Source: an uncultured Erysipelotrichaceae bacterium
GTDB lineage: Bacteria; Bacillota_I; Bacilli_A; RF39; UBA660
Reading direction: 5' to 3'
DNA: 46,889 nt
Assembly: GCA_902783315.1 (NCBI GenBank)
Contig: CACZQK010000012.1
Coordinates: 1 to 46,889, forward strand
Within the stretch, counting starts at the first letter, position 1, and each line of letters starts with the position of its first letter. Both the position numbers and the translations under genes were made by a program. Shown piece by piece: positions 1 to 46,889 of this stretch. The notes beneath the pieces are model-generated. The model did no database searches. It saw only the letters and a list, made by a program, of their open reading frames with translations, and had not been told where the DNA came from.

Positions 1-6
1 AAAACA

Positions 7-38
7 CCTCCAAAGTTCTTTCTAAATAAATTTTAACA
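7..38 (-). promoter_or_regulatory. Promoter and ribosome binding site of a gene just outside the left edge
   Basis: On the minus strand an extended -10 element (TGTTAAAAT, 38-30) is followed by a strong Shine-Dalgarno GGAGG (11-7) only six bases from the window edge. The start codon must therefore lie at or just beyond base 1, and a minus-strand gene begins outside the window. No convincing -35 hexamer is seen. What the gene encodes cannot be known from this window. Confidence 0.55.
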
Positions 39-79
39 TATTTCTATGTCCTTTTTATTTAGTGTGAACTTTAAAGGTA

Positions 80-905
80 TTATAATCTTTCTTCTCTTTT
101 TTTATTCGTAATAAAAAACTACCAGTTTTGTTCACCATTTTTTTGTATACCTTTTACTTTTTCTACATGGGAATATTAATTAGGATCTGTTGCTGTATTT
201 ATAGGAGATATTTCTATATGAGTTATATCTATATCTTTTAATTGTTTTTCTATTGCTCCTACTAAATCTATACGATAGTTATCTTTTTCTTTTGTAATAA
301 ATTTGTTTCAAACATCATTTGATTTAGCCCATTTAGGATAACAATCATAAATATATGATTCTTTTTTTATACAACTTCCAACATAGACATATATATCATC
401 AATATTACTATTGCAGCAATCAAATAATGTTTTAATAGTATCTTGAGGTAGTCTTCTATCAATATAAATTGCTCCACAATGAACTAATGCTGTATACCCT
501 TTTTTTCTATCTTCACAAATAAGTATTGGACAATCTGCTTGGGGATTAGCCACAATCACCCCTGGATATTTTTGTGAAATAACGAATATCAGCTATTAAA
601 TCTTCGGAGAAATAATCATCTTTTTTCATATGAGATTAATCTAATAGAATATATTTTCCATCTGGATAATCTACTGGACTTAATCCTTTTTGTCTTGCTT
701 TTAAGATATGTTTACCATTTACTCCTAATTTTTTTCCTAATTTTAATCTATCTTGATAAAATCTTTCATGTCTTTCTTTTTCACTTAGTTCTTTAGAATA
801 AAACTTAGGATTTTTAGACATTTTCCTATCTAATTTATTGCTTTCAAATATTACTATCTTGCTTTTCATATTAGACATTAAATCTAAAGTGGCAGATATC
901 TCCAT
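80..905 (-). pseudogene. Decayed laccase-domain (polyphenol oxidase / YfiH-YlmD family) gene
   Basis: Conceptual translation on the minus strand runs from about 905 to a final TAA at 80-82 and resembles the YfiH/YlmD family of about 250 residues. Recognisable pieces are the N-terminal LGKKLGV..ILKARQKG stretch, PGVIVANPQADCPILI (the ADC motif), TALVHCG (normally HAGWRG) and a C-terminal YSHVEK segment. The frame is broken by TAA at 636-638, a frameshift between about 580 and 559, TGA at 308-310, TAA at 176-178 and TAG at 119-121. Once these are bypassed the reading continues smoothly across each one. The usual QVHG metal-ligand motif reads ARQKG, so activity may have been lost before the stops appeared. 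The 5' end overlaps the end of ychF; an internal ATG at 878 could have been the start. All three stop codons occur, which argues against codon reassignment. Confidence 0.75.
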
Positions 906-1971
906 CTTGCATTAAATAGTCTTTTCCTTCTAATCTTGCTTTTCCTGCTTCTTTTACTTTTAATTCACTACCATATTTGATTAAATCTTCATATGAGATT
1001 ACTTCTGCTCGAATAAAACCTTTTTCAAAATCTGTATGAATGATTCCTGCACATTGTTTAGCATTCATTCCTTTTTTAAAAGTCCAAGCTCTTACTTCAT
1101 CTTTTCCTACTGTGAAATATGTTGCTAAACCTAAAATATCATATGTTGCTTTTATTAGTTTATCTAATCCACTTCCATCTAATCCTAAACCTTCTAACAT
1201 TTCTTCTTTATCTTCTTTGGTTAATTCACTTAATTCTTCTTCCACTTTTGCACATAAGCTTACAACTCTAGCATTTTCTTTTTTGGCATATTCTTTTACT
1301 TTTTGAACATACTCATTATCTTCGTTTCCTAATTCGCTTTCTTTTATATTTGCTAAGTAAATAATTGGTTTTAAAGTTAAAAAACTGTATGATTTTATTA
1401 CTTTTGTTTCTTCTTCTGTTAATTCTAATTGTCGTAGTGGTTTTTCTTCTTCTAGTGTTTTTTTACATTTTTCTAAGATTTCTTTTTCTACGATATCATT
1501 TTTATCTTTTGTTGTCCTTGCTTTTTTTGAAACGCGTTCTAATCTACTATTAATAACATCTAAATCAGCTATTGCTAATTCTAAGTTAATTGTTTCAATA
1601 TCTCTTATTGGATCAATTGCTCCATCTACATGAATAATTTTACCATCATCAAAACATCTTACTACTTCTACAATTGCATCTGTTTCTCTAATATGCGATA
1701 AGAATTTATTTCCTAAACCTTCTCCTTTACTTGCTCCTTTTACTAATCCGGCGATATCTGTAAATTCATAGGCTGTTGGAATAAATCTTTCTGGTTCATA
1801 CATTTCTTTTAATTTTGTCATTCTTTCATCTGGTACAGTTACTATTCCAACATTTGGCTCTATTGTAGCAAACGGATAATTTTCTGCTAAGATTTTTTGA
1901 TTTGTAATTGCATTAAACAAAGTAGATTTTCCGACATTTGGAAGCCCTACAATTCCTGCTGTTAAACTCAT
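871..1971 (-). CDS. ychF: Ribosome-binding ATPase YchF (Obg-family)
   Basis: A cytosolic P-loop NTPase of the TRAFAC/Obg family that associates with ribosomes and, in this family, prefers ATP. The 366-residue product has the P-loop GLPNVGKS at residues 8-15, the switch segment ANYPFATIEPNVG near 30-42, FTDIAGLVKGASKGEGLG near 69-86, a central coiled coil, and a C-terminal TGS domain containing AWTFKKGMNAKQCAGIIHTD and ending in DICHFRFNV. Length and ends are typical of YchF. The start at 1971 has the Shine-Dalgarno AGAGGG about five bases upstream. A -10 TATAAT lies at 1999-1994 with a weak -35. It is the first gene of a transcript that runs into the decayed laccase gene. B. subtilis has the same gene (yyaF) in this neighbourhood. 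Confidence 0.97.
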   Translation of the reverse strand: MSLTAGIVGLPNVGKSTLFNAITNQKILAENYPFATIEPNVGIVTVPDERMTKLKEMYEPERFIPTAYEFTDIAGLVKGASKGEGLGNKFLSHIRETDAIVEVVRCFDDGKIIHVDGAIDPIRDIETINLELAIADLDVINSRLERVSKKARTTKDKNDIVEKEILEKCKKTLEEEKPLRQLELTEEETKVIKSYSFLTLKPIIYLANIKESELGNEDNEYVQKVKEYAKKENARVVSLCAKVEEELSELTKEDKEEMLEGLGLDGSGLDKLIKATYDILGLATYFTVGKDEVRAWTFKKGMNAKQCAGIIHTDFEKGFIRAEVISYEDLIKYGSELKVKEAGKARLEGKDYLMQDGDICHFRFNV

Positions 1972-2064
1972 AATATCCCTCTTTTCTTTCTATATTATAC
2001 ATTATTTTATTATAAAGTTCTATTAAAATATTTTTAAGCTTTTTATTGTTTTACTTTCTTGATG

Positions 2065-2096
2065 AAAAAATGACTTATCATTAAGATAAATCATTT
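2065..2096 (-). terminator. Intrinsic terminator of the 2095-2952 gene
   Basis: On the minus strand AAATGATTTATC and GATAAGTCATTT form a 12-bp stem with one G-U pair and a short loop, followed by TTTTTT. The stem overlaps the stop codon of the upstream gene. Confidence 0.8.
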
Positions 2097-2952
2097 AAAT
2101 CTTTTTCTTTTGGAAATCTGAATCTCGTTTATTCTTTAATTTTAAAATTGCTTCACTAAGTTTCCAAATTTCATTATTTATTTTTACTACATCCCAAATA
2201 GGTTTATCATCTTTAAAATGTTGATGTACATAATATAGAGTTATATTATCTTCGTCTTGAATACATATTTTTATATCACATTCTTCTTTTTGGATTTCAA
2301 TTTTTCTTACTATATCATAAAAATTCATGTTAATATAAGTTTTGACTCTATTATCTACAATGTGTGTCAAATAGCAAGAATTAGTATTCTTTTCTAATTC
2401 TTTTGCAAGTGTTGTAATATTTTTACCATACATAGAATTAATACTTTCACTTATAAACTTGGATATATTATCTATTTTTTTCTCTGGCAAACTATTTAAC
2501 CAATCTGGTATAACAATAGTTTCATATAATTCAAATTCATAGTCTGATATGTGAAAATATGAGTTTGCAGCACACATTAAAACATTAATTTCATAAATTA
2601 AGCTATGCTCATCTAATACTGCTTCTTTATTAAATACTACATCATCAATAACTAAAATATCCATTGGATAAATTACCCTACTTCTTTTATAAGTATCAAG
2701 CATATTATTCAATGTTTCTTCGCTAAAGTTAGGATTTAATTCTTTAAATATATTTTTCATCGTTTTATCTAGTTCTTTTTTTAAATATGTTTGTTCTTCT
2801 TTTGATTGTTCTTTATTACATATGTCGTTATAACATATTAATGCTTCTTTAAGCAATGGTGTATATTTTTCTCCATTATACCAATAGCCTTGCATTGTTT
2901 TTATTTCAAAATCACTGTTTCCTATTTTTTTTATTTCTGTTATGGATTGCAT
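2095..2952 (-). CDS. Hypothetical protein, 285 aa, no recognised domain
   Basis: I do not recognise this protein. The start is the ATG at 2952, preceded by AAGGAG six bases upstream. A longer reading from 3006 has no ribosome binding site and would overlap the promoter. The product is soluble-looking, with no signal peptide or membrane segment. It is rich in Asn, Glu, Ile and Lys, has an N-terminal MQSITEIKKIGNSDFEIKTM stretch, an aromatic patch (YWYNGEKY), a helical charged region near residues 45-90, and a lysine-rich tail. It has its own promoter and terminator and stands between ychF and the AbgT-type transporter, where B. subtilis has no equivalent. Codon use looks like its neighbours, so recent transfer is not indicated. 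It may be a lineage-specific protein. Confidence 0.8.
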   Translation of the reverse strand: MQSITEIKKIGNSDFEIKTMQGYWYNGEKYTPLLKEALICYNDICNKEQSKEEQTYLKKELDKTMKNIFKELNPNFSEETLNNMLDTYKRSRVIYPMDILVIDDVVFNKEAVLDEHSLIYEINVLMCAANSYFHISDYEFELYETIVIPDWLNSLPEKKIDNISKFISESINSMYGKNITTLAKELEKNTNSCYLTHIVDNRVKTYINMNFYDIVRKIEIQKEECDIKICIQDEDNITLYYVHQHFKDDKPIWDVVKINNEIWKLSEAILKLKNKRDSDFQKKKI

Positions 2953-2977
2953 GGAAAATCTCCTTTTTTTGCAGTTT

Positions 2978-3006
2978 ATAGTATCATAGTATTTTTTGTT
3001 TTTCAA
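2978..3006 (-). promoter_or_regulatory. Promoter of the 2952 gene
   Basis: Minus-strand TTGAAA (3006-3001), a 17-bp spacer and TACTAT (2983-2978) preceded by TG one base earlier, which resembles a sigma-A promoter with an extended -10. It lies about 25 bp upstream of the start codon. Confidence 0.55.
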
Positions 3007-3034
3007 CTTTTTATATTCATTTGAATTTTTTTGT

Positions 3035-3064
3035 AAATAAAAACATCTTCATTAAAAGATGTTT
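3035..3064 (-). terminator. Intrinsic terminator after the AbgT-type transporter gene
   Basis: On the minus strand AAACATCTT, a six-base loop and AAGATGTTT form a perfect 9-bp stem followed by a T-rich tail. It overlaps the transporter stop codon at 3063-3065 and closes the parAB-mscS-DUF951-transporter gene run. Confidence 0.8.
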
Positions 3065-4658
3065 ATAATGTTGGATATATGCCTGGTCCTATTGGTAAGC
3101 CTATTATATACCAGCCTATTATTAATAAAATCCAAGTTGCTGATATTAATAGGAAGTATGGACTAATCATTTTTAAAGATGATTTAATACTATATGGTTT
3201 TTCATTATTAAGATTATATATATTTAAATATCCTATATATATGACAAAGGAAGCTAATAGTGGAGTAAATCCTTTTGTCATAGAATCTCCCGCTCTCATA
3301 ATAACTTGGGCAAATTGTGGAGAAATATTAGATTGCATAAACATTGGTACTACTACTGGTGAAAAAATCATCCATTTACTACTACTTGAAGTTAAGAAAA
3401 AATTTGATATAGCAATTAATAATAAAGTTATTATGATTAAAGGTAAGCCAGTTAATGATAGATGTCCTAGTAAATTTGATAGCCAAATTGTTAGTACCAT
3501 ACCTATATTACTTTTTCTAAAAATTGCAATAAATTGACTAACAACAAACATTAAAATGAAGATACTTCCTAAATTAGAAAACTTTTTGCTGGCATTTTCT
3601 ATAATTTCCTTATCATTTTTTATTGATTTACTTCCTATTCCATAAGCAATACCTGCTAGAACAAATATTAATGATACTAAGTAAGTAAAACCATCTTGAA
3701 AGTAAGAATTTTCTCCGAATAACTGATTTAAATATGTTGTTTCTTTCATATCTAAAAGCATTCCAGAGAATGGTAGATTTGGTATTAAGGAATAAATAAA
3801 TATTAGTAACATAATAATAGATACAATTAAAGCATGTCTCAAACCTCTTCTTTCATTCTTTTCCTTCTCTATTTGTTTTTGTTCTTCTTCTTCTAAATTA
3901 ATTACTCTATATTGTTCTGTTTTTGAAAAATCTTCTTCTCTTTTATATTTTCCAATTTTAGGAGCAATTAGTTTTTCTATTATAATTGTTCCAACTATAG
4001 ATAAAATAAGTGTTGATATTATAATAAATATTAAGTTAGAGGTTAAAGCAATATGAGCATTTTCATCTATTAGTCTAGCTGCATCCTTGGTATACTTCAT
4101 TAGAGAAACTTCCATAGATCCAATAAAAATTGATACTCCATATCCAAAAGACACTCCACAATATGCTGTGACAATTCCTAATATTGGATTTCTGTTGTTC
4201 ATAAAATATATTAAAGCTATTAATGGTATTAAAATTGCATAACCAACTTCATTTATTAAAGATGATATTGTTGCTAATAGTATTACTAAAAATGTAAATA
4301 TGGTTGGGGATATTTTACTAATATTTCTTCTTGTTAACGTTTCAAAAAAACCAGTTCCTTCTCCGATGGTTATTCCTATTAAAGAGATTAAAAGCATTCC
4401 TAATGGACCAAAGCTAAGAAAATTTTTAGAAGCATTACTTATTATAAACTTTAACCCATCAAACGATAATAAATTTTCTACAGTAATTAATGTTGGTTCT
4501 AGCTCTTTTGTATTTATATTAATAGTATTATATGTTGCCTGGGTCTGAAAAAGGCTTAATATTCCACTTAAAATAACTACTATGAAAGTTAAAAATAGAA
4601 ACACTGTAATTGGATGAAAATAAAATTTTTTCAGTTTCAGTTTTCTTTTATTATTCAT
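3063..4658 (-). CDS. AbgT-family membrane transporter
   Basis: A 531-residue polytopic membrane protein of the AbgT family. Known members import p-aminobenzoyl-glutamate or export sulfonamide-type antimetabolites by ion coupling. Visible features are an N-terminal membrane segment near residues 15-38, the family-typical SFGPLGMLLISLIGITIGEGTGFFETL near 82-108, hydrophobic hairpins, a charged cytoplasmic loop near 233-272 rich in Glu/Lys, and the C-terminal FFLTSSSSKWMIFSPVVVPMFMQ motif with the RAGDSMTKGFTP stretch near 455-466. Length fits the family (about 500-550). AAAGGAT precedes the ATG. It begins 12 bp after the DUF951 gene stop and is probably co-transcribed with it. Substrate cannot be inferred. 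Confidence 0.88.
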   Translation of the reverse strand: MNNKRKLKLKKFYFHPITVFLFLTFIVVILSGILSLFQTQATYNTININTKELEPTLITVENLLSFDGLKFIISNASKNFLSFGPLGMLLISLIGITIGEGTGFFETLTRRNISKISPTIFTFLVILLATISSLINEVGYAILIPLIALIYFMNNRNPILGIVTAYCGVSFGYGVSIFIGSMEVSLMKYTKDAARLIDENAHIALTSNLIFIIISTLILSIVGTIIIEKLIAPKIGKYKREEDFSKTEQYRVINLEEEEQKQIEKEKNERRGLRHALIVSIIMLLIFIYSLIPNLPFSGMLLDMKETTYLNQLFGENSYFQDGFTYLVSLIFVLAGIAYGIGSKSIKNDKEIIENASKKFSNLGSIFILMFVVSQFIAIFRKSNIGMVLTIWLSNLLGHLSLTGLPLIIITLLLIAISNFFLTSSSSKWMIFSPVVVPMFMQSNISPQFAQVIMRAGDSMTKGFTPLLASFVIYIGYLNIYNLNNEKPYSIKSSLKMISPYFLLISATWILLIIGWYIIGLPIGPGIYPTL

Positions 4659-4670
4659 ACTTAATCCTTT

Positions 4671-4856
4671 CTAATTTTTAATTTTTTTCACTTTTTTATT
4701 GAATTCAATTCTTGGGATTAATACTGTTCTTCCACAATTTAAGCATTTTATTTTTATATCTGCTCCTACTCTTACAACTTCCCATTCATTAGTTCCACAT
4801 GGATGTTGTTTTTTCATTATAACAATTGTTCCCAATTCATATTTTTTATTTTCCAT
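4671..4856 (-). CDS. DUF951 family protein (YyzM-like)
   Basis: A small protein of 61 residues beginning [21 protein letters not shown] and carrying [27 protein letters not shown], the hallmark of DUF951 (B. subtilis YyzM). The pattern HPCG...CLNCGR suggests a small beta barrel that could bind a metal or nucleic acid; function is unknown. The start at 4856 is chosen because AGGTG stands about five bases upstream and family members begin at this point; an ATG four codons earlier is less likely. The gene overlaps the end of mscS by 11 bases, which suggests translational coupling. DUF951 genes sit next to mscS and parB in many Firmicutes. Confidence 0.88.
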
Positions 4857-5661
4857 TGTGCACCTCAATTTGAGTATATGGAATTTTGATACCTAATTTA
4901 TCAAATTCCTTCTTTATTTCTTTTCTTAAAAATCTTTCTGTTGCAATATGTTGCATTGGTTTTGTTTCTACAACTACTCTATAGATAACAGATGAATCAG
5001 ATAATTCATTAACTCCCCATAATTCTAATTTTTTTGTAGCATTTGGAATATTTCCATTTAATCTTTCAAATAGGCTTTCAAAAGCTTTTTCAATATCTTC
5101 TTCTTTATTTTCATAAGCAATTGAAACATCTACTACTGCTAAAGAATTATTCGCACTATAATTAATAATATTGTCCATGTAATGATTAGCTATAACTTTA
5201 GTTGCTCCTTTGAAATTACGAATTCTTGTTGTTCGTAGACTGATAAATATAACTTCTCCCATGAAACCATCTACTTCTATGACATCACCTATTTCATATT
5301 CACCTTCTGCTATTATTGTTACTCCTGCAATTAAATCCTTTGCAAGATCATTAAATGCTAATCCTAATATAGCTGTACCAATTCCTAAACCTGCTAAAAT
5401 TGATTTGACATTAATTCCAAAATCGGACATTATTGATATTCCAACTAATATTATTATAATATATCTTGATATATTAATTAACATTTGCTTTAATGTTTCT
5501 ATTTTTTGTTTTTGAGTTGTCTTTAAATTGTTTTTAGTAAAAGACATTTTTTTTACTATTTTTTTTATTATTCTAAATATAATAATTCCTAGTGCTACTT
5601 TAATCAATGGTACTATTATAAGTGCTAACTGAATTTTTTTTCCAAAAATATACGGAAACAT
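4846..5661 (-). CDS. Small-conductance mechanosensitive channel, MscS family
   Basis: A 271-residue inner-membrane channel that opens under membrane tension during hypo-osmotic shock. Hydrophobic helices lie near residues 10-33 and 60-80. The pore helix is near 85-115 ([40 protein letters not shown]), with the alternating Gly/Ala pattern typical of TM3 of MscS. The beta domain follows with [33 protein letters not shown], and an alpha/beta C-terminal domain ends [11 protein letters not shown]. Length and organisation match the YkuT/YyaF-neighbour type of MscS. It starts one base after the parB stop codon, in a parA-parB-mscS-DUF951 run also seen in B. subtilis and relatives, so co-transcription is likely. 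Confidence 0.93.
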
Positions 5662-5662
5662 A

Positions 5663-6574
5663 TTATCTACCTACCTCAATATTCATACACTCTAATAATC
5701 TATTTAAATCATTTCCATTGACAAAGCTTATTTCGATTTTGTTTTTCTTAATTAAAACCTTGGTTCCCAATTTTTCACTTAATTCATTTTGTACATAAAC
5801 ATATTCGTTTTCTGTTTTTATTCTAGGCTTTTGAGGATTAGTCTTAATAATCTTAGGTTCTTGGGTTAGTTCTTCTAATTTTCTTACGCTAATTCCTTCT
5901 TCAATTATCTTCTTTTCTAATTCTTGCTGTTGATTAAAATCATTTAATTTACTCAATACTCTTGCATGACCCATGGTTATTTTCTTATCACTAATATCAT
6001 TTTGTATATTTTCTGGTAAGTTTAATAAGCCTAACATATTTGTAATGTGACTTCTACTCTTTCCAAGTCTTTTTGATAGTTCTTCTTGATTTAAAGATAA
6101 AGTTTCTTGTAATTTCTTATAAGCTTTTGCTTCTTCTATCGCTGTTAAGTCTTCTCTTTGTAAATTTTCTAGAAGAGCTATTTCCATCATTTGAGTATCA
6201 TTAAAATCTCTTATAATAGCAGGTATTTCTTCCTTTCCCGCTAAAATTGAAGCCTTAACTCTTCTTTCTCCTGCTATTATTTCATAGCCTTTAATTGACT
6301 TTTTTACAATAATTGGTTGAAATACGCCATGTTCTTTAATTGAATTTGCTAATTCTGTTAAAGCTTCTTGATCAAATTTTTTTCTTGGTTGATATGGATT
6401 ACTTCTAAGTTCATTCAATTTAATCATAGTTATTTCTTCTTTTGGAGTATCATTTACTATTTTTTCTTCTACTGAACTATAATCTAATACTTCATTGTTA
6501 AATAATTCTTCTAATCCTTTTCCTAAAGCTCTTCTTTTAGGAATTCCACTTTCCATTATATTATTTGTTTCCAT
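5663..6574 (-). CDS. parB: Chromosome partitioning protein ParB (Spo0J)
   Basis: A CTP-dependent DNA-sliding clamp that loads at parS, spreads and works with ParA and SMC in origin segregation. The 303-residue protein has the N-terminal ParA-activating segment RRALGKGLEELF (14-25), the ParB N domain with CTP-binding box GERRVKAS (103-109 region) and ENLQRE (136-141), the helix-turn-helix LNQEELSKRLGKSRSHITNML (161-181) and ITMGHARVL (199-207), and a C-terminal dimerisation domain. Arg174 in GKSRSH and Gly202 in TMGHAR are of the parS-specific ParB type rather than the Noc type. The gene overlaps parA by 14 bases. A second ATG at 6556 is possible, but the first keeps a purine-rich AGAAAG upstream. 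Three parS-like targets lie at 24692-24911. Confidence 0.97.
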   Translation of the reverse strand: METNNIMESGIPKRRALGKGLEELFNNEVLDYSSVEEKIVNDTPKEEITMIKLNELRSNPYQPRKKFDQEALTELANSIKEHGVFQPIIVKKSIKGYEIIAGERRVKASILAGKEEIPAIIRDFNDTQMMEIALLENLQREDLTAIEEAKAYKKLQETLSLNQEELSKRLGKSRSHITNMLGLLNLPENIQNDISDKKITMGHARVLSKLNDFNQQQELEKKIIEEGISVRKLEELTQEPKIIKTNPQKPRIKTENEYVYVQNELSEKLGTKVLIKKNKIEISFVNGNDLNRLLECMNIEVGR

Positions 6575-7349
6575 TTCTTTCTATCACTTCCTTAGCTAAA
6601 TTTATATAAGCCTCTGATCCTCTACTTTTTGGATCATATACAATGATTGGTTCCCCATGTGAAGGAGCTTCTGTTAATCTTACTAATCGAGGAATTATTG
6701 TATTATATACCTTTTCTTTAAAAAATTTACGTATGTCTTCTACTACTTCAAATCCTAAATTTGTTCTAGAATCTAGCATTGTTAGTAAAACTCCTTCTAT
6801 ATCTAATGTTGGATTTAAACTTTTCTGAGCTAGCATAATAGTTTTTAGCAATTGTGTTATTCCTTCTAAGGCAAAAAATTCGCATTGAACTGGAATAATT
6901 ACAGAATTTGAAGCAGTTAAAGCGTTAGTAGTAATTACCCCTAAAGATGGTGGGCAATCAATTATAATAAAATCAAAGCTATTTTTTATATCTGTTAATT
7001 TTATTTTTAATTGCTCTCCTTTGTTAAAACCTACTTCACTTCTACTTTTCTCTGATAATTCTAAGTCTAAACCTGCTAAATTGATTGTTGCTGGTAATAC
7101 GTATAAGTTTTTATATTTTGTTTTAATCATTGCTTCTGTTATACTACATTCACTAATTAGTACATCATAAATACTTCTTTCAATTTCTCCTTTATTAATT
7201 CCTACACCAGTAGTTGTATTTCCTTGTGGATCTAAATCAATTAATAATACCTTTTTCCCTAATACTGCTAATGATGCAGAAAGATTTATACTTGTTGTTG
7301 TTTTCCCTACTCCACCTTTTTGATTCACTAATGAAATAACCTTTCCCAT
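6561..7349 (-). CDS. parA: Chromosome partitioning ATPase ParA (Soj)
   Basis: A deviant-Walker ATPase that binds nucleoid DNA as an ATP dimer and moves ParB-parS complexes; in B. subtilis it also controls DnaA. The 262-residue sequence carries the deviant Walker A KGGVGKTTTS at residues 11-20, switch I LIDLDPQGNTTTG near 36-48, and Walker B FIIIDCPPSLG near 127-137. It lacks the long N-terminal regulatory domain of plasmid ParAs and so fits the Soj type. AGGTGA lies about five bases upstream of the ATG. An extended -10 (TGATACAAT) is visible near 7385-7377 on the minus strand, downstream of the noc terminator, so parA-parB appears to have a promoter separate from noc. Confidence 0.97.
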   Translation of the reverse strand: MGKVISLVNQKGGVGKTTTSINLSASLAVLGKKVLLIDLDPQGNTTTGVGINKGEIERSIYDVLISECSITEAMIKTKYKNLYVLPATINLAGLDLELSEKSRSEVGFNKGEQLKIKLTDIKNSFDFIIIDCPPSLGVITTNALTASNSVIIPVQCEFFALEGITQLLKTIMLAQKSLNPTLDIEGVLLTMLDSRTNLGFEVVEDIRKFFKEKVYNTIIPRLVRLTEAPSHGEPIIVYDPKSRGSEAYINLAKEVIERNGNK

Positions 7350-7418
7350 CTAATCACCTGTTTTCTATATTACTTATTTATTGTATCAAATATTATACTT
7401 TTTTTAAATCTTTTTCAT

Positions 7419-7441
7419 AAAAAAAGTAGATTTTATCTACT
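7419..7441 (-). terminator. Intrinsic terminator of noc
   Basis: Minus-strand AGTAGAT, loop AAA and ATCTACT (7441-7425) are followed by TTTTTT. It overlaps the noc stop codon and separates noc from parA. Confidence 0.85.
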
Positions 7442-8795
7442 CTTCTTTTTTTGTTTTATCGATTTTTATAATTATTTGATATGATTTTTCAAAATTCATT
7501 TCATCTAAACTAATATCTAATCCATGTTCTTTAAATTCTTTTACAATTTTCTTAATACTCTCTGATGCTTCATCAAGATTGTATTTCTTTGGAGTACTTT
7601 CTGGAGTTGTTTCTGGTGTAGATGTTATTGATAAGTTTACACCTTGTGGTTTAGAATTTGATAAGAACATTCTATTATCCATTGAATTCATTATTGCAGT
7701 TTGATTATTTGCAGTATTTATAGAGGTAAATTCTGGGATTTTAAAGTAATCTGATGTTTTTTCTGTTATCATTTCTCCAGGATCTGTTTTTACTATTTTT
7801 TCGGCAGGAGTTATAAACTGAGTATTGGCAACAGAGGATGATGGATTTCCTAAATTTAATAGACTATCTAAATCAGCCCCTCCTTTTTTATTTGTGTTGA
7901 TATTCTCCGTTTTATTCTTCATTTCATTCATATCTACTGTAGTAAAAGTTGGGGTAATATCTAATAGATTTCCACCTTCTTCTCCAGTGCTTTCATCTTC
8001 TAGCTCTCCATAATCAATAAATTTGCCCATAGGCATATCCTCTCCTTTTGGTGGTGCAATTGTCACTTTTCCATAATTTGATGTTTCAACTGGCAGTTCA
8101 GCGGTTGGCATTAATGGACTATTATTTACAAAATCATTTGCTGTTGCTACTGTTTCAGTTGGAACTTTTAAATTAGAATTATCCTTTGGATATTGTTTCT
8201 TTATTTCTTCTTCTAATACTCTTACACTCATTTTTGTATCAATTATTTTCTTTAGCATCTCTTGTTGTTGATTTGTGTCTTGAATACTTAATAAAGCTCT
8301 AGCGTGTCTTTCTGATATTTGTTCTTTTAATAGTGCATCTTGTACTTTATCTGACAATGATAAAAGTCTTATTTTATTTGCAACAGCAGATTGACTTTTG
8401 CCCATTGTTTTTGCTAATTCTTCTTGAGTTAATTGATCTAGTTCTAGAATTTTTTGATATGTTCTTGCTTCTTCGATTGGATTTAAATTTTTTCTTTGAA
8501 GATTTTCTAATAAAGCAACTTTAGCACTTTCCTTATCATCTAAATTTCTAATAATGGCTGGAATTTTTGTTAATCCAGCTAAGGCCGCTGCTTTATATCT
8601 TCTTTCTCCTGCAATTATTTCATATTTTTCGTTAGCTTTTCTAACAATTATTGGTTGAATTACTCCATGTTCTTTAATAGATATAGCTAATTCTTTTAGA
8701 GCTTTTTCATCAAAAATTTCACGAGGTTGAAATCTATTTGGAATAATATCATCTAGATATAATAGTACAACTTCATCTTTTGTTTCATGATTCAT
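7437..8795 (-). CDS. noc: Nucleoid occlusion protein Noc (ParB paralogue) with long linker
   Basis: A ParB-like CTPase that binds NBS sites and blocks division over the nucleoid in B. subtilis. The 452-residue product has PNRFQPREIF (19-28), the CTP box GERRYKAA (63-70), ENLQRK (97-102), the helix-turn-helix LTQEELAKTMGKSQSAVANKI (122-142) and ISERHARALL (160-169). Gln135, Lys141 and Arg163 match residues that set Noc rather than ParB specificity. The C-terminal block NLDEASESIKKIVKEFKEHGLDI...SYQIIIKIDK corresponds to the Noc dimerisation domain. Two departures stand out. The N-terminal amphipathic membrane helix of B. subtilis Noc is absent; an in-frame TGA lies four codons before the ATG. 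About 190 residues rich in Thr, Asn, Pro and Glu separate the DNA-binding and C-terminal domains, where B. subtilis Noc (283 aa) has almost none. The gene is monocistronic. Confidence 0.9.
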   Translation of the reverse strand: MNHETKDEVVLLYLDDIIPNRFQPREIFDEKALKELAISIKEHGVIQPIIVRKANEKYEIIAGERRYKAAALAGLTKIPAIIRNLDDKESAKVALLENLQRKNLNPIEEARTYQKILELDQLTQEELAKTMGKSQSAVANKIRLLSLSDKVQDALLKEQISERHARALLSIQDTNQQQEMLKKIIDTKMSVRVLEEEIKKQYPKDNSNLKVPTETVATANDFVNNSPLMPTAELPVETSNYGKVTIAPPKGEDMPMGKFIDYGELEDESTGEEGGNLLDITPTFTTVDMNEMKNKTENINTNKKGGADLDSLLNLGNPSSSVANTQFITPAEKIVKTDPGEMITEKTSDYFKIPEFTSINTANNQTAIMNSMDNRMFLSNSKPQGVNLSITSTPETTPESTPKKYNLDEASESIKKIVKEFKEHGLDISLDEMNFEKSYQIIIKIDKTKKEE

Positions 8796-8839
8796 AGTTT
8801 CCCCTCACTTTTTATTCTTCTTATTTACCCTATATTATC

Positions 8840-8868
8840 ATTATACACGAATTTATTTTTTCTTTCAA
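8840..8868 (-). promoter_or_regulatory. Promoter of noc
   Basis: Minus-strand TTGAAA (8868-8863), 17-bp spacer, TATAAT (8845-8840). This is a near-consensus sigma-A promoter about 45 bp upstream of the noc start, which has AGGGG as its ribosome binding site. Confidence 0.85.
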
Positions 8869-8870
8869 CT

Positions 8871-8907
8871 AAAAAAATATGTAATACTGCATATTTTATT
8901 ACATATT
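8871..8907 (-). terminator. Intrinsic terminator after rsmG
   Basis: Minus-strand AATATGTAATA and TATTACATATT form a perfect 11-bp stem around a 10-base loop, followed by a run of T residues. It ends the mnmE-mnmG-rsmG run. Confidence 0.88.
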
Positions 8908-9534
8908 CTTTATTATTACTAAACTTCTATCACTTTCTTCAACAGGAAGTTTAAACTTATTTACCTTTAATATTCTATATTTCTTAGAAATGTTTTTTTT
9001 CACAATATCTGTCAATTCATCATCAATATTTCCTTTCATCGCAACAAAAATCCCATCTTTTTCTACTAAATGCATTGTATAATTTAATAATTTTTCAATA
9101 TTTGCTACAGCACGGGATGTGACAAGTTCAAACTTTCCTTGATAATCTTCTCCTCTAGTATGAATAGCTACGATATCTTTTAATTCTAGTTTACTTATGA
9201 TTTCATTTAAATAGTTTACTCTTTTTTGAAGAGAATCAATTAAAGTTATTCTAATATTTGGAAAAACTATTTTTAAAACAATCCCAGGAAACCCTGCTCC
9301 CGTTCCTACATCACATAAAGTTCTTATTTTTTTTAAGTCTATTACTTTATTTAGTGTTAGGCTGTCATAAAAATGTTTTAAGTAAACATCTGTCTCTTCT
9401 GTGATTCTTGTTAAATTTATTTTTTCATTCCACTCAAGCATTAATTTATAAAATCTGTCTAACTGTTTTTGCTGCTTTTCTGTTAAAGTAATATTTATTT
9501 TTTGACATTCTTCTAAGAATTTTTCTTTATTCAT
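8899..9534 (-). CDS. rsmG: 16S rRNA (guanine-N7)-methyltransferase RsmG (GidB)
   Basis: A SAM-dependent enzyme that methylates N7 of a guanine in the 530 loop of 16S rRNA (G527, E. coli numbering); loss gives low-level streptomycin resistance in several species. The 211-residue product shows LDRFYKLMLEWNEKINLTRIT, HFYDSL, the SAM-binding CDVGTGAGFPGIVLKI and VTSRAVANIEKLL, all standard for RsmG. The ATG at 9534 is preferred because AAGGAG lies ten bases upstream; an ATG three codons earlier sits too close to the same site. The gene overlaps the end of mnmG by eight bases, so it is co-translated with it, as in most Firmicutes. Confidence 0.96.
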   Translation of the reverse strand: MNKEKFLEECQKINITLTEKQQKQLDRFYKLMLEWNEKINLTRITEETDVYLKHFYDSLTLNKVIDLKKIRTLCDVGTGAGFPGIVLKIVFPNIRITLIDSLQKRVNYLNEIISKLELKDIVAIHTRGEDYQGKFELVTSRAVANIEKLLNYTMHLVEKDGIFVAMKGNIDDELTDIVKKNISKKYRILKVNKFKLPVEESDRSLVIIKNM

Positions 9535-11395
9535 TTTTTCCATACTCCTTTTTCAGATATATTGAGAGGATAGAAATATCTGATGGATTTACTCCACTTA
9601 TTCTTATTGCTTGAGCTATTGTCTCTGGCTCTACTTCTTTTAATTTTTGTCTTGCTTCCGAAGCAATATTTTTTATTTTATCATAATCAATATCCTTTGG
9701 AATTTGTTTTTTTTCTAGTTTTAACATTTTTTCTGCCTCTTTATAGGATTTAGCAATATAACCTTCATATTTTAAATAAATTTCTACTTGCTCTTTTACG
9801 TCTTCTTCATATGGTAATTTTATAAAGTTTTCTAAAAATTCTATGGTTATTTCTGGTCTTTTTAATAAATTTTCTAGTGTCATTGTTGTCTTTGGTACTT
9901 GAATATTTTTTTTCATAAATTCTTTTTCAACTTCGTTTGTCATCTTTAATTTGTTTTCTTTTAGCCAATTTAAGCATTCTTTTATAGATTTTTCTTTTTT
10001 ATTCAGACGTTTTATTCTTTCTTCATCAATTAACCCTACTTCATAACCATGCTTTCTTAATCTTAAATCGGCATTATCACTTCTAAGAAGCAATCTAAAT
10101 TCAGCTCTACTAGTTAATAATCTATATGGATCTCTAATTCCTTTTGTTATTAAATCATCTATTAACACGCCAATATAGGCTTCATTTCTTTTTAATATTA
10201 AGGGTTTTTTTCCTTCTAATTTTAAGGATGCATTAATTCCTGCCATTAATCCTTGACAAGCTGCTTCTTCATAACCACTTGTTCCATTTATTTGTCCTGC
10301 AGTAAATAAGTTTTTTAATATTTTAGTTTCTAAGGATGCCTTTAATTGAGTGGGATATATGGCATCATACTCTATCGCATAGCCATACTTTAATATTTTA
10401 GCATTTTCAAATCCTGGTAAGCTATGTACCATCTTTTCCTGAATATCTTTTGGCATTGATGTTGAAAAGCCTTGTAGATACATATCATCATAATATTTGC
10501 TTTCTGGTTCTATGAATAATTGATGCCTTTCTTTATCTTTAAAGCGAACCACTTTATCTTCTATTGATGGACAGTATCTTGGGCCAATTCCTTTAATATC
10601 ATCTAATGCTCCATACATGCTTGATTTGCTTAGGTTATCCATAATTATTTTATGTGTTTCTTCCGTCGTATAGGTCAAATAACATGGCATTTGATCTTCT
10701 ATTTTATATTGTGGTTCTAAATCAAAACTAAATGTTAAATATTTATCATCGCCTGGTTCCATTTTTGTTCTAGAAAAATCAATTGATTTTCTATCAATTC
10801 TTTGTGGTGTTCCTGTTTTTAATCTCTTTATTTCAAAACCATATTCTTTTAATTTGTCACTTAAATGATTAGATGGCCTTTCTCCATGCGGTCCTTGTCT
10901 TGTTCTAGTATTTCCTAATAAGATATCTGCTTTTAAATAAGTTCCTGTTGTTAAAATTACAATTTTAGATTCAATTTTTAAGCCATTTTCAAGAATTACT
11001 CCAGCTACTTCTTTATCTTTAATAATTAAGTCTTCAACCATTGCTTCCTTAATTGTTAAATTATCTAATTGATTTAAAATTTTTAGCATTTCTTTTGGAT
11101 AAGTTATTTTATCTCCCTGAGCTCTTAATGATTGTACTGCTGGTCCTTTGCCCTTATTTAACATTTTTATTTGAAGATGAGTTTTATCGGCAACTTTTCC
11201 CATTATTCCACCTAGAGCATCTATTTCTCTTACAACAATTCCTTTAGCACTTCCGCCAATATGAGGATTGCATGGCATATCTGCAATATTTTTAATATTA
11301 CTTGTAATTAGTAAAGTTTTATGTCCTTTATAAGCACTAGCGTAAGCTGCTTCACAGCCAGCATGACCTCCTCCTACTACTATAATATCTACCAT
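9527..11395 (-). CDS. mnmG: tRNA uridine-5-carboxymethylaminomethyl modification enzyme MnmG (GidA)
   Basis: The FAD-binding partner of MnmE. Together they build the cmnm5 group on wobble uridine 34 of several tRNAs using methylene-tetrahydrofolate. The 622-residue product begins MVDIIVVGGGHAGCEAA, a Rossmann FAD motif (GGGHAG near 8-13), and continues with NPHIGGSAKGIVVREIDALGG, QMLNKGKGPAVQSLRAQGDK, LKTGTPQRI, GQINGTSGYEEAACQGLMAGINA and SRAEFRLLLRSDNADLRL. The helical C-terminal domain ends near the usual length. The start at 11395 has AGGTGAG just upstream. A longer reading from 11425 would overlap mnmE and add ten residues not usual for the family. It lies between mnmE and rsmG. Confidence 0.97.
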   Translation of the reverse strand: MVDIIVVGGGHAGCEAAYASAYKGHKTLLITSNIKNIADMPCNPHIGGSAKGIVVREIDALGGIMGKVADKTHLQIKMLNKGKGPAVQSLRAQGDKITYPKEMLKILNQLDNLTIKEAMVEDLIIKDKEVAGVILENGLKIESKIVILTTGTYLKADILLGNTRTRQGPHGERPSNHLSDKLKEYGFEIKRLKTGTPQRIDRKSIDFSRTKMEPGDDKYLTFSFDLEPQYKIEDQMPCYLTYTTEETHKIIMDNLSKSSMYGALDDIKGIGPRYCPSIEDKVVRFKDKERHQLFIEPESKYYDDMYLQGFSTSMPKDIQEKMVHSLPGFENAKILKYGYAIEYDAIYPTQLKASLETKILKNLFTAGQINGTSGYEEAACQGLMAGINASLKLEGKKPLILKRNEAYIGVLIDDLITKGIRDPYRLLTSRAEFRLLLRSDNADLRLRKHGYEVGLIDEERIKRLNKKEKSIKECLNWLKENKLKMTNEVEKEFMKKNIQVPKTTMTLENLLKRPEITIEFLENFIKLPYEEDVKEQVEIYLKYEGYIAKSYKEAEKMLKLEKKQIPKDIDYDKIKNIASEARQKLKEVEPETIAQAIRISGVNPSDISILSIYLKKEYGKNE

Positions 11396-11409
11396 TTTCT
11401 CACCTACTT

Positions 11410-12774
11410 TTATTTTCCTAAACAAAATCTTTTAAACATTTCATCTAATAATTCTTCTTCATAAGTTGTACCATTAATTGTTCCTAGCTCTTCCCAAATA
11501 TTTTTTATATCTAATTCAATCATATCAATTGGTATATTTTCTTTTAATGACTTTTCAATATCTTTTATTCTTTTTAAACATCTTTTTAAAACACTGATAC
11601 TTCTTGAATTGCTTAGGTATGTTGGATCTTTTGTTTTCAATTCATTTAATTTGAATAATTCAACTATTTTGGCTTTTAATTCATCAATTCCTTGATTATT
11701 TATAATACTTAAGTTAATTATTTTATTTTTATCTATATTTAGTTTTGAAATATCTAATTTAGTTTCTAAATCATTTTTATTTATTAATATTAAATATTTT
11801 TTATTTCTTATCTTTTTTAGAAGCTCTTTTATATCTTTTGATAAGCTTTCATTATTACTAAGCATTAGTAATATTAAATCTGCTTCTTCAATGGTTTTTA
11901 GACTTTTTTCTACTCCAATAGCTTCTATCATATCTTCCGTTTCTCTTATTCCAGCAGTATCAATTATATTTAATAAAATTCCATTAATTGATATTTGTCC
12001 TTCTACAATATCCCTTGTCGTCCCTGCAATATTAGTAACAATGGCTTTATCTTCCTGTAATAAAGCGTTTAAAAGAGAACTTTTACCAACATTTGGTTTT
12101 CCAATAATACATGTTTTGATTCCTTCCTTAATAATTTTTCCATTTTCAGATTCAGCTAATATTTTTCCTATTTTTTCTTTTAATTTTTTTATTTTTGGGA
12201 TTAATACTTCGTTTGTAATAATATCTACATCATCATATTCTGGGTAATCCATGTTTACATTAATATTACTTATAATCTGAATCATATCACTTCGTAATTC
12301 ATTAATTAAGTCTGATGTTTTTCCTGATATTTGATTGATTGCCATTTTTCTTTGAGTATCTGTTTTTGATTGGATCATATCCATGACAGCTTCTGCTTCT
12401 AATAAATCAATTCTTCCATTTAAAAAAGCTCTTTTGGTAAATTCACCTGGCTCAGCCAATCGACAGCCATTCTCCAGTAATAATTCTAACACTTTATTGG
12501 TTGGTGAAATGCCTCCGTGAGTATTTATTTCCACAACGTCTTCTGTTGTGAAGGTTTTTGGGCTTTTCATAACTGATACTAAGACTTCATCAATATTATT
12601 ATTGTTAGTATCTTTAATATGTCCATAATGAATTGTATGGGTTTTTACTGTATTTAAATCTTTTCCTTTAAAAAGTTTATTTACTATCTTTATCGCTTGA
12701 TTTCCACTAACACGAATTACAGAAATTGCTCCTACTCCTTGACTGGTTGCAATAGCACAAATAGTATCATTCAT
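11410..12774 (-). CDS. mnmE: tRNA modification GTPase MnmE (TrmE)
   Basis: A potassium-activated GTPase that works with MnmG on wobble uridine 34. The 454-residue protein has the N-terminal folate-binding domain beginning MNDTICAIATSQGVGAISVIRVSG, a helical domain, an inserted G domain with P-loop GKPNVGKSS near residues 220-228, GTTRDIVEG (switch, near 248), DTAG near 268 and NKND near 333, and the C-terminal FCLGK whose cysteine is a family hallmark. AGGAGGG lies seven bases before the ATG. An extended -10 stands about 30 bp upstream, so it leads the mnmE-mnmG-rsmG operon. Confidence 0.98.
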   Translation of the reverse strand: MNDTICAIATSQGVGAISVIRVSGNQAIKIVNKLFKGKDLNTVKTHTIHYGHIKDTNNNNIDEVLVSVMKSPKTFTTEDVVEINTHGGISPTNKVLELLLENGCRLAEPGEFTKRAFLNGRIDLLEAEAVMDMIQSKTDTQRKMAINQISGKTSDLINELRSDMIQIISNINVNMDYPEYDDVDIITNEVLIPKIKKLKEKIGKILAESENGKIIKEGIKTCIIGKPNVGKSSLLNALLQEDKAIVTNIAGTTRDIVEGQISINGILLNIIDTAGIRETEDMIEAIGVEKSLKTIEEADLILLMLSNNESLSKDIKELLKKIRNKKYLILINKNDLETKLDISKLNIDKNKIINLSIINNQGIDELKAKIVELFKLNELKTKDPTYLSNSRSISVLKRCLKRIKDIEKSLKENIPIDMIELDIKNIWEELGTINGTTYEEELLDEMFKRFCLGK

Positions 12775-12800
12775 GATATTCCCTCCTTTTTTCTGCTAGT

Positions 12801-12809
12801 ATTATATCA
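12801..12809 (-). promoter_or_regulatory. Extended -10 promoter element of mnmE
   Basis: Minus-strand TGATATAAT (TGnTATAAT, 12809-12801). No good -35 hexamer is seen, as expected for extended -10 promoters. It lies just after the jag terminator. Confidence 0.6.
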
Positions 12810-12823
12810 TATTTTTTAAAATA

Positions 12824-12862
12824 AAAACTGATAAATAGAAATAAGTTCTAAATATCAGTTTT
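12824..12862 (-). terminator. Intrinsic terminator after jag
   Basis: Minus-strand AAAACTGATATTTAGAA and TTCTATTTATCAGTTTT form a 17-bp stem (one mismatch) followed by a T-rich tract. It ends the rpmH-rnpA-yidC-jag run. Confidence 0.85.
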
Positions 12863-12866
12863 ACTA

Positions 12867-13514
12867 TTAATTTTCTAAATCTGTCTTTTTTTCTGATTTT
12901 CCTTCTTCTTTTGGCTTAATCACTATATAACGATTAGGTTCTTCCCCTTCACTTTCTGTATAAACTTTTTTGTTATTTGTTAGAATATTGTGAATAATTC
13001 TTCTTTCATACGAATTCATTGAATCAAGCTTTGCCTCTACTTTTGTTTGTGCTACTTCTCTAGCAATATTTTTTGCTAATCGTTCTAGAGTTTTTTCTCT
13101 TTTTTCTTTATATTCATTTACATCTATCATAAATTTATAGCTTTTTCCTAATTCAGCATTCAAATATCCATTAACTATAGTTGATAATGCTTTTAAGTTT
13201 TTTCCATTCTTTCCAATTAATAAAGCATCATTATCTGAAAAGATAATATATTTAGGAATTTCTTCTTTGTTTTTTACTTCGATTTTCACTGTATATCCCA
13301 TTGCTCTTAAAAGCTTTATTAAGAATTCTTTAATATCTTTAACAATTTCTCTTTTTTCGATTACTTCTATTTCTACTTTTTTACTTTTGAATAAGCCGCC
13401 TTTTGTTGTTTCTAGTTCTTTTATAATTAAATTACTCTCTATTTCTTGTAAATCTTCTTTTGCTACTTGAATGGCTTCTTCTTTTGTTTTACCAATATAA
13501 TTATGCTTTTCCAT
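12867..13514 (-). CDS. jag: RNA-binding protein KhpB / Jag (SpoIIIJ-associated)
   Basis: A cytosolic RNA-binding protein encoded beside yidC in most Firmicutes; in streptococci it works with KhpA in cell-elongation control. The 215-residue product has an N-terminal Jag_N domain (GKTKEEAIQVAKEDL near 8-22, with KKVEIEV), a KH domain with ALLIGKNGKNLKALSTIVNGYLN near 95-117, and an R3H domain carrying LDSMNSYERRIIHNIL near 165-180. The tail is charged and probably disordered. Its start overlaps the end of yidC by 14 bases, which implies translational coupling. It is expressed from the rpmH promoter or from within the yidC region. Confidence 0.95.
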   Translation of the reverse strand: MEKHNYIGKTKEEAIQVAKEDLQEIESNLIIKELETTKGGLFKSKKVEIEVIEKREIVKDIKEFLIKLLRAMGYTVKIEVKNKEEIPKYIIFSDNDALLIGKNGKNLKALSTIVNGYLNAELGKSYKFMIDVNEYKEKREKTLERLAKNIAREVAQTKVEAKLDSMNSYERRIIHNILTNNKKVYTESEGEEPNRYIVIKPKEEGKSEKKTDLEN

Positions 13515-14436
13515 GTACTTCCTTACTCCTTTTAACTAATATATTTTGTACTATTGTAAATAGGTTTGATGTTACCCAATATATTCCTAATCCCGTAGGC
13601 ATAAAGATTGCAGTAATAATTATCATTATAGACATCATTGTTGGCATCATTTTCATTGTTGGATCATCTTGATTTGTTGATGTATTCATTTTGAATGAGA
13701 AATATGTTGTTCCGGCAATTAAAATCATCAATATTATATAAGAATAGAAAGTAGGGGATGTTATTCCAACAGAGGGGGTAGTACCTAATTGTAAGCCTAA
13801 GAATTTATCTTCAAAAATCACAGGAACTCTTTGTACAGCTTCGAAAAAGGCTATAAAGATAGGTAGTTGTAAGAGAGCAAATAGGCAACCCGACATTGGA
13901 TTAATTCCATACTTTTTATAAACAGCCATCATTTCTTGGTTTTGTTTAATCATAGATTCTTGATCTTTTTTATTTTCATATTTTTTTTGAATTCTATTTA
14001 GTTCAGGTTGGGCTTTTTTGATAATTTCTGACTGCATAGCTGTTTTTTTTGTAATTGGGAAGGCTATGAGTCTAATTGCTAAACTTATTAAAATTACTGA
14101 AACACCATAATTTCCAATAAGAATACCAACTTGTATTAGTATAAATGCTAACGGTTTTACAAAAATGCTTGCCCATAGCCCTTCGTATTTTCCAGAAGTT
14201 ATTTTAAATTCTTTACATTCTGGTAATTTGTCTACATTTACTTTATTTTTTTTATAAATTTTTGTTGTATATTCTTTTGTTGGCTTGCAAAGAATATTCT
14301 TGGTTAATGTTTGCCCAGTTTTGTTGTTTTTTACAATTTTATTATTGCTATCTGTAAGATTTTTGGTACATCCTGTTGTAAAAATAACTAATAATAAGAT
14401 TAATATTATTTTTAATTTTGTGTTTTTATTTTTCAT
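13501..14436 (-). CDS. yidC: Membrane protein insertase YidC (SpoIIIJ/OxaA type)
   Basis: A membrane insertase that integrates and folds proteins alone or with SecYEG. The 311-residue protein starts with a lipoprotein signal peptide (KLKIILILLLVIFTTGCTK; lipobox FTTGC with the cysteine near residue 23). The 60KD_IMP domain follows with membrane segments near 95-130, 180-205 and 225-300. The positively charged Arg in LAIRLIAFPITKKTAMQ near 122-138 matches the conserved groove arginine. AVYKKYGINPMSGCLFALLQLPIFIAFFEAVQRVP is diagnostic. The start codon overlaps the rnpA stop (TAATG). In B. subtilis the orthologue SpoIIIJ is also needed for forespore development. Confidence 0.96.
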   Translation of the reverse strand: MKNKNTKLKIILILLLVIFTTGCTKNLTDSNNKIVKNNKTGQTLTKNILCKPTKEYTTKIYKKNKVNVDKLPECKEFKITSGKYEGLWASIFVKPLAFILIQVGILIGNYGVSVILISLAIRLIAFPITKKTAMQSEIIKKAQPELNRIQKKYENKKDQESMIKQNQEMMAVYKKYGINPMSGCLFALLQLPIFIAFFEAVQRVPVIFEDKFLGLQLGTTPSVGITSPTFYSYIILMILIAGTTYFSFKMNTSTNQDDPTMKMMPTMMSIMIIITAIFMPTGLGIYWVTSNLFTIVQNILVKRSKEVHGKA

Positions 14437-14777
14437 TAATTTTTGATTCCTTTCATTTTTTGATTCATTAGAGTAAAAAAACTATTTTGAAGCACTTCAT
14501 ATTTTTGATTAATTGCCTCTTTTCTTAATATTATAATATAATCCTCATTATTTATATACTTTTTTTTATAATTATCTATAATAGCTCTTAATTTTCTTTT
14601 ATATTTATTTCGAAATACAGCATTTCCTAATTTTTTACTTACTGATATTCCATACCGATCATATAATAAATTATTTTTTTGATAATGAATCACATAATAC
14701 TTGTTTTTTATGCAAGTACCATTTTTTATAATAGAGTCAAACTCTCGTGTGCTTTTTACTATAAATTTCTTTTTCAT
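14436..14777 (-). CDS. rnpA: Ribonuclease P protein component
   Basis: A basic protein that partners RNase P RNA in 5' tRNA maturation. The 113-residue product contains YGISVSKKLGNAVFRNKYKRKLRAII (residues 43-68), with the family signature RNKYKRKLR (the RNR motif) in the central RNA-binding helix. Size is normal. It lies 50 bp downstream of rpmH, after a hairpin that probably attenuates transcription, so it would be made in lower amounts than L34. Confidence 0.96.
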   Translation of the reverse strand: MKKKFIVKSTREFDSIIKNGTCIKNKYYVIHYQKNNLLYDRYGISVSKKLGNAVFRNKYKRKLRAIIDNYKKKYINNEDYIIILRKEAINQKYEVLQNSFFTLMNQKMKGIKN

Positions 14778-14798
14778 ACTTTATCATTCCTTTAAAGT

Positions 14799-14823
14799 AA
14801 AAAACCACTGTTGCAGCAGCGGT
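14799..14823 (-). terminator. Terminator/attenuator between rpmH and rnpA
   Basis: Minus-strand ACCGCTG, a six-base loop and CAGTGGT (one G-U pair) followed by TTTTTT. It is the only GC-rich hairpin nearby and probably reduces read-through from the strong rpmH promoter. Confidence 0.8.
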
Positions 14824-14827
14824 ATTT

Positions 14828-14950
14828 TTATTTACAAAGACTTTTACGTCCTTTGCGACGACGACGATTTAAAATATTAGTTTTTTTACGAGCAAAAAAA
14901 CCTAATCTTTTTGATTTTTTACGATTATTTGGTTGATATGTTCTTTTCAT
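14828..14950 (-). CDS. rpmH: 50S ribosomal protein L34
   Basis: A very basic 40-residue ribosomal protein: MKRTYQPNNRKKSKRLGFFARKK at the start and RRRRKGRKSLCK at the end are the family's invariant parts. It is about four residues shorter than the usual 44, the deletion falling in the loop between the two conserved parts. The start at 14950 has GGAGGTGG about five bases upstream; a longer reading from 15010 would run through the promoter. It is the first gene left of the origin, as in nearly all Firmicutes. Confidence 0.97.
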   Translation of the reverse strand: MKRTYQPNNRKKSKRLGFFARKKTNILNRRRRKGRKSLCK

Positions 14951-14980
14951 TATTCCACCTCCAGACACAAAATCTACATT

Positions 14981-15010
14981 ATTATAATAATAATTTTTGA
15001 TTTTTGTCAA
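14981..15010 (-). promoter_or_regulatory. Consensus promoter of rpmH
   Basis: Minus-strand TTGACA (15010-15005), 18-bp spacer, TATAAT (14986-14981). Both hexamers are perfect, consistent with strong expression of a ribosomal protein gene and of the rnpA-yidC-jag genes behind it. Confidence 0.9.
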
Positions 15011-15506
15011 TTAAAACTTACTTTTTTAGGCAAAATAAGAGATTATTATTTAAAAAAAGAAAAAATTTAACATATTTTATCCGTGAACTTTTAAGATGCT
15101 TTATATTTTTCTATAGGATAGATTGTTGGATGACAAATGAAGATAAAGATGAAAATATATTATTTGTAGCAAAGAAAAAAAATTTTTCGTGAGAAAATTA
15201 TAAATTTTATATTGTTAGTGAGAGTTGTACACTTTTATCAAAAAAGGAAAAGAATATTACTAATTTTAGATAATATTTTTTATTTCACAATTTCCACAGA
15301 GTTATGGAAAACTGTTTTATTCATGTTTATAAAAAATCTGTGGAAACTGTGGAAAATTTATTTTATTCCTTATATTATAAGACTTTATCGGTGGAAAAAA
15401 CTGTGATTTTTTTGTGGAAATTAATTTTTAAAGAAAACTTGTTTATTTTTTCCATAAATTCATGTAGAATATTTTTTGTTAACAAATCTTGCGGGGAGAT
15501 GGTAGA
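15011..15506 (+). other. oriC: Replication origin region (oriC), rpmH-dnaA intergenic part
   Basis: This 496-bp gene-free, very AT-rich stretch between divergent rpmH and dnaA holds a cluster of DnaA boxes of the form TTTTCCACA or close variants: 15290-15298 (ATTTCCACA), 15339-15347 and 15348-15356 (reverse GTTTCCACA and TTTTCCACA, back to back), 15390-15398, and 15413-15421 (reverse ATTTCCACA). TATTTCACA at 15281-15289 is a weaker match. The A/T-only stretch at about 15421-15480, next to dnaA, is the likely unwinding element. The first 170 bp contain no boxes that I can see, and the dnaA promoter could not be fixed with confidence. Confidence 0.88.
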
Positions 15507-16883
15507 ATGAATGTAGACATTTTCTGGTCTAAAATTTTAAGTCAAATAAAAGATGAACTAACTTCTCTTTCGTATAATACGTGGTTTTCTGACACTAAAT
15601 TGTATAAGTTAGAAGATGGTAAAGCTTATATTATTGTTCCTATGCCTATCCATAAGAAACATTTAATAGACAATTATGCAGATTTAATTCATTCTAAATT
15701 ATTGAATATAACAAATTCACATTATGAATTAATTCTATTATTAAAGGAAGAAATTGAAATAGAAGAAAAGAAAGAAGATGATAGAAAAGAAAGAATTCTA
15801 GAAAAAAGTGCTTCTTCAAATAATAATGTCAATAATAATTTAAATAAGAAATATGTTTTTGATAATTTTATCGTTGGAAACAGTAATAAATTTGCACAGG
15901 CAGCGGCTCTTTCTGTAGCTGAGAATCCCGGTAATATGTACAATCCACTTTTCTTATATGGAAATAGTGGACTTGGAAAAACACACTTGATGCATGCTAT
16001 TGGTAATTATATCGTGGAAAACACTAATAAAAAGGTGTTGTATGTTACAAGTGAACAATTTAGACAAGATTTTGTAAAAGCTAATAGAAGAGATGATAGT
16101 GGAACAAATTTTAATTATATTGATTTTTTTAAAGATAAATATAGAAATATTGATGTCTTATTAATTGATGATATTCAATTTTTAGGAGGGGCTGCTCAAT
16201 CTCAGCAAGAATTTTTTCATACATTTAATAATTTATATAATGACAGTAAGCAAATTATTATTTCTTCAGATCGCTCTCCTGATGATTTGAAACTGCTTGA
16301 AGATAGACTGCGAACGCGATTTTGTTGGGGACTAACTGTTAATATTTTTCCTCCAGAGTTTTCTCTTAGGACTGAAATACTTAAGAAAAAAATTATTGCA
16401 GGGAATTTTGAACAAGATATTCCAGATGATGTTATTGAATATATAGCCTCTAATATAGGGCCTGATGTAAGGCAATTAGAAGGATCTATTACTAGATTAT
16501 TGGCTTATTCTGCTATAATGGGAGGAGAAAAGATCACATTAGATTTAGCAATAGAAGCTTTAAAAGATTTTATTAGTAAAGGTTTTGGGGAAAAGAATGA
16601 TATTCATAGAATTCAAAAAATAGTTTCTGAATATTTTCAAATATCAGTAGAAGATATTCGAAGTAAAAAAAGAAGCTCAAATATTTCATTTCCTCGACAA
16701 ATTGCGATGTATCTGTGCCGAACAATTACTGGTGAGTCTTTTCCTAAAATAGGGACAGAATTTGGTGGAAAGGATCATTCAACTGTGATGCATTCTGTTG
16801 AAAAAATAGAAAATGAAATTAGAGAAAATAAAGATTTGGCTAATATTATTGAAAAATTAAAGAAAGATATAGGAGTTGTGTAA
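15507..16883 (+). CDS. dnaA: Chromosomal replication initiator protein DnaA
   Basis: An AAA+ ATPase that binds DnaA boxes, melts the origin and loads the helicase. The 458-residue protein has domain I (IFWSKILSQIKDELTSLSYNTWFSDTKLY), an Asn/Glu/Lys-rich domain II linker near 85-113, domain III with Walker A GNSGLGKTHLMHAIG near 152-166, Walker B VLLIDDIQFLGG and the arginine-finger region LRTRFCWGL. Domain IV carries the DNA-binding signature RQIAMYLCRTITGESFPKIGTEFGGKDHSTVMHS. The start at 15507 is chosen because GGGGAG lies eight bases upstream; a TTG six codons earlier falls inside that ribosome binding site. DnaA boxes on both sides of the gene suggest autoregulation as well as initiation. 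Confidence 0.99.
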   Translation: MNVDIFWSKILSQIKDELTSLSYNTWFSDTKLYKLEDGKAYIIVPMPIHKKHLIDNYADLIHSKLLNITNSHYELILLLKEEIEIEEKKEDDRKERILEKSASSNNNVNNNLNKKYVFDNFIVGNSNKFAQAAALSVAENPGNMYNPLFLYGNSGLGKTHLMHAIGNYIVENTNKKVLYVTSEQFRQDFVKANRRDDSGTNFNYIDFFKDKYRNIDVLLIDDIQFLGGAAQSQQEFFHTFNNLYNDSKQIIISSDRSPDDLKLLEDRLRTRFCWGLTVNIFPPEFSLRTEILKKKIIAGNFEQDIPDDVIEYIASNIGPDVRQLEGSITRLLAYSAIMGGEKITLDLAIEALKDFISKGFGEKNDIHRIQKIVSEYFQISVEDIRSKKRSSNISFPRQIAMYLCRTITGESFPKIGTEFGGKDHSTVMHSVEKIENEIRENKDLANIIEKLKKDIGVV

Positions 16884-16904
16884 AAATGTGACTTTTTTAA
16901 ACAG

Positions 16905-16976
16905 TTTTCCACATTCATATATTAATTAAATTTTTGATAAATAAAGTCAAAAACAATTATTTAAACTTTTTCCACA
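16905..16976 (+). promoter_or_regulatory. Second DnaA-box cluster, dnaA-dnaN intergenic
   Basis: Two perfect direct copies of TTTTCCACA at 16905-16913 and 16968-16976 lie in the 133-bp AT-rich gap between dnaA and dnaN. With the upstream cluster this gives the bipartite origin layout known from B. subtilis, where boxes flank dnaA. No terminator is seen after dnaA, so dnaN may be read from the dnaA transcript. Confidence 0.85.
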
Positions 16977-17016
16977 TTAATAATAAAAATATAGAAATAG
17001 AAAGAAGGAATTATAA

Positions 17017-18144
17017 ATGAAATTTACAATAAAGAAAGATTTATTATTAGAAGCTTTAACTAAAGTATCAAAAGCTATATCTACAAAGAATTTAATACCT
17101 GTATTGGCTGGTATTAAATTTGAACTTAAGAAAAAGAAACTTGTTTTAACAGCGAGTGATAATGATATTACTATTCAAACTATTATAGAAGCTGAAAATG
17201 AAGAGGATTTTAAGATAAATAGTGAAGGTAGTATTATTATTCAGGGAAAATATATTTTAGAAATTGTTCGTAAATTAAGAGATGAATATATTAATATAGA
17301 AGTTATTGATGAATTAAAAATACTTATTTATACAGAAAATAGTGAATTTAATTTAAATGGGATAAGTGAAAGTGAATATCCTAATATAGGACTAGAAGAA
17401 AGTAAAAAGAAAATTGAAGTTAACGTAGGAACTTTAAAAAGTATTGTTTATCAAACAGCATTTGCGTCTTCTAATGAAGAGAGTAAACCTGTTCTTACTG
17501 GTATTAATTTTAATATAGTAGGTAATGTGCTTGAGTGTAATTCAACAGATTCTTATCGATTAGCAAGAAAAATTATTCATTTAGATAAAGCTAGTGAAGA
17601 AAATTATAATATTGTTATACCTAGCCATAATTTAATAGAATGTACAAAGATTTTAACTAATGACGAAGAGATAGTGGAATTACATATTTTTAATAATAAA
17701 ATATTATTTAAGACAGGAAATCTTAAGTTTGAGTCTCGTTTAATTAATGGGACTTATCCAAATACATCGAATTTATTACCCGAAGAATCTTTTCTTGTAA
17801 TTAGTACAAAACTAATGGACTTTTATGATGTGATTGATAGAGTTAGTATTTTAACTAGTGATAAGGAGAAAAATATAGTAACATTAGAAACTTCTGGTGA
17901 TATGCTAATCTTAAAGAGTAGTTCTGTTGAAATTGGTAGAGTAGAGGAAAAAATGGCAATTCAAAAAAATAATGATGAAAATATTAAAATTTCATTTAGT
18001 GCAAAATATATGATGGAAGCTTTAAAAAGCTTTTCAACAGAATTTGTTGATTTACATTTTGTAGGGGAGATTAAACCAATTTTAATTAAATCTATGGAAG
18101 ATGAAAGTCTTACACAGTTAGTTTTACCAATACGAACTTATTAA
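17017..18144 (+). CDS. dnaN: DNA polymerase III sliding clamp (beta subunit)
   Basis: A ring-shaped homodimer that tethers polymerase III to DNA. The 375-residue product has the three-fold beta-clamp pattern: MKFTIKKDLLLEALTKVSKAISTKNLIPVLAGIKFEL at the start, the second-domain SSNEESKPVLTGINFNIVGNVLECNSTDSYRLAR near 149-182, and the C-terminal QLVLPIRTY, which corresponds to the usual LVMPMRL end lining the partner-binding groove. AGAAGGA precedes the ATG. A terminator follows directly, so the dnaA-dnaN unit appears to end here instead of running into recF. Confidence 0.98.
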   Translation: MKFTIKKDLLLEALTKVSKAISTKNLIPVLAGIKFELKKKKLVLTASDNDITIQTIIEAENEEDFKINSEGSIIIQGKYILEIVRKLRDEYINIEVIDELKILIYTENSEFNLNGISESEYPNIGLEESKKKIEVNVGTLKSIVYQTAFASSNEESKPVLTGINFNIVGNVLECNSTDSYRLARKIIHLDKASEENYNIVIPSHNLIECTKILTNDEEIVELHIFNNKILFKTGNLKFESRLINGTYPNTSNLLPEESFLVISTKLMDFYDVIDRVSILTSDKEKNIVTLETSGDMLILKSSSVEIGRVEEKMAIQKNNDENIKISFSAKYMMEALKSFSTEFVDLHFVGEIKPILIKSMEDESLTQLVLPIRTY

Positions 18145-18179
18145 AAAGTGAAAAAAATAAAAAAGTTTTCACTTTTTTT
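18143..18179 (+). terminator. Intrinsic terminator after dnaN
   Basis: AAAAGTGAAAA and TTTTCACTTTT form an 11-bp stem followed by further T residues. It overlaps the dnaN stop codon and separates dnaN from comK. Confidence 0.85.
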
Positions 18180-18231
18180 GTGGATTATTATTTTTTTTGC
18201 GTAATATATTAATAGAACAATAAAAATGTTG

Positions 18232-18255
18232 AAAAGTCTACAAAATATGACTTTT
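18232..18255. promoter_or_regulatory. Inverted repeat upstream of comK, possible operator
   Basis: AAAAGTC at 18232-18238 and its exact reverse complement GACTTTT at 18249-18255, separated by 10 bp, about 65 bp upstream of comK and just upstream of the probable -10 (TGTTATAAG, 18271-18279). The A-run/T-run character recalls the AAAA-N5-TTTT half-box bound by ComK in B. subtilis, but the spacing differs. Autoregulation is a guess. Confidence 0.4.
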
Positions 18256-18285
18256 TTAGACAAAATAATATGTTATAAGTTAATT

Positions 18286-18305
18286 GAAAACCAATTCTGG
18301 TTTTC
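18286..18305 (+). promoter_or_regulatory. Hairpin at the 5' end of the comK message
   Basis: GAAAACCA, loop ATTC and TGGTTTTC form a perfect 8-bp stem with a 4-base loop, one base before the AAGGGGG ribosome binding site region. With the -10 at 18274-18279 transcription would start near 18286, placing this hairpin at the very 5' end of the mRNA. It could stabilise the message, limit ribosome access, or be a palindromic operator. Confidence 0.5.
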
Positions 18306-18317
18306 TAAGGGGGAAAT

Positions 18318-18770
18318 ATGATAATGAAATATGAAGTTAGTAAAGGTACATTGGCTATTGTACCAAATGAAGAAATGAATAGCTTAGTTTATGAAGATGA
18401 ACAGCGATATCTGATACAAGATTCTCCATTTCATATTATGGAAGAAAGTTGTAAATATTTTGGTAGTACTTATGAAGGAAGAAAAAATGGTGCTCGTGAA
18501 ATTTTAGGTGCTGAATATAAGGTTCCAATTGTAGTAGAAGACTCCGATAATTTAATTGTCTTTCCAACAACGTCTCCTCAAGCCGATGATTGTGTATGGA
18601 TATCTTTAAAAAGAGTAAAGAAAATTGAAAAAATTGATAATAATACTACAAAAGTTATTTTTGATAATAACTTAGAACTTATTGTAGATTGTTCTTATAG
18701 AACGATGGAAAATCAATTATCTAGAGCTTCTAGGTTAGATTTAATATTACGCAACCATAAAAATAGTTAA
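18318..18770 (+). CDS. comK: ComK-family competence transcription factor, short form
   Basis: Resembles ComK, the master activator of competence genes in B. subtilis. Conserved blocks in order are YEVSKGTLAIVP (5-16), SPFHIMEESCKYFGSTYEGRKNGAREIL (36-63; compare B. subtilis SCRFFGSSYAGRKAG), KVPIVVEDSDNLIVFPTTSPQADDCVWISLKRVKKIE (68-104) and SYRTMENQLSRASRLDLIL (126-144). At 150 residues it stops about 40 short of B. subtilis ComK (192 aa) and lacks the FMLYPK region that MecA recognises for ClpCP proteolysis. GGGGGA lies about five bases before the first ATG; an ATG at 18324 is also possible. It replaces yaaA between dnaN and recF and is flanked by terminators. Family assignment is firm from motifs; a role in competence here is inference. 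Confidence 0.85.
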   Translation: MIMKYEVSKGTLAIVPNEEMNSLVYEDEQRYLIQDSPFHIMEESCKYFGSTYEGRKNGAREILGAEYKVPIVVEDSDNLIVFPTTSPQADDCVWISLKRVKKIEKIDNNTTKVIFDNNLELIVDCSYRTMENQLSRASRLDLILRNHKNS

Positions 18771-18784
18771 ATTTAACTATTTTT
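18759..18784 (+). terminator. Terminator after comK
   Basis: A perfect 26-bp palindrome (13-bp arms, centre between 18771 and 18772) overlaps the comK stop codon and is followed by TTTTGTGTTTTTTT. Its symmetric A/T ends mean it could work in both directions. Confidence 0.7.
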
Positions 18785-18805
18785 GTGTTTTTTTAGGCTT
18801 TTTTA

Positions 18806-18814
18806 TGCTATAAT
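18806..18814 (+). promoter_or_regulatory. Extended -10 promoter of recF-gyrB-gyrA
   Basis: TGCTATAAT (TGnTATAAT) with no clear -35, about 75 bp before recF. It would start a leader near 18821 that contains the small frame at 18860-18886. Confidence 0.7.
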
Positions 18815-18859
18815 ATCCTTATGTGTATAGGAATACTGTATTAGGGGATAGGTGATTAT

Positions 18860-18886
18860 ATGAGTCTTTTTTATGGTTTAAAATGA
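18860..18886 (+). CDS. Eight-codon leader peptide overlapping the recF start
   Basis: The frame encodes MSLFYGLK and its TGA overlaps the recF ATG (ATGA). It has a good ribosome binding site, AGGTGA about six bases upstream, whereas recF itself has no Shine-Dalgarno sequence in the expected place. The arrangement fits translational coupling: ribosomes that finish the leader would restart on recF. It stands where yaaA (S4 protein) sits in B. subtilis, but shows no resemblance to it. The frame and overlap are read directly; translation is inferred. Confidence 0.5.
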   Translation: MSLFYGLK

Positions 18887-19995
18887 GAATTAGTAAAATT
18901 TTATTGTATAATTTTAGAAATTATTCTAATATTACTCTTTCTTTAGGAGAAAAGATGAACATATTTGTAGGGGATAATGCTCAGGGAAAGACAAATATAT
19001 TAGAGTCTATTTGTTTTTTGGCTTTGACAAAAAGTCATAGAATAGGAGTTAATCCTAATATTATACAGTTTAATAAAACTAAGTGTAAGTTAGCAGGAGT
19101 AGTGAAAAAAGATAGAATTGTATCTAAATTAGAAATAGAAATGACAAGTGATTATAAAAAATTACGAGTTAATAAAAATGAAATAAGAAAAGTTGCTGAT
19201 TATATTTCTTATTTAAATGTCATTATATTTACTCCTGATGATTTGGAGATAGTTAAAGGCTCTCCTAGTATTCGAAGAAATTTATTAAATATTCAGTTAT
19301 CTCAGATATCAAAGGAATATTTGAAATATTATAATGAATATAATAAATTATTAAAAATGAGAAATGAATATTTGAAAATTCTTTTTAATAATAATATTGC
19401 TGATAAAACATATTTAGATATTATTACTGATAAATTAATAGAAAAAGCTATATTAATTTATCAAAAAAGAAAAAATTATATTGATTATGTTAATCTCTAT
19501 ATTGATAATTTTTATTCTAATATTTCTGGAAATAGTGGCATTAGAGTTCATTATATAACGAATGTTGATTTAGAGGATTACGATAATGAAACGATTCAGA
19601 AGAAGATGAAGCATATTTTTAAAAAGAATTACAAGAAAGAACTTAATTACGGTATGACACTATATGGTCCTCATAGGGATGATTTTTATTTTGAATACGA
19701 AAATTATGATTTGAAATATTATGGGTCTCAAGGACAACAAAAATTGGCTATTTTATCTTTTAAATTATCTGAAATTGGTATATTTAAAGAATTTTGTGGA
19801 ACTGAACCAGTCCTACTATTAGATGATATATTTAGTGAATTGGATATTAAAAAGAGAAATAGATTATTAAAAATTATTAGTGGAAATAATATTCAGAGTA
19901 TTATTACTACTACTGATTTAAGAAATATCAATAAAAAATATGTTGAAGAAGCTTATGTTTTTCATGTTAAAAATGGCAATATAGAAAGAAAGTAG
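18883..19995 (+). CDS. recF: DNA replication and repair protein RecF
   Basis: An SMC-like ATPase that helps RecO and RecR load RecA at gapped DNA. The 370-residue protein has LYNFRNYSN at the start, Walker [15 protein letters not shown] near 28-41, the [15 protein letters not shown] segment, the ABC signature [18 protein letters not shown] near 281-298 and Walker [13 protein letters not shown] near 307-318. Length is typical. The start codon overlaps the stop of a small leader frame and has no ribosome binding site of its own. gyrB follows after eight bases, making a recF-gyrB-gyrA operon. Confidence 0.97.
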
Positions 19996-20003
19996 GTAGT
20001 AAA

Positions 20004-21932
20004 ATGGAAGAAGAAAAAGTTGAAAATGAATATAATTCCTCAGCAATTCAAGTTTTAGAGGGGTTAGAAGCTGTTCGTAAGCGTCCTGGAATGTATATTG
20101 GAACTACAAGTTCTCGTGGATTGCATCATTTAGTTTGGGAAATTGTTGATAATGCTATTGACGAGGCTTTAGCAGGCTATTGTACTCATATAGAGGTTAC
20201 TGTTTGTAAGGATAACAGTATTATTGTTAAAGATGATGGTCGTGGAATTCCTGTTGATATTCATCCAAAAACAGGAAAAAGTACAGTAGAGACTGTTTAT
20301 ACAGTATTGCATGCTGGTGGAAAGTTTGGTGGTGGCGGATATAAAGTATCTGGTGGTCTTCACGGTGTTGGGGCTAGTGTTGTTAATGCTTTATCAGATT
20401 GGTTAGAAGTTAAAGTTTACAAAAATGGTAATGTGTATTATCAAAGATTTAGTAATGGAGGTCATCCTGATAGTGAATTAACTATTATTGATCATTGTGA
20501 TGAAAATAGGACTGGTACTACGGTTCATTTTTTGCCAGATGATGGTATTTTTACTGAAACAACTGTTTATGATTATGAAATTTTAAAAAAGAGATTAAAG
20601 GAATTAGCTTTTTTAAATAAAGGACTTCGAATTTCTTTATTTGATGATCGTGAAGCAGATAAAAAAGATTCTTTTTGTTATGAAGGTGGTCTTGTAGAAT
20701 ATGTTGAAATGCTTAATAAAAATAAGGCTCCTATTCATGAAACAATTGTTGATGTAGCTGGAAAAGAAAAGGATATTAGTATCGAAGTAGCTTTGCAATA
20801 TAATGAAACTTACAATGAAAGTATTTATTCTTTTGTTAATAATATTACTACTCCTGAAGGTGGTACTCATGAGGATGGTGTAAGACGTGCACTAACAAGA
20901 ATTTTAAATAAGTATGCAACTACGAATAATATTTTAAAAGAAAAAGATGATCCTTTGTCTGGTGAAGATGTACGTGAAGGAATTACTATGATTATTTCTT
21001 GTAAGCATCCTAATCCTCAATTTGAAGGCCAAACAAAGACAAAACTTGGGAATAGTGAAGTAAGAGGTATTGCGGATAAAATATTTGCTGAAGCTTTTGA
21101 AAGATTTTTAATGGAAAATCCTGATCAAGCTAGAATTATATTAGATAAGGCTATGACAGCTAGTAGGGCAAGAGTTGCTGCTAAAAAGGCTCGTGAATTA
21201 ACTCGTCGTAAAGGTGATTTAGATATTATTAATTCTTTTGGTAAATTATCTGATTGTAAGAGTAAGGATGCTACAGTATCTGAGATATTCTTGGTTGAGG
21301 GTGATTCTGCTGGAGGATCTGCTATAAAAGGAAGAGATTCTATGACACAGGCAATTCTTCCTTTGAGAGGAAAAATTCTAAATGTTGAAAAGGCTAGGCT
21401 TGATAGGGCTTTAGGTAATGAAGAAATACGTACTATTATTACTGCTTTTGGTACAGGAATCGGTGAAGAATTTGATTTAAGTAAGTTAAGGTATCATAAA
21501 ATTATTATTATGACAGATGCAGATGTTGATGGTAGTCATATTCGTGTACTATTATTAACGTTATTTTATCGCTTTTTCCGTCCAATTGTGGAAGCCGGAC
21601 ATGTTTATGCAGCTCAACCACCACTATTTTGTATAAAGCATGGAAAAACTATTAAATACGTTTTAAATGAAGAAGAGCGGGATGAATATTTGTCTGGATT
21701 ATCTACTAATACAAAGTATGAAATAACTCGTATGAAAGGTTTAGGAGAGATGGATGCTGAAGAATTATGCGAAACAACTATGGATATTAAATCTCGAATT
21801 TTAAGACAAATTACGGTTGATGATGCTATTGCTGCTGATGAGGTGTTTTCTAAATTAATGGGTGAGGAAGTTGAGCCTCGTCGTGAATTTATAGAAACAA
21901 ATGCTACATATGTAGAAAATTTGGATATTTAG
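20004..21932 (+). CDS. gyrB: DNA gyrase subunit B
   Basis: The ATPase subunit of the type II topoisomerase that introduces negative supercoils; target of novobiocin. The 642-residue product has the GHKL ATP-binding features [37 protein letters not shown] and [26 protein letters not shown]. The transducer domain and TOPRIM domain follow (EGDSAGGSA near 430-438; [10 protein letters not shown] near 504-513). The C-terminus ends [15 protein letters not shown], close to the gyrase EENALYVRNLDI consensus, and the adjacent subunit has a GyrA box, so this is gyrase rather than topoisomerase IV. AGTAGGT precedes the ATG. Confidence 0.98.
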
Positions 21933-21943
21933 GAGGTTTATAA

Positions 21944-24424
21944 ATGGATAGATTAGAAAAGAACAATATTGTTAAGGAAGTTCAAGATTCTTTTTTAGAA
22001 TATTCGATGAGTGTTATTGTTGCTCGGGCACTTCCTGATTTAAGAGATGGTTTAAAGCCTGTTCATAGACGTATTTTGTATTCTATGTTTGAATCTGGTT
22101 ATACGCCTGATAAGCCTCACAAAAAGAGTGCTAGAATTGTCGGAGATGTTATGGGTAAATATCACCCACATGGAGATTCTTCTATTTATGATGCTATGGT
22201 AAGAATGGCGCAAGATTTTTCTTATCGTTATATGTTGGTTGATGGACATGGTAATTTTGGTAATATTGAAGGTTATGGTGCAGCTGCGATGCGTTATACG
22301 GAGTCAAGATTATCTAAGATTTCTTTGGAATTACTTCGTAACATTAATAAGAATACTGTTAATTTTATTCCAAATTTTGATGAAAGTGAAAGAGAACCTG
22401 AAGTTTTACCTTCTAGATTTCCTAATATTTTGGTAAACGGAACAACTGGTATTGCTGTTGGAATGGCAACGAATATTCCTCCTCATAATTTAGGTGAGGT
22501 AATTGATGGTTGTGTTGCTTATATTGATAATCATGATATTGAACTTGATGAATTAATGAATTATATAAAAGGGCCTGATTTTCCTACAGGAGCGACAATA
22601 CTTGGAAATAGTGGAATTCGTAAGGCTTATGAAACTGGTAGAGGAAGTATTACTATTCGCAGTAAGGCTAGAATTGAAGAAGAAAACGGAAAACAACAAA
22701 TTATTATTGATGAAGTTCCTTATGGAGTAAATACTTTAGAATTAAAAAATAAAGTTGCTGAACTTGTTCACAATAAAACAATTGAAGGTATTGCAGATTA
22801 TCATTCTGATTTAAAGGATGGAATCCGAATAACAATTACTTTAAAAAGAGATGCTAATGCTCCTGTCGTTTTAAATAAGCTTTATAAACATACACAACTT
22901 CAAACGACTTATGGAATTATTTTCTTAATGTTGGATCAAGGTGTTCCCAAGACTCTTAGTTTGAAGGAAATAATTTCTAAGTATATTGATTATCAAAGGG
23001 AAGTCATTATAAGACGTACTCAATTTGATTTGGATGTTGCAGAAAAAAGAGTTCATATTTTGGAAGGTTTAAAAATAGCTTTAGATAATATCGATGCTGT
23101 TATTAAGTTAATTCGTGGTTCTAATTCTGATGAAGAAGCTAGAAATGGTTTAATGAATAACTTTAAGTTATCTGAAATTCAAGCTAATGCAATTTTAGAG
23201 ATGAGATTACGTCGTTTAACGGGATTAGAAAGAGAGAAAATAGAAAATGAGTTAAATGATTTACTAAAGTTAATTCAAGAGTTAAAAGACATTTTAGCTA
23301 GTGATCAGAAGATATTAGAAGTAATTAAGAATGAATTATTAGAAATTAAACAGAAATATGGTGATGAAAGACGTACTAATATTGATATGACAGCAATTGA
23401 ATATATTGAAGACGAGTCTTTAATACCTGAAGAAGATATTATTATTAATTTAACGAAAAAAGGATATATAAAGAGAATAAAAACAAACACTTATAAGACA
23501 CAAAATCGTGGGGGTGTAGGTATTAAAGGTATGTCTACTAACGAGGAAGATTTTGTTGAGCATTTAATATCTATGAATACACATGATTATGTATTATTCT
23601 TCTCTAATAGGGGAAGAGTATATAGAATGAAAGGATATGAAGTTCCAGAGTTTTCTAGACAGTCTAAGGGGTTACCAGTTGTTAATTTATTACCTTTAGA
23701 GAAAAATGAGAACATAAGTTCGATAGTAAGTATAAAACGTGATGATGATTCAATTAAATATTTAATGTTTGCAACAAAAAATGGAGTTGTTAAAAGAACT
23801 CCTATAGAAGAATTTGATAATATCCGTAAAGGTGGAAAAATTGCTATTATATTAAAAGAAAATGACGAATTAATAAGTGTAAAAAGCACTTGTGGAAAAA
23901 ATGAAATAGTAATTGGGGCAAGCAATGGGAGACTTGTTAGGTTTAATGAGGAAGAAGTTAGATCTATGGGTCGAAATACTTCTGGAGTTAAAGGAATGGA
24001 GTTAGATGGAGCTATTGTTGTTGGTGCAGAAGTTGTGGAAAGTGGGCATTTAGTATTAATTGTTACTGAAAATGGCTATGGAAAGAAAACAATAGTTGAT
24101 GAATATCGTTTAACTCATAGGGGAAGTAAAGGTGTAAAAGCTTTAAATGTTACTGAGAAAAATGGTATGATGGCTTCTTTAAAATGTCTTAATCCAGATG
24201 ATCATTTAGATTTAATGATTATTACGGATAGTGGTATTATTATTAAGCTACCTTTGGAGCAAGTATCTGTATTGAAAAGAGCTACTCAAGGAGTTCGTCT
24301 AATTAATTTAAAAGATAATCAAAAAGTTTCTACTGTAGCTTTGGTGGAAAAAGAAGTTGAAAATGAAAATAAAACATCTTTTGAAGATAGTACGGTTGAT
24401 GTAGAAGAAAATCAAGTTGATTAA
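21944..24424 (+). CDS. gyrA: DNA gyrase subunit A
   Basis: The DNA-cleaving subunit; its catalytic tyrosine lies in [10 protein letters not shown] near residue 119. The winged-helix quinolone region reads [20 protein letters not shown] near 76-95, with Ser and Asp at the positions equivalent to E. coli Ser83 and Asp87, the residues normal in sensitive strains. The C-terminal beta-pinwheel contains a GyrA box (QNRGGVG near 522-528), the mark of gyrase. The 826-residue length is typical, and the acidic tail ends [15 protein letters not shown] lies upstream. A strong terminator follows. Confidence 0.98.
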
Positions 24425-24442
24425 TTTATTGAAAATATTAAT

Positions 24443-24479
24443 AAAACCCTAATTAAGTTTTACGCTTAATTGGGGTTTT
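24443..24479 (+). terminator. Intrinsic terminator after gyrA
   Basis: AAAACCCTAATTAAG and CTTAATTGGGGTTTT pair over about 15 bp with one mismatch-like position and a seven-base loop, followed by T/A. It closes the recF-gyrB-gyrA operon. Confidence 0.85.
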
Positions 24480-24656
24480 ATAATTAAATTTAAAATTTGA
24501 ACATTATTTATTATTAATATTATTTTAAAATATATTATCAGTAAAATTTTAAGTTTTGTTCCAATTATTTACATTAAAGTTTATATATAGCTTCAAACGT
24601 GTAGGCTGTGGAAAAAATTATTTCATATATTCTTTTTATTATTTATCTTATCAAAA

Positions 24657-24672
24657 TATTTCCCGGGAAATA
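24657..24672. promoter_or_regulatory. Noc binding site 1 (NBS)
   Basis: TATTTCCCGGGAAATA, a perfect 16-bp palindrome identical to the established NBS consensus. Confidence 0.85.
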
Positions 24673-24691
24673 ATTTAACAGAAATAGTTGA

Positions 24692-24707
24692 TGCTTCACG
24701 TGAAACG
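24692..24707. promoter_or_regulatory. parS site 1
   Basis: TGCTTCACGTGAAACG; differs from the parS consensus TGTTTCACGTGAAACA at two positions. Confidence 0.8.
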
Positions 24708-24758
24708 TAATAAGTTTTAATAATTTTTGTTTTTTATATGAACTATAGCATATCAGAA

Positions 24759-24774
24759 TATTTCCCGGGAAATA
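24759..24774. promoter_or_regulatory. Noc binding site 2 (NBS)
   Basis: TATTTCCCGGGAAATA, perfect match, exactly 102 bp after site 1. Confidence 0.85.
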
Positions 24775-24793
24775 ATTTAACAGAAACAGTTGA

Positions 24794-24809
24794 TGTTTCA
24801 CGTGAAACG
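24794..24809. promoter_or_regulatory. parS site 2
   Basis: TGTTTCACGTGAAACG; one mismatch (the last base) to the parS consensus, 102 bp after parS 1. Confidence 0.87.
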
Positions 24810-24860
24810 TAATAAGTTTTAATAATTTTTGTTTTTTATATGAACTATAGCATATCAAAA

Positions 24861-24876
24861 TATTTCCTGGGAAATA
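24861..24876. promoter_or_regulatory. Noc binding site 3 (NBS, one mismatch)
   Basis: TATTTCCTGGGAAATA; the central CCCGGG reads CCTGGG, breaking the palindrome at one position. Confidence 0.75.
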
Positions 24877-24895
24877 ATTTAACAGAAATAGTTGA

Positions 24896-24911
24896 TGTTT
24901 CACGTGAAACG
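24896..24911. promoter_or_regulatory. parS site 3
   Basis: TGTTTCACGTGAAACG; one mismatch to the parS consensus, 102 bp after parS 2. Confidence 0.87.
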
Positions 24912-24955
24912 TAATAAGTTTTAATAATTTTTGTTTTTTATATGAATTATAGCAT

Positions 24956-24985
24956 ATCAAAATATTTCCCGGGAAATATTTTGAT
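24956..24985. promoter_or_regulatory. Noc binding site 4 inside a 30-bp perfect palindrome
   Basis: The NBS TATTTCCCGGGAAATA at 24963-24978 is extended on both sides into a perfect 30-bp palindrome (15-bp arms, centre between 24970 and 24971). It is the last element of the array. Confidence 0.85.
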
Positions 24986-24986
24986 G

Positions 24987-25027
24987 ACATTTATTAAAAA
25001 AATATGCTGTTATTTTTTAATAAATGT
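24987..25027. terminator. Inverted repeat between the array and the SRP RNA gene
   Basis: ACATTTATTAAAAAA (24987-25001) and its exact reverse complement (25013-25027) enclose an 11-base loop. With A-runs and T-runs in the arms but no long T tail, it could be a weak bidirectional terminator or a boundary that insulates the array. It touches the -35 of the SRP RNA promoter. Confidence 0.45.
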
Positions 25028-25055
25028 TTACTTTTTTATTTATTTATATTAAAAT
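25027..25055 (+). promoter_or_regulatory. Promoter of the SRP RNA gene
   Basis: TTTACT (25027-25032), 17-bp spacer, TAAAAT (25050-25055). The first base of the predicted RNA, G25062, lies seven bases downstream, the normal distance. Confidence 0.65.
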
Positions 25056-25061
25056 AAGCTT

Positions 25062-25137
25062 GTGCAATGAAAGTGATTGAAATAGGTCAGGATTGGAAAA
25101 TAGCAGCCTTAAAATCCTCCTTTCATGTGCACTTTTT
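25062..25137 (+). ncRNA. ffs: Small signal recognition particle RNA (4.5S type)
   Basis: The conserved SRP RNA apical domain is present: GGTCAGG at 25085-25091, GGAAAA at 25095-25100 and AGCAGCC at 25102-25108, the Ffh-binding internal loops and GGAA tetraloop region. The ends GTGCAATGAAAG (25062-25073) and CTTTCATGTGCAC (25120-25132) pair with one bulge and close the hairpin, followed by TTTTT as terminator. At about 71-76 nt this is a minimal RNA without the Alu domain of B. subtilis scRNA (about 270 nt). B. subtilis has this gene between tadA and dnaX; here it comes before tadA. The 178-residue reading frame that starts at 25067 would begin inside this RNA, so the tadA start is placed downstream. 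Confidence 0.9.
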
Positions 25138-25153
25138 CTTTTTTGGAGGAATT

Positions 25154-25603
25154 ATGAATAAAGAATATATGGACTTAGCTTTTTTTTATGCGGAAAAGGC
25201 TTATAATTTGGACGAAGTTCCAATTGGCGCAGTTATTGTAAAAGATGATAAAATTATTTCTTATGGATTTAATTTAAAAGAATCTAATAAATCTGTTTTA
25301 GAACATGCTGAGATTATTGCAATAAGAGAGGCTTCTAAAAAAATAGATAATTGGAGATTGGATGGATGCTCAATTTATGTTACGTTAGATCCTTGCCCTA
25401 TGTGTGCTAGTGCAATTAAACAATCTCGTATTTCGTTTGTTTATTCTGCTTTAGAAAATTTGGATAAAGAAAATTCTCAATTAATTCATAAAATATTTGA
25501 AAATAATACTATAAATCCTTTTGTTTCTTTTGAATCAAATATTGATGCTGAACGTTCAAAAAAAATGTTAAGTTCTTTTTTTAAAAAACAAAGAAATAAA
25601 TGA
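25154..25603 (+). CDS. tadA: tRNA-specific adenosine deaminase TadA
   Basis: A zinc enzyme that deaminates wobble adenosine 34 to inosine, chiefly in tRNA-Arg(ACG). The 149-residue product has the zinc motif HAE at residues 51-53 (His51 ligand, Glu53 proton shuttle) and PCPMC at 80-84 (Cys81 and Cys84 ligands), with VPIGAVIV near 22-29. GGAGG lies five bases before the ATG at 25154. It follows the SRP RNA terminator by about 16 bp, so its transcript probably comes from read-through. Confidence 0.95.
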   Translation: MNKEYMDLAFFYAEKAYNLDEVPIGAVIVKDDKIISYGFNLKESNKSVLEHAEIIAIREASKKIDNWRLDGCSIYVTLDPCPMCASAIKQSRISFVYSALENLDKENSQLIHKIFENNTINPFVSFESNIDAERSKKMLSSFFKKQRNK

Positions 25604-25616
25604 AAATATTTCTTTG
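25589..25616 (+). terminator. Possible weak terminator at the end of tadA
   Basis: CAAAGAAATA and TATTTCTTTG form a perfect 10-bp stem with an 8-base loop overlapping the tadA stop codon. The following sequence is T-rich but interrupted. A TATAAT at 25634-25639 may be the -10 of a dnaX promoter. Confidence 0.45.
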
Positions 25617-25658
25617 ATTGTTTATATTTGTTTTATAATATAGTTAGGAGGCTTTTAT

Positions 25659-27353
25659 ATGTATCATGCTTTATATAGAAAATACAGACCTAAAAACTTT
25701 AATTCTGTTGTTGGTCAGGATTCTGTTATAAAAACTTTAAAAAATTCTATTATTAATCAAAATTTTTCTCATGCTTATATGTTTTTTGGCCCAAGAGGTA
25801 CTGGAAAAACTTCTGTGTCTAAAATTTTTGCTCGTAGCGTTAATTGCTTAAGCCCAGTGGATGGTTGTGCTTGTGGTAATTGTGATAGTTGTAAGTATTC
25901 TTTTTCTAAAAATTGTATTGATATTATTGAAATAGATGCTGCTTCTAATAATGGCGTGGATGAAATTAGAGAATTGAAAAATAAAATTTCTTTAGTTCCT
26001 AGTGAATTAAAATATAAGGTGTATATAATTGATGAAGTACATATGTTATCTATTGGGGCTTTTAATGCCTTATTAAAAACATTAGAAGAGCCACCAGAAC
26101 ATGCAATTTTTATTTTAGCTACTACTGATCCTCAAAAAGTCCCAGAAACAATTGTTTCTAGGTGTCAGTGCTTTTCTTTCAAAAGATTGTCTTCTAATAT
26201 TATTAAAGAAAAATTAGATTCTGTTTGCAAGGAAGAATCTATTGATATTGATCTTGAAGTTTTGGAGGGAGTTTCTTTATTATCTGATGGGGGATTGCGA
26301 GATGCCCTTGGTTTATTGGATATGTTGATTTCATATTCTGATGGTAGAATTACGATGGATTGTTTTACTGAAGTAAATGGTATGATTTCTACTGAACAAT
26401 TAAGTCAATTTGTTAAAAATGTATTAGATGGTGATATTGTTTCTATTTTAACTAGTATTAATAATTTTGAAAATAGTGGAAAAAACTTAATTCAAATTTT
26501 TACTCAGTTATTAAATTATACAAGAAATTTAATTGTTGATTATTATTTAAATAAGACTAGTTTGACTTTTTCTGTTGATTTATTACAGAAATTTGCTAAT
26601 AATTTAAATGAAAAAATGTTTGAAATAAAAAAGAGCTCTAATGCTAAAATATTTATGGAAATGTTTTTTTTGAAATTTGTAAATGATTACATTTTGTCTT
26701 CTTCTATTAACAAAGTAGAGCAAGTGAAAAAAAATGAAATAACTTTTGAAAATGGTGAAAAGATATTAGCAAAAGCTGCTGAAAAAAAAGAAGAAGTAAG
26801 TATCAATGCTCTGAAAGACGAAAAATCTGAATTATTAATGATTGAAAAAAAAGATGCTTCTTTTAATAATTTTGAATCCGGGGTATTGAATATTGCTGAG
26901 ATTATGCGGGTTCGTGTTAATAATACTTTGGCTCTTGCTAATAAAAAATTATTGTCTGATGAAATTGTTAAATTTGAAAAACTAAAAGATTTTACTTTTG
27001 ATCAAGAAATTGGTTATATTGCTTGTACATTATTAGACTCAACTGTTAGAGCTGTTAGCGAAGAAAATATGATTATTAGTTTTGAATATGATTCGAATGT
27101 AAAACAGAATTTACTTGTTCTTGACAAGATTATGGATGTTTATTTTAAAGTAACTAATTCCTATAAAAAGATAGCTATTATTACTGATGAAGAGTGGAAT
27201 AAATATAAAAACGAATATATTTTAAATTTAAAAAGTGGTATAAAGTACAAAGTAATTGAAGAACCAAAAGAAGTGTTGGAAGAATCAAAAAATGATGATA
27301 TAATATCTAATAGTGCAATTGAACTGTTTGGTGATGTTGTAGAAATTGAATAA
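25659..27353 (+). CDS. dnaX: DNA polymerase III subunits gamma/tau
   Basis: The clamp-loader motor subunit. The 564-residue protein starts MYHALYRKYRPKNFNSVVGQ and has Walker A FFGPRGTGKTSVSKIFA near 43-59, a zinc-binding cluster CLSPVDGCACGNCDSCKYS near 64-82, IIDEVHMLS near 125-133 (Walker B), TLEEPPEHAIFILATTD and the SRC sensor motif. The C-terminal third is Lys/Glu-rich and fits the tau tail that contacts the polymerase. AGGAGG lies upstream. No slippery-site evidence for a separate gamma form was noted. It leads the dnaX-ybaB-recR cluster found throughout Firmicutes. Confidence 0.97.
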   Translation: MYHALYRKYRPKNFNSVVGQDSVIKTLKNSIINQNFSHAYMFFGPRGTGKTSVSKIFARSVNCLSPVDGCACGNCDSCKYSFSKNCIDIIEIDAASNNGVDEIRELKNKISLVPSELKYKVYIIDEVHMLSIGAFNALLKTLEEPPEHAIFILATTDPQKVPETIVSRCQCFSFKRLSSNIIKEKLDSVCKEESIDIDLEVLEGVSLLSDGGLRDALGLLDMLISYSDGRITMDCFTEVNGMISTEQLSQFVKNVLDGDIVSILTSINNFENSGKNLIQIFTQLLNYTRNLIVDYYLNKTSLTFSVDLLQKFANNLNEKMFEIKKSSNAKIFMEMFFLKFVNDYILSSSINKVEQVKKNEITFENGEKILAKAAEKKEEVSINALKDEKSELLMIEKKDASFNNFESGVLNIAEIMRVRVNNTLALANKKLLSDEIVKFEKLKDFTFDQEIGYIACTLLDSTVRAVSEENMIISFEYDSNVKQNLLVLDKIMDVYFKVTNSYKKIAIITDEEWNKYKNEYILNLKSGIKYKVIEEPKEVLEESKNDDIISNSAIELFGDVVEIE

Positions 27354-27366
27354 AGGAGAGTTGTTT

Positions 27367-27663
27367 ATGAATAATATGCAAGCTATGTTAAAGCAAGCTC
27401 AAGCTTTACAAAAAGATATGCTGAAAGTGAAAAAAGAAATAGATGAAAGTGAATTTGTTGGTGAAAGTTCTTTAGTAAAAGTAACTTTAAAGGGAACAAA
27501 GGAAGTAGTAGGCGTAGAAATTGATGCTAATTCTTTGGATTCTGATGATATTGAAGCATTAGAAGATATGTTGATTGTTGCTATTAATCAAGCAAATAAA
27601 AAAATTGATGATATGACTGAAAGAAAAATGGGTAAATTTGGCTCTATACCAGGTTTATTTTAG
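27367..27663 (+). CDS. Nucleoid-associated protein, YbaB/EbfC family
   Basis: A small dimeric DNA-binding protein of 98 residues beginning MNNMQAMLKQAQALQKDMLKVKKEI, with the conserved VKVTLKGTKEVVGVEIDANSL core and ending GSIPGLF (compare the family's MPGLF/PGMPGLF). The start at 27367 is chosen because AAAGGAG lies about eight bases upstream; a longer frame from 27346 overlaps dnaX without a site. It lies between dnaX and recR, the standard position. Confidence 0.96.
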   Translation: MNNMQAMLKQAQALQKDMLKVKKEIDESEFVGESSLVKVTLKGTKEVVGVEIDANSLDSDDIEALEDMLIVAINQANKKIDDMTERKMGKFGSIPGLF

Positions 27664-27671
27664 AAATTTGT

Positions 27672-28268
27672 ATGTATCCTGAAAGTATTAAAAATTTGAT
27701 AGACTCTTTTAAATGTTTTCCAGGAATAGGTGAAAAAACAGCAGAAAGACTGGCTTTTTCTGTTTTGGATTTGGAAGAGGAACAAATAAAGTTTTTTTCT
27801 TCAAGTCTTTTAGATGTTTCAGATAAAGTTCATAAATGTGCTAAGTGTAATACTTTAACTGATAGTGAGCTTTGTTATATTTGCTCTGATTCTACTAGAA
27901 AGTCTGATGTTTTATGTGTTGTAGAGGATTCTAAAAGTGTGTTTTTGTTTGAAAAATTTGGCATCTTTCATGGAAAGTATCATGTTCTTAATGGCTTGAT
28001 TTCTCCTTTGGATGGGATTAACCCTGAAGATATAGGTATTGGGAAATTGTTGGATCGTATTCATGATGAAAATTTTGGAGAAATTGTGTTTGCTTTTAAA
28101 CCGAGTTCAGAAGGGGAAATTACAACATTATATATAAAAAGAACTTTAGAAAATTTGGGCATTAAAATTACGCAATTAGCTAGTGGTGTTCCTATAGGTG
28201 CTGATATGGAATATTTAGATAAATTAACACTTGAGAGAGCTATGAATGATAGAAAAAGTATTGAATAA
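27672..28268 (+). CDS. recR: Recombination protein RecR
   Basis: A ring-forming zinc protein that works with RecF and RecO in gap repair. The 198-residue product has the helix-hairpin-helix IDSFKCFPGIGEKTAERLAF (10-29), the four-cysteine zinc finger CAKCNTLTDSELCYIC (55-70) and the TOPRIM domain with VVEDSKSVFLFE and KPSSEGEITTLYIKR. No clear Shine-Dalgarno precedes the ATG, but it lies eight bases after the ybaB stop, so it may be translated by reinitiation. Confidence 0.96.
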   Translation: MYPESIKNLIDSFKCFPGIGEKTAERLAFSVLDLEEEQIKFFSSSLLDVSDKVHKCAKCNTLTDSELCYICSDSTRKSDVLCVVEDSKSVFLFEKFGIFHGKYHVLNGLISPLDGINPEDIGIGKLLDRIHDENFGEIVFAFKPSSEGEITTLYIKRTLENLGIKITQLASGVPIGADMEYLDKLTLERAMNDRKSIE

Positions 28269-28306
28269 TTTTTTTCTTTCTTTCATATTTATTAGTGGTG
28301 ATTTTT

Positions 28307-28492
28307 ATTAATTTTGTAAAAAAAATATTAAATAAAGTAATTGGTTCTACGTTTTTTCTTTATTTGTTTAATATAGTGTTTGATTCATTTAATCTAATAA
28401 TACCAATTAACTTATATACTATTTCTATAACTTCTTTATTAGGCTTTTTTGGCTTTGCTGGTCTTCTTATTTTTAAATTTATTTTTTTGTGA
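28307..28492 (+). CDS. bofA: BofA-like sporulation membrane protein, possible ATT start
   Basis: A small membrane protein with the BofA family C-terminal block IIPINLYTISITSLLGFFGFAGLLIFKFIF (compare B. subtilis VPINLVTTAISGILGIPGIAALVVIKQF). In B. subtilis BofA holds the SpoIVFB protease inactive until pro-sigma-K processing. Two hydrophobic segments are seen, near the middle and at the C-terminus. No ATG fits. GGTGA at 28297-28301 is spaced like the ribosome binding sites of tatD and pth for a start at the in-frame ATT at 28307; a GTG at 28295 is the alternative but has no site upstream. Position after recR matches B. subtilis (recR-yaaL-bofA). Product about 61 residues. Confidence 0.75.
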   Translation: MNFVKKILNKVIGSTFFLYLFNIVFDSFNLIIPINLYTISITSLLGFFGFAGLLIFKFIFL

Positions 28493-28499
28493 GGATGTT

Positions 28500-29348
28500 A
28501 TGGATGAAATATCATTAATTAAGAAAAAATATATTAATTATATTGATAATGCTGTGAAAAATCATAAAATTTTCCATGCTTATTTATTTGAAGTTGGGAA
28601 CTATGATAATGATTTTCAATATATTCTTGATTTTATAAAAATGATTTTAACAGATTGCTTGTATGAAGAAATAAATAAGAGTAATAATCCTATTTTTTAT
28701 TTGATTGATAGTGGTACTTATTTAGATGTTCATATTATAGAGCCTGATGGTAATTTTATTAAAAAAAATCAGATTTTAGAATTGCAGAAAGAATATAAAA
28801 ATAAGTCATTATTAAATGGAAAAAGAATTTATATTATTAAGCATGTTGAAAAAATGAATTTATCTTCTGCTAATACTATGTTAAAATTTTTAGAGGAACC
28901 AGAAGAAGATATTATTGCTTTTTTAGTTACTGAAAATCGTTATTCGGTTATTGAAACTATTTTGTCTAGATGTCAGATTGTTACTTTAAAAGATAGTGAT
29001 ATTTCATTTTATATTAATGATAATATTTTAAGTTTGTTAAAATGTGTTATTGATCCTCATAGTTTTTTTATAAATTACAAAAATATGATTAGTATTTATT
29101 CTGATAAGACTATTATTTTAGATGATTTGAAACTTGTGGAAAGTATTATTATTACTGTTATAAATGATAGATATAAAATTACAAATATATTGGATAAAAC
29201 TGTTGTTTCCTTGTTTAATAATATTGATGATAATAGTCTTTTAAGTAAAATATCTATCTTAGAAGAAGAATTGACTAAGCTTGATTTTAATGTAAATTAT
29301 AAGTTATGGCTTGATTCGTTATTTTCTAAATTGATTATAGGAGGTTAG
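28500..29348 (+). CDS. holB: DNA polymerase III subunit delta'
   Basis: A clamp-loader subunit related to DnaX but without ATPase function. The 282-residue product contains HKIFHAYLFE, RIYIIKHVEKMNLSSANTMLKFLEEPEEDIIAFLVTENRYSVIETILSRCQIVTL, which corresponds to the delta' sensor/SRC region; no intact Walker A is present, as expected. The start at 28500 has GAGGATG upstream; a longer frame from 28449 overlaps bofA in another frame. It precedes ricT as in B. subtilis (holB-yaaT). Confidence 0.93.
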   Translation: MDEISLIKKKYINYIDNAVKNHKIFHAYLFEVGNYDNDFQYILDFIKMILTDCLYEEINKSNNPIFYLIDSGTYLDVHIIEPDGNFIKKNQILELQKEYKNKSLLNGKRIYIIKHVEKMNLSSANTMLKFLEEPEEDIIAFLVTENRYSVIETILSRCQIVTLKDSDISFYINDNILSLLKCVIDPHSFFINYKNMISIYSDKTIILDDLKLVESIIITVINDRYKITNILDKTVVSLFNNIDDNSLLSKISILEEELTKLDFNVNYKLWLDSLFSKLIIGG

Positions 29349-29353
29349 ATATC

Positions 29354-30145
29354 GTGATGGATGTTGTGATTGTGAGTTGTGATGAAACTAAGAATGTTTA
29401 CTATTTGTCTCCAAATTCTTTATCTTTAAAGAAAAATGATTTTGTTGTTTTTGAAACAGAAAATGGATTGTTGACAGGTCATATTTGTAAAGAATTATAT
29501 AAAGAAAAAGAAAAAAATTTGATCTTACCTTTATTTAAAGTTCTTCGAGTTTTAGATACAAAAGATATTGAACAGTATCAAAAAAATAAAAAAGAAGCAT
29601 TGGAAGCATTGAATCAAGCTAAGAAAATTAATCAAAAGTTGAATCTAAATATGAATTTTATAGATGCTTATTATTATTTTGATAAATCACAATTGTTATT
29701 TTCTTTTTTAGCAGAAAATCGTGTTGATTTTCGTGAACTTGCTAAAAAGCTTGCTAGTAAATATAAAACAAGAATTGAGCTTCGTCAGATTGGTGTTCGG
29801 GATAAAGCAAAGAAAATAGGTGGATTAGGTCCTTGTGGATTGTTTCTATGTTGTAATTCTTTTTTAACAGATTTTAATAGTGTTTCTATTAATATGGCAA
29901 AGAATCAAATGCTTGCTTTAAATCCTTCTAAAATTAATGGTATATGTGGTAGATTATTATGTTGCTTAGGTTATGAAAATGATACTTATACAGAGTTAAA
30001 AAAGGAATTGCCAACAGTTGGATTAGTAGTTGATACTCCATTTGGAATGGGAAAAACTATTTCTGTTGATATATTTAAACAAACTTATCAAGTTGATTTA
30101 AAGGATAAAGGAATATTGGATTTTAATAAGGAAGATAATAAATAG
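29354..30145 (+). CDS. ricT: PSP1 domain protein RicT (YaaT)
   Basis: A cytosolic PSP1-domain protein. In B. subtilis RicT forms the Y-complex with RicA and RicF, binds Fe-S clusters, promotes RNase Y-dependent mRNA maturation and affects competence, sporulation and biofilm formation. The product has 263 residues. The cysteines in GPCGLFLCC (near 159-167) and GICGRLLCC (near 196-204) are the conserved cluster ligands, followed by VVDTPFGMGKT. GGAGG lies upstream. GTG at 29354 is nine bases from it, and the next codon ATG at 29357 is twelve, so either may be used. yabA, which follows in B. subtilis, is missing. Confidence 0.94.
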   Translation: MMDVVIVSCDETKNVYYLSPNSLSLKKNDFVVFETENGLLTGHICKELYKEKEKNLILPLFKVLRVLDTKDIEQYQKNKKEALEALNQAKKINQKLNLNMNFIDAYYYFDKSQLLFSFLAENRVDFRELAKKLASKYKTRIELRQIGVRDKAKKIGGLGPCGLFLCCNSFLTDFNSVSINMAKNQMLALNPSKINGICGRLLCCLGYENDTYTELKKELPTVGLVVDTPFGMGKTISVDIFKQTYQVDLKDKGILDFNKEDNK

Positions 30146-30888
30146 TGGAAAGATTAGATGATGTTTTAGGTTATAAAAATTTGAAAATTTATCAAAATTC
30201 CGATTTTTTTTCTTTTTCTTTAGATAGTATTATACTTGCTAATTATTCGTCTATTCGTTTAAGAGATAAAAAAATAGTAGATTTTTGTACTGGAAATGGT
30301 GTTATTCCTTTGATTTTGACTAGACGATGTAGTCAAAATATTATTGGAGTTGAGATACAAGAAAAATTAGTTTCTTTAGCTAAAAAATCTGTAGTTTATA
30401 ATAATTTGGAAAATCGTATATCTATTGTGTGTGATGATGTTAAAAATTTTTCTAATGAACATTTGAATGAATTCGACCTTGTGTTATGTAATCCTCCGTA
30501 TTTTAAATTAGAAGAAAAAAGTAGTATAAGTGAATCTTACGAAAAAAGAATAGCTCGGCATGAATTATTAATTAATTTGGAAGAAATTTGTGCTTGTGCA
30601 AAAAAAGTTTTGAAAGACAATGGTATACTTTCAATTGTTCATAGGGGAAATCGTTTGGTAGAAATTTTTGAGCTTTTTCGTCTTTATACTATTGAGCCCA
30701 AAAGAATAAAATTTATTTATGAAAGTTTGGATAGAGAACCAATTTTGGTATTGGTTGAAGGTCAAAAAAATGGAAAGCCTGGTTTAAAGATAGATAGGCC
30801 ATTAATTAAATATAATTTGAATGGTCAAATGACTGAAGAATATTCTTGTTTGCAGAAGGAGGTATACTGTGATTCAAAAGAGTTATGA
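30145..30888 (+). CDS. trmN6: tRNA1(Val) (adenine37-N6)-methyltransferase-like protein (YabB)
   Basis: A class I SAM-dependent methyltransferase of 247 residues with VDFCTGNGVIPLIL near 49-62 (SAM loop), GVEIQEKLVSLA near 72-83 and the catalytic LVLCNPPYF near 111-119, the NPPY motif of N6-adenine methylases. In E. coli the homologue (YfiC) modifies A37 of tRNA1-Val. It starts with GTG overlapping the ricT stop (TAGTG), and its 3' end overlaps rsmI by 20 bases. Position matches B. subtilis yabB. The tRNA target is inferred from the family. Confidence 0.92.
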   Translation: MERLDDVLGYKNLKIYQNSDFFSFSLDSIILANYSSIRLRDKKIVDFCTGNGVIPLILTRRCSQNIIGVEIQEKLVSLAKKSVVYNNLENRISIVCDDVKNFSNEHLNEFDLVLCNPPYFKLEEKSSISESYEKRIARHELLINLEEICACAKKVLKDNGILSIVHRGNRLVEIFELFRLYTIEPKRIKFIYESLDREPILVLVEGQKNGKPGLKIDRPLIKYNLNGQMTEEYSCLQKEVYCDSKEL

Positions 30889-31708
30889 TGATACTGCGGG
30901 TTTATATTTGATTCCTACGCCTATTGGTAATTTGGATGATATTACAGTTCGCTCTTTAAATACTTTGAGGAATGTTGATGTTATTCTTTGTGAAGATACT
31001 AGAAATACTGGACTTTTACTTCATCATTATAATATTCATAAGAAGTTAATAAGTTGTCATGAGTATAATGAAAGCAATATGATTCAGTCAGTTATTTCTA
31101 TGCTTGAAAAGGGACTAGCTGTTGGCCTTGTTACTGATCAAGGGACCCCTATTATTAGTGATCCTGGTTTTATTATTGTGCGAGCTGTTATTGATGCTGG
31201 ATACAATGTTATATCATTACCTGGGGCAACAGCTTTTGTTCCAGCTCTAACTGTTTCTGGAATAGAACCTTCGCCTTTTTTGTTTTTTGGATTTTTAAAT
31301 TCTAAGCAGCAAAAACAAATTAGTGAATTAAAATCTTTAAAAAACTATAAATGTACTTTAATTTTTTATGAATCTGTTCATAGAATAAAATCTACTCTTC
31401 AAAATATGTTAGATATTTTTGGTAATAGAAATATTGCTATTTGTCGTGAATTATCAAAAATTCATGAAGAAATACTGAGAAGTAATATCGAAAATGCAAT
31501 TTCTCTCGTAGATAATATGAAAGGAGAATTTGTTTTAATTGTTGAGGGAAACAAAGAAATAATCGATTATAGTAATTTAGATGTTTTAGATCATGTTAAA
31601 ATGTATGTAGAAGATGGAATGAATGAAAAAGATGCAGTCAAATTAGTTGCTCAGGAGCGGCATGTTGCTAAATCTGTTATTTATAATGAATATCATAATA
31701 GGAAGTGA
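30869..31708 (+). CDS. rsmI: 16S rRNA (cytidine-2'-O)-methyltransferase RsmI
   Basis: A SAM-dependent tetrapyrrole-methylase-fold enzyme that 2'-O-methylates C1402 of 16S rRNA. The 279-residue product shows LYLIPTPIGNLDDITVRSLNTLRNVDVILCEDTRNTG (near 12-48), VGLVTDQGTPIISDPGF and ISLPGATAFVPALTVSGIEPSPFLFFGFL, all diagnostic. A GTG start at 30869 has GGAGG six bases upstream and lies inside the end of trmN6. The C-terminal NEKDAVKLVAQERHVAKSVIYNEYHN resembles the usual small helical domain. Confidence 0.97.
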   Translation: MIQKSYDDTAGLYLIPTPIGNLDDITVRSLNTLRNVDVILCEDTRNTGLLLHHYNIHKKLISCHEYNESNMIQSVISMLEKGLAVGLVTDQGTPIISDPGFIIVRAVIDAGYNVISLPGATAFVPALTVSGIEPSPFLFFGFLNSKQQKQISELKSLKNYKCTLIFYESVHRIKSTLQNMLDIFGNRNIAICRELSKIHEEILRSNIENAISLVDNMKGEFVLIVEGNKEIIDYSNLDVLDHVKMYVEDGMNEKDAVKLVAQERHVAKSVIYNEYHNRK

Positions 31709-31712
31709 TTTT

Positions 31713-32282
31713 ATGAAGTTAATTGTTGGGTTAGGAAATCCTGGAAAAGAATATAAAAATACGCGTCATAATATTGGATTTGATTTTGTTGATTATTATC
31801 TTAATGAAAAAAAAATTATAAGCACTTGGAATAATAAGTTTAATGGTCTTTTTATTGATATATTTTTAAATGGAGAAAAAGTTATTTTTTTAAAACCACA
31901 AACTTATATGAATTTATCTGGTGAGTCTGTTCATAAAATTATGGATTATTTTAATATTTCTGTAGATGATTTATTTGTTATTTCTGATGATCTTGATTTG
32001 TTTGTTGGAAATTTTAAATTAAAAAATGGTGGTTCTAGTGCTGGACATAATGGTTTAAAGAGTATTGAAAGTTGTATTGGAACTTCTTCTTATAAGCGAT
32101 TAAAAATTGGTATTTCAAATAATAAATCTATTGATACAAAAGATTATGTATTAGGTCAATTTTCAAAGAAAGATAAAGTAGCTTTAGATTCTTTATTTTC
32201 AGAGTTATGTTTTGTAGTAGACGATTATTTTAAATTAACTTTTTCAGATTTAATGAATAAATATAATCAAAAAAATAGGTGA
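31713..32282 (+). CDS. pth: Peptidyl-tRNA hydrolase
   Basis: Releases peptides from tRNA dropped during translation. The 189-residue product starts MKLIVGLGNPGKEYKNTRHNIGFD, with Asn10 and His20 (catalytic base) visible, followed by KPQTYMNLSGESV and SDDLDLFVGNFKLKNGGSSAGHNGLKSI. The start at 31713 has AGGAAGTGA upstream and lies four bases after rsmI. It precedes mfd as in B. subtilis (pth-fin-mfd); the small fin gene is absent. Confidence 0.97.
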   Translation: MKLIVGLGNPGKEYKNTRHNIGFDFVDYYLNEKKIISTWNNKFNGLFIDIFLNGEKVIFLKPQTYMNLSGESVHKIMDYFNISVDDLFVISDDLDLFVGNFKLKNGGSSAGHNGLKSIESCIGTSSYKRLKIGISNNKSIDTKDYVLGQFSKKDKVALDSLFSELCFVVDDYFKLTFSDLMNKYNQKNR

Positions 32283-32286
32283 TTTT

Positions 32287-35200
32287 ATGAATTTTTTTGA
32301 AGATTTAGTTGATATAAAAATAGAAAAAAACATTGGTTTATGTAATCTGACGAATGAATTTTTTTGTTTGATTTTAAATAGAATTTATCAAAAGGAACAT
32401 AGAAATATTTTGGTTGTTGTTGATAGTATTTTTGAAGCAAATCAAATTTATCATATTTTGAAAAATTATAATGACTTTGTATATCTATTTCCTATGGATG
32501 ATTTTTTAACTAGCGAAGCTTTGGCGTCTTCTTTTGATTTATTATCGAGGAGAATGGATACTTTAAATTACTTTGCTTTTAATAATAATGGAATTATTAT
32601 TACCAATTTGATGGGATATTTAAGATTTTTACCTAGAAAAAACAATTATAGAAAATTTATTTTTACTCTAAAAACAGGTGATATTATTGACAGAAACGAA
32701 CTTGTGGAAAAAATATTATCATGTGGTTATGAAAAAGATACATTAGTTAATAAGACGGGAGAATTTAGTGTTCGTGGGTTTGTTATTGATATTTTTCCAA
32801 TAAATGAAGAAAACCCAGTTCGTATTGAATTTTTTGATGATGAAATTGAGTCTATTCGGTATTTTGATATTAATGATCAAAAATCTATTTCAAAAGTTGA
32901 TTCTATTAATATTATGCCTTTTTTTGAATTTTTAACAGATGCGAAGGTAGAAGAAGATCATTTTGGTAAACAAAAATTTTTACCATTATATGAAGATGTT
33001 TCAAATATTTCCGATTATTTGGGTGAATGCTATACTTTTTTTAAAGATTATGAGCAGATAAAGTTATCTTATACTGAAATTTTGTTTGAAGTAGAAGAAT
33101 TTAGAAAGGAAAAAAATGTCGAATTTTCTTTTAATTATTTTCATGATTTGGAAAAATTGAAAGTTGAATATCCTTTATATTATTTTTCTTTTTCTAATAT
33201 GAAAAAAACTTCTTATTGTTATCCAATATTTAATTTTGGGGTAAATACTATCAATAATTTTAATGAGAGTGCTGATGCAATTAATAGTTTTCTTATAGAA
33301 AATCTTAATGGTGGCAAAACTATTATAATTTGTTTAAAATCTTTTCAAATTAAAAGTCTTTTAAAGCATTTAACTGTTAAAGTTGTGGAAAGTTCTTTTG
33401 ATTCTATTTCTTTGAATTCTGTTAATATTATTGATGGACAATTATCGGAAGGTTTTATTTATCATGATTTTGTTGTTCTTACTGCTCATGAATTATTTAG
33501 AACTGTTGAAAAGAAAAAAAATTATAATACGAAATTTAAATATTCTACATCAATTCATGATATTAATAAGCTTGATATAGGTGATTATGTTGTTCATAAT
33601 GTTCATGGTATTGGAATTTATAATGGAATAAAAACTTTAAGCTTGCATGATATCACAAAGGATTATTTAGAAATTCTTTATCAAGGTACTGATAAAATTT
33701 ATATTCCTGTGGAAAAGATTAGTTTGATTAGTAAATTTTCTGGTAAAGAGGGCATAATACCTAAAATTAATAAATTAGGTGGAAATGAATGGAAGAAAAC
33801 AAAAAATCGTGTAAAATCTAAAGTAAAGGATATGGCTAATCAGTTGTTAAAATTGTATGCAGAAAGAGAAGCTCGGAAGGGATTTTCTTTTTCGAAAGAT
33901 AATGAATTGTCTGTTTCTTTTGAAAATGATTTTCAATATGAATTAACGGCAGATCAAAAAAATGCTATTGCTCAAATTAAAAGTGATATGGAATCTCCTG
34001 TTCCAATGGATCGATTACTTTGTGGTGATGTTGGTTTTGGAAAAACTGAAGTAGCTTTTGTAGCAGCTTTTAAAGCAATTTTAGATTCTAAACAAGTACT
34101 TTTTCTTTGTCCAACAACAATTCTTTCCAAGCAACATTATGAAAATGCTTTGATTCGTTTTCATAATTTTCCTGTTAGCATAGCTTTATTAAATAGATTC
34201 ACTAGTTCTAGGGAAGTTAAACGCATTATTGATGGACTAGAAAATGGAACTATTGATATGCTCATTGGGACTCATCGTCTTTTGAGTTCTGACATTAAGC
34301 CTTTAAATTTAGGATTATTAATTATTGATGAGGAACAACGTTTTGGTGTTGCTCATAAAGAAAAGATAAAACAATATAAAACTAATGTTGATGTTTTAAC
34401 ATTAACTGCTACTCCTATTCCTCGAACTTTGCAAATGTCTTTAGTTGGGATTAGAAGTTTATCACTGATAGAGACTCCTCCTAGTAATCGGTATCCTGTG
34501 CAAACTTATGTTGTGGAAGAAAATAAGCAAATTTTGAAAGATGCTATTTATAAAGAATTATCTAGAGGTGGTCAGGTATTTATTTTATATAATAGAGTTC
34601 AGTCTATTAATGAGTTTTTCTATAAAATTCAAGAGATTGCTATGGATGCTAGGATTGCAATTGCTCATGGGCAGATGCCTAAAAATAAATTAGAAAATAC
34701 TATTTATGATTTTGTTAATTATAAATATGATATTTTGCTTTGTACTACGATTATTGAAACGGGTATTGATATTCCAAATGTTAATACATTAATTGTTATT
34801 GATGCAGATCTTTTTGGATTAAGTCAACTATATCAAATTAGAGGTAGAGTTGGTAGAAGTGATAAGTTTGCTTATGCTTATCTAATGTATCGACCATATA
34901 AGAAATTAACGGAAACTGCCATTAAAAGATTAAATGTCATAAAAGAATTTACAAAATTAGGAAGTGGTTTTTCAATTGCTACTAGGGATTTATCAATTCG
35001 TGGGGCTGGGGATATGTTAGGGAGTGAGCAAGCTGGTTTTATTGATAGTGTTGGAATTGATTTATATTTAAAAATGTTAGAAGATGAAATTCGAAGTATT
35101 AAACATGAACCATTGTTAGAAGAAGAAAGTTTTGAAGACAGTAAACCTTTAATTGATGTTACTACACATATTGAAGATTCTTATGTTCAAGAAGATGATT

Positions 35201-35604
35201 TAAAAATAGAAATTCATCGTATGATTAATTCTATTGAAGATAAAGAATCTTTTTCAAAAGTTAAAGAGGAACTTGAAGATCGTTTTGGAAAAATAAGTGA
35301 AGATCTAATTATTTATATGTATGAGGAATGGTTTGAAAAGTTAGCTAGAAGGCTCAGAGTTCAAAGCGTTCATCAAACAAAAAATTCCATTGAAATTGTT
35401 TTTTCCCCAGATATTGTAGAAAAAATGGATACTGAGAAAATTTTTGTAGAAGCTTTTTATATTTCAAATATGTTTCGATTTGTTAGTAAAGGTAATTCTT
35501 TTGCTATTATATTGGATATTATTAAGTTAGAGAAACATCCAATTTATTATTTAGTTTCTCTTCTTAATGAAATCTGTGAAAAGTGTTTATTATCTATTGA
35601 CTAA
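32287..35604 (+). CDS. mfd: Transcription-repair coupling factor Mfd
   Basis: A translocase that removes stalled RNA polymerase and recruits UvrAB. The 1105-residue protein has the N-terminal UvrB-homology region (GYEKDTLVNKTGEFSVRGFVIDIFP), the CarD-like polymerase-interacting domain (KLDIGDYVVHNVHGIGIYNGIKTL near 434-457), and the RecG-like motor: Walker A LLCGDVGFGKTEVAFVAAFKA near 578-598, DEEQRFG, LTATPIPRTLQMS, TTIIETGIDIPNVNT and QLYQIRGRVGRSDKFAYAYL. A C-terminal TRCF domain follows. AGGTGA precedes the ATG, four bases after pth. Length is slightly below the usual 1150. Confidence 0.98.
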   Translation: MNFFEDLVDIKIEKNIGLCNLTNEFFCLILNRIYQKEHRNILVVVDSIFEANQIYHILKNYNDFVYLFPMDDFLTSEALASSFDLLSRRMDTLNYFAFNNNGIIITNLMGYLRFLPRKNNYRKFIFTLKTGDIIDRNELVEKILSCGYEKDTLVNKTGEFSVRGFVIDIFPINEENPVRIEFFDDEIESIRYFDINDQKSISKVDSINIMPFFEFLTDAKVEEDHFGKQKFLPLYEDVSNISDYLGECYTFFKDYEQIKLSYTEILFEVEEFRKEKNVEFSFNYFHDLEKLKVEYPLYYFSFSNMKKTSYCYPIFNFGVNTINNFNESADAINSFLIENLNGGKTIIICLKSFQIKSLLKHLTVKVVESSFDSISLNSVNIIDGQLSEGFIYHDFVVLTAHELFRTVEKKKNYNTKFKYSTSIHDINKLDIGDYVVHNVHGIGIYNGIKTLSLHDITKDYLEILYQGTDKIYIPVEKISLISKFSGKEGIIPKINKLGGNEWKKTKNRVKSKVKDMANQLLKLYAEREARKGFSFSKDNELSVSFENDFQYELTADQKNAIAQIKSDMESPVPMDRLLCGDVGFGKTEVAFVAAFKAILDSKQVLFLCPTTILSKQHYENALIRFHNFPVSIALLNRFTSSREVKRIIDGLENGTIDMLIGTHRLLSSDIKPLNLGLLIIDEEQRFGVAHKEKIKQYKTNVDVLTLTATPIPRTLQMSLVGIRSLSLIETPPSNRYPVQTYVVEENKQILKDAIYKELSRGGQVFILYNRVQSINEFFYKIQEIAMDARIAIAHGQMPKNKLENTIYDFVNYKYDILLCTTIIETGIDIPNVNTLIVIDADLFGLSQLYQIRGRVGRSDKFAYAYLMYRPYKKLTETAIKRLNVIKEFTKLGSGFSIATRDLSIRGAGDMLGSEQAGFIDSVGIDLYLKMLEDEIRSIKHEPLLEEESFEDSKPLIDVTTHIEDSYVQEDDLKIEIHRMINSIEDKESFSKVKEELEDRFGKISEDLIIYMYEEWFEKLARRLRVQSVHQTKNSIEIVFSPDIVEKMDTEKIFVEAFYISNMFRFVSKGNSFAIILDIIKLEKHPIYYLVSLLNEICEKCLLSID

Positions 35605-35647
35605 TATTTTTCAAATTGTTACATTTATAATGCTAGGAGGATAGATA

Positions 35648-36313
35648 ATGGAAGAAGAAATAATAACAAAGATGAAATTGCAACATTTTGAAAATTATAA
35701 GCAAGCAATTATCGAAATTATCAAAAATAATACAACAGCTTTAGTAGATGATGATGTTATGTCTTTAATTGGAACTCCACCTCTAGATTCTATGGATCTT
35801 ATTAAGAATAAGTTTTTAGAATTAGCTAAGAAGAATAAAGTTATTTTAAATGCAGAAGAACTTAGCTATATATTAAATTTATATCGTAGTAGTCTTTTTG
35901 ACTGTTGTGATAAAATAAAAAATAAGAGAATAGATGTTTTATCTAAAAAAATTCAAGATTATTCGTTTTCTGGTGGAACTGATACTATTGTATTTTATAA
36001 GAAAGACTTTATAAATTTAAACAGGGATATTAAAAAAATATTAAAAGACCAATTGATAATTTCTTTAGAAAAAAAATTTTTAGATAATATTAATAAGGTT
36101 TTTACTTTAAATATGGATAATTCTATTAAAGATAAAATTGTTTTAGATATTACAAAATATATGAAAGGTTCTTATCAAAGACAAGTATTAGAGAATTTTG
36201 ATATTAAAGTTTTGGTGAAAGATACAACTTTGATTAATGGTATTAAAGAACAGTCCGAAAGATATTTATTTACTTTGAATAATTCTAGATTATTAAACGA
36301 GTTCAGTGATTGA
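35648..36313 (+). CDS. Hypothetical protein, 221 aa, no recognised domain
   Basis: I do not recognise this protein. It looks soluble, mainly helical and charged (Lys, Asp, Ile and Asn rich), with no signal peptide or membrane segment. Stretches that could be searched are LVDDDVMSLIGTPPLDSMDLIK near 32-53, YRSSLFDCCDKIKNKRIDVL near 79-98 and the C-terminal ERYLFTLNNSRLLNEF. AGGAGG precedes the ATG and a TATAAT stands at 35626-35631, so it may have its own promoter after mfd. Its stop overlaps the -35 of the metS T-box promoter. B. subtilis has spoVT and other genes here, with no similarity visible. Confidence 0.8.
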   Translation: MEEEIITKMKLQHFENYKQAIIEIIKNNTTALVDDDVMSLIGTPPLDSMDLIKNKFLELAKKNKVILNAEELSYILNLYRSSLFDCCDKIKNKRIDVLSKKIQDYSFSGGTDTIVFYKKDFINLNRDIKKILKDQLIISLEKKFLDNINKVFTLNMDNSIKDKIVLDITKYMKGSYQRQVLENFDIKVLVKDTTLINGIKEQSERYLFTLNNSRLLNEFSD

Positions 36314-36338
36314 TTCTTTTATTTTGATATGTTATAAT
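36310..36338 (+). promoter_or_regulatory. Promoter of the metS T-box leader
   Basis: TTGATT (36310-36315), 17-bp spacer, TATAAT (36333-36338), with TG at 36330-36331 making an extended -10. The -35 overlaps the stop codon of the preceding gene. Transcription would start near 36345. Confidence 0.8.
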
Positions 36339-36344
36339 GTTTTA

Positions 36345-36567
36345 TATTTTAAATGTATTGATGAAGAGCTAATATTTTTATGCTTATAGGAGAGAGCTCG
36401 GTTGGTGAAAAAGAGTATAGGAAAATTTATTAGTATGGCTTCTGAACTCCTATATCGATATGTAGGTATAGGCGTATTCGGCGTTAACGATTCAAGTGTA
36501 TAATAAAATTATTATAAAGTAAGGTGGTACCGCGATATTTCGTCCTTATATTATAATGATTTTTTTG
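36345..36567 (+). promoter_or_regulatory. T-box riboswitch, methionine specific
   Basis: The conserved T-box AAGGTGGTACCGCG is at 36521-36534, with its partner CGTCCTT at 36541-36547. Stem I features AGAGAGCTCGGTTGGTG lie at 36391-36407. An ATG at 36435-36437 (AGTATGGC context) is the probable specifier codon, fitting methionyl-tRNA and the metS gene downstream. TATAATA/TATTATA (36499-36516) forms a stem III hairpin. ATTATAA at 36511-36517 can instead pair with TTATAAT at 36551-36557, extending the T-box stem directly into a run of T residues at 36560-36566. No separate downstream anti-T-box terminator strand is visible. Uncharged tRNA-Met would be expected to raise metS expression. Confidence 0.92.
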
Positions 36568-36633
36568 TTTGATAAGTTTTTAAATGACTCTTTAATACAT
36601 TTAATGTTATAATTTTGAATTAGGAGTGATAAC

Positions 36634-38139
36634 ATGGAAAAATATTATATTTCAACAGCAATTGCTTATACTTCTGGGAAACCTCATATTGGAAATACTT
36701 ATGAGATTGTTTTAGCTGATGCGATTGCTAGATATAAAAGAATGCAAGGTTATGATGTTTATTTTCAAACCGGAACAGATGAACATGGTGAGAAGATTGA
36801 ATTAAAGGCAAAAGAAGCAGGAAAAACTCCAAAAGAATTTGTTGATGAAAAAGCAGCAGAAATTCGAAAAATTTGGGATATTATGGATACAAGTTATGAT
36901 CGTTTTGTTCGTACTACGGATGAAAAACATGAAAAAGCTGTGCAACATATTTTTAAATATATGTATGATAAAGGTGATATTTATAAAGGAGAATATAAAG
37001 GACTTTATTGTACTCCTTGTGAGTCTTTTTGGACAGAATCTCAATTGGAAAATGGAAAATGTCCTGATTGTGGTAGGGATGTAGCAGAAAAATGTGAAGA
37101 AGCTTATTTTTTTCGTTTGAGTAAATATCAGAATCAATTAGAAAATTATATCAATGAACATCCTGAATTTATCCAACCTGTTTCTAGAAAAAATGAGATG
37201 ATTAATAATTTTATTAAGCCTGGACTTCAAGATTTATGTGTTTCACGGACATCTTTTAAGTGGGGAATTCCTGTAGACTTTGATCCAAATCACGTCGTTT
37301 ATGTTTGGCTAGATGCTTTAACTAATTATATTACGAATATTGGATATGATGTTGGTGTAGAAAATGAAGAGTTTTCTTATAAATGGCCTGCTGACTTACA
37401 TTTAATTGGTAAAGACATTATTCGTTTTCATACTATTTATTGGCCATGTTTTTTAATGAGTTTAGGTGTTCCTCTTCCAAAAATGGTATTTGGACATCCT
37501 TGGTTAATTATGGCTGATGGAAAAATGAGTAAGTCTCGTGGAAATGTTGTTTATGCAGATGATTTAGTAAAAGAATTTGGTGTTGATGCTGTTCGTTATT
37601 ATTTCTTGCATGAAATTCCATTTGCAAGTGACGGTGTATTTACAAGGGAGTTATTAATTGAAAGGATTAATGGTGATCTTGCTAATATATTGGGTAATTT
37701 AGTTCAAAGAACTATTTCAATGGGAAACAAATATTTTGATGGTAAAATTTCAAATAAAAATGTAGAAGAAGATTTAGATAATAGCTTTATTTATGGTATT
37801 CATTCTTTGGAAGGAAAAGTTACAGAAAAAATGGATGAATTACAAATTAGTGATGCAATTGGAGAAATTTTTCAACTTCTTCGTGCTAGCAATAAATATA
37901 TTGATGAGACTATGCCTTGGGTTCTTGCTAAAGATAATGGTAAAAAGGATCGTTTAGAGACAGTACTATATAATTTATTAGAAGCTATTCGTGTAAGTGC
38001 TGTATTTTTAGAGGCATTTTTACCATCTACTAGTGAGAAAATATTTCAACAATTAAATCAATCTTGTAAAGATTTTGATTATAATGATTCTATTTCTTAT
38101 AATTTAGGAACACCAAGTCCTTTATTTATGAGAATCTAA
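36634..38139 (+). CDS. metS: Methionine--tRNA ligase
   Basis: Charges tRNA-Met. The 501-residue class I synthetase has the HIGH-type motif KPHIGNTYE near 16-24, the zinc cluster CTPCESFW...KCPDCG near 127-148, VWLDALTNYI near 227-236 and the KMSKS loop GKMSKSRGNVV near 296-306. The helical anticodon-binding domain follows and the protein ends at PSPLFMRI. It lacks the C-terminal EMAPII-like tRNA-binding domain that makes B. subtilis MetS about 660 residues. AGGAGTGA precedes the ATG. A T-box leader controls it, and a second possible -10 (TGTTATAAT near 36605-36613) between the T-box and the gene could give basal expression. Confidence 0.97.
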   Translation: MEKYYISTAIAYTSGKPHIGNTYEIVLADAIARYKRMQGYDVYFQTGTDEHGEKIELKAKEAGKTPKEFVDEKAAEIRKIWDIMDTSYDRFVRTTDEKHEKAVQHIFKYMYDKGDIYKGEYKGLYCTPCESFWTESQLENGKCPDCGRDVAEKCEEAYFFRLSKYQNQLENYINEHPEFIQPVSRKNEMINNFIKPGLQDLCVSRTSFKWGIPVDFDPNHVVYVWLDALTNYITNIGYDVGVENEEFSYKWPADLHLIGKDIIRFHTIYWPCFLMSLGVPLPKMVFGHPWLIMADGKMSKSRGNVVYADDLVKEFGVDAVRYYFLHEIPFASDGVFTRELLIERINGDLANILGNLVQRTISMGNKYFDGKISNKNVEEDLDNSFIYGIHSLEGKVTEKMDELQISDAIGEIFQLLRASNKYIDETMPWVLAKDNGKKDRLETVLYNLLEAIRVSAVFLEAFLPSTSEKIFQQLNQSCKDFDYNDSISYNLGTPSPLFMRI

Positions 38140-38194
38140 TTAAAAAAATTGTAATCAGTCTTCTTTTTTCATGTTTATTAGTTGGGGTGATTTT

Positions 38195-38950
38195 ATGTTT
38201 ATAGATACTCATTGCCATTTATCAAAAGAGGATTATGATGATATTGATTTGGTTTTATTTGAAAATGCTGCTAATGGTGTTGATAAAATTATTATTTCTG
38301 GTTGTACTAAAGAAACTCTTTTAGAATCTTTAGAATTTTCTGAGTGTTATTCAACTGTTTTTGTTACATTAGGATATCATCCTAGTGAAGCGTCTATTAT
38401 TACAAAAGAGGATTTAAAATTTTTAGAAGAAATTATTCATCACGATAAGGTTGTTGGAATTGGAGAGATTGGTTTGGACTATCATTATGGAAAGGAAGAT
38501 AAAGAGAAACAAAAGAATCTTTTTCGTGAACAAATGCGTATTGCTTTAAAGAATAATCTTCCAGTTGTGATTCATAGTCGCGATGCTACTCAAGATACTA
38601 TTGAAATATTAAAAGAATTTCCTGGTGTTGTTGGTGATATTCATTGCTTTAGTGGTAGTGTTGAGACTGCGCGTATTTATATTTCGATGGGATATAAAAT
38701 AGGTATTGGTGGTGTTTTAACTTTTAAAAATAGTAATTTATCTCAAGTTGTTGAAAAAATAGGTTTAAAAAACATTTTGTTAGAAACTGATGCTCCTTAT
38801 TTAGCCCCAGAACCTTTTCGCGGTAAAAAAAATTCTTCTAAGTATATTTCTTATATTGCAAAAAAATTGTCTGAAATTTTTGATGTTTCTTTAAATGAAG
38901 TAGGGAAAATTACTGTTGATAATGCTATTCAGTTGTTTGACTTAAAATAG
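38195..38950 (+). CDS. tatD: TatD family metal-dependent hydrolase (YabD)
   Basis: A TIM-barrel metallohydrolase with DNase activity in studied homologues. The 251-residue product starts MFIDTHCHLSKEDYDD (metal motif THCH at 5-8) and has GIGEIGLDYHYGKEDKEKQKNLFREQ (Glu ligand), PVVIHSRDA, GDIHCFSGS and LLETDAPYLAPEPFRGKKN, all standard. The start at 38195 has GGGGTGA upstream. It follows metS as in B. subtilis (metS-yabD). rnmV and yabE, expected next, are replaced by three other genes. Confidence 0.96.
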   Translation: MFIDTHCHLSKEDYDDIDLVLFENAANGVDKIIISGCTKETLLESLEFSECYSTVFVTLGYHPSEASIITKEDLKFLEEIIHHDKVVGIGEIGLDYHYGKEDKEKQKNLFREQMRIALKNNLPVVIHSRDATQDTIEILKEFPGVVGDIHCFSGSVETARIYISMGYKIGIGGVLTFKNSNLSQVVEKIGLKNILLETDAPYLAPEPFRGKKNSSKYISYIAKKLSEIFDVSLNEVGKITVDNAIQLFDLK

Positions 38951-38993
38951 AATATGTGGTATTTTAAAATAATAAGTGGGTTGGAGGAATGGT

Positions 38994-39560
38994 ATGAAAA
39001 AACAAATATTTGTTTCTTTATTTGTTATTCTTGTTTTGTTTCTTTTTTCTTTTCTATTTGCTTTTTTTTACAATCAAAATAAAGAAAAAAATAAAAAACC
39101 TCTTTTGGTAAAATTTAATCCGTTTGAAGTTATTTACTTTACAAATAAATTACCTCTTTCTGATACTCTTGGTAAAGAAATGGATAGTAAGAACATTAAT
39201 AGTAATATTCAAGGCTATACAAATGTTTTAATAAAAAACTCTAATGATTTTTCTGTTGAGTATGATATTTATTTAACTAAAAATGATATAAAATATAATC
39301 AGATAAAAGAAAACTATGTTAAACTTTATTTAACTGATAGTAAAGATAATCCATGTAATGGTTATGAAAAGAATAAGGTGCCATCTTATAGTGATTTACT
39401 TTATTTGTCTGATAGGCCTAATTCAAAATTATTGTATCATGGTTTTCTAGATAAAAATTCATCTAAATCATTTAAGATTCGTTCCTGGCTTTCAGATAGT
39501 TATGTTATTGCTGATTATATAGAAGCATTTTCAGCTGAAATTAATGTTAGAATAAAGTAG
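38994..39560 (+). CDS. Membrane-anchored extracytoplasmic protein, paralogue A of a SipW-linked pair
   Basis: The 188-residue protein begins with a Lys-Lys then a long hydrophobic segment (residues 5-27), followed by a Lys/Asn-rich stretch and a probable beta-rich outside domain. The next gene encodes a paralogue. The two share LPLSDTLG/IPTSDIVG, SVEYDIYLTK/SIDYEISITK, YVKLYL/DVRIYL, LLY/LIY and F-KIRSWLSDSYVI/Y-RLRVWLSDKSLI in the same order. GGAGG lies six bases before the ATG at 38994. The gene pair sits directly before a SipW-type signal peptidase, recalling the tapA-sipW-tasA arrangement for extracellular fibres, although I see no clear sequence match to TasA or TapA. Function is not known; a secreted surface or fibre role is inference. 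Confidence 0.75.
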   Translation: MKKQIFVSLFVILVLFLFSFLFAFFYNQNKEKNKKPLLVKFNPFEVIYFTNKLPLSDTLGKEMDSKNINSNIQGYTNVLIKNSNDFSVEYDIYLTKNDIKYNQIKENYVKLYLTDSKDNPCNGYEKNKVPSYSDLLYLSDRPNSKLLYHGFLDKNSSKSFKIRSWLSDSYVIADYIEAFSAEINVRIK

Positions 39561-39569
39561 GAGGAAAAG

Positions 39570-40166
39570 ATGAAAAAAAAATCTGAATCATCTAAATGTT
39601 TTTTATTTTTTATTTTTTTTATTTGTGTAGTATTGTTGATTTTTTCTATTATTGGTTTTGTACTTTTTTTTAATCGTAAGCCCAAAATTATTAGTGAGAA
39701 GGAAAATGGTGGAACTGTTGTTTTAAAATATGTAACTGATTTTGCTGGTTTGAAATTACTTAAGGCTATTCCAACTAGTGATATTGTAGGTGTACAGAAT
39801 TTAAATGATGGTGAGTTTTTTGATTTCTCGGTAGATACTTCTATTGACGAAGCTGCTTCGATTGATTATGAAATATCTATTACAAAAGACAAAAAAACTT
39901 GTAATTTATCAGATGAAGATGTTCGAATTTATTTAGAAAGAGAAGAAAGTGGGACTTATACTAAAGTTTTTGGACCTGAAAATTTTATAAAAATTAAGAA
40001 AGCTACAGAAATTGGCTCAAAAAGTGATAGTATGCTTATTTATTCTACTAGAAAAACGAAAACTTCTACTGATAATTATCGTTTGAGAGTGTGGTTGTCG
40101 GATAAAAGTTTAATAGCAGAAAATTATTGTAATATAGAAGTTTTTGTTAATGGGAAAGCCAAATAA
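39570..40166 (+). CDS. Membrane-anchored extracytoplasmic protein, paralogue B of a SipW-linked pair
   Basis: The 198-residue protein has a basic N-terminus, a hydrophobic segment at about residues 10-34, and a beta-rich outer domain that matches the preceding protein motif by motif, ending Y-RLRVWLSDKSLIAENYCNIEVFVNGKAK. Two cysteines (Cys111 and Cys187) are in the outer part, and one (Cys10) precedes the membrane segment. AGGAGG lies upstream, with nine bases between the two genes, so they form one transcript that ends at the terminator behind this gene. The pair probably arose by tandem duplication followed by strong divergence. No family recognised. Confidence 0.75.
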   Translation: MKKKSESSKCFLFFIFFICVVLLIFSIIGFVLFFNRKPKIISEKENGGTVVLKYVTDFAGLKLLKAIPTSDIVGVQNLNDGEFFDFSVDTSIDEAASIDYEISITKDKKTCNLSDEDVRIYLEREESGTYTKVFGPENFIKIKKATEIGSKSDSMLIYSTRKTKTSTDNYRLRVWLSDKSLIAENYCNIEVFVNGKAK

Positions 40167-40197
40167 AAAGTGTCAAATCACTTTTTTTTGTTTGGCT
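40157..40197 (+). terminator. Intrinsic terminator after the paralogue pair
   Basis: AAAAAGTG, loop TCAAAT and CACTTTTT form an 8-bp stem followed by T residues (to 40189). The outer segments AGCCAAA (40157-40163) and TTTGGCT (40191-40197) pair as well, giving a long interrupted stem that could also stop transcription on the minus strand. Confidence 0.85.
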
Positions 40198-40252
40198 ATT
40201 CTCGTGTTTTCTCATATTTCGTATTATAATAATGGTAGATTGGAGTGATAAT

Positions 40253-40861
40253 GTGATATCTTTATTGGATAACAAAAACGAAAAGATTCAAAAAATTATT
40301 TTATTGTTTCGATTTATTTTTCACTCTTTTTTGGTAGCTATTTTAGTTTTTCTTATTATTTTAGTTTTTCTTGTTACTTTTTATTATTCTGATTTAATTT
40401 TGAATAGTAGTGGGAGTTCTTTTAGGAAACCCCTTTTTAGTACTTATATTATTGCTTCACAAAGTATGTTACCTACAATTAAAGTAAATGATGCAATTTT
40501 TATTAAAAGAGTTGATAATGATAATTATAATGTTGGTGATATTGTTACTTTTGTTTCGTCTGATGAAAATTATAATGGCTTAAAAATTACTCATAGAATA
40601 GTGAAAAAACAGAATATATCTAAAAACCAATCTCTTTATACCACTAAGGGAGATAATAATCCTGTTAGTGATACTGCTTTGGTAGATACTGATTCTATAT
40701 ATGGTAAAGTTTTGTTTCGAGTTCCTAAAGTTGGAAAAGTAAAAAATTTTTTTTCTAATCCTGTTCATTACTTTATATGTTTATTAATTCCTATTGGTTT
40801 ATTTGTTTTTTATCAGATTGGAAAAATTTTTTATATTATTTTGTCAACTAAAAAAAGTTAA
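40253..40861 (+). CDS. Signal peptidase I, SipW / ER type
   Basis: A membrane serine protease that removes signal peptides. The 202-residue protein has an N-terminal membrane segment (about 22-45), the catalytic serine in SQSMLPTIKVNDAIFIK (Ser71), KITHRIVK with His114 in place of the lysine general base of ordinary bacterial signal peptidases, YTTKGDNNPVSD with Asp134 and Asp140, and a C-terminal membrane segment (about 170-195). The Ser-His arrangement and two membrane segments place it in the SipW/archaeal/ER class. The GTG at 40253 is chosen as start because GGAG lies seven bases upstream; the ATG at 40232 lies on the -10-like TATAAT and has no site. Dedicated SipW peptidases usually process TasA-like neighbours. 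Confidence 0.88.
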   Translation: MISLLDNKNEKIQKIILLFRFIFHSFLVAILVFLIILVFLVTFYYSDLILNSSGSSFRKPLFSTYIIASQSMLPTIKVNDAIFIKRVDNDNYNVGDIVTFVSSDENYNGLKITHRIVKKQNISKNQSLYTTKGDNNPVSDTALVDTDSIYGKVLFRVPKVGKVKNFFSNPVHYFICLLIPIGLFVFYQIGKIFYIILSTKKS

Positions 40862-40903
40862 TTTTTATTCAATCTTGTTTTATAATAAAAAACGAGGTGT
40901 TTT

Positions 40904-41704
40904 ATGGAAAAATATAATGTGAAATTTAAAAAAAAATATGGTCAGAATTTTTTGAAAGATTTATCTATTGTCAAAAAGATAGTTGATGTTAGTGGTGTTG
41001 ATTCAAACTCTTTAGTTGTTGAAGTGGGACCTGGTGGAGCTATTATGACTAGGGAATTAGCACGAAGAGCAAAACAGATTATTGCCTATGAAATAGATAG
41101 AGATTTAGAAAGCGAGATTTTAAAAAAACTGGAAGGTTTTGATAATGTTAATATTATATTTCAAAATTTTTTAACTTCAAACATATTAGAGGATATATCA
41201 AAATATTCTTATGATTCTTTATTCTTTGTTAGTAATGTTCCATATTATATTACAACACCTATCCTTTTAAAACTAATTCAGTCAAATTTACGATTTAATA
41301 AAATTGTTATGATGGTTCAAAAAGAAGTAGGAGAACGATTTACTACTTTGCCTGGTAATAGAGAATATGGCTCTATTACTGTATTATTAAATTATTTTTA
41401 TAATGTAAAAAAGGAGTTTTGCGTTTCTAGAAAGAATTTTATACCAGAACCTAATGTTGATAGTGTTATTGTTTCTTTTGTTGAAAAAGATGATAGACTC
41501 TATTTAAAAAACTTTAGTTTCTTTGAAAAATTATTGCGTGATAGTTTTCAATTTAAGAGAAAAACAATTAGAAATAATTTAAAAAAGTATGATTTGTCTA
41601 TTGTAGAAAATATTTTAAAGCAAAATGGGTATGATTTAAATACTCGTGCGGAGATGCTAGATGTAGATATTTTTGTTCAATTGTCTAATGCCCTTTTGAA
41701 ATAG
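40904..41704 (+). CDS. ksgA: 16S rRNA dimethyladenosine transferase KsgA (RsmA)
   Basis: Dimethylates the two adjacent adenosines A1518 and A1519 of 16S rRNA near the end of 30S maturation. The 266-residue product has KKKYGQNFLKD near 9-19, the SAM motif VVEVGPGGAIMTREL near 37-51, YEIDRDL, and the catalytic SNVPYYITTPIL near 109-120 (family NLPYN/NIPYY), followed by MVQKEVGER. GAGGTG lies upstream. TATAAT at 40881-40886 suggests its own promoter. A terminator follows the gene. Confidence 0.97.
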   Translation: MEKYNVKFKKKYGQNFLKDLSIVKKIVDVSGVDSNSLVVEVGPGGAIMTRELARRAKQIIAYEIDRDLESEILKKLEGFDNVNIIFQNFLTSNILEDISKYSYDSLFFVSNVPYYITTPILLKLIQSNLRFNKIVMMVQKEVGERFTTLPGNREYGSITVLLNYFYNVKKEFCVSRKNFIPEPNVDSVIVSFVEKDDRLYLKNFSFFEKLLRDSFQFKRKTIRNNLKKYDLSIVENILKQNGYDLNTRAEMLDVDIFVQLSNALLK

Positions 41705-41729
41705 ATTTATTCTATTTCTTTTTTTTTTT
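41698..41729 (+). terminator. Intrinsic terminator after ksgA
   Basis: GAAATAGA, loop TTTAT and TCTATTTC form an 8-bp stem followed by eleven T residues. It overlaps the ksgA stop codon and isolates the yabG-veg unit. Confidence 0.88.
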
Positions 41730-41754
41730 CATATACTTTAGTGGAGTTGGTATC

Positions 41755-42534
41755 ATGAGTTTTAAAATTGGAAGTGTTGTTAGTCGAATTAGTCATAATC
41801 ATGATGTAATCTTTAAAATTATAAATATAAGTGGTGATATTGTTTTTTTAGAAGGTGTTCATATGAGACTTAGCGCTGATTCAAAAATTGATGATTTAGT
41901 ACTTGTTTCTGATGAAGTTAATGAAGATGATGATATTATACGAAAAAATGTTAAAGATTTAAATATTGATCGTAATAATTATTTTTATATTCCCGGGAAA
42001 ATATTACATATTGATGGTGATAATAATTATTTAGATAGGTGTATGAAATTTTATAATTATATGGGAATTAATGCGAATGGTATTTCTTTGGATGAATCAA
42101 TTGTTTCAGAAAAAATTCAAGAACTTCTTCAGGAATATAGACCTGATATTATTGTTATTACTGGCCATGATGCTTATTATGCAAAAAAAAACAACAAAAA
42201 AGATATAAATAATTATAAAAATACTGCTAATTTTATATCAGCTGTAAAAGAGGCTAGAAAATATGAAAGAAGTCAAGATAAATTAATTATAATTGCTGGG
42301 GCCTGTCAATCTAATTATGAAGAGTTAATTAAAGCTGGAGCTAACTTTGCTTCAAGTCCTAAAAGAATTAATATTCACGCGTTAGATCCTGCAATTATTG
42401 CATCAAGTATTGCCTTTTCTGATAGAAATCAAAGTATTGATTTAATTCATTTAATTAAAAAAACAAAATATGGTAGTGATGGAATAGGAGGAATTATTAC
42501 GAATGGAACGATGTTTGTGGGGTATCCTAGATGA
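41755..42534 (+). CDS. yabG: Sporulation-specific protease YabG
   Basis: A cysteine protease of spore formers that trims coat and germination proteins. The 259-residue product matches B. subtilis YabG in order: GSVVSRISHNHDVIFKIINI near 6-25, YIPGKILHIDGDNNYLDRCMKFY near 78-100, RPDIIVITGHDAYY near 129-142 (His138), and IIAGACQSNYEELIKAGANFASSPKRINIHALDPAIIASSIAF near 179-221 (Cys184), ending GGIITNGTMFVGYPR. His138 and Cys184 fit the catalytic pair proposed for the family. The middle region is shorter than in B. subtilis (about 290 aa). GGAGTTGG precedes the ATG. It lies between ksgA and veg as in B. subtilis. Confidence 0.93.
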   Translation: MSFKIGSVVSRISHNHDVIFKIINISGDIVFLEGVHMRLSADSKIDDLVLVSDEVNEDDDIIRKNVKDLNIDRNNYFYIPGKILHIDGDNNYLDRCMKFYNYMGINANGISLDESIVSEKIQELLQEYRPDIIVITGHDAYYAKKNNKKDINNYKNTANFISAVKEARKYERSQDKLIIIAGACQSNYEELIKAGANFASSPKRINIHALDPAIIASSIAFSDRNQSIDLIHLIKKTKYGSDGIGGIITNGTMFVGYPR

Positions 42535-42743
42535 ATCTTGATTCTGTAAAGAAGTATATATGTGAGCAAAAAGATGTTCCTCATGTTTTTCTTTATAAAG
42601 GTTCTAGGAATCAATTAGAAGAGTTTTCTGGAGTAATTACAAAATGTTTTGCTGCAGTATTTATTATTGTTACTGATGATAATGTAATAAAATCATTTAG
42701 TTACAATGATTTTATTGTTAAAAATTTAAAAATATTATCTTAA
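42531..42743 (+). CDS. Veg family protein
   Basis: A 70-residue protein whose core GSRNQLEEFSGVITKCFAAVFIIVTDDNVIKSFSYNDFIVKNLKI follows the Veg pattern (EGVI..-YPSVFVV...-SYSYADILT). B. subtilis Veg is 86 residues and stimulates biofilm matrix genes by opposing SinR; the N-terminal half here is divergent. Its ATG overlaps the yabG stop (ATGA), so it is translationally coupled to the spore protease, whereas veg in B. subtilis has its own strong promoter. The position (ksgA-yabG-veg) supports the call. Confidence 0.78.
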   Translation: MNLDSVKKYICEQKDVPHVFLYKGSRNQLEEFSGVITKCFAAVFIIVTDDNVIKSFSYNDFIVKNLKILS

Positions 42744-42750
42744 CTGAATT

Positions 42751-42782
42751 TTGTTGATTTTTAAATAATAATATTATAAAAT
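42751..42782 (+). promoter_or_regulatory. Promoter of spoVG
   Basis: TTGTTG (42751-42756) with an 18-bp spacer to TATAAA (42775-42780), or TTGATT (42754-42759) with 17 bp to TAAAAT (42777-42782). Either looks sigma-A-like; the sigma-H elements known for B. subtilis spoVG were not seen. A small hairpin (42791-42806) lies in the leader just before the GGGAGG ribosome binding site. Confidence 0.6.
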
Positions 42783-42825
42783 AGTGTTATAAAGTGGTTA
42801 CGCTTTAAGAGGGAGGAAAAATCTT

Positions 42826-43101
42826 ATGAAGATTACATCAGTAAATGTACGTAAAATTGAAAAGGAAGGTTCTCGTATGAAGGGAATTGCATCTGTTTTG
42901 TTAGATGATAGTTTTGCAGTACATGATATTAGAATTATTGAAGGAGACAACGGTTTATTTATAGCAATGCCTAGTAGAAAAACTGCAACTGGTGGATATA
43001 GAGATATCGCTCATCCAATTAATCCTGAGGTTCGTTCAATGTTTGAAGATGCTATTTTAGAAGCATATGAAAAAGCAGAAGATGTCTCAGAAGAAGAATA
43101 A
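42826..43101 (+). CDS. spoVG: Regulator SpoVG
   Basis: A small nucleic-acid-binding regulator of 91 residues with the nearly invariant [70 protein letters not shown]. It affects septation in sporulating Bacillus and virulence and envelope genes in Staphylococcus and Listeria. GGGAGG precedes the ATG. It is monocistronic, with promoter and terminator visible. Its presence alone does not prove sporulation, since many non-spore-formers keep it. Confidence 0.97.
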
Positions 43102-43108
43102 ATAAGAG

Positions 43109-43135
43109 AATACTGAATATTTCAGTATTTTTTTT
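43109..43135 (+). terminator. Intrinsic terminator after spoVG
   Basis: AATACTGA, loop ATATT and TCAGTATT form an 8-bp stem followed by a run of T residues. Confidence 0.9.
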
Positions 43136-43181
43136 GTACTATTTTTTTTTGATTTTCATATTGTTTAGTAGGAGGCTTTTT

Positions 43182-43475
43182 ATGGATAAAGAAAGTTCTA
43201 GTGTTAATAACTATAATCATAGTATTAGTTTATTAGAAAGAAAAACATTAGTTATTACTGGTGTAAAAAAAGTAGAAAATTTCGACAATCTTCATTTTTT
43301 GTTAGAAACAACTATGGGCTTTTTAATTATTAAAGGAGATGATTTAGTTTTGGTTAAGTTGGATACTTTAGCTGGAAATGTTACTATAAAGGGTAATATA
43401 AATTCTATTGATTATATTTTAGAAAGTAAGAAAAAGGAACGAGAGGAAAGTGTTTTAAGTAGGTTATTTAAATGA
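43182..43475 (+). CDS. yabP: Spore coat-assembly protein YabP
   Basis: A YabP/YqfC-family protein of 97 residues. The core NHSISLLERKTLVITGVKKVENFDNLHFLLETTMGFLIIKGDDLVLVKLDTLAGNVTIKGNI resembles B. subtilis YabP (RKTLDITGVKQVESFDNEEFLLETVMG). In B. subtilis yabP and yabQ are sigma-E dependent and needed for spore cortex formation. The start at 43182 has AGGAGG about seven bases upstream; a longer frame from 43134 would run through the terminator region. Its stop overlaps the yabQ start. Confidence 0.92.
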   Translation: MDKESSSVNNYNHSISLLERKTLVITGVKKVENFDNLHFLLETTMGFLIIKGDDLVLVKLDTLAGNVTIKGNINSIDYILESKKKEREESVLSRLFK

Positions 43476-43741
43476 TGATTTTAATAGATCAAATAATCAG
43501 TTTTTTAGTTTCTTTTGTATATGGCTTTTTTCTTTATTGGATTATTTGTAAAATATATTCTTATTTATTTTATAAAAATCGGTATATGAGAATACTTTTT
43601 AATGCTATTTTTTGTATCAGCAGTGCATTTATTTATTTTTTTATCCTTTTGTTATTAAATAATGGAATTATTCATTCTTACTTTTTACTTTTTCTTATTT
43701 TTGGTTTTTTAATATCTTATTGTCTTTTGAAAAAAAAATAG
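43472..43741 (+). CDS. yabQ: Spore cortex membrane protein YabQ
   Basis: A membrane protein of 89 residues with a YabQ-like layout: an N-terminal ILIDQIISFLVSFVYGFFLYW segment and two further hydrophobic segments near 35-60 and 65-85. It is shorter than B. subtilis YabQ (about 210 residues). The start overlaps the yabP stop (ATGATG), so the two are translationally coupled. The call rests on the yabP-yabQ-divIC order and the N-terminal pattern rather than strong identity. Confidence 0.82.
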   Translation: MMILIDQIISFLVSFVYGFFLYWIICKIYSYLFYKNRYMRILFNAIFCISSAFIYFFILLLLNNGIIHSYFLLFLIFGFLISYCLLKKK

Positions 43742-43827
43742 TGTAAACTTTTGTCAATATTTAAAATATTACAATTTTTGCTTATCTTCCTGTAGTATAA
43801 TATAAGGTGATAAGGTAGGTGAATGTT

Positions 43828-44127
43828 GTGGCAAAAAGAAAAGTTCAGCGTAAAATAAAAACAAGATTGCTATTTTTTGGATTTTTCTCTATTTTTATTA
43901 TTATTGTGATGGCATTTACTATTGGTAAGTATTGGTTAGAAATACTTGAAAAATATCATGAAAAGAAAGAATTGGATGATAAATTAACCAGTTTAAAAGA
44001 AAAAGAGGAAGAATTAAAGGTAGATGCTAATAAACTTCAAAATCCTGATTATATAGCAAGATACGCTAGGGAAAAATATCTTTATTCAAAAGATGGAGAA
44101 TATATTTTACAGATTCCAGAAGAATAA
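43828..44127 (+). CDS. divIC: Cell division protein DivIC (FtsB-like)
   Basis: A bitopic divisome protein that pairs with FtsL and DivIB. The 99-residue product has a basic cytoplasmic N-terminus (AKRKVQRKIKTR), one membrane segment (about residues 14-36), a coiled coil rich in Lys and Glu (about 40-72) and the conserved C-terminal PDYIARYAREKYLYSKDGEYILQIPE. The GTG at 43828 has AGGTG six bases upstream and gives a normal N-terminus; an earlier GTG at 43819 is less well placed. A TATAAT at 43796-43801 is a probable -10. It follows yabQ as in B. subtilis. Confidence 0.93.
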   Translation: MAKRKVQRKIKTRLLFFGFFSIFIIIVMAFTIGKYWLEILEKYHEKKELDDKLTSLKEKEEELKVDANKLQNPDYIARYAREKYLYSKDGEYILQIPEE

Positions 44128-44148
44128 ATATTTATTTTTCTTTTTTTC

Positions 44149-44157
44149 TGTTATAAT
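44149..44157 (+). promoter_or_regulatory. Extended -10 element upstream of tilS
   Basis: TGTTATAAT (TGnTATAAT) about 25 bp before tilS. No good -35 is seen in the T-rich sequence upstream. Confidence 0.55.
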
Positions 44158-44181
44158 ATATGTTGGTTGGGTGGATTTTTT

Positions 44182-45495
44182 ATGATTAAAATCGAAGATA
44201 ATTTTGTTTTTCACAATGAAGATCGTATTGTTATTGGTTGTTCGGCTGGTCCTGATTCTATGGCTTTGGTTGATATGTTATTAAAAATTCGAAAAAAATA
44301 TAATTTGTTTTTAGTAGTTGGGCATGTTAACCATAATATTCGTAGAGAAAGTTATCAGGAGGAACAATTTTTAAAAGATTATTGCTTTAAAAATCATATT
44401 ATTTTTGAGTCTATGGTCATTGAAGACTATGGAGATGACAATTTTCATAACGAAGCTAGAAATATTCGATATAGTTTTTTTGAAAATCTTGTTAATAAAT
44501 ATAATGCCAATTATTTGATGACAGCTCATCATGGTGATGATTTGGTAGAAACTGTTTTGATGAGAATTGTACGAGGTTCTAATTTAGGTGGATATGGTGG
44601 ATTCAAAAAAATTGTTTCTATGGATAATTATTCAATTGTTAGGCCACTTATTCAATATACAAAAGAAGAACTTGAACAGTATGATTTATTAAATAATGTA
44701 AAATATTTTATTGATAATTCAAATAATAAGGATAAATATACTAGAAATAGGTATCGTAAATATGTTTTAAAACCATTGAAAAAAGAAGATAAGAATGTTC
44801 ATTTAAAATTTTTAAAATTTAGTAATACATTAGATGAAGCAAGTAAATTTATTGATAGGGTACGAATGAGAGCTATTCATAGAGTTATGAATGGAGATCA
44901 AATTGTTGTTTCTAAGTTTTTAGAAGAGGAACCATATATACAGAGAGAAATGCTATATTATTTATTGGGAGAGTTTTATCATGATGATTTAATTCTTATA
45001 GGAGATAAACATATTGATCTAATTTTGAAACTTATTAATAGTAAGAAAGTTAATAGTTTTATTAATTTACCAAATAAAGTTATTGTTTTAAAAAAATATG
45101 ATTTTGTTGAATTTATTAGAGAAACTAGTATGATATCTAATTATGAAATTGAATTTGATAATTATGTTTTATTACCTGATAATCATAGTATTGAAAAAAT
45201 AAATACTACAGATGAAAATAGTAATAATATCTGTCGATTAGATAGTAAAGAAATAAGTTTGCCTTTAATCGTTCGTACAAGAAAAATTGGGGATAAGATA
45301 AAAGTAAAAGGACTTAATGGTACAAAAAAAGTAAAGGATATTTTTATTGATAAAAAAATCCCTTTAAATCAAAGAGATTCTTGGCCAATCGTTATTGATT
45401 CTGCTGGTAATGTTGTTTGGATTCCTGGAATAAAAAAATCTAAATTTGACAAAAAAAAGGCAGATTATTATGATATAATATTGAAATATAGTTAG
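44182..45495 (+). CDS. tilS: tRNA(Ile)-lysidine synthase
   Basis: Adds lysine to C34 of tRNA-Ile(CAU), which changes its codon specificity from AUG to AUA; essential. The 437-residue protein has the PP-loop ATP motif VIGCSAGPDSMAL near 18-30, with SAGPDS where most members have SGGxDS. HVNHNIR near 47-53, MTAHHGDDLVETVLMRIVRGS near 113-133 and RPLIQYTKEEL follow, and a C-terminal domain ends with IRTRKIGDKIKV-like and WIPGIKKS segments. The start at 44182 has GGTGG upstream. It precedes ftsH; hprT, which lies between them in B. subtilis, is missing. Confidence 0.95.
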   Translation: MIKIEDNFVFHNEDRIVIGCSAGPDSMALVDMLLKIRKKYNLFLVVGHVNHNIRRESYQEEQFLKDYCFKNHIIFESMVIEDYGDDNFHNEARNIRYSFFENLVNKYNANYLMTAHHGDDLVETVLMRIVRGSNLGGYGGFKKIVSMDNYSIVRPLIQYTKEELEQYDLLNNVKYFIDNSNNKDKYTRNRYRKYVLKPLKKEDKNVHLKFLKFSNTLDEASKFIDRVRMRAIHRVMNGDQIVVSKFLEEEPYIQREMLYYLLGEFYHDDLILIGDKHIDLILKLINSKKVNSFINLPNKVIVLKKYDFVEFIRETSMISNYEIEFDNYVLLPDNHSIEKINTTDENSNNICRLDSKEISLPLIVRTRKIGDKIKVKGLNGTKKVKDIFIDKKIPLNQRDSWPIVIDSAGNVVWIPGIKKSKFDKKKADYYDIILKYS

Positions 45496-45507
45496 GAGGA
45501 AATATCT

Positions 45508-46889
45508 ATGAATAAAAAGATTGATAAAAAAACTTTAAAAAAGGGTTTGTTACCGTATATATTTTTAGGAATTATTATGTTAGGAGTATTTTATATTCTT
45601 ACTGTAATGAATAAGGATATACACGATTTTAGTTATGACGAATTCATTGAAAAATTGGAAAAGGGAAAGGTAACCGAACTTCATTTAGTTCCTAGAGGAA
45701 ATGGGCAAGTGTATGAGGTTAGTGGTGTTTTAAATAACTATAAGGAAAATGAAAGTTTTGAAGCAGTATTACCTCTTTCAGAAGAAGTAATGAAAAAAAT
45801 CGTAAAAGCTAGTGATCAAAGAAAGATTAAATTAACAGTACAAGCTGATCCAGATGCATCATCATTATTGTTAATACTTGTCAATGTGGTTCCAATAGTT
45901 TTATTGATTGGTGCAGCTTTATGGTTTTTTAGTAGACAAATGGCTGGAAATAAAAGCTCTTTAGATTTTGGTAAGAGTAGAGCTCGTTTAAATACAGAAG
46001 ATAATCAAGTAACTTTTAAGGATGTTGCTGGATTAAAAGAAGAAAAAGAAGAAGTAAAAGAATTAATTGATTTCTTAAAAGACCCAAAAAAGTTTCAGAA
46101 GTTAGGTGCTAGAATTCCAAAAGGAGTTTTATTAATGGGTCCTCCAGGTACAGGTAAAACGTTGCTTGCAAGAGCAGTTGCTGGAGAAGCTAATGTTCCA
46201 TTTTATTTTATTAGTGGTTCTGATTTTGTTGAATTGTTTGTTGGTGTTGGAGCAAGTCGTGTTCGTGACATGTTTCAACAAGCAAAAAGAAATGCACCTT
46301 GTTTAATTTTTATTGATGAGATAGATGCTGTCGGTCGTCAAAGAGGTACTGGTTTAGGTGGAGGTCATGATGAGAGAGAACAGACATTAAATCAATTACT
46401 TACTGAGATGGATGGGTTTGGAGCTAATGAAGGTATTATTATTATTGCTGCTACAAATAGACCAGATGTTTTGGACCCTGCTCTTCTTCGTCCAGGAAGG
46501 TTTGATAGGCAGGTTACTGTTAATTTACCAGATGTAAGAGGAAGAGAAGAAATTTTAGGTGTACATGCTAAAAATAAGATTTTAGCTGAAGGTATTACTT
46601 TAAAAAATTTAGCAAAGCGAACTCCTGGTTTTAGTGGAGCTGATTTAGAAAATCTATTAAATGAGGCTGCTTTACTTGCCGTTCGAAGAAATAAGGAAGA
46701 AATTACTATGAGTGAGATTGATGAAGCAACGGATAGAGTTCTTATGGGTCCTGCTAAAGTAAGCCATAAATATAGTGATGATGATCGTAAATTAGTTGCT
46801 TATCATGAAGCTGGACATGCTGTTATTGGTTTGAAATTAAGAAGTGCTAGTGATGTTCAAAAAGTTACTATTATTCCAAGAGGAACTGC
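45508..46889 (+). CDS. ftsH: ATP-dependent zinc metalloprotease FtsH (cut by window end)
   Basis: A membrane AAA+ protease. The visible 460 codons start [31 protein letters not shown], with membrane segments near 14-33 and 117-140 flanking an outside domain, then the AAA module: [18 protein letters not shown] near 211-228 (Walker A), [16 protein letters not shown] near 266-281 (Walker B), and [19 protein letters not shown] near 316-334 (second region of homology, arginine finger). The zinc motif HEAGH is reached near 432-436. The gene runs off the right edge with roughly 200 codons missing. GGAGG lies upstream, and it begins 12 bases after tilS. Confidence 0.98.

Follow-up and report, generated by a model that had tools for sequence, protein, structure and literature searches.

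A Noc protein without a membrane-targeting helix and an interleaved NBS/parS array near oriC: a candidate second clamp at a composite centromere in the order RF39

Introduction

Noc is the textbook example of how a duplicate of ParB acquired a membrane anchor and turned into a division inhibitor. A review has proposed that it arose when an amphipathic helix was grafted onto ParB (PMC7333895). Both Noc and ParB are known to load as CTP-dependent clamps, at NBS and parS sites respectively, and to slide over the adjacent DNA (PMC8429893). Specificity for NBS is conferred by Q173, K179 or K184, and R201 (Caulobacter numbering), a single lysine being sufficient (Jalal 2020, PMC7383237). The sites themselves are numerous. 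B. subtilis carries about 70 NBS, which are scarce only near the terminus (PMC4726725), and S. aureus has 41 NBS loci, all but one lying no more than 700 kb from the origin (PMC5540599).

Here we analyse a 46,889-nucleotide stretch of DNA (the window) that encodes a Noc of a different kind. In common with the Noc proteins of B. subtilis, Geobacillus and Staphylococcus (TIGR04285), the window protein has the ParB_N CTPase fold, a helix-turn-helix (HTH) domain with the Q/K/R signature of NBS specificity and a Noc-type C-terminal domain; its gene lies beside soj-parB and its sites match the NBS consensus exactly. In contrast to these proteins, it lacks the N-terminal amphipathic helix and carries a linker of about 200 residues where theirs is short. 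Moreover, the genomes of its order, a large group of uncultured gut bacteria, hold between none and 11 NBS (at most one mismatch) in one ori-proximal, parS-linked cluster, compared with about 40–70 across the origin-proximal chromosome in the known systems. The window protein was first described by a sequence-only reading, which left two options: either it does not reach the membrane, or its linker provides a new way of contacting membrane or division proteins.

Results

The window Noc begins directly at the ParB_N fold

On the evidence of the open reading frame, profile searches and structure matches, noc (positions 7437 to 8795, minus strand) encodes a 452-residue Noc-type ParB paralogue without the N-terminal membrane-targeting helix. 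The gene is located between rsmG and parA-parB. Residues 11–200 (8196 to 8765, minus strand) comprise the ParB_N CTPase domain and HTH_ParB, placed by Pfam at residues 11–100 and 102–200 respectively. They are followed by an acidic linker, predicted to be disordered and containing conserved short motifs (7584 to 8189, minus strand; residues ~203–404), and by a Noc-type C-terminal dimerisation domain of helix-strand-strand architecture (7440 to 7580, minus strand; residues ~406–452). The best NCBIfam match is TIGR04285 (Noc) at 294.5 bits, which is below the curated cut-off of 315. The last 45 residues gave an hhalign value of 96.3% with other Noc C-terminal domains versus 0.2% with those of ParB, and the CTP motifs GERRY and ENLQR are invariant among 61 sequences. 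These results confirm the earlier view that the CTP motif, the helix-turn-helix and the C-terminal domain are intact and that a long linker, of approximately 200 residues, separates the DNA-binding and C-terminal domains.

The specificity positions of the window protein are Q135, K141, S146 and R163, equivalent to Caulobacter residues 173, 179, 184 and 201. The proposal that Gln135, Lys141 and Arg163 fit NBS specificity agrees with the residues defined by Jalal 2020, and serine at the 184-equivalent position is compatible with it, since one lysine at either 179 or 184 is enough (PMC7383237). Q, K and R occupy the respective positions in 50/50 Nocs sampled across the order; where the known Nocs have Lys184, the order's proteins have serine or another residue.

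The protein starts with MNHETKDEVV and is without the LG-K/R-GL motif through which ParB binds ParA. An in-frame stop lies only three codons (GET) upstream of the ATG, which is preceded by a good Shine-Dalgarno sequence (AGTGAGGGG), so that no longer N-terminus is possible. The best solved structures matching the window protein are Noc proteins, and the alignment begins at window residues 3–9, after the N-terminal helix region of the structures themselves. The same direct start at ParB_N is seen in 89 distinct homologues (the window protein included) and in 50 Nocs from the wider order. Thus both the absence of the helix and the upstream stop, as originally reported, are borne out, and a sequencing error near position 8795 hiding an upstream N-terminus is ruled out by the conservation of this start across the order. 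The relatives include Candidatus Faecimonas gallistercoris, placed by its authors in the GTDB order RF39 (PMC8035907), which points to RF39 as the order of the window as well. In another relative (G032; L016/L055) similarity in the Noc frame is lost from around residue 360 onwards and the protein has a different end, for which a frameshift within the linker or an error of assembly is the probable cause.

The window also encodes a canonical ParB (5663 to 6574, minus strand), with R/M/N/G at the specificity positions (parS-type) and the ParA-binding motif in the form LGKGL, together with its presumed partner ParA/Soj (6561 to 7349, minus strand). The genome therefore possesses its own ParB besides Noc. 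In comparison with ParB/Spo0J, the window Noc has NBS-type residues (Q and R instead of R173 and G201), no LG-K/R-GL motif and a Noc C-terminal domain.

The linker is acidic, probably disordered and carries conserved motifs

The linker of the window protein (residues ~203–404) has a net charge of −13, and all 89 homologous linkers are acidic, with a net charge of −10 or lower. A disorder prediction, which had been proposed as a check, was obtained with AlphaFold using 61 sequences (mean pLDDT 67.5, pTM 0.40). Values in the linker were mostly 38–59, with most of residues 207–400 below 60, and the model contains two short helices (289–295 and 330–336) and no fold.

MTS-like 11-mers were rarer in the 89 linkers than in shuffled versions, and no candidate went beyond chance. 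The best 11-mer in the window protein, ITEKTSDYFKI, has a net charge of 0, is weak and overlaps the conserved motif DYFKxPDL. An amphipathic membrane helix within the linker was accordingly rejected, as nothing exceeded the level of shuffled sequence. A resemblance of KIPEF in the linker to the FtsZ C-terminal peptide was set aside, the consensus at the same place being KTPDL.

Several linker motifs are conserved in the close clade: FVN..PL.PTA, KFINYGEI, DIxxIKxNAxDIN, ADLDSLLN, FITPAEKIVK and DYFKxPDL. A linker profile detects 12/67 genera of the order; outside these, only motifs are held in common, chiefly DIxxIKxNAxDIN, which is present in a relaxed form in 11/36 linkers of the more distant genera (expectation from shuffling, 0.1). 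This pattern fits a flexible arm bearing docking peptides. With regard to the two options left by the sequence-only reading, direct membrane binding looks to have been lost, because no amphipathic helix rises above chance and the linkers are all acidic. As for a new contact, the conservation of short motifs across genera supports contact of the linker with a protein.

NBS and parS sites alternate in a single array near oriC

A tandem array without strand assignment (24649 to 24982; 102-bp period, 3.3 copies) lies between gyrA and the gene for the bacterial small SRP RNA, which is found directly downstream (25053–25146, plus strand). Within it, unstranded NBS alternate with plus-strand parS sites in the order N-P-N-P-N-P-N. 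The first NBS (24658 to 24671) is an exact match, ATTTCCCGGGAAAT, as are the second (24760 to 24773) and the fourth (24964 to 24977), and the third (24862 to 24875) has one mismatch. The first parS (24692 to 24707) has two mismatches to the consensus, and the second (24794 to 24809) and third (24896 to 24911) have one each. These four NBS are the only ones in the window with up to two mismatches (0.21 expected; 0/100 shuffles reached four), and the three parS sites are likewise the only matches in the window. No NBS with at most one mismatch was found elsewhere in the source assembly (72% complete, 108 contigs, genome of 1.4 Mb). The array, overlooked by the sequence-only reading, is located ~17 kb from noc, and dnaA, recognised by sequence (15489 to 16883, plus strand), marks the oriC neighbourhood between the two. 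Palindromic sites in a compact ori-proximal cluster are a feature of ParABS systems, and here the NBS share the parS array. We found no description of interleaved NBS/parS arrays in the open-access literature. Further along the window (36349–36550, plus strand) there is a T-box leader (Rfam RF00230, 106.7 bits).

Across the order NBS are found almost only near noc or parS

Arrays in genomes of the same genus have periods of 51–109 bp and hold as many as nine sites of each type. In 19 such arrays, 136/148 neighbouring sites alternate, versus 82 ± 6 after shuffling, although repeats within one array share descent and these counts are not independent events. Since the periods differ and the spacers are unlike between species (median z −0.46), both site types are retained even as the intervening DNA is replaced. 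In 17 genomes of the genus a single NBS (G030:C1:279447) is an exception; all others are within the array, next to it, or on contigs with parS or the array's edge.

Nearly all of the compared order genomes are metagenome assemblies, in which repeats can collapse. NBS are present in 107/117 of them, with 11 per genome at most. This mapping was based on sites with at most one mismatch, and scattered weaker sites may exist; the Noc of B. subtilis tolerates some degeneracy in its NBS. Thirteen of the least fragmented genomes, representing 12 genera, have 32/32 NBS near noc or the parS cluster. On noc-bearing contigs from 26 genomes, 84/84 NBS fall within 27 kb of noc, and the single-contig genome G167 has four, spread across 6.5 kb around the parS cluster and 17–23 kb from noc. 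Strict alternation is absent from the more distant genera, in which NBS flank or mix with parS clusters and can lie as far as ~27 kb from noc. Three stretches from other genera of the order (L210, L211 and L214) have parS-only tandem arrays with a period of 42–43 bp and 11–14 copies, the NBS being clustered beside them.

An exact NBS-parS composite was found in 12/54 genomes of the order and in 1/341 genomes of other Bacilli, and a reversed-pattern control gave 0. The sole composite outside the order (L216; G350:C33:33318-33377) has no recognisable ori genes in the surrounding stretch and is probably a chance or independent occurrence. In the other Bacilli families examined NBS are scattered single sites, and the NBS-like sites of G058 are scattered too. 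The confinement seen in the order could be the extreme of the origin-ward enrichment known in B. subtilis and S. aureus.

Long, helix-less Nocs are conserved throughout the order

A Noc match is kept in 116/117 order genomes, in nearly all of them as a long open reading frame. The 50 Nocs from across the order have 135–526 residues after the DNA-binding domain, and the ParBs of the same genomes are about 300 residues long. Short Nocs from two other Bacilli families (f9: L118 and L124; f13: L119 and L121) are also without the N-terminal amphipathic helix and keep NBS-type residues, hence the missing helix alone is not special to the order. These proteins differ from the window Noc in their length (254–272 residues), in having no long linker and in being accompanied by a few single NBS and no NBS/parS array.

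A tree built from the ParB_N-HTH region unites the Nocs of the order in one clade within Noc (support 100/99), sister to the Nocs of other Bacilli with weak support (82/75). Families with and without the helix are mixed in it, the helix-less f9 being placed near helix-bearing ones. Because of this mixing and the weak sister support, the tree leaves both loss of the helix and a late gain standing.

Discussion

The nucleoid-occlusion framing in which this protein was first presented fails, because the NBS cluster at the parS locus close to oriC rather than being distributed chromosome-wide. From the specificity residues, the missing helix, the linker with its predicted disorder and its motifs, and the placement of the sites, all of which can be read from sequence, we infer a different function. 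It seems fairly likely that the window Noc is an order-specific variant serving as the second CTP-dependent clamp of a composite NBS/parS centromere beside oriC, and not a chromosome-wide nucleoid-occlusion factor. A single stretch of a few hundred bases would be the loading zone of both proteins, with NBS for Noc and parS for ParB, and the two clamps would then slide along the same ori-proximal DNA. The linker of Noc may act as a flexible arm, whose motifs (the core DIxxIKxNAxDIN, followed by DLDxLL and KFFxP/FITPAE) would bring a partner to the origin region; candidate roles for this partner are origin anchoring, condensation or division timing. Our judgement is evenly balanced on the more general formulation, that bacteria without MinC have a centromere in which sites of two kinds are interleaved and each kind loads a ParB-family CTP clamp of its own, with ParB connecting parS to ParA and a membrane-free Noc connecting NBS to a second partner through a disordered arm.

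The C-terminal domain of MinC (PF03775) was not detected above cut-off in 60 genomes of the order, with controls such as B. subtilis positive and a single weak match (L226). Division placement must therefore differ from that in B. subtilis, and the need for another placement system lends some appeal to nucleoid occlusion restricted to the origin, whereby the linker would bind a division or membrane protein and the ori-bound complex would keep the Z ring off segregating origins. The conserved motifs in the linker resemble protein-binding motifs, and the Nocs of S. aureus and B. subtilis cannot replace each other, which suggests specific partners (PMC5540599). However, a few hundred base pairs of sites cannot protect a whole nucleoid, no membrane helix was found in the window Noc or its linker, and in B. 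subtilis a helix-less Noc has no activity (PMC4331003). We consider this explanation unlikely.

Less probable still is a role in replication initiation, in which Noc loaded beside oriC would act on DnaA, by analogy with the limiting effect of Noc on initiation in S. aureus. The noc mutants of that species over-initiate, a defect that dnaA mutations suppress (PMC5540599), and dnaA sits between noc and the array in the window; yet the array lies ~8 kb past dnaA, interleaved with parS, and no feature of the linker is tied to DnaA. We give very little credence to a relict Noc, kept by drift after losing its membrane function and its nucleoid-wide sites, or to an assembly or annotation artefact: the missing helix and the few sites do resemble decay in a reduced 1.4 Mb genome, but the gene is retained almost throughout the order, nearly always as a long open reading frame, neither its DNA-binding residues nor its CTP motifs vary, the NBS are kept exact while the spacers diverge, and the linker motifs are conserved.

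If the window Noc does act as a second clamp beside ParB, the question raised is what role such a clamp plays at a centromere. An order whose Noc is NBS-specific and anchor-less, and whose sites are found almost only at the parS locus, indicates that NBS specificity and the membrane anchor are separable. Furthermore, the Nocs of this order make the sequence of events in Noc evolution testable.
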